Assembly (NCBI GenBank): GCA_026874595.1
Contig: CM049307.1
Location: 35,258,862 to 35,322,861, forward strand
Source of the DNA: Sipunculus nudus
Lineage: Eukaryota > Annelida > Sipuncula > Golfingiida > Sipunculidae
Direction of reading: 5' to 3'
DNA length: 64,000 nucleotides
Shown: in pieces, positions 1 through 64,000 of the stretch
How the letters are laid out: each line of letters opens with the position of its first letter
How positions within the stretch are numbered: position 1 is the stretch's first letter
The notes under the pieces: model-generated
Seen by the model: the letters and a program-made list of their open reading frames with translations, nothing else
The model's database searches: none
What the model was told of the DNA's origin: nothing
Made by a program: the position numbers and the translations under genes

Positions 1-771
1 ACTTTCAATGTTTAATAAAACCCATTTCTACATTATAAGTTGCCTATTTCTATTTCTGTTCCGTGTTTGGCTTATATATAAATGAATTTTGTTTACTGTT
101 TTGTAAATTTTGTTATTTCAAACAAATATGGGAACAAAAGTTCTCAAACATTTAAAGTATGATGTCATATATAAAAAAACATTGCATTAAATTAAAAAAT
201 AACTGCATGTTAAACAGAAAATTTCTATCATGTTCAACAGTATTCTGGTTATTCTCGATATTCAACCAATAAAGAATTCTTTAAAGGTGCCCAGTCACCC
301 ACCTTTTAAGAAGAATTAATGTTATTTCTGGCATCCTCTGAGTTTATATTAATGATCAAAGGATAATTTTGGTAAAGTTCTTATAACACCTTTGTGAAGG
401 ATGTATGAACATGTTCATCACCAACATGTTTGTAAACACAGCAATGTTGACAAATGGGAAAAAACATCTAACTTAAGTTGGTAGGTTGCATATATGCAGA
501 GGCAGAAAGGTTACTTTTTGGAAAATGCCATTTGCAAAGCTCTGGCTTATCCCATTTGCTGCCAGTTGCCCTTGTTGAATTTGTTTTGATTATTTTGGCG
601 GGTCCCCACAATGATATAAACAAAACAAGCAGCCTGTGTGTGGTGATATCCATGTTTTCTGGTAATTTTTACAAAAGCTCCATGAGATTACCTTTAGTTT
701 ATAAAGGTCAGATAGGTAATTGGGCTCCTTTAAGAGTTATTATTATATAATGTTCTGGTATCTGAAGTTAC
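1..771. other. Transporter intron, no recognisable content
   Basis: This is AT-rich sequence downstream of the last visible transporter exon. The following exon, expected to encode further transmembrane helices, was not found here on the minus strand and presumably lies to the left of the window. Confidence 0.5.
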
Positions 772-3700
772 CTGAGATAGCACTGATATAGGCATATGCG
801 TTTCTCAACAAAACAGCGAGCCCCAGAGCCACTCCCAGCTGGGCCATCCGGAGGATGTTTCTCTTCCACAGTGCAACCTGCACAATACATTATACATATA
901 CAGAATGGCCTTACACATCTAGCAATAGTTTGCTGCATTGATTACTAATTCTGAAAACAAAATTTTATCTAGTGGAAAATTCTACAGTTATAAAGTCCAA
1001 TTCTTGTACCTTTGCTTTAACCAGTTCTGAAATCATCAGATACAACTGCCACATAAACTGGAACTGAATCCAAATAACTGGTTTTGGACCTATTGTATAT
1101 ACATTAATTTTCATAGCTGGACAGACTGACCATCATATTCACTCTGTACCCTATTGTTTCATGCCAATCAAAGCATCCGAGAGCTTGTAAAACAGTTTAC
1201 TCATCACAGCATGTCTATTTTAGGATGTTGAAATGAACTTTATTTATTTACATTCATTATTCACTACATTGATATATGACTTCTCAATTGCCATTAAACA
1301 CATATTCCTGATCACAACTTGCCATATGAAGATTGTATTGTTGCTTGCCAGGTTAAATTTTAAGTTGTCGTTAGTTTTATTCTTAACCTGTTGCTCACTA
1401 GCGATTTTGCTGTGACGTAATGCAAACAGACTAAAATTGCAAGGGATCTGCGACTGATTGCTGATTATAATCCCATGTGAATCACAAGTGAGAGGGCCTT
1501 GCGACGCAACTGCCAGTCACAAAGGACTGCAAAGTTTCTGATTCTTTTTAACTTTTGCAATCATCTGTGATTGCTTGTGATGTGATTTCAAATGAACATC
1601 ATCCCAGTGGTTGTGGGAGTTCAGGTCATGTGAGCTAATGGGTGTGAAATGTGGCATATTTTTGGACTCTGTGATCAATGTAAAACTCTGTGATCTTGAG
1701 TCTGCGACTTATCGCTGAATGTCAGTTGCAAGCAGTCACAGATGCCTGCCGACTGTCTGCGACAGGTTGCAGATAAAAATTGCAGGAAAACCACCAGTAG
1801 GTGGCAGGTTTAACTCTGATTCACCAGTGCATCTTGCCTGACTAAGCTTTTTAACCACAGTCCTATTTGATCAATGATACTTACAGAGTCTGAGATGTAC
1901 TTACAGAGTCTGAGATGTACTTACAGAGTCTGAGATTTACTTACAGAGGATGGCATGAACTTACAAAGTCTGGGATGTACTTACAGAGTCTGAGATGTAC
2001 TTACAGAGTCTGGGATGTACTTACAGAGTCTGAGATGTACTTACAGAGTCTGAGATGTACTTACAGAGTCTGAGATTTACTTACAGAGTCTGGGATGTAC
2101 TTATAGAGTCTGGGATGTACTTACAGAGTCTGAGATTTACTTACAGAGGATGGCATGAACTTACAAAGTCTGGGATGTACTTACAGAGTCTAGGATGTAC
2201 TTACAGAGTCTAGGAATGTACTTCAGAGTTGTCTGAGATGTAATTTAAATGAGTCTGGGATGTCCTTACAGAGTGTGGGATGAACTTACAGGGTCTGGGA
2301 TGTATTTACAGAGTCTAGAACGTACCTACAGAGTCTGGGATGTACACAGGATGGCATGTACTTACAAAGTCTGGGATGTACTTACAGAGTCTAGGATGTA
2401 CTTACAGAGTCTAGGATGTACTTACAGAGTTGTCTGAGATGTACTTTAAAAGAGTCTGGGATGTCCTTACAGAGTGTGGGATGATCTTACAGGGTCTGGG
2501 ATGTATTTACAGAGTCTGGGACGTACCTACAGAGTCTGGGATGTACTAACAGAGCCTGGGATGTACTTACCGATTCTGGGATGACGTTGTGTGTCATGTG
2601 GTTCTCCTTCCTGGGCGTGTCTACTTCAGGCAGCAAGGGGTCTCTCTCATCATCATCAGCCACATACAAGCTGGTGTCTTTAGGACCAAAGATAGCACCT
2701 GCCAATGCATATAATATATGTTAACAAAGCAATGGTGTATCTTATCACAGTGCAGTCACTGTCACTGCATACAGCTAACAGCCTTTAAGAAACTTGATAA
2801 TAATAATCATTAAATGATAGTCTTTCTGCTTAAGTATGCATCTGATGTCACACACACTATTTCAAGTACCATACATGCAAATAATTATCCTGAAGCATTG
2901 AGACATTACTAATTACTAACAGTGCCACCTACCAGTAGTACCTACATTCAGCCAAATTTAGTGAACCAAGTGCATGATGTCCTAATATGCCAGTACTCAA
3001 AATTTGCATCTCTAACTAGCAACCTTTTGAAGAATCATTAACCAGGGTTTTGATTAACTGACACATGCAGAGGTTAGTGTTAAAATTTATTTTATATATT
3101 TATTTTTTTTTTTGCAAATAAGTATATTAACAATTGCAAAGATCAGAATGTAGAGTTGCTATTTAATTTTTCCATTCTTGCTGAATGTAACAACAGAGCT
3201 TATTCCTTTCTCTATTTATTTCTTTAGGCAAGTGATGAAAGAGGCATATAAATATCATATAACTCACAAAATAAGCACAGATGGAAAAGAATCAAGAATA
3301 ACTTGATGTAGGATAAAGAAGGAAATAATTCATACTGGTACATTTCTGTCACTAACACCTGTATTGCTGTCACTTGGACAATTGTAACCTTTCTATAATG
3401 GACAAAAACACAGGTATCAACGGTGTCTGTAATAGGGATGCTTCACTGTATCAAGTGACTAGAGAGAGTAATGTAACAAGGTATCTTTTGCTCACCTTCA
3501 GAGAACAGGTATCCTTCAACAATCTGCAGACATGGGTAGAACTGGAGCGGGAATGTACAGGCCACACTCACAATGAGAGTAACATCCACAAGAATGGAAT
3601 ACATGCTGTGCTGTGGCATGCTCAGTATAATCAGCTGCTCCACACCACTCCCGTAACGCAAATAACCCAGCACACCAAAACTACACAGAATGCTAAACAC

Positions 3701-6700
3701 TATGTAGACAGCTCCATGAAGATACATAGGAAAGATCCAACGATTCCCCTCCATGCTGCCCTCTATTGGAACAACCTAAAAGAACAAAATATACAAAGAA
3801 TTTAAACTTTTATTTCTTGAACCCACTTAAACTATCTTTTGTTGTATCACCAATGGTGGCTTCTGGACTTACATTAAGGTAAAACTATGAGAATTATTAA
3901 AGATATGCTTTTGAAAATTTCTTGCTTTCATATGCTCTATGTATGAAGTCAAGAATAAATCACAGCAGGTAGGCATCCTCATAAGTATCGAGATCAGGCC
4001 AGTTTAAATGTCTGCAGGTGTCAAAGGTGTATAAAACCTCTTTATGCCATATTGATGTTGCCTGTAGCATGTAAGCGGTCACCCGAAGGTTGTTAGGTTG
4101 GATGTAGGTTACGTTACAAACCTGTCTTTTATAAATATTTAAATAATTTGATACACAATATATTACCTTACATACACATTTGCTTGAAAATTCTAACTGC
4201 GCTAATGCTATATAAAAAATGCGCGATAATTCACACACGCCAAATTAACCACTTCCACAGTATCTGTTTAAGGGTGTGACAGAAGTTGTACTTACACATC
4301 CTATGCCTTCATATGCACCCGTGATCTGACCAATGAAGAGAGGGAGAGTGGCCCACTTGAAGAGAGCAAAACCATCAGCACATATAGTGAAACCTGCGAT
4401 GTTAAACACACAGCATTAGAATCTAATAAACAAGAAATTTACATAATTTTCAGCAGTGTACACTTATATGTGCATGTACACTTCCACAGGAGGAAATAGC
4501 AAGACATGAATGCAGTAAAATTCCAGCAGCTTTATCTGATATAAACTCAAGTAAACAATAGTAACATTGAGCCACACTGAGGGCTCTACATGCATAATAC
4601 TTTACTTATCATAACACAGTCAACCTTACAAAATATGCTTGACAACGAGTATTGAATTTCAGCACTTTGCTTCATATATACATTTAAAATGTATATCTGA
4701 ACACAATAAAAAATTAAAGATGTGTATTTCTGGTTTTACCAGAAAAATAAACTGCTATCTTAAACTTCAGCAGAATTTTATTTCTAATTTCACATTTTAT
4801 GTTTGTAACTGCTTCATAAAAAATTCTAGTTCTTAAATCTCTAAAATGCCCCTAAGGGGGGTGATATTCTGTCTGACATTTACTATGGTAATTGCTACTG
4901 CCCCAGATAGAAGAAATATGAGGATTTTACATAAATATCTTGTGGTAACATCACAATTTCTGGTCAGGTGCTGAGTATGGTTATTTGGGTTTTACTGTAT
5001 ACAAACAAAATATAATGAAAGCATTTCAGAGAATCTAATGTAGTACTTACCAACTGCAAGGAACACCAATACAGCCATGGCTCCGATCACCAGTGATACT
5101 GTGGCTATGACACTGAATGGGCTCAGCAGTCGGATGTTTTGGATCAAGGAGGTTAAGATGAACATGGGCAATGGAAACAGAACAAGTAATTTCAGGCTGG
5201 GAGCTGAGCTCACCATCAAATAGCTTGGTGGAGACTGAGTTGTTATAGCTGTTGTTGTATTTATAATGCTCTGTGTTGTCTGTAATGTTGTAGTTGTAGC
5301 TTCTGTTGTTGTTGTATTTACCAGACTGGCATTAGCTGAAGTTGAAAATGTTGTAACTGGAAGTGTTGTGGCTGGAAGCGTTGAATTAATGGTAACTCCT
5401 GTTGTCCCATTACCAAAAGGTGATGGCACATCTGTTGAGTTTATGGAAACCATTTCATATTCTGGGATACTTCTGATGTTCCTTGAACCATATTTCCTAA
5501 GTAATTCTTGTATCAAGGTTTCATCTATATTCATGTGAGCTTTTTTTAACGTTGCCAGAGGCTCATGAGATCTTTTACCACCGAGTGGCAAAATCAAATT
5601 TTTTAGTCCTGGTTTTGGTACAGAATTTGCCGACTTGGCAGATGGTATGCTGCCATTAATATCATAAATAGCAGATCCATTTATAGGTATCAAAGCTGGT
5701 ACCAATGGAAATATGGTATATACAGCATTTCCAATAAATATAAAATAACATACAACTGTAATCAGTTGTGTGTACCACACACATATGTCTATTAAATACC
5801 GTCCCCATTTTCCTAATGCTAATTTACCAATATCCCCATATCCTAGCCCACGTTCCAGTGATTTCCTAAGCTTAGGCAGGTCTTCCGTTGCTGTGTTCCT
5901 CTTCAGACTCTCCCGCTGTATGATGTTGTTGATGATGTGGTATTTGCATTTGATCAGAAGACAGATACAGTGGTCTGTTAAGGCAGCGATGATGAATAGC
6001 CCTATCACACCAAACTGAAATGAACAGACATGCATTAAAGAAACATTATAATTTGCAATAATATGTCTTTACTCACACTATAGGTTCATTTTGAATGAAT
6101 AAAAAGGTTTTCCAGCTGAACTCTCCTGGCACACTGACGTACTATATCAAATTCACCTGTTTTATTCAAGTTTTTTGGTTCTGAGAGTAAACGCTGTCCA
6201 CATTTATCTATTTACCACAACAACACTGTGCTACCAGAGGTGTCAACTTGTGCATGTGCGACAACTCTCAAATGAACAGATGAAACATGAAAAAAGAAAC
6301 ACTGGGCTGAAGCTTGAAAATCTTGATTTGTCAGGTGGTATGTTAATGTTTTGGACCACTGATCGCGCCCGGTGCAAGCTTATTCAAACTCATGTACAAG
6401 AGTTAGCAAATGGTTCTATAGGGAAACTTTGGCAGATACCATAATATTCTGCAGAGGAAAACTATATATTTCAATAATATTTAAAATGCCTGGTATGTGA
6501 ATAAGCCCTTAATACTTTAATATAATAATATGTGAAAATGTAAAGGGGACACAGAAGATTTCATACTGGCTTTACAAGCAAAGATGGCTTTACTGGCAAA
6601 GTTGTAGATTGTGGGCCTCAAGTGAACCAGGTAATGACCCAGATTGACCCAGTTTGTTTTATCCTCCTGTTACAATCTGCCTGGTCTGCAGGATCCTCCG

Positions 6701-9700
6701 AGTGGATAATTTGGTTGGATGTCAGACACATATTGTGTACACAGAGAAGGGAAGTGCACAGCAAACATCCATTCTGTTTTGTTAGTGTGGTGTTTTATTT
6801 ACCAGTGCATAAGATGTCCTTTTATTTAGGTAAAGATTCATGTAGGAATAATAATTATGAAATACAGTACTATTCATAGCACATCCGTAATACACAAAGT
6901 GTACCAAGGTATTTAAAAACCAACAATATAGTATGTGATTCTACTCCCCTATTTATTTCCTACATGGTTACAAATATTAAGGTTTAAATGTTAAATTATT
7001 ACTTACAACAAGACCACTCTGGGCAAATGCAAATGGCAGTGCCTGGTAGTTGGTTCCAATGAAAGCCTTGACTGTATTAAAGAAATCCCCAACATACTGG
7101 TACCATTTGGCCTTCTCCCTGCAAGTAAAACATCACTGTGTAAGGTGAAATGTTTATATTACAAGACACACTAAAATTAATACTTATAAAGATACAAATA
7201 CAGGGAAATCTTTCCTCAGGGGAAACCCCTAAATTATGGACACCCTTCTACAACTGATTCTAAAGCTGTCCAAAGAGTAGCAGACTTGGAGTGTAAACTC
7301 TTCACAGCATGCACCTCTATATTTTGGCAAAACTTTGGTCTCACAAGTGTCTGTAATTGGAAAATACAACTGTGTATATAAATATTTATTCAACTGGAGT
7401 TGAATATTTAAATTAGCTTTGTTTTGAAGTGTCATCTCAAAAATAAGATATTTGTTTAATTTAAGCAAAAATACCTTCGAGAACATATTAAGCTTACAAA
7501 CTCTTGCTTCTAATAAATTCATTTTTGGAAGATTCCTCACACTGAAATTATTATTACCCTGTTGTAATAATATATGGCATCATGTGAAGTCCCATTTAAG
7601 CACAAGGGGAATAAAGAGTGCCCTTTATAAGTGACAGCTAAGTACAAAATAAAAGCCCTGCTGATACAATGATAAACACAACAAATGCAGCATGTGACTG
7701 GATACTTGTGTAGAACGCCACAGCTGATGGACAAACGTATAAGATCACAAGCAGTGTCATGACCCACCCCTAATCAGGAAATTATCTCAGGATGTCAGTT
7801 CATTTTTCATCTGGGACAGAAAAAGGTCATGTGATATAATGTTACACACTGCTCATACAATTTCTACATCAGAAGGAACATTTCAGGAGGATCCATACAG
7901 AGAATCTGAAATTTCTTAATGAATCCATGTGTAAACCCAATGCTTGATGACCAACCTGAAAACTCTGACATAACCATATTTTATTGTGTGTGGAATTACA
8001 CCTTAATCCTGTCCTGATATTACTGATTTTAAATTTCTCACACTAGCCTCCTTACACATGTTCATTACCAGTGCTAACATTTCATTTCATCTCTATACAA
8101 TCTTGAACATTCAGAGAGACATCTGGCATAAGTTTTGTACATGTTTCAGTGATCATCATGATCATAATTTTTAATTCTTCCACCATGAAAACTAATATTA
8201 ACTGAATTTAAACAAAGTGTGGTATAATGAACTCATGAATAAACACAACAGAAGGTTCATGGCAGAATTCTGATGTAACCTGTGGATCTATCTTGATAAG
8301 ATAGGTCACTGAGCAAAAACCACTTAAAGACAACTTGCTTGTGGTGTTTCATGTTGTCCCTGCTCTCTAAAAATTGTTTTATGGTCAGTCCTTAGTACAC
8401 AAAAGCGGTTACATGCACAACTTTGCTCATTCAGTACACACCTTAGATTGCTCATGATAAGCTTATGTATTGTTTGGAATTCATAAATTTACAAGCGATG
8501 GTACAACATCAGCCAATAAATCACTTATTAACAGTGATAGTGTCAGGATTTCACCAATAACCTCACTAGATGGTGTGTACACAGATGACTTCTATGATAA
8601 CAAATAATGTACTTCGATTTGTTCATATCTGTTTTTTTAAATTAAACTGTCTAGAATATTCATGTATGTTTTTGTTCTGTACCAAGAAGCCTCGCATTAA
8701 ACCCCTATTACTGTGCATCTATTCAGGTCAAGGATTTCAGCTGACATGTTCTGAGTATTATCCTGAGGGCATGATATTACTGTGAATAAGACTTTCAGGT
8801 GATTCAATATCACACAGGCCAAAGGCTCTCTGGTTATTATTGGGGATAAACTTTTCAAATAAATAAAGCATCAAGATATAATTTATCCCAAATTGTAACT
8901 CTAAAATCCCTCTGAGTCAGAGTCTTTGGAAGTTTGAGAAATTATATTTGTTCCTTCTGGCAAAAGTCTGATCAATACATGTAGACATATATATTTATCC
9001 ATGCAAACATATATTTATTAAAATACAGGCTGCTGACATCACCACTGGAACTTGTACTGAATACCAGATTGTCACTTGAGTTTTAGAACTGTCCTGGGGG
9101 CCTGCATTACTGGATGAAAAGACGGGACTCAATAACCCCAGGAGTGTGACATCATATGAGCACTGACAATGACACATGTTTAAAGTTATGAATCAGCAGG
9201 TGGCTATAGGGCATTTACACAAGTTTATATGGTTACCTCAAGGGTCCTGTGATCCAACATATTATTTAAGATCTGTGACTAGCCACTTCCTTGTGACGGG
9301 TTCAGATTTACAGTGGATAAATGATAAAATAATTTAATCCAAGAGTAAAGATGGTCTCTTTTTTGGCGTAACTAAAAGTAACTAAAACATGGGTAGTCAA
9401 CAATCGACTACATGTATCCGCCAAAATCAGAGTGGGACAGGTGAAGTGAGGCATGGCTTGAGTGGCGAGGGGAAATAGAGAGAAGTGTGTTGCATATAAG
9501 AATGGACGTCTGCTGCCGAAATGTGTATGTAGGTGGCGCAACCTGCCAGAAAATCCAGAAAGTTATCCAGGTTGTATACAACTGCAAAATTTTATGCAGA
9601 TAAGTCAAACCACTGCCAAGATATGAGTGATTTTATCCCACGGCAGACAAACAGATGGACGCTGTGCAAAAATGGTTGCAGGTGGCGCCACCAGTTTTGC

Positions 9701-11779
9701 ATATGATAAAGAGCTATCTTAGATCTATAGACATGGAAACTTCAGGAGGATACGTCATACTAGTTCTGAAATATAAACCTGGATGTTCAGCAGTAGGTGG
9801 CGCCACCTGCCACAAAATCAGGAAAGCTATCCAAGATGTATATACATGCAAAATTTAGGCAGATAAGTCAAACCACTGCCGAGATATGAGTAATCTTGTC
9901 TCACAGCAGACAAACAGTCAGAGGCTGTGCAAAAATGGTTGCAGGTGGTGCTAGCAGTTTTGTGTATGATAAAGAGCTATGTGAGATCTATAGACATGCA
10001 AAATTTCAGGAGGATACCTCAAACCAGTCCTGAGATATACGCCTGGATGTCTGCAGCCTGAACGTGAATGTAGGTGGCGCCAACTGCAACAAAATTTAGA
10101 AAGCTATCCAAGATGTATATACATGCAAAATTTTAGGCAGATAAATCAAACCACTGCAGAGATATGAGAGATTTTGTCCCACGGCAGACAAACAGACAGT
10201 CGCTGTGCAAAAATGGTTGTAGGTTGTGCCACCAGTTTTGCATATGATAAAGAGCTATGTGAGATCTAGCCACATGCTAAATTTCAGGAGGATATGTCAA
10301 ACCAGACCTGAGATATACGCCTGGATTTGTGCAGCAAAATATTTTGGCACCATTTAACATGTGACCCGATAATCATGTAAAATTTCAGAAAAATCTGTCC
10401 AGTGGTCTCAGAGTTCTATTCTGGAAACAAATGTGGTGGCGGCGGAACTGGGTCAAACACATAGTATCCACAAAACTTCGTTTTGGTAAAACTTTGTTTT
10501 GGTGGATACAATTAATTCTCTTAAAGGTTGATTTATTAAGGAAATTTGTAAATTATGTTCTTACTGATTTTTCTGTGGTCAGGATTTTAGAGGTACCTGC
10601 TTAGATGTTAGGGGGGCCTGGATAGCTGAATGGTAAAATGCTCGGCCTTCTCAACTGGTGACCCAGGTGCTGCCAATTGAGAATGGGTTGTAGTGGCCTG
10701 TCCAAGGTTGGTGGTTACCTCCGGCTTCCACCACCTCTCTCACTACGATCTTCAGACTCTATCAGTATCTTCTTATATCTAACTGCTAATTGTATACCGA
10801 CTCAATATGTCAAACTTTTTCATTGCTGATGGAGGCAGTGTGAGCTGGATTTCCTGGAGGCTTTTGAATGGCTCAAATGAAAACTTCACTTTCAGTCAGT
10901 CAGTCAGCTTAGATAACAAGCCACTGAAACACTCGAGCAGTCAGATGGAGGGAGGTGATAAATGCAGTATTTAACATTCTAATTGTTCTGTTTGTTGTTC
11001 TGTACCATATAACTTTTAAGCATCACAGTAGTTCAGTCTGGGAGTCAATGTGCAACCATTTCACCCAAGGTGGAGCATTTAAGGAGGTTAAAAGCATTGT
11101 TTACCATTTTCCCACCAGGGAGCACATCCCCTTAGTATCAAGATGTGATCATAAAGCCATCAATTAAACATGATGCACAACATCTTAAATAACTATGACA
11201 TCAGATGGTGCTTATGATCTGTATCTTTCTTACGAATTTATTGTCTTTGAATTTATAATATTATCATGGATCAGACATTTTGCCAACCCTGACAGCCAAT
11301 GATCCGGGCTGGTCACTTGAATTACTCTAGCTGGTATCCATTCATGCACCGGCAGTCCAGGTGCGGCTTTAAAGTGGGGTTTACCAGATCTTCTTTTTCT
11401 CAGTGCATCATGGACAGGGAACTGAAAAGTCTGGTTGCGGCTTTTAGTAGGTAGTTTATAGGTAGTTGCAGTTTATAATGGAAAATTTAAGGTTTTTAAA
11501 GTATTAGGATAGGAAAGGTCAGGACAGCAACATAGGGTATGACTGTGTTTCAAAACACATTTTGAATGTATGTAAGATTGTATAAAGATTATATATATAA
11601 ATGTATAAATATGTAACACTTACAAAATGTGATTGAGATATAAACAACCGGTAGAATGTATGGTAGTGCTGGCCAATTAGCAATACTCATATGCGGCGAA
11701 ACCGGGCAGCCTGGGGGGGGGGGAGGGGCAAATGACATGTTTGGGCGAGCTGAACCCCCTCCCCATATATGTGCATGTA

Positions 11780-11841
<62 letters not shown>

Positions 11842-11955
11842 GGTAAAGAGAAAGAGTGAAGCCTTATATATAGACAAACTTGTTTTTTATCTAAAAGGTG
11901 TAACTCTTTCTCTTTACCTACACTTCGACTACAGACTAACATGGCTATCCCATTT

Positions 11956-11991
<36 letters not shown>

Positions 11992-12001
11992 AATATAAAT
12001 A

Positions 12002-12055
<54 letters not shown>

Positions 12056-15000
12056 TATAATGTATGGCTACTACCAGTTTCCCTAAATGAATATTTAGCT
12101 TCGCCGCTAATGATACTGGAAAACTGACAATCATAAATGTCGCACAAGGTCAATTGTGTAATTAATTTTGTTTTAACTTTTCATTTTGCTTAACACTCAA
12201 ACATTATTAAGCCAATTTATCATGTGGTTATTCCTTACTTTAATTTTTTTTCAGTGATGACCCTTCTTTCGTTTCAAAACAGCACTAAAAAAGGTTATCT
12301 TGAAATAATATAGATGATGTTTGTGTCTGTCATGTTTAAATCAAATGGAACACCTACCTATTGCCCTCCAATACCTTTAATTTTGTGCCCGTATTCAACC
12401 AATTTAACATTTAGAATATTTGTCATAAGTAATTTGACTTTGAACCCTTTTGTCCTATACATAAAATGTTAACACTTTGAAATAGTATGTAAAAAGATTT
12501 AATGTTTAATCAAACATTTCCATGGTATACATTTTAATTATCTTGAACAGTTAACAATCAACAGTTTAAAGTACAATACAATTTAACATGCCACCTAATA
12601 GGGCTGAAACGGGTACAAAATTTTGGACTCGAGTACCCGATAGGCATTACCCGACTCGTACTCGAGTACTTGTTGCAATGGCAACGCTGTGAAGATAAAA
12701 CGAACATCTGCAGTGACCGCTTAACTTTATCGCAACGAAGGAATAGATATATGTCATAACAAGACCTCGGTTAATTTGACTAGCATATGTTAAGAGCCCT
12801 AAGCCAGGCTACGACAATGGATAAACTAGACATTTCTTGGCACCGCTGGTGCCATAGTATCGCCAGACAAATGAGGTTTTGTGGTATATTTTGAGGTTTT
12901 GACTTATAATGCTCACAGTGCTGTCAAGTGGCCCTTTTTAAGATATTCATGATTTTATGTTTTTCACCAAATATGGGAATATTCAAGGTCAAGGTCACTC
13001 TCATAGTCACGGTCATGACCCCAAATCAATAAACTGCATTCCAAAATATTCAACATTTGAAAAAAAAAATTAAATTTAAAAAAAAAATAATTTAAATTAA
13101 ATTAAATTTTAAAATTAAATTTAAAATTAAATATACCTCATTCCATAAACCATATCTATATACCTGCATAACACAAAAGAAATCTGTCCATTACTGTTTG
13201 ACTTATAATGCTCACAGTATATACTGTCAAGTGGCAATGATGGGTATTCAAAGGCGCAAAAAAACAAAAAAAGGACAACAGGTGGCGCCACCTGTCTTCT
13301 GCAAAAGACAAAACTATCCAAGATCTTTCGTCAACTTGATTTTTTGACCAATCCATGCATCCCTTTTTAAGATATTCATGATTTTATGTGATTTTCACCA
13401 TATATGGTAATATTCAAGGTCAAAGCCACTCTCAAAGGAAAGGTCATGACCCCAATTTTAATATACATCATCCCATAACCCATACCTATGTACATGCATA
13501 ATATTAAAGAAATCTGTCAATCAGTTTTTGACTTGTGATGCTAAAAGTACTGTCAAGTTGCAATGATGGGGGTATTAAATGGCACAAAAACAAGAAAAGG
13601 ATACTAGGTGGCACCACCAGTTTCCGGTACATGACATCACTATCCAAGATCTTTGTCCAACTTGATTTTTGGATAAATCCATGAAAGATTTCTTAAGATA
13701 TTTAAGAATTTGAGTGATTTTCCCCAAAAATGGATCTATTCAAGGTCAAGGTCACTCTCCTAGTTGAGGTCATGATCCCATTTTAAATAGGCTTTGTCCT
13801 CTCAACTATATCTATAAATGTGTCAAGTTTGAAAAAGATCCTTGTAATATTTTTTGAGTTATTGTGTCCAAAAGAAATCTCTGCGGCGGCGGCGGCGGCG
13901 CAACCGTGCCTAAACCATAGTATCTCCAGACTATGTCTGGCGATACAATATTCCTACAGACTGTCCTAAAATTTGCAGTAATATACATATATGCATGTAC
14001 ATACAAGAGTACTTGAGTCAAAAACTTGGACTCGAGTACTCGGTAAGCATTACCCGGACTCGAGTACTCGAGAACTCCTTTCAGCCCTACCACCTAAATT
14101 GACAGGCATATAAAATGCTAACCTGTCCTCCACCTTTTCACTTATCATTGGTAATTTTTTTGTCAAGGCTGTTGGCACAAACAACATGTGTATCTGGTAT
14201 GGAATCAGTCTTGCATGTGACGAATCACAAAGCTGAACTTACCTTCAAACACAAGAATGCAGGGTCGCACACAGACTGTTTAACATGACCTGTAAGACAG
14301 TCTGGACCTGTACAGTATATGAATTGCCTGAGTAATCCCTTGTATGCACAGTTTGGTATTTAACCCGAGGCACATTTTCATGCAATTTCAACTTTTTGTA
14401 GGAAAATAAATGTTCATGACTATTTATCTTGCATTTATGATTTTAAATTTTGCTGCAGTGTGCCTGAGTAATCCCTTGTATGCACAGTTTGGTATTTAAC
14501 CCGAGGCACATTTTCATGCAATTTCAACTTTTTGTAGGAAAATAAATGTTCATGACTATTTATCTTGCATTTATGATTTTAAATTTTGCTGCAGTTTTTA
14601 GTGGTATTCTGTGTAACAGGCATATATATCATATATTATAACTGACGTTGGTGGCACTAGAATTTTGTCATGGACTCCTCTACGGCCATGTCTCAGAAAT
14701 CCCTGATTTGGTCTTGAACAATCAGGAACCATGCCAAGTTTGTCCTGAGGTTTAAAATAATATCCCATATTTTCACCTTAATCCCGAGAAATTTTAAAAT
14801 AATTTCCATGGGGCAATCACAGCCCCAACTTCCAGCAACTAAATGAACTACACAAAAGCAGGTAATATTATAGTGGACTATAATGACAGAGATCATTGCA
14901 TCTGCATCTGAACACAGTTCAGAGAATCTACCTCTTGGGGAAATCTAGAAAAACAACTCTTTACCAGATAAAAAGTTTACATTCAAGTATTCATTGTGAC

Positions 15001-17718
15001 CTCTGACCGCATTAAATTTGAGTGAATTTTGCTGAGAATGTAAAAAAGGTGAGAAACTGTACTGGTTAATATTCACAATTAGTTTCATAAAAATCCGTCA
15101 AATTTTTGGGAAGTCATCATGGTGCCACCAAAGTCCGGTGACATCTGATCTCATTAAATATGCAAGGAGTTTGCTGGAAATCAAACTTTGGCAGAATATT
15201 ATATTGATTAATATTTCTGTTTAGTTTGATCAAATAACATCATATTCCTGGTTAGTTTTTCGCAGCGACACCATAAAATAGCATATTTATATCTGATCTT
15301 ATTAAATGTGCGTGGATTTTGCTGATAATCTAATTAATGGTAAGTAGCTATGGTGAGTTTCGTGAAAAATCCTTCAAGCCCCGGAAAGTTATCACAGCAA
15401 CACTAAAAGTGAACAGACTGACAGACCATCGTAGGTTTACTATATTATGTCCCTATAAAAATTTACCCCTTCTGTCACAGTCAGACATTTCTGAAAGTTC
15501 CTATCCTGATTTTTAGGGCCAATATTCTCCTGTACAGACAAAATATCCCTCTGAGGGTCCATACACATTTCATAATCTGATACATGTATATCGTGATACC
15601 TAACTCACAATACAATACATAAATATATATTATCAGAGTTCAGATTCCAAGTCACTGCTCAACATTGTTAATGTTGGCCATGCTGTTGCCCCATAACAGC
15701 CTCAATGCTTGATGAATACTGAAACAGCCCTTGTACTGGGTTCTAGCAGTGTTTAGTCAGTCAGATACCGATTAACTGAATTCGGCCAATGATGCTTCCC
15801 CTTACAGGCACTGGGTCGCTGACTAATATTGAATGTGGAAGATTTCTAAAGTTTAATTTAGGACTTTCTGCTGAATGGTCATATATCATCCATGAATGGA
15901 TTTAAGGACATCTGTAGATACCAATATGATATCTGACTTTATATCAAAATGTATCGCTGCACCAGTAAACTGTTAACATTTTATACATAACATACACTCT
16001 TATATATACCTATAATACAAAGTATTGTTTAATTTCAGGTCTCAAGGTAATGCATATATTACAATTAGACTTATGAGTTGAAATGATCCTTCTCTTATGT
16101 GCCAAAAGTCAACAAATCTGCTGCCAGCTCAATAGTAAAATGGAAAAAAATAATTTTACCTTTGCCCCCCCCCCCCCCCCCAAATAAATAAGAGGGGGAA
16201 AATTGATGTTTTCAGATTAAAATAAAGATTGTGATATTTTCATTGAGAATAAAATCTTTTATTATGAATGTTTATCTTCAGTTATTAACTTTTTCATTGA
16301 CTTGAAATTCTTTTTTTCATCCCTGCGAACCAGACAAAACCCCCTGAATGAAGTACCCAATGCACCTATGCACCCAAACATAGATGGACAGCAGCAAGTC
16401 AGAGATATTTTATACGCAAATATGATTACATAAGCTTGTACTGTGGGGTCCAATTAAGGGCAGATGAACTTGACCTCTGTAAGATGCTGTTAACACTAGA
16501 CAGGGCAGCTTTGAACAGCCTACCCTTTCCCAAGACTGCATCATGTGAGTGTGTTATTATTAGTCATTGGGATCCTTTTATGCCATACACCAAACAGACA
16601 TGTGAAGCAGGTCTGAATCCAGACCACTCAGTGGGGTGTGCAGTGTGTCCCAAATCAGCTAAAGCTTACATGAACCAGCTGTTACATTATCCAAGCATTA
16701 TCAAGTTTCAGCCATTAGCATTAATTATTGCTCATCTCTCATAAAAAGGTTTCAACTCATATGTTATAATTGTTGGCATTTAAGGGGAATGCATAGTAGA
16801 TGGTGTGAGTACAGATGTCTAATTAGACTATAAAGTTGGATCATCTGCATAAGAGTTTCCACCAGGTTTAAATCTAATCATCAAGGAGAGTTATTTAAAA
16901 GTAAGACTGGCCAGTTTATTACCTAATTTTCATCTTTATCCGGATGGACACAGAATTCCAACCTGTGCCTGTATGAAAAGACTGGCATTGAACATCTGAA
17001 TGGATGAAACTCACAGAACAAAATTTTAAAAGATTCTTTGAAGTTGGGAGAAGGAATTCAATTCATGTCATATGTGCATGCTAAAACCCTAGAAATATCT
17101 GACACTGGCTGGCCCCTGACAACATTTCCTTGATAATTAGTCAATATTTGCCTGGTTTATTTGTGCAACATTTGACCAGACAGTGACAGCAAAATGAACT
17201 GGTTTCACTTTACGCATCTTATTATTTGATGCTGATATAAAAACGTTTTCCAGGTAATAAATAAGGTTTTATGATAAGTTCTGACTGTCATTTATGTGGG
17301 TTCTCTGGGATGCATAATCAAACCTGCAAAACTATAAATTTAAATATCCATTGTCATTGATTACTTTACAATATTTGAAACCCTAATTGGGCTGACCTAG
17401 CCCCCCAGCCAACACATCTATGGGAGCTATTTCTATGGCACTGACTGATGGATGAACCAGACAATTTTCTATTGGTCAGGCATTTAAGGTGTCAATTATG
17501 AATTAAATTTTTTTGCAGCACTATATGTAGTCCTATAACTTTAAGATTATCCATAAACTGCACAGAGGCCGTATCACAATTGATATATTATATCAGAAGA
17601 AAAGGTTTAGATTTATCTGTATTGATTTATATTATTACGGGTATGTACTTTTATGTACTTGCTGCTTTTTATTTAATTGCTTAGGGCAATGTGTTCAGAT
17701 CTGGAGAACTAGACACTT

Positions 17719-17764
<46 letters not shown>

Positions 17765-18384
17765 TATATTCATTTATATATATATTGAATTATATTCAAA
17801 GTAATGATAAGTCACATTTAACTGAAAATGATCACTAAAAGAGGGTCAGATTGATGTAGACTCTAAAAACTGAAATCTTATTTATAAATTATATCATTTA
17901 TTTCTTATAATTACCTCAAGGCTCAAAAGATCATAGTAAATGAAAAGCATTGTTGTAATTTAACTTGTTATTAATCATAAAGCAGATATTATAAATATTA
18001 ACACTTTAACATAATAATTAGTTTTAACATCCGGTTGACACTGACAGTGCTGTGTAAACTGGTAAATGGGGAAATCCATTCCTTGGCAATATTTAACCTG
18101 GTCAGCTCTTCAGCATCTCCGATTCAGCCATTTGGGAATGAAGCTAATAAACCTACAAGAATTAAGAATGTATCTGCCCACGAATGGAAAATTCCACTGA
18201 TACTAGTCCCGACCTGATCACTGATCACGATATTCATTAATTGTCGGTGAAAAGCACTAGCAGTATAATTTCTGGTCAGTAGCACCTGATCAAAATAGAA
18301 CCGTGAAAATTGATGGAAAGATAAATGGGAAATCCCCTACCTTCTGTCTTCAACCGGGGCTACATGAACCTCTGGCGCAGCCAT
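772..18384 (-). CDS. SLC36/AAAP-like amino-acid transporter, 3' end off window
   Basis: Seven coding exons, read on minus: 18384-18341, 7118-7007, 6014-5051, 4393-4296, 3775-3496, 2698-2571, 877-772. All have GT-AG borders and compatible phases, giving about 577 residues before the left edge. The start ATG (18384) has an in-frame TGA two codons upstream. Seen: the AAAP first-helix block [21 protein letters not shown]2 ([12 protein letters not shown]); [14 protein letters not shown], then a helix; [33 protein letters not shown] followed by [11 protein letters not shown] and [10 protein letters not shown]. These blocks are typical of the SLC36/PAT family, which couples amino-acid uptake to protons at lysosomal or plasma membranes. 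Unusual: an insert at residues about 155-323, with residues 243-315 mostly Ser/Thr/Asn and several N-X-S/T sequons, likely a glycosylated luminal or external loop. Also unusual is an acidic hydrophilic exon (2698-2571) before [20 protein letters not shown]. Intron 1 is 11.2 kb, and a small unseen exon inside it is possible. The subtype and substrate are not decided. Confidence 0.85.
1878..2586 (-). repeat. 20-bp minisatellite built from a splice-donor junction
   Basis: About 35 units of 20 bp (plus-strand consensus ACTTACAGAGTCTGGGATGT) fill the intron that follows transporter exon 2698-2571. Read on the gene's strand the unit is CATCCCAGACTCTGTAAGTA. The true exon/intron border reads CATCCCAGAATCG then GTAAGTA, so the array overlaps the last exon codons and the real donor. 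About twenty units keep a perfect GTAAGT. Roughly 203-bp blocks, 2137-2340 and 2341-2545, are higher-order duplicates that share the same variants (a GGATGGCATG unit, a TTGTCTGAG unit). Confidence 0.95.
7119..9300. other. Start of the 11-kb transporter intron 1
   Basis: I see no coding exon or clear repeat here. The open frames are short and not protein-like. Confidence 0.45.
9420..10511 (+). mobile_element. Non-autonomous element with a tandem core and 3' hairpin
   Basis: Three degenerate copies of a roughly 270-bp unit begin near 9525, 9790 and 10065. Each carries the near-palindrome AGGTGGCGCCACC and phrases such as GATAAAGAGCTAT and ATGCAAAATTT. The right end is GC-rich (GGTGGCGGCGGAAC) and then forms an inverted repeat, GTATCCACAAAAC (10463-10475) against GTTTTGGTGGATAC (10496-10509). 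The 3' domain resembles the end of the element at 12858-13945. A tandem core plus 3' hairpin suggests a Helentron-like (HINE) derivative. The left boundary is uncertain. Confidence 0.5.
10607..10906 (+). mobile_element. tRNA-derived SINE with 8-bp target duplication
   Basis: The head GGATAGCTGAATGGTAAAAT resembles a tRNA D-arm/A-box. The body is about 300 bp and ends in a (CAGT)n-type simple tail (TCAGTCAGTCAGTCAG). Direct repeats GCTTAGAT lie at 10599-10606 and 10907-10914, the expected target-site duplication. There is no coding capacity. The B box is less clear than the A box. Confidence 0.6.
11785..12058. repeat. Two (TA)n microsatellites
   Basis: Long TA runs at 11785-11837 and about 11956-12052, separated by about 120 bp of unique sequence. 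Apparent Tyr-Ile open frames on both strands here are artefacts of the repeat. A G-run and C-rich stretch precedes them near 11710. Confidence 0.9.
12599..14089. mobile_element. hAT-type non-autonomous transposon with perfect 8-bp TSD
   Basis: Terminal inverted repeats begin TAGGGCTGAAA at both ends (12599 inward; 14089 inward on minus) and continue with CTCGAGTAC-rich sequence. The flanks carry CCACCTAA as a direct repeat at 12591-12598 and 14090-14097. An 8-bp duplication and a TAGGGCTG-like end are hallmarks of the hAT superfamily. No transposase frame is visible. A second element (12858-13945) occupies most of the interior. Confidence 0.8.
12858..13945 (+). mobile_element. Element nested inside the hAT copy
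   Basis: It starts with TATCGCCAGACA and ends with the complement TGTCTGGCGATA (13934-13945). The last 27 bases also fold as GTATCTCCAGAC against GTCTGGCGATAC. Inside are about three copies of a 300-330-bp unit (from 12899, 13199 and 13529). The units hold GACTTATAATGCTCACAG, TCAAGGTCAAGGTCACT and a GGTGGCGCCACC-type palindrome. A CGGCGGCGG tract precedes the end, as in the 9.4-10.5 kb element. Confidence 0.6.
14325..14596. repeat. Perfect 136-bp tandem duplication
   Basis: The segment beginning TGCCTGAGTAATCCC at 14325 is repeated at 14461 with no difference visible over its length, up to GCTGCAGT. It is either a very recent duplication or an assembly artefact. Confidence 0.9.
14597..18340. 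other. Remainder of intron 1, upstream of no visible exon
   Basis: Mostly unremarkable AT-rich sequence with a poly-C run near 16166-16181 and a (TA)n run at 17724-17761. A 102-codon open frame at 16436-16744 (plus) has no recognised similarity and no clear splice context. Confidence 0.4.
18341..18384 (-). CDS. First coding exon of the transporter
   Basis: The exon encodes [14 protein letters not shown] plus two bases of the next codon. It is followed on the minus strand by a GTAGGG donor. Joining to the exon at 7118 completes an Arg codon and runs into [13 protein letters not shown]. An in-frame TGA lies just upstream of the ATG. The assignment rests on phase, the donor and the location of a plausible promoter upstream, not on homology, because this cytosolic N-terminus is variable in the family. 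Confidence 0.65.
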
Positions 18385-18599
18385 ATTTCAGTTTTTGATA
18401 TCCCTGGGTCAGTGTTTATGCTGGGGTTCATTTAGATTCAGTGCTCACACCCTCCTACCCTTTTGACCTGGGCAATAACAGTTTGGTGTGTTCTCCCGGA
18501 CAATAAGCCTCTCAAGCGATCCACTGAATGACAGGTCACATGCCATTGCGTCAACAAACAGTTTACATGCTGCCACTGCCATCTGGTGGTGGTTAATGG

Positions 18600-18927
18600 A
18601 AGCTATACCTGAAATTATTTCACTCATATTTGAAAAACTGCATGGCTGAACGATTTACTCTGCTGCATCAGTTGAAAATATTAAGACGACTGCATCATGA
18701 CTAGTTGTCAGTTTAGAGTCATTTAGCCTTTTTTAGGCTGGGCTGATGAAGATTTCTGGCACATTATGACGAAAACTGGTAGACTGAATGAATTCAAAAC
18801 AAAGCTAATGATTGGTCAATGTTTCGTAAGCGAACCAATCAAATCGACCGATACTTTGGCCGCCCAGACATGCAAATGAGAGCGGTAGAAACAAACTGCG
18901 GAAGAAACGTTGAAAACTTTCAATCAG
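18600..18927. promoter_or_regulatory. Candidate bidirectional promoter, transporter / SPC24
   Basis: This is a relatively CpG-containing patch upstream of the transporter ATG. It holds an inverted CCAAT (ATTGG, 18811), a direct CCAAT (18835-18839) and a perfect octamer ATGCAAAT (18870-18877). Paired CCAAT boxes are common in cell-cycle promoters. A sequence ending TTTCAATCAG, followed by GTATGC at 18928, could be a plus-strand untranslated first exon spliced to SPC24 exon 30823. This is inference; no transcript evidence is available. Confidence 0.35.
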
Positions 18928-19110
18928 GTATGCATGTCAAATGCTACACCTTCACTTTGCGGATATGCGCATCACGTTAAAGAGCGGTCTCAGATTATCG
19001 CTTTCAAGACTGTAGGCCTCTCTTAATTCCAGCTTGCCTTCGGCTTTAGTTCTAGTAACCTATCCATTCGGGCGATAATCCAAGTCGTTGCCCAACAAAT
19101 GTAGAGCCAG

Positions 19111-20104
19111 GGCAGTGTGTAAAACCCGGACCCCACGGATCCCGGACCCCGGACCCCAAAATCAAATTTCCACACTGTCGATTATATATACAGATAAAAA
19201 CACTCCATGTTGCTGATATAAGAATAAAGTAAAGTCCCTTAATGTTGAAGTTTTGTAAATAACAATTTCAATGAAAGATTTAAGTATACAACATATTTTC
19301 CTAAAGATGGACCCCAACTGCTTGACTTTGATGAGTTCCATTTTGACGAACCATAGTAAACACCGCTCATATTTTCAGTTATGACTCCATGAGAAAGAAT
19401 AAGCACTCATGTCACACATTAAATATGATTTTTGTTATTATAAGTGAATATATGATAGTGCAGGCGCACTGGGGGAGCTTTATTTGAAGTGCGCAAGCGG
19501 TCATTGCATGCGGACCTGAGACTGATATATATCGATATCAGCTAGAGCTCTTCCACATAACACAGGTTTCGTGTTCCATTCATGAACAACCATGCGATTT
19601 AAAGTTGGTAATAATTATTATATTATTACACAAAGGAATTTTTGATTACTTGCATTGCAAGAAACGACAGGTACAAACATATTAATGATTTTATAAATGT
19701 TCTTATTTATACTTTTTATTACGATAAACATTAAACAAATATAAGAACATGAAGAAAAAGTAAGCCAAAATGAAAATAATAATGATAGAAAAACACAATA
19801 ACTAAATCACATGGGTGTTATGCCTAAACGTGATGTTAAAATATGTACTAAAGAAATGGTAAAACAACGAGTAAAACTGAGGGGTCCGTGAGGTCAGTGG
19901 GCCAGGGTCCGTAAGCGTTAATTATCAACCTTTTTGCAAAACAGGCCATTTTTATGGGTTTTTTAACACATGTAATATAAAATACGTCTTTAGATACTAT
20001 CCTGTTTAATATCTCGACAAATCACCATGAGAGTTTTAAGAATTATAGAATTTTCGTAGGGTCCGGGATCCGGGGTCCGTGGGGTCCGGGTTTTACACAC
20101 TGCC
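19111..20104. mobile_element. 994-bp TIR element, GC-rich ends
   Basis: The inverted ends read GGCAGTGTGTAAAACCCGGA and continue through GGACCCC-type motifs. The left end is at 19111 and the right end complements it up to 20104. Flanking direct repeats TAGAGCCAG (19102-19110) and TAAAGCCAG (20105-20113) differ at one of nine bases and look like a target duplication. That size suggests hAT or Mutator-like. No transposase is visible. Confidence 0.7.
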
Positions 20105-20117
20105 TAAAGCCAGTTAA

Positions 20118-22188
20118 GGGGCACTTTCACACTAAAGGTTGGATATGAAAAATTGTTAAACAGTGGTTCACAGGTAAGTTTTGTGGCTGAAAATATGATA
20201 CATATTATCATATTTGTAAAGGCCACACCAGCCTCTATAAACACAGAAAATTTAATAACTCTAAGCCAATTTTTTAAGAAGTTCTGGCCATTTAAGTGTA
20301 ATTTTCATCAAATTTTGGAGTCTCACTTACAAAAATGGAAAAATTTAATGTAAATATGACTGAAATTTGTTCACCAGAACAGAAATATTCTAATCACAGC
20401 ACATGCTGTAACATGTAAACTACGTGTGCTCCAAGTTTCATGACTTTCATAGTGGTGGTTAAAATTATCCAATCAATATCCTTCAGTATCATAATTGGTT
20501 AAAAAATTTTGCTGGGACCTGTCCTCTCCAGTACATTGCATCCTCACAAGAAATGTAATTCTCATGTCACAAAACAAATTCCTGCTTTAAACAGCCAGTA
20601 TTATATCTAATCATGTTTTAGTAACTAAGGGCTGGGTATGTGTGTCCTGACCAGGATGATTTGGCACTTGTTTACCTGGTATATGCCTGTTAAAAAAATT
20701 GTCCTCTCCAGTACATACAGATAAAATTCACTTTAATGTAGAAATTAAAAGCCTATTTTAGTTTATATGTAACAGGTAACTAGGAAGATAAATTCCCTGG
20801 TGTTTGCATTGCATACCATCTAATATTCTGTGGCCAGTTTAGCAATGAGTGTATCTGTTAAAATGTCCTCTCCAGTACAATCATTTTTAACATGAGGCAG
20901 GCTAGAGGAATACTTCTCCAAGTAAGCTTAATATTTACTTCAAGTTTGTCCTAGTGATAAATATAAATAGACTGACTGGTTTAGGGAGGTAGTTTGGCTC
21001 ATTATATATATAAATTAGCATGTAACTCCATTCATTGTCAGACCAATGTTTAGAGTGATGAATCTTCATTGATGAATTCATGATAAAGCCTTTCTTTTAC
21101 ATGTTCCTTCTTTGTACAGAAGTGAGAAGCAGACAAAAAGCATACCTGCAATAACTGCCTGTAAATTGTGACAGTAGCAGACTTTAATCTTGTATTACTT
21201 AAATGTACCGGAGAGGACATTTTTTTAACACGGGATAAAAGTGTCAAATGTACAACCCTACAGTCTTTCAGATTTGCACAGTAGTTCTTGAAGCTTTCAA
21301 TCACTGTGGATACCTAACCTGCTTACTTTTAATTTTAATAAATACCATGCAGTTTACTACATAGACCCCTTCATCTAATTCTTTGGGTATTATAAAAAAT
21401 GTGTAATTGTATCTGTTTTTAACTAGAACGACATACATATTAAGATTCTTTACCAAATTAGACCGGTAGAAATAGTCGAACAGCCCTAATTTTTATTTTT
21501 ACCAAAATCTAACATTTCATTATCTGGATCATTAACTCTCTTCATGTCACATATTTTATGTAACTGTGCCATATTGATGATTTCATTGCTGACGAATCAA
21601 CCCAAATTGTTTTGGCCAAAGATAATTCTTATGAAAATACCAGTGCTTTTTGTTTCCTTGCCATCTCACCAGCTATGAATCATTACTTCATGAGAGCAAC
21701 TACATTCATATTTGCCAATACTTTTGCCTCATGAAAAAGTCAACAACTTGTGAAACCAAAGAGTTTGGTAAAACAGCTTTTGAAACTATGGTCTCCCAAA
21801 TTGCTGGTACACATTTTAAATGACACAGTTATCAGTGTTGGGGCTGGGGTTGGTTAGTGTGAAGGCATCATGTGAACTTGGTCTTTGACAACGTGCTTTT
21901 ATTTTTCCATCCATTTTACCAAGTCTCATAGTAAAGTCTATGAAAACAATGATATAAACATTGTCTTCTTGCAAAAGCTTAATTTTCTGGTTCCAGTTTA
22001 TCTAAGTCTCAGTTGTTTTTATATTTTAAATTCAAATTTAATGGTAAAATACTCACAAGTAAAAAGCCAAAAGCAACTGAAATGTCCATTTCCACAACTG
22101 TTGTGTAACAATGTAAAATACTACTAGCAGGACCCATATCTGTAGTTATCACATGATACAAAAATGTATGTCCCAAATTTTGAATAAA

Positions 22189-22223
<35 letters not shown>

Positions 22224-23361
22224 ATATTTTCCCCAGGTCTACAATAAACATTTTGTTTATATTTCATTCAGGAGAGCTATGTTGTCTATGAACCAATTGT
22301 TTAATGTATGTTGTAAAATAAGTTGATAGATGTTGATATTCAAAGTAAATGTGTTGGAAATAAAGCATGAGTGCAAAAAACAAATTATATTTGCATTACG
22401 GATCGTGAACAAAACTGCTTCTGATTAAAATTCTGTGAAATATTTAATTTTCAAGATGACCATTTCTCCAAATTTTTGTTAAAAATATTTTGTCTGGATT
22501 ATATTTTTTTTCAACAAAGCAAAAGGTACAAGCCATTCAATATTTATAATCTCGCTTTAGGTGTCATTTAATATCATGGAGTCATAATTGACTTACATTA
22601 TACTTAATAACTGATACTTGGGTATGTCTATTTTGTGCTCCTTTAACCACAAGGTCCAAATAGTTGCAGATGAACTTGCCTCTGGAAAATGAGGTGGACA
22701 CTGATTCACTTTATGTTCAAGAGGTCCATGAACAATACAAGAGAGAGAGGGAACAAAAATATTCCTTTTGAATTCTTCCACAGTGCATGTTAAAATAATG
22801 TCCTCTCCAGTACAAATGTTGGTAAAAACCATTATCATATAAATAAAGTGACAACAGACTAAGGCATCAACATATTTCCTGATTTCTTGAACTCTGTACA
22901 GCTGAACAACTTCTCTCACCATTTCTGTTACTAATTGACCAGAGCAGTGTCAGAATAAAGACTGACAGCATACTTCCATTAATCATAATTAAAATGCACT
23001 GTTAAATTTTTATAAAAATATGAAAATTTCATAAAACAAACAAATGTGATTGAAGATTTTTTTTCCATGCACTTAGGGCATGATCAAATACATCAGATAA
23101 AGACATTAGAACAAACCAATGAGCGAAAATTTAAATTATATAGGGCTGAGAAGAGAAAAAGATTATTGTAAAAATATGGGATGTTTGAATTTCTGAATTC
23201 AATGTAACTTTTATTAGTTCATAGGTAAAATGGTATACTAAACAGTTTCCGTTAGCTAAGATATATACCTTTTCAGGGGTAAACTTAATATTGCTCTGTT
23301 AGGTATTCAGTTTTTACTCCCCAGTGAGACTAATCACTCAACCTTTTGTGTGAAAGTGCCC
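20118..23361. mobile_element. 3.2-kb PIF/Harbinger-like non-autonomous element
   Basis: The left end GGGGCACTTTCACACTAAAG (20118) and the right end (GTGTGAAAGTGCCC, ending 23361) form an imperfect inverted repeat of about 23 bp. They are flanked by TAA at 20115-20117 and 23362-23364. A TAA (TWA) duplication with G-rich ends fits PIF/Harbinger. Inside, GTCCTCTCCAGTACA recurs at 20522, 20701, 20867 and 22800 on plus, and a close match occurs inverted near 21205-21220. No intact transposase frame is seen. A short (TA)n run lies at 22191-22221. Confidence 0.6.
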
Positions 23362-23405
23362 TAAGGCTAAACTGAAAACATGACTCACAAACACCTGTAT
23401 TATGC

Positions 23406-23864
23406 GGTCCCCCTAAACACCCAAATCACCGGTGTTTTGGGTATCTGTGACGAAACACCCACTTAACTTCAAACCTGAAACAAAAACGTAACACCAATCA
23501 ATAAATAATCATCTGATGAATGTATCTCTGTTATATTGTTTCATAAATAAATTTATGACATTAAGTTTAAAACGAGTGTTTAATTCGTGCCATGGTCGGT
23601 TCACCAGCGCGGCACCCACGGCAGCCATTCATTCCAGCTATGACCCTGCCCCCTAGTGGCCCTAGTCGCAGTCATGTGGCGCACTTGTCAGTTGTACAAA
23701 ACACTATCGCTTTCTTTTTTTTATAGATTAGTGGCTCAATGCAACAGATGATGATTTATTAACTGATACCAGTGTTTTGCTTCAAATTTGAAATTTAAAG
23801 GGTGTTTTGTGGTGTTTCGTCATACGTACCAAAAACACTGGCGTTTTGGTTGTTTAGGCAGACC
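23406..23864. mobile_element. MITE with ~50-bp imperfect TIRs
   Basis: The left end CCCCCTAAACACCCAAA...GACGAAACACC is matched inverted by the right end GGTGTTTCGTCA...GGTTGTTTAGGCAG. The 12-bp direct repeat ACCTGTATTATG lies immediately outside both ends and may be the target duplication. The right half of this MITE is copied again in the second unit of the 879-bp duplication. Confidence 0.55.
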
Positions 23865-25262
23865 TGTATTATGAGGCTGTATCTGCGAAACCGCAGTCAG
23901 GTTACTCTGTTAAATAATATGTCCTGTTTTATTCTTCCACTTAGTTCCCGCTTCATTGATCTCTTATGACACAGCTAGACCCTTTAAATCGCTATGAGTA
24001 TTAAAGTATGTCTTAAATGGCCCCTATATAGCCTCATACTACCCCTAGTAATATAAAGACACAAGGTATGAAACTTCATGACAGAGGACCCTGAGCGACC
24101 TGCTGTATAGACACTTCCGATCCTGATGTCACAGAAACTAGGTCACTGACCATGTGGTGCTCTGTAAGGCAAAACATGGCCTGTGGCAGGCACTGGACTT
24201 GCTGCAGTCTTGCAGCGCTGACATATATAGTAAACAATACAAGCGCTGAAGCCTCTGGTGGGGAGAGTCTATACTATCTAAGATTGTACGGATCCGTACA
24301 GACCCTCAGACACGTATATGCCTTGTGAAGCGTGAGGACACCAAACAAACCCCACATATTATAATTGTTACAGATGCTTAGACTCTGTATGTATCTGAAT
24401 GTATCTCTGTTATATTGTTTCATAAATAAATTTATGACATTAAGATTAAAACGAGTGTTTAATTCGTGCCACGGTTGGTTCACCGGCGCGGCACCCACGG
24501 CAGCCATTCATTCCAGCTATGACCCTGCCCCCTAGTGGCCCTAGTCGCAGTCATGCGGCGCACTTGTCAGTTGTACAAAACACTATCGCTTTCTTTTTTT
24601 TATAAAATAGTGGCTCAATGCAACAGATGATGATTTATTAACTGATACCAGTGTTTTGCTTCAAATTTGAAATTTAAAGGGTGTTTTGTGGTGTTTCGTC
24701 ATATGTACAAAAAACAATGGCGTTTTGGTTGTTTAGGCAAACCTGTATTATGAGGCTGTATCTGCGAAACTGCAGTCAGGTTACTCTGTTAAATAATATG
24801 TCCTGTTTTATTCTTCCACTTAGTTCCCGCTTCATTGATCTCTTATGACACAGCTAGACCCTTTAAATCGCTATGAGTATTAAAGTATGTCTTAAATGGC
24901 CCCTATATAGCCTCATACTACCCCTAGTAATATAAAGATGCAAGGTATGAAACTTCATGACAGAGGACCCTGAGCGACCTGCTGTATAGACACTTCCGAT
25001 CCTGATGTCACAGAAACTAGGTCACTGACCATGTGGTGCTCTGTAAGGCAAAACATGGCCTGTGGCAGGCACTGGACTTGCTGCAGTCTTGCAGCGCTGA
25101 CATATATAGTAAACAATACAAGCGCTGAAGCCTCTGGTGGGGAGAGTCTATACTATCTAAGTTTGTATGGATCCGTACAGACCCTCAGACACGTATATGC
25201 CTTGTGAAGCGTGAGGACACCAAACAAACCCCACATATTATAATTGTTACAGATGCTTAGAC
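23516..25262. repeat. Tandem duplication, 2 x ~879 bp
   Basis: TGTATCTCTGTTATATTG starts at 23521 and again at 24400. The two units stay nearly identical through the shared segment ending CAGATGCTTAGACTC (24371-24385 and 25250-25264). Differences are scattered single bases. The unit includes a CpG-richer stretch (GGTTCACCGGCGCGGCACCC) and the 3' half of the MITE. Confidence 0.9.
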
Positions 25263-25265
25263 TCC

Positions 25266-27713
25266 GTTGGGACCAAAACTTTTGCTGGATGGTCAGCATT
25301 AATAAAGTATGGGCACTTACTCTGGATGAAGTCAGATATTGCTTCTGCTCAATCTGGCCGATGGCGCTTTCCGGTTGGAACAACCAATAGGAAATTAGCA
25401 TCATGACAACACGCGATGTATGATGGGAAGGATGCTTATGAAAATATGGTCTATCCTAGTGCACGGCACTGGCATTCCTGGGAAAAGCCCCCCTGAATTC
25501 ATCTTTTGCATGGATTGCCCACCTAATTTGCATGGGATTCCTTTTCTGGCGGTGTCCAGTTGGCATGCAACAACTGAACCCCGGCAGTTCAAAGGATAAA
25601 AAACATTTACAGGCGCACATAAAGGTGATATATCGATTTAATTTGATACATAAAAAGTTTATTTCTTTATATAATTACAAGATTGTTTCTCTATCGCACA
25701 ACAAGCAGTGATAATTCATGTTACAGGTCCCTCCATGTACGGCAGGGTGAACTGTCACCACTAGACGGTCGGACTCCATATCACAGATAAATGAAGTCCG
25801 TACGTGGCGGACTAGCACTGGACAAGCTATTCACACTACACTATTAGTTTGAGTTTTCCTTCCTTTTTTCACTGTTTAGTGTCATATTCTATATCCAACA
25901 CCATAAACATGTCATTCTAGTGTCCCTACAATTAAATTGTCATTTTAACTCCAGGAGGCCTTCCCCAGACAATTAAACTTGCAGCTGACAATCCCACCTG
26001 GTGTTCAGCATCCTTGCATTTAGTCATGGCTAATCAAGAGTTCATAGGATTTAACATTAAGGTTTTCAGGCTTCACCCTATATATTTGTAATATGCTTTC
26101 CTACAACAAGTGGAATTCCATTTATGCGACATACATGGACAATTTTATTCACTTAATCAGCAGCAGAAATGTCAGACTTCCTTGTCCGGACCTGGACCTC
26201 CCTGTTTGCAGGAGTAATTGTTATAAATGCCAAAAAGGGAGTAAAGCCTTCAATTTGGTAGATCATTTCCCATAACAAATCACATTTCAGAGTTGTTTTT
26301 CCCCCTGCTAAATACAAAATCATTACATATGAATAAATTTTGTCTTTAGACCTGTCTATCAGCTGATCTAAGTTGAGAATTTCCATGGAAGCTTTATCTG
26401 ATGACATAATTAATTACTAATTTTCCTAAGGTAGTTTGAGATTCATAATCTGTAACAGATATACCCCTTCACTTAATATTCAATAAATGTTTTTATCATA
26501 TAGTTTCTTATTCTTGTAATAATAATAATATAATAATAATAATAATAATAATAATAACGATAATAATATAATACTAATAATAATAATGTGAGTATTATTA
26601 TTATATTTTTATTGTTATTATTATTTTATTATCATCATAACAAATCATAATAATAACTTTAATAATAATATGAATATCACTGGAAAGGACAACCCCTAGC
26701 AAATCCATATATTTTTAATGTTTTTTTTACAGTTCCAATAAATTTATTTTAATTTATATTCTAATCATGACAATCGAAAGGGCCTGAGCTGCTTCTGAGC
26801 ATCATTGTTGGATAGTTTACAATAGCCTTATTGCTTATTTAAATCCTTCATGCTTATTTAAATTCTCATAAATCGCCACAGTACTTCGTTTGAACAATGC
26901 TTATTTGTAGTGACAAACAAAATATATTTAAAAGAAATTCGCGAAAAAGTAGATGGACAGGGGTGTTGGAACAGAATATAACATCCAGCTTTTACTTGCC
27001 CTTCAATAAAACTAAATGAACTTTTGTCATACAAAAATCAGTGATTGCAGCTACAAATACAAAAAGTGTGTTCCACATGATTGTTTTCCAACAATAAAAA
27101 TATTAAAATATTTATTATTATAATGTGAATGTCATTTCTCACTATCATTTACATTGTCATGGTCACGAGTTGATATTCCTTTCAGTCATTCAACGTCGTA
27201 AGTGAGGGAACCAGTGCTTTTTCTGCAGACACCCGCGCAAAATAAAAATTGAACGACTGAAAATAAACTTTATTTAATGCACATAATACACAAATGTCCA
27301 AATTTTGTTTTAAATACTGAATATCATGACACATGCTACTTGAGTGTAAACTTCAAACTTACGTGTAAACTCCCACATTAAAATGTGTATAGAGGGCTTT
27401 GCCTCCTTGTTGCTGCCATTGACAGAAGAGTCAGCATTTGCTTTCAAGGACAGAAATTGACACCAGATGTTTTTAAACTATTTCTCTACCCTCGTTTTCC
27501 CTTTTGTCTTTTTTCCCCTATAGTGCTGGCTACATTGTTTGACACTGGGACCAGGCTCAATGTTTTGACAAGCTGCAAGTTCCTTACAGTAATGTTAACT
27601 GCAGTGAACCAATCAGAGACCGGCTATATTCTAGCATGAAGGGAAAAATAAATACTTTTGACTTGGCCGGTATTACAGCCATAAATTATGAATGCTGTGT
27701 CATATAAAGAAAT
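25266..27713. other. Intergenic, simple repeats
   Basis: No gene was found. A (TAA)n run followed by (TTA)n at about 26517-26680 can fold on itself. At 26938-26982 there is the right end (GATGGACAGGGGTGTTGGAAC) of the MITE family seen complete at 47918-48542, here without its left end. Confidence 0.45.
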
Positions 27714-28136
27714 TACTGTGGATGACTTTTTGTTCGCGAGGATTTTAATTTTCGCAATATTTGCGAATGGAATATAATCCCGAAAATAAAACCCTCGGGA
27801 ATAATTGGCCAATAGAGTATGTCCTTCTTATTTAGTGTAACAATTACTTGTATGGGAATAATTTAGAACAGTGAGAAATTTATTATCAATTACATCCATG
27901 CAGATATAATGAAAACGTTCCCTTTAACTACCAGTGCTTTGAGTATGGGCCCATCTTTACAGAGAAGAATATCACAAACTCATGACTTATTCTCATTTTA
28001 TAATACACACAGGTAGGGCTTTACCAAAGATTTGATATATGTTCTGGTGAGATTGCAAAAATGAAACCCTCGTGAAACATTCAAAATGGAGAAATCGCGA
28101 AATTTCAGCCTTGCGAATATGAAACCAACCACAGTA
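27714..28136. mobile_element. MITE with CTGTGG ends and TA duplication
   Basis: The left end TACTGTGGATGACTTTTTG...TTCGC is matched inverted by the right end GCGAATATGAAACCAACCACAGTA. TA at each outer edge suggests a Tc1/mariner-type target. CACTGTGG/TTCGCG-type MITEs of this kind are abundant in bivalve genomes (established knowledge; family not verified here). Confidence 0.6.
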
Positions 28137-30822
28137 GTTAGCTGTCATAATGTCATATATCTGAGGTTTCCATCGCATTAAGTTACATAGTCTAAATGGT
28201 CCATATGTTAAATATTCATCCTGTCAAATTATATACAACACTGCAGATAAATTGCCTTGTGTAACACCCATGACTGAGAATATGGAGCCAGACTCAGTCA
28301 TGATAGTATTGATACAGGACAATCATTAACCCAGAAAAACTTTGAAGGTAATTTAAGGGAGAGGTATTACATTATGATTTTTTACTCCAACCTCCAAGAA
28401 ACTAAATGGCAAGTGGGAGCCTTAGAGCGAGTGCTTTTACATTTGATGAAAAGGAAACAAATTGACAGGGTAATATGAGGTACTCTTTAATAAGAGTCTG
28501 GTCTTAAGTTTGCAAGGTCCAGATGAGTTGCTACTTCTTTACTATAATATATATACTAGTATATCCCTGGTGAAAAGGAAATGGTACCCAAACTGACATG
28601 TCAGGTCTTAGTACTAGTATCTACATATTTTTTTCTTCTTTGGTGAAAAATAGAGCAGTGAACAGGGCAGTTTATAGCTTTTAAACTTTATAGGCAGTAT
28701 TGTGTTTTTTTATGGTCAAATATTCAATGTGCATAGAATTAATGGACCTTAATCATAAGTTATATTTAATTCTAATGCTGTGTACATTGTTAAAATCAGG
28801 AATTTGTAATTACAAGGGCAGTCTATGGACTTCACATTGTGTCAGTCACTAAAAGAATGTAAGGAGCCTATCTCTAATTTCTTAACCATTAATAACAATA
28901 TTATCCTTTCACCAGAGTGCTGAAGGGATTGTACAGAATGGGACAAGGCACATAGGATGCCAGGCAAATGTACCAGTGCAGGAGTGGGGGGGGGGACATA
29001 TTGTTGTATAACAGGCTGTTGGGCACTCTACACTTGGTTCGTAGGTGCCCTGTTCCAGTTTAACTGCATTCGGGAACATGGCCACAATAAAGAGGCCTGA
29101 ATGTTATAATAGGTCAATAGAGTTAGGAGTTTTATACCTGAGGAATATTTTGATTAACACTGTAGCCAAAAGATGGCAGCACAAGAAAATTTTACAACTG
29201 GCATTAACACAACACAGCAGTGTTCTTTAACATGTAACATTTAAACAAAACATACACATAGAATTCACTGATAAAGGTTTGTGAAAGTATCACACAGGTT
29301 TGTGATCAAATATTGAGTAACCTGGCTGTGCATTTAGCATAGACTGCAGTATACATATTTTTTTAAGCAAACCATGACTTTCTAATTAAAAACTTGTGAA
29401 AAAATATTTATAATTTTTAGCACCTAATAAATCAGACAAACTGATTTCTTTTGGATATACACCTAGTTGCTAAGAAAGTACCCTAACAGTATTATAATGT
29501 TTAAAACTATAACAGATCTGATGTTGTATAGTGTGAAGAAAGAGTGAGTAAAAACTTGCTCAGATGTAAAAAATATTTGTTAAACATCATTTTAATCAAG
29601 TCTTACTTGAGTACAAATTTTGCGACACCCAGTTATCAAAACTTGAAGATACAGGTTAAAAATTTTTCATGCTTGCTATCATGACATTATTTGCATAAAG
29701 CTTATAGTAAGTCAAAGATGGTCAGTCAGAAAGCATCTATTTATTTTACATGGAATGACCCAAAGCCACAGGCTGTGTCCTCAGCAGGAAAAAAGTCATG
29801 CAGTTATTCAAGGTTTAGCATTCTTTTGTTGATTACCAATGTTAACAGTTCAATAAACAAAAGAACCTTCAACCTTTTAACCATTTTGTATATAAAGATA
29901 TAGCTGGAAACCTCTTTTGCAAATAGCCTGGATTCAGATACAGTGATCACTATCCACACACCCCAAGGGAGTAGCATCAAGGGAGTTCTGTGTGAACTAT
30001 TCCTGGAAACCTTACATTAGGTCAGTCACTGTTAGTTTTATAGATCTTTAAGTCAAAATTTAAACAAAAATAGGTTTTAGGCACTTTTGGTGCCCAAAAC
30101 CTGTCTAAAACTTATTATAGGCAGGCAGTTTTAACCAGCTAATAACTTATGGTTAAAACCTTCCTGCCTCAAACTTGCCAACCCTGGGTCAATGTGACTG
30201 TGAGGATATATTCGGTTTGAAGCACTCTTGAAGTGGAAGTAATTTTTTGGTCCAAGGTTGCTTAAATAGATATATATATATATCATTGGATCATTTAATT
30301 GAAATGATATGCCCCGCATTAAAATCTGTCAAAATGTAGAATTTGAACAAACAGGCCTAATAATGTTTACAGAAATGTCACAAACATTTAATTCACAAAA
30401 AATTTTGTTAGTTTGAATAAAATTTCAAGCATACACTGTCATACCAATAATTAATGCATGGATGGCCTTTATGTCAAATTCAGCTGAGCGTCATGGCCGT
30501 TGGACCACATGTTTTAATACTTTATGATAATACCTTGCCAAAGGTAACCTTTTATACCAGTCTCAAGTCTGGATGATTTAACCAGTTGCTAAAGAAAATG
30601 GTCTGTAACTGCTATATTTATAAATGATTAAAAGAAAAATACATCTTTAAGAGTATGTAAAACATGGACATACATGTTGTTTGTATCTAGACCACATATT
30701 TTTGACATGGTGGATTAATGTGGATATGAGGTACTTGTTCACAAATGTTCCGAAAATCGAACATTTTGTGAGTTTAGGTAACATTAAGATCTTAAAATGT
30801 GAAATTTTAATTTTTTTCCCAG
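28137..30822. other. Intergenic, upstream of SPC24
   Basis: No coding exon recognised. A palindromic stretch near 30070-30175 (TTTTAGGCACTTTTGGTGCCCAAAACC and neighbours) is the only local structure noted. A G-run occurs at about 28986. Confidence 0.4.
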
Positions 30823-30826
30823 AGAA

Positions 30827-33800
30827 ATGGCAGAGGGATACCTCATAGAATCCTTACTGGTCATCGATGAGCTGAATGAAATTCCACAGCATGAAGAACT
30901 GCCAAAACTTGGACAAATGGGAGATTCTTTAGCAGAATACACAGCATTATGTCAGGAAAAACAAAAGATGATAAAAGAAGATATTGCAGGTGAGGTCTTA
31001 CTTGCTTGATAATTTTTACATTCCATTGATAAATGTACCATAATGATATACCATTATTAGGCATTAAGTTTTACTTGGAACAAAGAGAATGTGTTGATTG
31101 TCTTCATGTCTTTCAGTCTTTTTTTATGTATTTATCTTTATTGTATTTGAGAAAGTCACAGATCACACCTAGTTCTGGGGGTGGGGGTTGCCAAGTAAAA
31201 ATCATGGGGTGTGCAACCCCTCTCCCCCACAAAACTTGAAAATGTCTGTACTCAGTATACTATGCCTATAATCCAGTACATTTGAGGTTGCTCAGAAGTC
31301 CTCTTGTTTTCTCTAAAAGTAGATATGATTATGGGGTATGTAATCCTCTAACAAATATCTGTACTGATTTTCTTGTCTACAATCAAGAGCATTATAATTT
31401 GCTCAGAAGTACAGTTAGCTTCTCCAAAAGAAATAACAATATACAATGAACTTCTGCTTGGGAACCACCCAGATAACTGTTAACGTGACCACCCCTCCAA
31501 GAAGCCACTTTTTGGTCCCAGACAAAATGTAAATGACATAAAACCTCCTGACAGGCCCTGATGGTGGTTGTATTTGGGAAAATTGACTTTATTGAAGAAC
31601 AGAATTAAATATATGTGAATGATATGCCATTGATTCTTTTGTTGAACTTTTTTTAACTTGAAAGATTTCCATGAAAACATTTGTCAAAGTTTTTACATAC
31701 TTCTTTTTCTTTCATTGAAACATTTTAAGACTTAATTATTTTTACAAAGCTCCATAGTAAAATGTATTTAATTTATTGATTTCAGTCAGAGTAGAACAAT
31801 AAAATTATAAGTGAAATACCTGTAACTGCTACTGTATTATTTTACTTCTAGTAAAAGCCTTCCTTTTAAACCTTGCACTGTTGGCAAACCATCTGTATAG
31901 AAATGCTGGATCTGGCCCTGAAGATGGATTTTTAGTGCACAAAACTTTTTTAAAAGCTTATATACTTAATAACAGGTTGTTCTGGTGCTGTAACGGAACA
32001 TTATCTCATGATGTGATGCATTTCATGATACTTAATTACATGCCAGGATACACGTATAGAAGTAGTATTGTAGTACAGATTCTAAATCATAATGACATTG
32101 CTTGTCTTTGTGTAATTTCACGATACCATTGCCGCCATATTTCGGGAATGATGAAAAAAGTTCCCTCCATTAGATAATGCAGCATGGTCAGCCATCCTGA
32201 TGCTGGAGATCCTTATTTGAATGACATTCTGTTGGATATTGGATGGTCATATATCTGTTGGATGGTCATATGTCACTGGGTCATCTGACGATGCATCATG
32301 TCAATATTATATTCACCTTAGTATCGTGGATTTGTGATGTATCTGCTCACTGATGAATCAATACAGCCCTAGGTTGTATATTGTAATCACAATTTTTCAA
32401 ACCATTGAATAAAAAGTGCTAGTTTGGGCTCTTATTTCTATTATCTTGTTGAATAAGACCTATTGAAGGCTGTGAGTAAATTGAATTCTTCTCATTCCAG
32501 CATTAATAGCATCAGAATCTGATGAAGCTGAAAGCCTGAATTCAAATGCTGACAAGAACATTGATGCTGTAATCAACAGTGTTGCCGAAAAAATGCAGGA
32601 AACAAAACAGAGGCAGAGAAACATGTTAACAGAACTAGACAGTCTTAGGACGGAGCTGAAAGAGCAAGAAGAAATGGCAAACAAGGTCATTGATATGCGA
32701 GGAGAGGTCAAGGACACTGCAAACAAGTCTGTACCAAAGCGCAGGTCAGGGTTCTTATATGATATCACTAAAAATTTTTCAAAATAGTCATTGGATTGAT
32801 AAAAAGTGCTAAAGTAAAAGTTCTGTATAGGTGATGCCAGTTTATTAAAGATAAAATTGTAAAGATGATGCCATCTTATCATATTAATGTGTTTTTTTCC
32901 AGATGTAATGCAGAAAAGTCCACATTTGCCACAATTCATTTTTCACTATTAATGAAGATTACTATGTATAAGGTTATATTAAAATTCCCTGTAGAACATG
33001 GGAAAAAACCTGCAGTCTGGATCTCTTTGCCCAATTTTAAAAATGAACTTTCATTTACAACCTGAGATGATACCAACTGCTTTCTCTGCACAGCAAAATC
33101 AAATCATTTACCTATTAAATGTCCTACATTTTTCAAGATTTGTCTTAAAAAATATTTCGTTTATTTTATTTATCCTTTATATGTGATTCTTCAACAAGGT
33201 TTGATGCTATGTCAAAGTATGCTGAACTATTGTAACATCCAGTCTTAATGAAAGGCCTTAGTTCACTGGAGGTTACACTTAATGGAAGAATGTTACTTTG
33301 CTGTTTACCTGACTCTTTGTAAATACCACAAGTTTGTTATCCCAATAATCAGCTTTTGAAGACATAACCATAACATTATATAGCCATAACATGCAGAGAA
33401 TGTTATAAATTCTTTTCTGTGATGATTCTAAACTGCATATTATAATTACTGGTGTTATCATTTAAACAATTTACATTAAAAGTGCTCAGTTTTATAGAAG
33501 CAATGAAGGTAAGCTTTTAAATATAATCTGATTCAGTTTGTGACATTTTTGGTATATATAAAAAAATTCTATCTCAACCTAATTCCAAAAATGTAAATAA
33601 TTTATTTTGACAGGACTAACCCTACAAATTATATGTCTTTCTAAACCAAATAACAATATTTGTTTTGATGAAATCATCTAATAAAATAACATGAGTTATT
33701 AGACATAAAAAGAAATTAAGTTATACTAAGCCTCTCCTGAAAGCAATCAGTTTTTTTTTTTGCACGTTCATATACAGTATCGTGGAAAGACCCCCCAGGC

Positions 33801-36800
33801 CTTTCACACATCATGACATATGATTGACATTGCATTAGCATTTTGAAAATGTTTCTAAGTAAAATCATTTGTGTGGATAAATGAGAAATGGTAAATCTTA
33901 CATTTGATATTTAGTTTTTTATCTTTAAGCAACACCTTTTATAGCCATGACAACATGAAATTCAGGCCTTTTAAAATAAACTGATAGGGCATGCAAGTCA
34001 AGATACAATTCATAAAAGAACACCAGTTTCATGGTAGTATTTGACATCAGAGGCTTAAAACGTCTTGTATTATTTACTATATAATGAAAATATTGCACAC
34101 AAAGTTTGATGTGGTTTGCCTGGTGGTGGGAAGCAAAGTTTGAAGCAGCTTTATCTACAGCAGTTTCTACTGTCAAGCTGTCATTATGGAAGGAAAAAAA
34201 AAATTCCCAGTAAAACCAGCCTCATTATTAATAATTACTGCATGAGTACATGTAAGTCAACCGTGTATATAATATTTATTATTTTTCCCAACATAATAAC
34301 ATCACTTTTTGTCTGACTACAGGAAAATGACAGTTTGACAAGCAGATGAAAATTAAAAAGGACTGTTAAAAATGGCATGCAAAACTACGCATACTAGAAT
34401 TGATCAAAACCCTATAGCTTGTAGCCTTTTACTGCCATCTCAACATCTTCAGTTAATTAACTGGGGACCCATGGGTCTCCACGCTCAGCTACAGAATTTG
34501 GCTATGAGGATATGCTTATGAGCTTTTTCAAAATATGGGTTCTGTGATCAGTTTAAAGCCAACATGTCTACCCAAACTTGAATCTACAATTTTTTAAAGA
34601 TGTTTGTCCTGCGACCTTGAACTTTGACCTCATGACCCAAAATTAAAAGGGTTCTTACATTTTTGGTGGATCATATATAAGTCCAGATTTAAACCAATAT
34701 GTTAATCCAAGCTGAAGTTATCATCCAGAAACAAATATTTGCACAGATAACCCCTGTGACCTTGACCTTCTTTCTCTACTGGCAGGTCAGCTATAATATG
34801 TGCTAGATGAAAGGTTTAGTTTGGGTTGGAAACTTTGGCTTGAAATGCATCCACAATCTTTCTGTGACCTTGACCTCATGATCCCACAATCAACAGAGTT
34901 CTTGTGTTAGAGGTGGATCATATACAATTCAAGTTTGATATCCATATGTCAATCCAAACTGGAGTTATCATCAGGAAACAAATTTGACAGACATACAGAT
35001 GGATGGAAATGGCAATTTATTAATATAGGGCATTTGCTTATTCAAGAGATAAACACAGATGAAACCACAGTTGTGAATCTGATAGTACCGTATTTATTCC
35101 AGTTTGGCGATCCCTCTTATTTCTCGACCCCAAAAAATATTTTGAAAGCATAATTTCTAAAATGACTCTAATTTCTCGACTGCCGACGATGTTTTCTGTC
35201 GACTATGTTAAGGTGAAATGCTTCCGTCTCTCAGGGGCACCGCAGTTTGTATCTGACTAGATTCTTATTACACTGGGCATCCATGTCAAACTTGCTTCCA
35301 ATAAAATTTATGAAGATACAAAGATGCGTTTTTCATAATATATAAACATGATAAAGCGTTCATGAACCAAATGGGTGTCCGTGACGAAGCAAACTCGTGT
35401 ACCATTCCTGGTACGCACGTGCCTCGTGTGCAATTCACGTGGGATCTTCAGCAATAATAATTACAAAATCCTGGTTAGTTTTTGGATTGGTGACCGCGCG
35501 TACAAAACGGGGCCCGATCGAGTATCATTATATTTTGGCAGTCTCACAATAAAGGAAAAAATGCATCAAAATAGAAAAAAAACACAGGTGGTGCCGCCAG
35601 TCTTTAGGAACGGAAGAAATCATTCATAATTTATTAACACACTGGATGAAACTCAGCTGAGAAACTGACATACCTGCTGTCATTGGATGGTCTCAAAACA
35701 GAAAAATAGTAAACATTAGTAAAAATACAGGTGGCGCCACCTGTTTTTGGGAACTGACAAAACTATCATGGTCAATATTCATGGCAATCCATGCATTAAT
35801 TATCAAGATACTGGAGGTTTTGTATCAAATTTTTTATTATTCTGGAGGGTATTTACGAGCACCATAGCTTGGAGAATATAGGTCACAGTGACCTAATTTC
35901 AGGATACAAAGGAGATTTTTTATTAACCTACCTTGATATTCACTAATCAGTAACATGTTTCTAGGGAAGCGGTTACAATTTGTGCCCTGCTAACAGACGG
36001 CCAGACGCCGGGACAGATGACGGACAAAGCTCCAGTCCTATACCTTAGCTGACTTTCAGTCTGCTGAGCTAAAAATTGATGTTTGGGTGGCAGGCTGCTG
36101 CCACATTTTTTTACAACCCACTAAATAACTAAGAGTTAAGACTTTGCCAGTCAGTTACGAATATGGGATATCGCTAATGCTGATACTCTTGTGTGTGGAG
36201 GCAGAATATGCCTTCTGGCCTGAAAAATTGCAGGCAAACAACTAGCACCCCTGGTTGACAGCCTGTGCAGCCAATTCATTCAATACAGCTGTGTGTGACT
36301 GAGCATAGCTCTTTTCATTACAAATTTTCCTGAAATTTAATATATGTCTTTATAGTCTGTTGTTGAGTTGAAATTAAAACGGTAGCATCAACGTGAAAAA
36401 AGCTTAGAAATGACATATTGCATTACTAGAACTTTATCTAGTATCAACCGATTGCTTAATAATTCAGGGCAAGGCTACACATGGTCTTTTGTTTGTGGAT
36501 AAATGTCAGATTTTGCAAGTTTCGTGTAATCTTCCTTGCAGCATACCAACAATTAATGCCTCATATTTGTTCAATGATCACATTAAATAAACTGAGCATA
36601 TATAAGCTGATATAGTGGGGGTGGTCAAATAAGACAGTGCTAGTGACTCTCTGGCTGAATCACACTTGCCTGCATAAATGGGCTTCCGGCTGTGCCAGCC
36701 AGTTGTTTTTTTACACAATTTGCATTGGCCATATCCTGTATTAATAAATACACATTGCTGGTACTACTACAAATAATAGCAATATGGCTTATATGTCATC

Positions 36801-37786
36801 TGCATCTCACTTTTTACATAGTTGTTAGTTTTGAATTCAAGAGCTCAATTATTATATATTACAGTAGAGCATCATTTATCTGAAGACCATTTATCTGAAA
36901 AATTGTTTGTCTGAAATTGAAACCTGACAACCCAACATTTGATTGTTAATCCAGAATCTAACAAAGGTAGAAAATTCAGAAAAGTTGTTATTTAAAAGAT
37001 CATCTTATTCCAAGCATATGTACAGAGAATAGCAGGGATAGTAATGATGATCAATTTTCCAGGCCTCATAAGCAATTATTTCATTGTATTTCACATGATA
37101 CATTGGTTAAATTGATGAAAATGTAACAAAAATGTCATTTCAAATTTTTTTTATGAACTAGCTTCATAAATATGTGTCTGTCAGTAACGTCCAGTACCTG
37201 GCAGTCATGGTGAATCCTGCAAAATCGTTAGCCGGACAATCATTTATCTGAACAAAAACCCTGTGTCCTGAGCTTTTCAGATAAATGACCCTGTACTGTA
37301 TTATGCCATTGATTTTGTTTGACTATTTCAATACAATTTCTTCTTGTATTTACTGTAGGAATGATGTCAGCTTGTACACAAACATCAGCAACATCAGATG
37401 GTATTTTGACAGTGAACCTCATGAAGTCAAAGGCTGTATCCTTGTGTTCAACTGACATTTTGTAACAATCACATGTTAATAAATGATAAATTAAAAATCC
37501 TTAATTTACAATGACAATTTGAAAGGTGGAGGTTTAAATCATAAAATAGACACTCTTGACACTCTGCAGTTGTATTTTATTATGCTGAGTCACTTTTTCC
37601 ACAAATTAATTCGTAAAATGTAGACCATTGGTTACTTTGCTCTGTATGTTTTAATTATTATTCATTGTATTCTCTGAAGTTTAATGGTAAGTTTATAGTG
37701 CAGGCATTAACACATGCAGTCTGTATATCTGCAGCTATTTTATACTATTTAAACAAAAAATATATAGAATATTTTGCTTTAAACAG

Positions 37787-37879
<93 letters not shown>

Positions 37880-38108
37880 ACTATTCTACTAAGAAAAAAA
37901 TAAAAAGAAGGGGAAGAGGTATTGGTGAAAAGTAGGAAAGCCGGTGTGACAATATAAATGTTCATCTGGGTCTCATATATTCCTTAACTGTATTTCAGTT
38001 GTGGCCAACAAGAAAGACGTACAACCCTTCTGTTTGAGCAGACATCAGAACTCGCAGTTTTTCATTGTTAATTACTTATGGGACTTGATGAAAGAAGATG
38101 CAGCATGA
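30827..38108 (+). CDS. SPC24: Kinetochore protein SPC24 (NDC80 complex)
   Basis: Four coding exons: 30827-30989, 32501-32744, 37359-37435 and 37999-38108. Phases join exactly to give 197 residues, which is the usual length of the family. Residues about 60-135 are polar and heptad-like (MQETKQRQRNMLTELDSL, LKEQEEMANKVIDM), matching the coiled coil that pairs with SPC25. The C-terminal globular head is visible as LYTNISNIRWYF, then VANKKDVQPFCLSRHQ and FFIVNYLWDLMKED, followed by TGA. In the NDC80 complex the SPC24/SPC25 heads bind CENP-T or the MIS12 complex at the inner kinetochore. The ATG exon begins at an AG acceptor (30822), so an untranslated first exon lies upstream. The exon 3 donor (GGCT then GTATCC) and the exon 2 donor (GCAG then GTCAGG) are weak but required by phase. 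Confidence 0.93.
32745..36861. other. SPC24 intron 3: dispersed repeats
   Basis: At about 34610-34790 and 34860-34985 there are two copies of a unit with GACCTTGACCTCATGA, GTGGATCATATA and AGTTATCATC. This repeat is widespread in bivalves. At about 35480-36070 a third element carries ACAGGTGGTGCCGCCAG and CAGGTGGCGCCACCTG. It ends near an inverted repeat, TTAGCTGAC...CTGAGCTAA (36047-36073). No coding exon seen between the SPC24 exons. Confidence 0.45.
36862..37298. mobile_element. pogo/Tigger-like MITE in SPC24 intron 3
   Basis: The ends CAGTAGAGCATCATTTATCT and its imperfect complement (AGATAAATGACCCTGTACTG) are inverted and flanked by TA (36860-36861, 37299-37300). A CAGT-start with a TA duplication fits the Tc1/mariner (pogo/Tigger) group. 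It ends about 60 bp before the exon 3 acceptor. Confidence 0.65.
37789..37877. repeat. (TA)n microsatellite, about 44 units
   Basis: An uninterrupted TA run in the last intron of SPC24. Flanking sequence is unique. The Tyr-Ile frames across it are artefacts. Confidence 0.95.
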
Positions 38109-38559
38109 ATGACTGTGATATTAGACATACTGTGTGATTGATGATGATACAAAGACTTTGTTTTGATACTGGATCACACCTTACAGTCTGGGTGTGGACA
38201 GTTCTGACTCTGACTGATATTTAATAGCACTCATGACTGAATGTTCACAACGGCAGATAAATTATAAAACACAATTCATGTTCTGATTTTCAGACAGTGA
38301 GGTTCAGTTTCATACACTTCATGTTTAATATTACACCTACATACACATTCACCATTAATTTAAATTTGATTTGTACAGAGACCAAACTAGATGCTCATTG
38401 GGAAACTTAAAGTGATAAACATGGAATAAAAGTGCATGCTTTGGATCAAGTGCAGTGGAGCTGTCATCCCTAGTAGACGATATGGCAAAGCCTGAGAAGC
38501 TTCCTTCCACAATTGTCAAGCTTATGAACTGAAATTTCTTATTTCACCAGTGTTTTCAC

Positions 38560-38565
38560 AATAAA
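38560..38565 (+). terminator. Polyadenylation signal, SPC24
   Basis: AATAAA lies 452 bases after the SPC24 stop. An alternative AATAAA is at 38425-38430. Either could serve; no transcript data are available to choose. Confidence 0.5.
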
Positions 38566-38830
38566 ATGTCTCCACACATTATTTCCTTGTCAAACAGATA
38601 CTGTAATTTGGCATATTGTAACATCATGGAACTTCTAGTATAAATATGAATGACAATCTGAAATCACTGGTTATATGGTAAGATTTGTGACACACTTTGT
38701 TGCTACCAAATCTTTTGAATATTGAACAAATGATATTACAGATGTGTAAAACTAATTTTGCACAATGAGAGGCAATTCTTGAGACTGACATCATCAAGTC
38801 CACAGGTCAGAGTGAATCATTATGGTGTCT

Positions 38831-39360
38831 TCTTCAAGAGGTGCACAGTTCACTAGGATGGTATCTCCATCTAGAGGTGAACAGGTACAGTCCATCACTA
38901 TGGTGTCTCCATCTACAGGGACACAGTCACAATCCATCACCTGGTGTCTCCATCTACAGGTGCACAATCACAATCCATCACCTGGTGTCTCCATCTAGAG
39001 GTGCACAGTCACAGTCCGTCACTGTGGTGTCTCCATCTAGAGGTGCACAATAACAGTCCATCACTATGGTGTCTTCATCTACAGGTGCACAGTCACTGGT
39101 GTCTCCATCTACAGGTGCACAGTCACAGTGCATCACTATGGTGTCTCCATCTGAAAGTACACAGTCATTACCATGGTGTCTCTACCCAGAGGTGCACAGG
39201 CACAGTCAGTCACCATAGTGTCTCCCTATGGAGGTGCACAGGCCACTTTCCATCACCATAGAGTCTCCATATAGAGGTGGATTGTCACTGTCTTTCACCG
39301 TGGTGTCTCCATCCAGAGAGCACTGTCCATCAAAATTGTTTCACCAAAGAGGTGCCCAGG
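38831..39360. repeat. 45-bp minisatellite downstream of SPC24
   Basis: About 12 degenerate units share TGGTGTCTCCATCTAGAGGT followed by GCACAGTCACAG and CCATCACTA. The typical period is 45 bp, with some shorter and longer units. Because 45 is a multiple of three and the unit lacks stops, several frames stay open here without being genes. Confidence 0.9.
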
Positions 39361-39611
39361 TAAACTGGTTTAATTCACTGGTTCATGATTATCCTGGGTA
39401 TAATATAGATGGACTGTGTTCTAGATGTTTCTTGTTGTGCAAGTATATAACATGCAAGATGAATATAAGGGCAAGCAAGTGTACATTCATTTTATTTGTA
39501 ACAGTATGAATCAGTTGGAACGTAGTTTTTTTTCCTGAGCATGCATATTTATATTAAGCTTGTTATAATAAACTCATATGAAGAATTTCAGTTATTTTTC
39601 TTTTGTTTTAG

Positions 39612-39734
39612 TGCTACAAAGAAATTACTCGAGACTGGTATGAAAACACAATTACAGTGGTCCACCGGTTAAGACTTGTACTAAAAAAGGAAGTAGTCTC
39701 AGATAGACCAGACATCACACTTCTGAAAAATTAG
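39612..39734 (+). CDS. Candidate orphan terminal exon, unidentified gene
   Basis: After a strong pyrimidine-rich acceptor (TTTTCTTTTGTTTTAG, ending 39611), 40 codons stay open to a TAG. The translation is protein-like (CYKEITRDWYENTITVVH, RLVLKKEVVSDRPDI). AATAAA follows at 39820-39825, 86 bases past the stop, as in a last exon. It does not fit the SPC24 reading phase. I do not recognise the protein, and no upstream exon was found. It could be a chance frame. Confidence 0.3.
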   Translation, partial: CYKEITRDWYENTITVVHRLRLVLKKEVVSDRPDITLLKN

Positions 39735-41841
39735 GGTTGTTATCAGGGTCAATGATCTGGGTCAAGATATTCTGGTATGCAGATTGCACTTGATGTCCTT
39801 TTGAGGTAATTGAGTGGTCAATAAACTCTGATTTGGCTTTTCCACTACTGAGACATACTAGTATTAAACATACATGCCATAGTACAGATATTTGATAATG
39901 GTCCTTTGGGCCTTGCCATTGAAACTTATTTTATTAGCAGGACAGAACATCCTGGTTCAATTCACAATGAACCAGTCCTTCATTATCATCCTTGGACATA
40001 ATATTTCAGGGTTTCCACAGTCCCGAAACTAAGCAAATAGAACATATACTTTTCACTGTGCGGGTTATTAAAACTCCCTCAAAAGAGAACTGAGTAATAT
40101 CCTGAATAGGCATGTGCAGAACAAGTCCATTGAAATCATTCTGTTCAACAGAGAATTTCAAGTTTCCACACCTACTCCCTTTTGGATCTTTGTCCCCAGA
40201 AAAACACTTTTTCTCCCCTGGCAGAAACCCTGTTTTTTAATTAGATATGTGACACCCTAGATTTAAACTGTCTATGTGACATACAATTGCCAGCTTTACA
40301 TAATAATTTGGTTCAAGCCTTGACTGCAATGCAGTCAGGGAAGCAATATATGTAAGCCATGTACGTAATCAGATAAACATAACACTGACAATATACTACA
40401 TATTAATATTCTTGTACATAATAATTAATTGTTCAATCCCAATGTGCCCACTTGTTTAAATACTCTTAAAATTAATGCAGGAAATGCTACCAGTAGTATA
40501 TAAAACCCAAATGAGAGAAAATGTGTCATGTTGATCCATTCACTTGTTGCATCGCAGATCAGCTCTCTGTGCCAGAACAAAGGTGGCCTGAAATACTAGT
40601 TAATGATGTTAATATTAAATAAAAAAGTCTTGAATGACCAGCATTCACATAACTTAACCTCTAAAATCGCCATAAAATATAAATTTTTCTATGGTATGGA
40701 ACCAATAATGTTTCAGTAAGCAGGTATTTTTATTTCTTTTTAATTTACTTGGTGAGACAAAATATAAGAAATTCATCCAACAAAAAACCTTCAGTCCCTG
40801 AGACAATTGTCCAAACAACCTTGCAGTTTAAACTGCCAGGAGAAACATGTATATGGACTGCAATATCCACACCAAAACTGTCAAAGACGGTCAACAGACA
40901 AAATATCAAAAGAGTTACACAGCGGACAAAATGCATATACCGCAGTGAGGTACAGTAAAATGGTCTATTCAGCATCATGGATTAAATAAATCATTCTATA
41001 AATAAATCATACATTAATGCAGTATACTGATTAAACTAGATTTCATATAAGCTGAGAGGTGGCAAAATAATTTGTATGTGGTCCAAAGAGTTTCCTGGTA
41101 AAGATCTCTACAGTAATTAAGACATATTTTAGGCATGTATTTTAATTACATGTATATGATACACAAATGTATGATTCTTTATTAATTTGAATTACATTTA
41201 TCATGATATGTACTACTACTAATCACTTTACTGTATACCATCTATAAAAACAATTTTTTTCTACAATGAAAACATAATACCGGTAACACATTTTCACTCA
41301 GTAATCCACTGGCAGAGAGTCGCCTGGTATTTAATTTGTGCTAATTATAAGCTAACTAACATCTAGTCCTAAATTCCAGTTCCATCTCTCAGCTGGACAG
41401 ATCCATCAGCATACAAGTATAGAAGGTGAGATAGAGTATATCACTATTCAGGTTATTTCATGTTATATTTGACATGAAAGTTTTAAAAAAAGTACAAATG
41501 TTTGGCGCAAGTCCACTTTTGATATAGGATTGCAGAAACTGTGAGGCTAAATATGGCAGGTCTATATAAAGTGAACATTCATAAATAACTGTGGTTGTAT
41601 AAAACATGAAGCCCAGTGTGACTACTGATAAATGATGGCCAGTGATTTCTAATGAAAATTAAGCGGGGCCCCAAATTATTTATAAAAACAGAGCACATTT
41701 TTCAGAGTGAGCAGGTACATTGTTTAAAATATCATTCATATGCCTACAGTTACGAGTTTCAGCTCAGGAAAAGTTTGCATCAGGATTGGTTACTCCACAT
41801 ATGTCAAACTAATTAAATCACAATTCTTGGCAGTTGTCTGT
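39735..41841. other. Intergenic between convergent genes
   Basis: AT-rich sequence without a recognised gene or well-defined repeat. Short open frames at 40745-40989 on both strands have no splice support. Confidence 0.4.
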
Positions 41842-41847
41842 TTTATT
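41842..41847 (-). terminator. Polyadenylation signal, ADPRH
   Basis: AATAAA on the minus strand, 63 bases beyond the ADPRH stop codon. Confidence 0.55.
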
Positions 41848-41909
41848 AATAATTATAATATCACATTCCCTAAAAGAACTACTAGTATAAAATATTATTC
41901 CTTTTTCTT

Positions 41910-50420
<8,511 letters not shown>

Positions 50421-50934
50421 CTGAAAAAAAACATTACTCACAATACAGACGATTGATATTGGTTATTTGATACATTTAGTTAATGGCATGCAGGTATTTA
50501 TAATTATCTCAATCTATCAATAGTTGGAGATATTTGGTTGTAGGTTTTGTATATACTAGTATATATTTGTGTTTGCTGCCATTAATGATGATAATGTACA
50601 CATACATATATATATATATATATGTAACCGGACACACAAAAGCATTCCTACTGGCCTTGCTAGTGAAGCTTGCTTTATTAGTGAAGCGGTAGAACGTCTG
50701 ACTTGTGTGTCACAGGTTATGGGTTCACACCCACATTCGGGCCTGGCTTCTATTTTCACCCGTTACAAATGGTGGCAGCAGTGGGATCCGGGGAGTTGGT
50801 GTCGAGGCATGATGCCCCACCCAGTTCACGTGTGTGACCCCAAGGTAGATTCCCACGTTCTGGGGACAAAACGTTCTGGGAGAGGGGGTGAATGTAACCA
50901 GACACACAAAAGCGTTCCTACTGGCCTTGCTAGT

Positions 50935-51186
50935 TGTAAGGGCTAGAAACCCATGACCGTCCTGTGCTGCCCCCTATGGTACGCTATAAGAACTAACCGC
51001 TGTATTTAAATATGAGGATTAATTTTTCTGATACACCACAGCGTTCATCCGGGTACTTTGCGAGTGTTCTTGAGGTTGTTTCGATGGTCTTCGCACTGTG
51101 TTTACCTCTTAAACTCGTTTTGAGCGTAAATAAAGACTTTATCACCAGAACTTAGTGTATTCGATTCTGGACATACGAAACCCACA
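50935..51186 (+). repeat. BEL/Pao 5' LTR
   Basis: 252 bp, TGTAAGGGC...CCCACA. It differs from the 3' LTR by about eight substitutions and two small indels (roughly 3-4%), so the insertion is not brand new. It contains a TTTAAATA box-like stretch and AATAAAG near its end. Confidence 0.9.
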
Positions 51187-51211
51187 TAGTAAACACAGTA
51201 GACCACTTGTC

Positions 51212-52789
51212 ATGTCGGATACAGAGCAAGACGTCCGGCCGGAGGACAGTGCCTCGCAAGTATTGGTATCACCGTCACATGTAAGTACGTTGTCAAATGT
51301 AAGTCAAACTTCGCTTACGTCTGTAGACCTACGTATGAAAGAAGAAGCCAAAATGGCGGCCCTCCAGGCTCGAGTCCGAGTCTTAAAAGAAAAACAGGCG
51401 TTAGAAAGGCGTGTTAATGAGTTAAAACAACAGACTGAATTATTAAATATAGAGGCCGAACTACAAGCCTCGTCGGCCGAGGCCAAAGTATACAGAGACT
51501 ATGAAACTATGCCTATCCCTGTGGACATTGATAATACAGGCCTAGCACCTCATGTTAATATTGAAAATGATAAGTTTGTACAGGCTTCTACTCCTGATGC
51601 TACCTTGCCATATGGAGAAATCAGTAAAGAGGCTGCCCCTACTCCTAATGTTAGTGTAGACTTTAAAGTGCATAAAACAAGATTAAATCCGAATGCTGAG
51701 ACATATACCAGTAGGCCTAAGCCAGAATGTAAGCTGTCAACAGAGGACATAGAATCTAAGCCAGCCCTACAGCCAGTACAGGTACAGGGTGCTACTGCGA
51801 TAAATAGTGATAATCACTTGAGTGAGTTATTACAAAGACAGAACAAAATCTCAGAAATGTTAGTTGAACAGCAAATAAAATCATCACTCCCTAAATGTGA
51901 AATACAGACATTTGATGGCAAGCTGCAGAACTATAGACAGTTTATATCTGCTTTTGAACATAACATAGGCTCAGTTGCAACAAATAATAGCGACAAACTT
52001 CAGCTGTTATGGCAGTATACTACTGGTAGAGCTAAACAGATAGTGAAAGGATGCATGGGTAGACACCCAGAGATAGGGTACGCAGAGGCCAGAAAAGAAT
52101 TGGAAGAAGAATTTGGTGATGATTATCAAATAGCTCCAGCTTATAAGGAAGAAATTGATCAAATTGAGCCAATCAGAAAAGAGGATAAACAGAAGCTGAA
52201 AAATCTGTTGACATTTGTAATCATATACCATAATGCTATGGCACAGAATGAATTCATGGGAACAAGTGATCAAACCAGGGTAATACAGACACTTGTTGGA
52301 AAATTGCCTTTCAAACTAAGTGAAAGGTGGCGCACCTATGCTTATAAGATCAAAGAATATCAGAAAAGAATCGCTGTTTTCGCTGATTTTGTGAGCTTCT
52401 TGAAGGAGCAGATCCGGATAATAACAGATTCTGTTTATGGTAACATATCAGATGTTCCTAAGCAAACATCCAGTCTTAAAGATACACGATCAGTGAAACC
52501 AAAATATGAAAGAAAGCCTAAAGGAGCCAGTTTTGTCACAAATGTACAGGCTACAAATAAATCTGTTTCACCTCACACAGGACTGTCTGTAAAGTGTGCT
52601 CTGGAAAAACCATGTATATATTGTGGAGATAACCATGCTATGGAATCTTGTGAAAAACTGAGATGTAAGTCACATGCAGATAAGCTACAGTTCCTGAAAT
52701 CAAAGGGATTGTGTTTCCGTTGTTTAAATAGATTACACATGAGTAAAGACTGTATAAATCCGAGACTAGTGTTCATTGTGCAATTATAA
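51212..52789 (+). pseudogene. BEL/Pao gag region
   Basis: An open frame of about 525 codons from the ATG at 51212; an upstream ATG at 51155 lies in the LTR. A coiled coil covers residues about 39-93 and the DUF1759-like core starts near residue 225 (KCEIQTFDGKLQNYRQF). Two zinc knuckles are at the end: C-x2-C-x3-H-x4-C (CIYCGDNHAMESC) and C-x2-C-x4-H-x4-C (CFRCLNRLHMSKDC). It packages element RNA into particles. The stop at 52787-52789 comes directly after the knuckles, where BEL elements normally read on into protease, so a frame change is inferred near 52780. Confidence 0.85.
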
Positions 52790-55310
52790 ACACCCAACTG
52801 TGTTGCATATTGACAGAAATTATATAGCCTCTGTTCCAGAAGGTACCAGAAATACCAGTGTAGCAGAAAATCTGGAGCAAGTGAGATCTACTTGCACATC
52901 TGCAAAGCAAGACTTCGCTGATGATGTCAAGACAAGCAAAGATGCTCTGTCTATAGTGCCGGTTCAAGTTCGAGCGAACAATGGTGAACGGTCAATTCGT
53001 ACATATGCCTTCCTGGACAATGGAAGCACAGACACATTCATTACTGAAAAACTGACCAAAGCACTGAACCTGAATGGTAGAAGCACCAAAATCATGTTGC
53101 GTACTTTAAGAAACACAGAGCTCGTGGAAAGCCAAGCCATTACAGGGCTCGAAATTTCTGATTTGGATGGTGACAATGTTGTCAGTGTGCCAAAGGCTTA
53201 CACCCAATAGGAACTACCTGTCAGTCGATCTGATATAACTATGCAGCAGGACATTGAGAAAAATTCGTATCTGAAAGATATCAGTTTACCATGTCTGGAC
53301 TCTGATGTTGACCTTTTGATTGGAAGTAACGTGCCTCTGGCAATGGAACCTTGGCAGGTGATAAAGAGCCAAGATAATGGCCCATATGCCGTTAAAACTC
53401 GTTTAGGATGGGCTATAAATGGACCATTAGATTGCGCAACCAGTTACGTTAGCTCAGATCAGGATGCACCTAGAGTCCTTATGAATCGTATTAGTGTTGA
53501 TCATGTTTTGGAGCAACAGTTGATAAACTAGTATAATCATGACTTCAGTGAGCGAATCTCGGATGATATTCCAGAAAAATCGAGAGAGGATCAAAAGTTT
53601 CTCCAAATGATGAATGATTCAGTTACTGTGAATCAGGGACATTACCAGACTTGCTTACCACTTCGATCCGCTTCTGTCAACATGCCGGACAACGGTTCAA
53701 TGGCGGAACAAAGTGTGTTGAACCTGAAAAGAAAGCTAGTCAAGAACACAACAGTTTATTCAGAATACAACAAGTTTGTGTCCAATATGCTGGAAAATGG
53801 TTACGCGGAAGAAGTGCCGGAAGCTGAGCTTGAACGCAAAGATGGTAAAGTGTGGTACATACCACATCACTGCGTGTATCACCCCAGAAAGAAGAAAATT
53901 CGCGTTGTTTTCAATTGCGCCGCAAAGTTTCATGGAGTTTCTCTCAACGATAGCCTCTTACAGGGGCCGGATCTTACAAATAGCTTGATAGGAGTGCTTC
54001 TCCGTTTCCGACAGGAACCAGTTGCCTTTATGGCAGATGTACAATCTATGTTTTACCAAGTGAAAGTGGATCCCGAAGATTGTGACCTTTTGAGATTTCT
54101 TTGGTATCCGAACGGAGATCTGACTCTTCCTCCTAAAGACTACCGCATGTTAGTTCACCTTTTCGGTGCCGTGTCATCCCCCAGCTGCGCTAATTTCGCT
54201 CTGAGAAAGACAGCTGACGATAACAAAGGTCATGACCCTGAGGCGGCCAGCACCATAAAGCGCAATTTTTACGTGGACGATTGCTTGAAGTCGGTGGCAA
54301 CCGAGGAGCGAGCTACAGAGTTGATTGTTAATCTGAAAGATGTTTGCGCCAAGGGAGGTTTCCACCTAACCAAGTGGGTATGCAACAAACCAGTGGTTCT
54401 ACGGCCCTTATCTGATGAAGAATGTGATACGGAGGAAAGGAATCTTGACTTAGATCATGAGTTACGCATAGAAAGAGCCCTGGGTGTTGAGTGGAGCGTG
54501 CAGTCAGATAAGTTTCGGTTTCGCATTTTGATTAGTGATAGACCATCAACCAGAAGAGGAATCTTGTCTATCGCGAGTTCAATCTACGACCCCCTTGGGT
54601 TTCTTGCGCCGTTTACCCTGCTAGCTAAGTGAATCCTACAAGACTTGTGCAAGTCCAAGTTTGCTTGGGATGAGGAGATCCCTTCGACTTACCTTCAGTT
54701 GTGGTACAGGTGGCTCACAGAGCTTCCCTTGCTACAGGACTTTGATGTGGACAGGTGTCTCCAGCCCACACCAAATGACTTCGGAACAATTCGAACAGTG
54801 CAGATGCATCACTTTGCTGATGCCAGTGAATTAGCCTACGGTACTGTTAGCTACCTTCGTTTTGTTAGTGATACAGGGAAGGTACATTGTGCCTTTCTTA
54901 CAGGAAAGTCCAGAGTGGCACCGCTCAAACAGATAACCATTCCTAGAATGGAACTCGCCGCTGCTACTCTTTCGGTTCGCGTCAATACAATGTTGAGAAA
55001 AGAACTTGACATTGACATCGATGAGACGCACTTTTGGACAGACAGCCAGTCTGTTCTTTGTTACATCAGTAGTGAGACTGCAAGGTTTAAAACCTTTGTC
55101 GCCAATCGGGTTTCGGTGATCTGCGATGGTTCCCAGCCCAGTGAATGGAAATTCTTTGAATCAGCCTCTAATCCTGCCGATGACGCCTCTAGAGGTCTTC
55201 ATGCTCAAACACTTGTCAGTAACCACAGATGGATAAAGGGGCCGGACTTCCTGTGGAAAACAGATATAGATCAGTCTACCCCTCAGACCAGATACTCGTA
55301 TTCCAGATGA
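52776..55310 (+). pseudogene. BEL/Pao protease, RT and RNase H, with stops
   Basis: One frame carries an aspartic-protease block (YAFLDNGSTDTFI, near 53010), the linker block GWAINGPL, the reverse transcriptase (FMADVQSMFYQV near 54030; YVDD at about 54270) and an RNase H block (HHFADASELAYG near 54810). It is interrupted by TAG at 53208, TAG at 53529 and TGA at 54630. It ends at 55308 in a frame change. The catalytic residues themselves are still present; the interruptions make the product non-viable. Confidence 0.9.
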
Positions 55311-55335
55311 TGACCCAGAAGTCCGCAAAGTCAAA

Positions 55336-56636
55336 GTGTCATCAGTCGTTGTCCGTTCTTCCAATGACGTCATAGACCGTTTCATTTCGTACCATTCGTC
55401 GTGGTTTAAGTTGAAAGTTAGAATAGCCTGGATCTTGAAAATACGTAAAGCTCTACGTCAAAGGGTCCATAGAGCCAAGGCATCTTTGACCGCTGATGAT
55501 CCTGTATCCACCAGCCAGCAGACATCTGCAGAGCAAACCGTGTCTGGTTTCCTAACTGTCGCAGATATAGATGCTGCAGAACATGCTATTTTTTCCTACG
55601 TTCAGGGCAAATCATTTCGACGTGAGATTGACACTCTAACGAACAAAGCCTTTCTGGCAGACAGAAAAGATACGTCACAAAGTCGAGTCCGTTATACCGA
55701 CTTGATCCGTATCTTGAGAATGGACTTTTGAGAGTAGGCGGACGTCTTGGCAAAGCTTCGTTACCTGAATATACCAAACATCCAGTCGTCCTACCAAAGA
55801 ATTCCTACGTGTCGACGCTCATCTTATGACAAGTCCATCAAGACACCTATCACAGTGGTAGAAATCACATGTTGTGTGAACTGCGTAAGAAATATTGGAT
55901 CTTGCAAGGATATTCAGCCGCAAGAAAAGTTGTGCACGATTGTGTTGATTGTCGCAAATGTAGAGGAAAGGTCGGGGAACAGAAGATGGCCGAGCTACCA
56001 TCTGACCGTTTGACTGCGGACGAGCCCCCATTCACATACGTCGGTATGGACTACTTTGGGCCATTCGAGGTTCGTCGAGGTCGGTCCATGGTCAAACGAT
56101 ACGGTATGATATTTACTTGCTTAACAGTACGGGCCATACACATAGAAGTTGCGCATTCCCTGGACACCGATTCGTGCATTAACGCTCTTAGACGCTTCAT
56201 CGCCAGAAGAGGGCAAGTAAAGGTCATACGTTCAGACAATGGTACAAATCTCGTAAGTGCGAGACGAGAGCTCAGAGAAGAAATAGACAAATGGAATCAG
56301 AACAAGATTCATGGTTTCTTGCTGCAAAGGAACATTGACTGGATTTTTAATCCACCGCTTGGTTCTCACCATGGAGGTGTCTGGGAGCGCCAGATTAGGA
56401 CAATTCGACAAGTTTTGAGTGTGCTTCTGAGAAATCAAACTGTTGACGATGAGTGCCTGAACACATTTATGTGTGAAGTAGAAGCCACAGTCAATTCGAG
56501 ACCTATTACGAGGGTGTCTGCGGATCCTGATGATTCCGAGGCCTTGACACCTAATCATTTGTTATTGCTCAAGACTGAAGCATCCCTGCCTCCAGGTACG
56601 TTCGAGAAAGAGGATGTTTACTCTAGACGGAGGTAA
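55336..56636 (+). pseudogene. BEL/Pao integrase region, frameshifted and truncated
   Basis: Two frames: 55336-55731 and 55869-56636. The second has a Cys pair (CVDCRKC), D in GMDYFGPF, D in RSDNGTN and E in GGVWERQIR, i.e. the D,D,E triad, then TVNSRPITR. The stop follows shortly after the NHLLLLK block. The DUF5641-like tail usual in BEL integrases is absent before the polypurine tract, so the 3' part was lost. Confidence 0.85.
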
Positions 56637-56789
56637 AGACTGTGAAGGTCTAGTGAATGCCTATCTTTTCGAATACTTTCGAATATGTAACTTGCGCACT
56701 TTTTCGAGAATTTACGTTTGTTTGTAATGTTGATTACATTCACATGTGATGATATAAGATAATTATCTTCAGCCTTGCTTTAGATAATT

Positions 56790-56801
56790 AAGGGGCCGGT
56801 A
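56790..56801 (+). other. BEL/Pao polypurine tract
   Basis: AAGGGGCCGGTA directly precedes the 3' LTR, where plus-strand priming is expected. Confidence 0.55.
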
Positions 56802-57057
56802 TGTAAGGGCTAGAAACCCATGACCGTCCTGTGCTGCCCCCTATGGTACGCTATAAGAACTAACCGCTGTATTTAAATATGAGGATTAATTTTTCTGATA
56901 CACCACAGTGTTCATCCAGGTACTTTGCGAGTGTTTTTGAGGTTGTTTCGATGGTCTTCACACTGTGTTTACCTCTTAAACTCTTGTTTTGAGCGTAAAT
57001 AAAGACTTTATCACTAGAACTTAGTCGGTTTTCGATTCCGGACATACGAAACCCACA
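56802..57057 (+). repeat. BEL/Pao 3' LTR
   Basis: 256 bp, matching 50935-51186 end to end, with the differences listed under the 5' LTR. Confidence 0.9.
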
Positions 57058-57168
57058 CTATAGTGAAGCTTGCTTTATTAGCGAAGCGATAGAACATCTG
57101 ACTTAATTGTGTATCACAGGTTACGGGTTCAAACCTACATTCAGGCCTGGTTTATAATTTTCACCCAT

Positions 57169-57172
<4 letters not shown>

Positions 57173-57201
<29 letters not shown>
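57173..57201. repeat. (TA)n microsatellite right of the TRIM
   Basis: A TA run continuing the one at about 50603-50622 on the other side of the nested insertion. The original site was one TA microsatellite. Confidence 0.9.
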
Positions 57202-57203
<2 letters not shown>

Positions 57204-57620
57204 ACAGCAATTGTCAAATGGTATATGCAAGTGACATTTAATTAATTTAAATAATACCTTTGAATTAAATTTCAATTTAATTCCTTTTTGAATGAAATTA
57301 ATCAAATTGGTAAAACTTTTTTTTTAATAATTTCCCATTTTACACTTTGTAGATAAACTGTTGAAACTTTGTGAACTAGCTGTTTCAAGGATTGTATATA
57401 CAGTTACAAATATAGGCCTACCAGTAGATGTAAATATTAGTATTTTTCTTAGGTCACACAATCTGATAATATAAACTTCAAATGTTAAAACAGGATGAAG
57501 GATTTAAATATATTGTCACTGATAAATAAAACCGCCTCAGTTAATTTCAGTTTTGATGAGCTGAGGTAAAAGATTATCTAGAGACTTATAATATTCACTG
57601 TATTTACGTCAAAATCTTAC

Positions 57621-57720
57621 CTTTAACTGTACTGCCAAATCTTCACTTCAGCTCACCCGAGCAGTTGTAGTACTATATGACAGCAGAGCCTAAATAACAC
57701 TGAGTCTGAGAAGTGATTCA
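57621..57720 (-). other. Probable 5'UTR exon of ADPRH
   Basis: On minus, CAGTACAGTTAAAG is followed by the consensus donor GTAAGA (57620-57615). Spliced to the acceptor just before the ADPRH ATG exon (50421), it leaves a TGA in frame and no earlier ATG in the last 30 bases. The upstream end is not determined. Confidence 0.5.
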
Positions 57721-58074
57721 GTTGTCAGACTGCTGACACACCTTGTATTTACTGTATTTAGGGATATGACCTGATGCAAATGTTATACGTCACGGATATA
57801 TGTGTAAATACACAAAACGATAAGCACAAGAAAAGAGTGCGTTCTACAGGATACGTAACGGTTCAGTTATTCATCCACAAATTAATTAATATGTTATTGA
57901 CATGGTGAACAATTTTTTAATAAAAGGAATTTTATATGATATATGATAGTTTGAATTAAACAAGGTGACAAACGAAAATGTGCAGTGGTCCGGCGTAATA
58001 ATATCAACCTGCAAATAGTTCAGTTAGCACGAAGTGTTTGTGTCGCCTGGAAGCAGACGCGGACACTTTAAAAA
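57721..58074. promoter_or_regulatory. Candidate bidirectional promoter, ADPRH / CEP20
   Basis: About 450 bp separate the ADPRH UTR donor from the CEP20 ATG on opposite strands, so both genes must start here. CpG content rises toward 57990-58080. No TATA box is placed with confidence. Confidence 0.45.
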
Positions 58075-61000
58075 ATGACATCGCTACAGGAACTTAAGAC
58101 AGGTCAGCCTCTCACAAACACAGCTCGGTCGGAATGTTGTCATTGTACCCTCGTCGTATTCAGATATAGTTTGCAGTCCCTTAATTCAGAGCTGAAATAG
58201 CGCATTATAATTTCAGCCTTCTGAGGGCGATAAATGGAGCTTTTCTCCAAACATTGGCTGTCAGAACCTGTCAGGACTTGACATGTAATGCCACGGATCT
58301 GCAGTTAGCCCTATTCTCCCCCCCCCCCCCCCCCCCCCAACAGATGCAGTGCACATCATTTATGATGTTGCCTTTGATCAAGGGGTTTGATTTTCATCCA
58401 ATTCATTTTTATATAACAAAGTACTTTTGAGTTTGATCCATTATTCGGCACTGTAACCATTTATGCATTTAATGATTTATGGCTCTGACTCTGAAAAATT
58501 AATTCACGGAGGCTCATGATCTAGCTTCATATATCTACAAAAATCTAAGGAACAGAGCACATGAAACTTTTAATTTTCTATGCAGCACCTGTGTGATCAT
58601 GTGTGTCCTGTCCCAGTGAGATGGGCAATCACTTCATGTTACAGTTTCATTGCTCTGTTAATCATAATAACTAGATAATTTTAAAAATTAAACTGATTGA
58701 CTGAGGAGCAAAGTATTTTTTTATTGAAAAGCATCTGCATAAGTCCTTTGATCAAGTAAAGTAAATCAATGGTGTATTTTAATTTTTTAAGTACATAATG
58801 GTGAATTTGACATTATATATGCAAAAGTAACTCGCTATTAGTTATCAGTTTTATAATGGATAGGATATAACATAATGGTTAAAGCATTTGAATGGACAAT
58901 GGAGTAAAAGGTCCAGGTTCAAACCCACCACAGCCCCGAAAGGAAAATAGTGCAATCTTGATAGCCCATCCAGATATATTTGCTCTAAAGTCTTAATGAC
59001 AGGTAATAATATTTGGAATATTCATAGACCCCACAATACAAAGCCTGAAACTGCAGGTCCCATAATTGTATATTATATTAATCATCGCCAGGGTTAGTTT
59101 TCTTCTGGAAGAAATGGGGTTTCCTCCACTTTCTTCTGGAAGTATTGGATAAAAGAGGAATTTCATGGACAGCAAGAATGATAGTGTGATTTACAAAAAT
59201 CAAAGCAGATGCAGTGAAACCTCGTTGTGTCGAACTCGCTTAAGTTGCTTAAGAATACCCCACTTATGTCGAAGTTACAGACTCAATTTTCCGGACAACA
59301 ATAGTTAAATTATTACCAAATAAAACCCCCTTGTGTCGAACCTCGGATGTGTCGAAGATTTCTGAGGGTCCCTTCCATTTCGACATGATGAGGTTTTACT
59401 GTATTTGAACTATTTTTATTTCTTTTGAATAAAATAAAACAATATAAATTTTAATCAGTGTACAGGAACAATGTTCTGATTAACCTAAATATAATTCTGT
59501 TACTTGATTCTAATAGTACTGCCGAAATTGCAGCTGATGGATTTGTATTTCAACTATTTAAGTATGTAGTGTTGCATAGTTTGTGTTGACATGTTAATTA
59601 ACAAAGATTCTTGTTTAAATGTCTACCTGTATTTACATGAGGGTTAAAAGAAGTTTTCTGTATTTGTAACTAGTTCTTACCAAATTTGTGTCACTCGGCA
59701 ATGTTCCTTTTGTATGAAAGAGAATAACAGATTGATATACTACAATTTTCTCATCTTGTATCATAACAGTGAAGTGCATAGCTGCAAAGGTGCATGCAGT
59801 GCTGCATACTAACTCACTAACTAATGTAGAATATAAATAATATGCAAACTGCACTTCCGACAAAATATAACACAATTAATAGCATGCTTGTGTATAACTT
59901 AACAATATCCTGTGTGATATTACACTATGATTGATCAGTGATCACCAGTTGAACTTATAATTATCACTCATTTAAATTTATGCATCTCACCATGTAAGTT
60001 CTGTTGTTAATCACAGTGGAGTACAAACAGTACCTGTCGGTAATCTACATCTAAGTTACCACGAAGCATGCGATAGCAAACACCAATTTTGCAGCCCTTC
60101 AAACATTAAGTCTATTCCTGAGCTTGTTGTGAATTATGCCAAAACTAGAAGATGCTTAGAAAATATGAGAAACCCTATCTCTGTACATGAGTATCAGCTT
60201 GGTAATAATCTGTTTTATAACAAGGAGCAGTTTGACCGTTTGATTAATATAGTGGATGAAACCCTGTTAATTATGAAATGGCTTCCCCATACCCTACCTC
60301 TCTGTGCAGTCAGGGGTAACTGGAGTCAAGCTGTGCTTATTTAGGTAATCACCTGGAAATCATTGCATGATTCACTGGACTGAAACTATGTCAATCGATT
60401 TTGAATTATGCACCTGAACTGACTAAGTCAAAACTAAATGAGGCATATTTGCCTAACTAAATTAAACTAATAATCATACATTCTAAGATAACACTTTATA
60501 TAAATATAAACCTTTATAAGATGGAACAGATTATGTTTAATCAGAAATAAAGCTGAAAATTTATTAGTTTTATATATTTTTACATGATATTTGAAAGTTT
60601 CTTCCGGAAGAAATGGAGGAAACTATTTCTTCCGAGCTGGAAGTTTCCAGGGAAGAAACCGCCTCTTTGAAGAAAATGCCCATCCTGATCATCGCCATCA
60701 ATAGACAGAGCAACAACAGGCCATGGACCTACCCTCTTTTTTCAGTTAAAAAAAAAAGAAAAAAATATGATTTTCATTAGGCCTGTTCAGTGTCACACCA
60801 GTGATTGTGTTCTGTACACCAGTGTTAATCAGCATCCAATGTTAATAAGCATTGTATATCTAATTAAGCATATTATGAAAATATTTGAATATGATGAAAA
60901 TATTTAATTCATTTTATAATAAGAACAGTAAACATTGTTTTGAGGCCTGGTCACAGTGGTTTTTATGAACCCCATACCTATAATTTTTCTGATTTTCAGT

Positions 61001-61197
61001 TGTGAAGGAGACCCTGGAGACACGGGGTGTCCTGAATCAGATCAAGGCAAGGTTACGAGCAGAGGTGTTCCGGGCCCTGGATGACCAGTCAGACGTACAG
61101 CCCGCTCTTAGCAACGAAAATATGCTCATTAATGAGCTCATCAGGGAATACCTAGAATTCAACAAATATAAATATACTTCATCTGTGTTATTAGCAG
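58075..61197 (+). CDS. CEP20: CEP20 (FOPNL/FOR20), first two exons, 3' end off window
   Basis: Exon 1, 58075-58102 (MTSLQELKT plus one base; in-frame TAA two codons upstream; donor GTCAGC). Exon 2, 61000-61197, in phase; total 75 residues plus one base. Exon 2 reads VKETLETRGVLNQIKARLRA, then EVFRALDD, then a LisH dimerisation motif (NMLINELIREYLEFNKYKYT). These are the strongly conserved first two blocks of CEP20, a relative of FGFR1OP/OFD1 found at centriolar satellites and basal bodies and needed for ciliogenesis. The family is about 170-190 residues long, so the remaining exons lie beyond 64000. Intron 1 is 2.9 kb. Confidence 0.95.
58318..58338. repeat. Poly-C run in CEP20 intron 1
   Basis: About 21 consecutive C, with potential for i-motif/G-quadruplex on the opposite strand. 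The length may be unreliable in the assembly. Confidence 0.85.
58858..58935 (+). mobile_element. tRNA-like SINE head or relic
   Basis: TAACATAATGGTTAAAGC (A-box-like) is followed 35 bases later by GGTTCAAACCC, an exact B-box consensus. There is no complete cloverleaf or closed acceptor stem, so a tRNA-derived SINE fragment is more likely than a tRNA gene. Confidence 0.5.
59212..59401. mobile_element. 190-bp pogo/Tigger-like MITE
   Basis: The left end CAGTGAAACCTCGTTGTGTC and right end GACATGATGAGGTTTTACTG are inverted. CAGT-AAACCTCG-TCGAA ends are typical of Tigger-derived MITEs. TA follows the right end; the left flank has TG. Confidence 0.6.
59402..60999. other. Rest of CEP20 intron 1
   Basis: No recognised exon. 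A 71-codon open frame at 60129-60344 has balanced composition but no splice sites or similarity I can name. Near 59098-59140 and 60600-60660 there are matching TTCTTCCGGAAGAAATGG-type segments in opposite orientations, possibly remnants of one repeat. Confidence 0.4.
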
Positions 61198-61365
61198 GTA
61201 ATATATAAACATTTCCGTTTTAATTTTTTGGCTAAATGTTCACCAATAATAATAAATTAATGGCATTTAAATTAATATATAACTTGTATATGGGTCAACT
61301 TTGGAAGTGCTTGAATTTAAAATAATATTGGAAGGCTTTGGAAGTCCTTGTAAATAGCATTTTTA

Positions 61366-63276
61366 TGCCCCTGCCACAAAGTGGCTGGGGCATATAGTTT
61401 TACCCATGTCCGTCATTCCGTCCTTCCGTCATTCCGAAATCAAACAGTTGTACGGACTTTTTTTCGCAATGCCTGCAGATATTGGCCTGATTTTTGGTGT
61501 GTGGGCAGATATAGACGTGTTACAGATCGAGTTCGCGTTTCTTCCCGGTTGACCTACTTTTGACCGTTTTACGGCTCCTAAACTTAGAAAATTTCATGAA
61601 AAATAGAAATAGTCATGACAGATACACATGTACGGACTTATTTTTGCAATGCCTGCAGATATTGGCCTGATTTTTGGTGTGTGAGCAGATATAGACCAGT
61701 TACAGATCGAGTTCGCGTTTCGTCGGGGTTGACCTACTTTTGACCGTTTTACGGCTCCTAAACTTAGAAATTTTCATGAAAAATATGAAATTTCATGACA
61801 AATACACATGTACGGACTTTTTTTCGCAGTGCCTGCAGATGTTGGCCTGATTTTTTGTGTGTTGACAGATATAGACCAGTTACCGATCGAGTTCGCGTTT
61901 CATCCCGGTTGACCTACTTTTGACCGTTTTACGGTTCCTAAACTTAGAAATTTTCAGGAAAAATAGAAATATTCATGACAGATACACATGTACAGACTTT
62001 TTTTCGCAATGCCTGCAGATATTGGCCTGATTTTTGGTGTGTGGGCAGATATAGACCAGTTACAGATCGAGTTCGCGTTTCGTCCGGGTTGACCTACTTT
62101 TGACCGTTTTATGGCTCCTAAACTTAGAAAATTTCATGAAAAATAGAAATAGTCATGACAGATACACATGTACGGACTTATTTTCACAATGCCTGCAGAT
62201 ATTGGCCTGATTTTTGGTGTGTGAGCAGATATAGACCAGTTACAGATCGAGTTCGCGTTTCGTCCAGGTTGACCTACTTTTGACCGTTTTACGGTTCCTA
62301 AACTTAGAAATTTTCAGGAAAAATAGAAATATTCATGACAGATACACATGTACAGACTTTTTTTCGCAATGCCTGCAGATATTGGCCTGATTTTTGGTGT
62401 GTGGGCAGATATAGACCAGTTACAGATCAAGTTCGCGTTTCGTCCTGGTTGACCTACTTTTGACCGTTTTACGGCTCCTAAACTTAGAAAATTTCATGAA
62501 AAATAGAAATATTCATGACAGATACACATGTACAGACTTTTTTTCGCAATGCCTGCAGATATTGGCCTATTTTTTGGTGTGTGGGCAGATATAGACCAGT
62601 TACAGATCGAGTTTGCGTTTCGTCCCGGTTGACCTACTTTTGACTGTTTTAAGGCTCCTGAACAAAGAAAATTTCATGAAAAATATGAAATTTCATGACA
62701 AATACACATGTACGGACCTTTTTTGGCAATGCCTGCAGATTTTGGCCTGATTTTTGGTGTTGGCAGATATTGACCAGTTACAGATGGAGTTTGCATTTCG
62801 TCCCGGTTGACCTACTTTTGACTGTTTTACGGCTCCTGAACATAGAAAATTTCATGTAAAATATATATTTTCATGACAAATACACTTGTACAGACTTTTC
62901 TTCACAAAAATCAGATTCAGGCCTGATTTTTGGTGTGTAGGCAGATAATGACAGTTACAGATCGAGTTCTTGTTTTGTCTCTGTTGACCTACTTTTGATT
63001 GTTTTACGCCTCCTAAACATAGAAAATTTCATGAAAGACAGAAATTTTTATTGAAAATGCACATGTATGGACTTTTTTTCACAATGCCTGCATATACTGG
63101 CATGATTTTTGGTGTGTTGCTTGAAAATGACCCGTTATAGATCGAGTTTGCATTTTGCCCTTGTTGACCTACTTTTGACCATACGACACCTCCTGAACTT
63201 AAAAAAATTTCCAAATTTTACAAATGTTTCTAATTTGCCCAAGGCGGGGACATTCGTGTCGTTCCGACACATCTAG
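61366..63276 (+). mobile_element. Helentron-like (HINE/pearl-type) element with 180-bp tandem core
   Basis: The left end is a hairpin, ATGCCCCTGCCAC-AAA-GTGGCTGGGGCAT (61365-61393). The core holds ten copies of a 180-bp unit (GTACGGACTT at 61449, 61629, 61809 and so on to about 63065), the last two most divergent. The right end has an inverted match to the left (GGCGGGGACAT) and a terminal hairpin, GTGTCG-TTC-CGACAC (63256-63270). After that comes CTAG, then T. Pearl-type elements of bivalves share this plan. It is non-coding and lies in CEP20 intron 2. Confidence 0.65.
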
Positions 63277-64000
63277 TTTACTTCAAAGTCCTTGAAACAC
63301 GCTAGAATTTTATAGCACAGCTATCTACTCTATTTTTTGTTTCTCCTACTGACGCATATGGACAGATCCTGTGCATTCATTTAGTGTAGTTTTGCACTTG
63401 TTTTACCTGCTTTTATGTGACTCTGGCATCAAATCAGTTGGATATCAGTTAATTAAGGTACTTGAAGTATGTAAAATAAACCTTGAAAATTCTTAAAAAG
63501 TTCTTTAAATTTGCGGATGGTTAGGTGTGATTAGTGCTGTTTTAGTTACAGTTGCTCAGATTTTGTTTTGTTTAGCCATATTAGATTAGTTACAATAGTA
63601 GCCACCAGATGACACCAAATTTGTTTTTTTTTTTAGCCATATTAGATTAGTTACAATAGTAGCCACCAGATGGCAGCAGCTATATCTGATTGTCCATGTG
63701 GTCACCAAGCCTGTAATCTTGATTTCATGTGAAATATCATCTCTCAATATTCTGTAATACCAGTAATAGTGAATGAAATTATGAGAAGTCTGACAGGCCA
63801 ACCCAAAGTGTTTTTGTTCATCTGATATACATGTATTGACAAAATGGCCTGTTGATTTTTTAAATAAAGAGGAAAAAAGTCATGTTTACAAAGAAGATGT
63901 ATCCAGAACTTGTCTGACCCCGTGATGTAGTTTATTGTAGTTATTTATGTTATATATTTTCATGCTGTCCAGCTATCTGTTGTATATGATTTATGTTCTT
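63277..64000. other. CEP20 intron 2, short direct repeat
   Basis: TTTAGCCATATTAGATTAGT and the following GTAGCCACCAGATG occur twice (63573-63612 and 63635-63674), a 62-bp tandem duplication. No CEP20 exon 3 recognised. Confidence 0.5.

Follow-up and report, generated by a model that had tools for sequence, protein, structure and literature searches.

A probable Helenus-type miniature LTR retrotransposon of Sipunculus nudus with a candidate tRNA-derived Pol III promoter in its LTR

The Helenus class of miniature LTR retrotransposons (TRIMs) was named by Kojima (2024, PMC10886601) from six animal phyla including bivalves, and 51 of its families come from the pteriomorph bivalves. As characterized there, Helenus elements are mostly under 1000 bp in length with two LTRs, carry tRNA-derived boxes A and B in the LTR, have an internal region bounded by a primer-binding site (PBS) and a polypurine tract (PPT), generate 4-bp target duplications in animals and have the same PBS as an autonomous host Gypsy; their Pol III transcription is termed unvalidated. 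The sequence-only reading of the present locus held that no animal TRIM with a tRNA-type promoter had been described, which is wrong in the light of this publication. The kind of element has been known since 2024, and what is added here is a Gypsy family with shared features, captured copies of tRNA-Leu and a pattern of T4 runs without AATAAA signals; neither the tRNA captures nor T4 terminators are mentioned for Helenus in the accessible text of PMC10886601.

Other described systems are similar in part. Plant Cassandra elements are TRIMs whose LTR holds both a promoter and a terminator for Pol III, and they too form tandem LTR-internal arrays (PMC7215508); they differ in their host and in the 5S rRNA nature of the promoter; for 5S rRNA, Rfam gave no match at gathering score in the window and none up to E 10 in 50600-50900. 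The nemertean Ajax elements are TRIMs that also combine a small-RNA promoter in the LTR with a tRNA-Leu primer, the differences being a 5S-derived promoter and 5-bp duplications (PMC10886601). The bivalve biv-TRIM (Satovic 2019) is comparable as a TRIM with solo repeats and tandem copies; however, it is described with terminal repeats of 202-218 bp, an inner domain of 77-80 bp, the PPT GGGGAGA and no clear PBS in the accessible text of PMC6934838, which sets it apart from the 145-bp LTR, internal region of about 125 bp and clear PBS found here.

The element in the window (the whole stretch of 64,000 nucleotides that was analysed) is a TRIM whose 3' LTR is interrupted by a BEL/Pao retrotransposon (Table 1). 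The 145-bp LTR with its TGTAAC...GTTACA ends, the short internal sequence and the purine tract were all present as first read, and the TRIM structure as a whole is borne out by paired LTRs, PBS, PPT and target duplications across the genome copies. The primer site, read as an exact 18-nt match to a Leu-type tRNA, is indeed of the Leu type; it matches the host tRNA-Leu at 17/18 positions in the window, position 11 being A instead of G, and at 18/18 in the other plain copy compared (L012). Among the 40 exact sites combining the LTR end and the PBS, 35 have the matching G at this position. The bivalve Helenus families use tRNA-Lys, His, Ile, Pro, Glu and Ser as primers, while Leu occurs in those of wasps and vertebrates (PMC10886601). 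The two LTRs of the BEL/Pao element are 96% identical to each other, both contain AATAAA or ATTAAA, and the element, whose frames are broken, has DUF1759, aspartyl protease, RVT_1, Peptidase_A17 and rve domains. The window TRIM has its target duplication in a TA repeat, where it is uninformative.

Table 1. Positions of the TRIM, its parts and related features in the window
Feature	Position	Strand	Remark or evidence
5' LTR, TGTAAC...GTTACA	50623..50767 (145 bp)	+	one of 85 near-complete LTR copies aligned
Box A, one base decayed in this copy; TRGCGAAGCGG in most copies	50679..50689	+	column table of LTR alignment
Box B, decayed in this copy; GGTTCGAACCC in most copies	50722..50732	+	LTR alignment
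T4 run, candidate Pol III terminator and putative R-U5 boundary	50753..50756	+	
Internal region, non-coding	50768..50892	+	
PBS for tRNA-Leu	50770..50787	+	comparison with host tRNA-Leu genes
PPT, GGGAGAGGGGGTGAA	about 50878..50892	+	purine run about 50878-50888; resembles PPT of L110 Gypsy family
3' LTR, initial 42 bp	50893..50934	+	
BEL/Pao retrotransposon inside the 3' LTR, broken frames	50935..57057	+	LTRs 50935-51186 and 56802-57057
3' LTR, rest	57061..57172	+	box A about 57079-57089, box B about 57126-57136, T4 57158-57161
Diverged relative of the TRIM LTR, without box B	6539..6674	+	nhmmer E 4.1e-11

A search of the whole genome with a 278-base query of LTR and internal region had 692 first-look candidates; scoring the best 40 of them gave at least 87 matches, 43 spanning nearly the whole query. 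A second search had 800 such candidates, of which 40 were scored. The exact LTR-end and PBS combination occurs 40 times in the genome against 0 in a reversed control, and the TRIM LTR is present at 28/30 of the loci excised around it. Among the 40 fetched loci, the main form is LTR-internal-LTR with PBS and PPT, and the 28 simple copies measure 401-418 bp, well within the Helenus size. Head-to-tail copies devoid of primer site and purine tract, the outcome that the sequence-only reading held against itself, are not what predominates: tandem LTR-internal arrays occur at 4/40 loci (L005, L008, L019, L025), with PBS and PPT retained. Two-LTR copies were found as anticipated; the anticipated 5-bp duplications were not, as copies insert with 4-bp target duplications like the animal Helenus (22/31 testable loci), TATA being the commonest (14/22) and the other eight including GTAG and ACTG. 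No matching 4-bp flank was seen at 9/31 testable loci. At three variable sites the two LTRs of one copy are concordant in 26/28, 25/28 and 25/28 simple copies, and the median LTR divergence is 1.4% within a copy versus 3.5% between copies; the own 3' LTR is strictly closest in only 10/28 copies and tied in 4.

The element is very probably a Helenus-type TRIM, non-coding and about 414 bp long, in whose LTR a tRNA-derived Pol III promoter would take over the role of a Pol II promoter, of which none is recognisable. The family would then illustrate a TRIM that carries a Pol III-type promoter and was active recently. A plausible helper is the Ty3/Gypsy family L110, which is singled out by its termini, PBS, PPT and duplication size. 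It matches the TRIM in the TGTAAC/GTTACA termini and the PBS block and has a similar PPT, two of its elements show the 4-bp duplications GTAC and ATAT (read by eye), and the RT start downstream of L110 is closest to Ty3 RT. The PBS is common to the TRIM and the Gypsy loci L092 and L110, which parallels the relation of Helenus to its host Gypsy elements. The likeness is confined to termini, PBS and PPT, the body of the Gypsy LTR being unrelated to that of the TRIM; the two Gypsy copies that were read have AATAAA in their LTRs. L092 was rejected as a clean copy of the helper because its likeness to L110 ends about 1050 bp past the PBS near a TA repeat, so the case for the helper rests on L110 and L117. 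The DNA beyond L092 (L116) is BEL/Pao-pol-like by eye, with 67.8% identity over 183 bp to the BEL element of the window, and has no RT match in Pfam. It is unlikely that the helper was instead a different Gypsy (family X, seen at the chimeric locus L005), a notion otherwise compatible with a Pol III-driven TRIM. At that locus (C3:93868291-93869641) the TRIM array joins an X leader on one side and, through a tRNA scar, antisense X pol on the other; however, the LTR end and PBS of family X differ when read by eye, and the same chimera would result from end-joining among several extrachromosomal DNAs.

The A- and B-box motifs that had been read in the LTR hold for the family rather than for the window copy. 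The exact A-to-B pattern is found in 71/85 near-complete LTR copies, with the boxes 43 bp apart in 70/71 of these; box A (TRGCNNAGYGG) is matched by 76/85 and box B (GGTTCRANNCC) by 78/85. The pattern has 0 matches in the window, where the boxes are decayed in both LTRs and the 5' LTR counts as one of the copies without it; a control of 20000 mononucleotide-shuffled LTRs likewise gave 0. Helenus elements mostly have TRGCY..YGG as box A and GGTTC as box B (PMC10886601); TRGC, CGG and GGTTC recur here, but with G for Y after TRGC. The suggested comparison with tRNA models gave no match: ARAGORN predicts 0 tRNAs in the window and in 0/85 LTRs, Rfam finds none at gathering score in the window, and lenient Rfam scans return no tRNA, the matches listed being mostly AT-repeat hits to microRNA models. 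We accordingly rejected the idea that the LTR contains a functional tRNA gene. Cloverleaf pairing is gone (D stem 1/4 in 69/71 copies, T stem 2/5 in 70/71), and of the tRNA likeness only the promoter motifs survive. Because the box columns of the 85-copy alignment are no more conserved than the remaining LTR, conservation within the family reveals no selection, and we discarded it as proof of function.

A T4 run lies 19-21 nt past box B and is nearly the sole T4 of the element: it is found at 130-132 of the 5' LTR in 25/28 simple copies, and the internal region has a T4 in 1/28. None of the 85 TRIM LTRs contains AATAAA or ATTAAA. The T4 placement and the missing signals fit Pol III, and motif, spacing and terminator position agree in pointing to the tRNA-type promoter that had been proposed. 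The T4 is not strictly needed, since three copies whose two LTRs are identical (L034, L036, L038) lack it in both LTRs and L020 lacks it in the 3' LTR. These three copies, together with the lost pairing and the unremarkable box columns, are what might be expected of an ordinary Pol II TRIM with a captured SINE or tRNA head whose boxes no longer drive transcription. We regard this as improbable given the exact boxes at tRNA-like spacing, the absence of AATAAA/ATTAAA, the scarcity of T4 runs elsewhere in the element, and the retention of boxes A and B across the families of the published Helenus class (PMC10886601). That a tRNA SINE family, partly head-to-tail, was taken for a TRIM is scarcely credible: a tRNA-like promoter and arrays would suit it, but the loci examined contradict it with TG..CA ends, paired LTRs, PPT, 4-bp duplications, a PBS complementing the CCA end of tRNA-Leu and tRNA-primer fossils at the PBS, and such arrays occur in Cassandra as well (PMC7215508).

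In tRNA genes, Pol III starts about 10-17 nt ahead of box A. A Pol III-driven TRIM would probably start at the same distance, and part of its transcripts may read through the weak T4 of the 5' LTR to end at that of the 3' LTR; the RNA would then begin and end with the same R repeat, roughly 90 nt long. From the anatomy, with support from the fossils, this RNA is likely to enter Ty3/Gypsy particles, where mature tRNA-Leu would prime at the PBS and the PPT route would give two-LTR DNA.

The fossils are remnants of the tRNA-Leu primer of about 47-58 nt, representing three capture events at four loci. Such scars give direct evidence, from sequence, of which primer was used, a point that elsewhere is usually deduced from PBS complementarity. 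One of them has C opposite position 34, where 28/28 matching tRNA-Leu(AAG) gene loops predict T. This looks like the mark expected of inosine-34, an apparent trace of an RNA edit. It is conceivable, at a little under an even chance, that the family records the copying of a Pol III LTR element, with the Pol III start and a leaky T4 defining R, and failed plus-strand stops having left DNA of mature, edited primer tRNAs of two isoacceptors (Leu-IAG and Leu-UAG). If true, the genome sequence alone could reveal, for any LTR element, which tRNA really serves as primer, through scars that include the base read opposite inosine-34.

The miniature LTR element proposed in the sequence-only reading is confirmed: the LTR, the primer-binding site (PBS) for tRNA-Leu, the short interior and the purine tract are all present, as is a second LTR. 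The latter is split by a BEL/Pao retrotransposon whose own LTRs are 96% identical and whose target duplication, judged by eye, is apparently CTAGT, with two additional bases at the right. It retains DUF1759, aspartyl protease, RVT_1, Peptidase_A17 and rve domains, each on a separate broken frame (Pfam; three of the five matches fall below the curated cut-off).

Features of the TRIM copy and other observations in the window
Feature	Position	Strand	Remarks
5' LTR	50623-50767		145 bp
tRNA-Leu primer site	50770-50787
Internal DNA	between 5' LTR and second LTR		non-coding, about 125 bp
Purine tract	ends 50892
Second LTR	50893 to 50934, then 57061-57172		interrupted
Diverged relative of the TRIM LTR	6539-6674		full length (nhmmer E 4.1e-11); TGTAA..GTTACA termini retained, box B gone; 18-bp tandem duplication about box-A-like motif (by eye)
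Degenerate piece of the TRIM LTR	39900-39950		short (nhmmer E 4.9e-4)
Open frame with amino-acid transporter domain	4995-6065	minus	Aa_trans, E 5.9e-11; probably a host gene exon

A query of the LTR plus internal DNA has at least 87 matches in the 1.43-Gb genome, in which the window occupies C2:35258862-35322861. We scored the best 40 of 692 candidates and retrieved 40 loci, including the window copy, among which LTR-internal-LTR is the prevailing form, in a sample skewed toward full copies by the composition of the query. Four loci are tandem arrays (L005, L008, L019 and L025), with L019 being partly inverted. With the LTR alone as query (best 40 of 800 candidates scored), four of the seven new loci checked are single LTRs (L053, L060, L063, L067). 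Full two-LTR copies exist as anticipated; however, the expected 5-bp target duplications are instead of 4 bp, with matching flanks in 22 of the 31 loci whose outer ends are both intact (TATA 14, TATG 2, and TACA, GTAG, CATA, ACTG, TAAA and TAAG once each). Many of the remaining nine have a microsatellite at one side. Across 28 simple two-LTR copies, the divergence between mates ranges from 0 to 9.2%, and 10 copies lack any LTR substitution, so the family was active in the recent past. At three variable sites the mates are alike in 26, 25 and 25 of the 28 copies, and their median distance of 1.4% is lower than the 3.5% between copies: both patterns are predicted if the two LTRs of a copy were reverse-transcribed from a single RNA. 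Yet the nearest LTR is strictly the copy's own mate in only 10 of the 28, with ties in four.

To assess the promoter we aligned 85 distinct near-complete LTR copies, excluding 49 duplicate fetches and truncated LTRs. The box A pattern TRGCNNAGYGG is found in 76 and the box B pattern GGTTCRANNCC in 78; the two occur together in that order in 71, as against none of 20000 mononucleotide-shuffled LTRs. In 70 of the 71 the starts of the two boxes lie 43 bp apart, the corresponding distance in an intronless tRNA gene being about 44. The tRNA-type promoter claimed for the LTR is supported by motif and spacing, but neither window LTR still matches the exact patterns. Further, the box columns show no higher conservation than the other LTR columns, and hence conservation within the family proves nothing. 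Folding with tRNA models, proposed as a check, yielded no support: ARAGORN predicts no tRNA across the 85 LTRs, Rfam finds none in the window LTR or in 20 loci, and pairing is lost in both the D stem (one of four pairs in 69/71 LTRs) and the T stem (two of five in 70/71, versus five of five in one host tRNA-Leu). At the motif level, the LTR appears to retain the promoter, with the tRNA itself lost.

The belief that no animal TRIM with a tRNA-type promoter had been described proved mistaken: the portion of the source consulted describes Helenus, a group of TRIMs with tRNA-derived LTR sequence from fungi, animals and one plant, including 51 families in pteriomorph bivalves (Kojima 2024, PMC10886601). 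According to the same portion, animal Helenus duplications are of 4 bp, the PBS is Gypsy-like, and the primers are Lys, His, Ile, Pro, Glu or Ser in bivalves, with Leu given for wasp and vertebrate families (PMC10886601). Matched by this description, the present family belongs to an already described kind, whether as a new or an already catalogued member. Within the literature collection searched, the names Helenus and TRIMp3 led to no other relevant paper.

The exact string spanning the LTR end and PBS occurs 40 times in the genome versus never in a reversed control. The TRIM LTR is present in 28 of 30 excised loci, several from the same arrays, while the other two (L092 and L110) have another LTR, about 600 bp long, that starts with TGTAACG, ends with GTTACA, contains AATAAA and is followed by a PBS block identical to that of the TRIM. 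After the PBS, a long frame lies at the gag position, for which we found no good Pfam family match. Locus L117, which follows L110 on its strand, holds what reads by eye as a zinc-knuckle-like motif, together with a protease below Pfam's curated cut-off (E 2.4e-4) and the start of an RT; among solved structures, the best relative of this RT is that of Ty3 (4ol8, E 1e-18). This Gypsy family is our candidate enzyme donor. In seven of eight stretches fetched from its other copies, GAGAGGAGGGG directly precedes the LTR, the eighth (L125) being off any junction; the tract is mostly GAGAGGAGGGGATGA, followed by TGTAAC, and the 3' LTR of L110's own element reads TATAAC instead. The TRIM purine tract is GGGAGAGGGGGTGAA. 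Two Gypsy elements show 4-bp duplications by eye, GTAC and ATAT, and the LTR bodies of the two families are unrelated. Among the 28 loci assigned the TRIM LTR, L115 (C12:21764306, minus) has a TRIM-like LTR (84%) and the same PBS, followed by different AT-rich sequence.

A run of four T (T4) lies at position 130-132 of the 5' LTR in 25 of the 28 copies. Among the 71 two-box LTRs, the first T4 is 19-21 nt past box B in 63 and 14 nt past it in one, with none in seven. It is rare elsewhere (internal region 1/28; upstream in the 5' LTR 3/28). In three copies whose two LTRs are identical, both carry T3 instead. Neither AATAAA nor ATTAAA occurs in any of the 85 TRIM LTRs; one or the other is present in both LTRs of the neighbouring BEL element, and AATAAA in both Gypsy LTRs examined. 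We propose that Pol III would start upstream of box A, partly read through the first T4 and stop at that of the 3' LTR.

Host tRNA-Leu genes, sought by a T-arm pattern, gave 50 matches, mostly in one tandem cluster (C5:52590730-52636314) with a period of ~1.6 kb and two tRNA-Leu matches in many units. ARAGORN identifies seven of eight sampled matches as tRNA-Leu, AAG or TAG. The eighth, L133, comprises a complete TRIM LTR (92%), the PBS and a tRNA-Leu(UAG) complement of ~54 nt reaching the anticodon loop, whose end is obscured by a run of A, and then other DNA: this would be the form expected of inserted plus-strand strong-stop DNA. Loci L065 and L105 share a junction in which ~47 nt of tRNA complement precede the TRIM interior; its identity points to a single event, later copied. 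The L005 array ends in 58 nt that match tRNA-Leu, the sole difference being a C opposite position 34. A pattern for this anticodon arm has 29 genome matches, of which 28 have A34; the only one with G34 is this scar itself. A gene with G34, sought with a more extended pattern, gave no match. Inosine-34 of tRNA-Leu(AAG) read as G would explain the C; a plain one-base mutation might also account for this single instance. A review reports I34 in tRNA-Leu(AAG), and that HIV-1 plus-strand synthesis normally halts at primer m1A58, with longer products in its absence (PMC13191261). Narrow literature searches listed no prior report of such scars. The L005 locus (C3:93866992-93870268) is itself chimeric, with the order: leader of a Gypsy family X (7-9.5 kb, best matches 96-100% alike), TRIM array, 58-nt scar and antisense X pol, whose open frame includes RT and RNase H domains.
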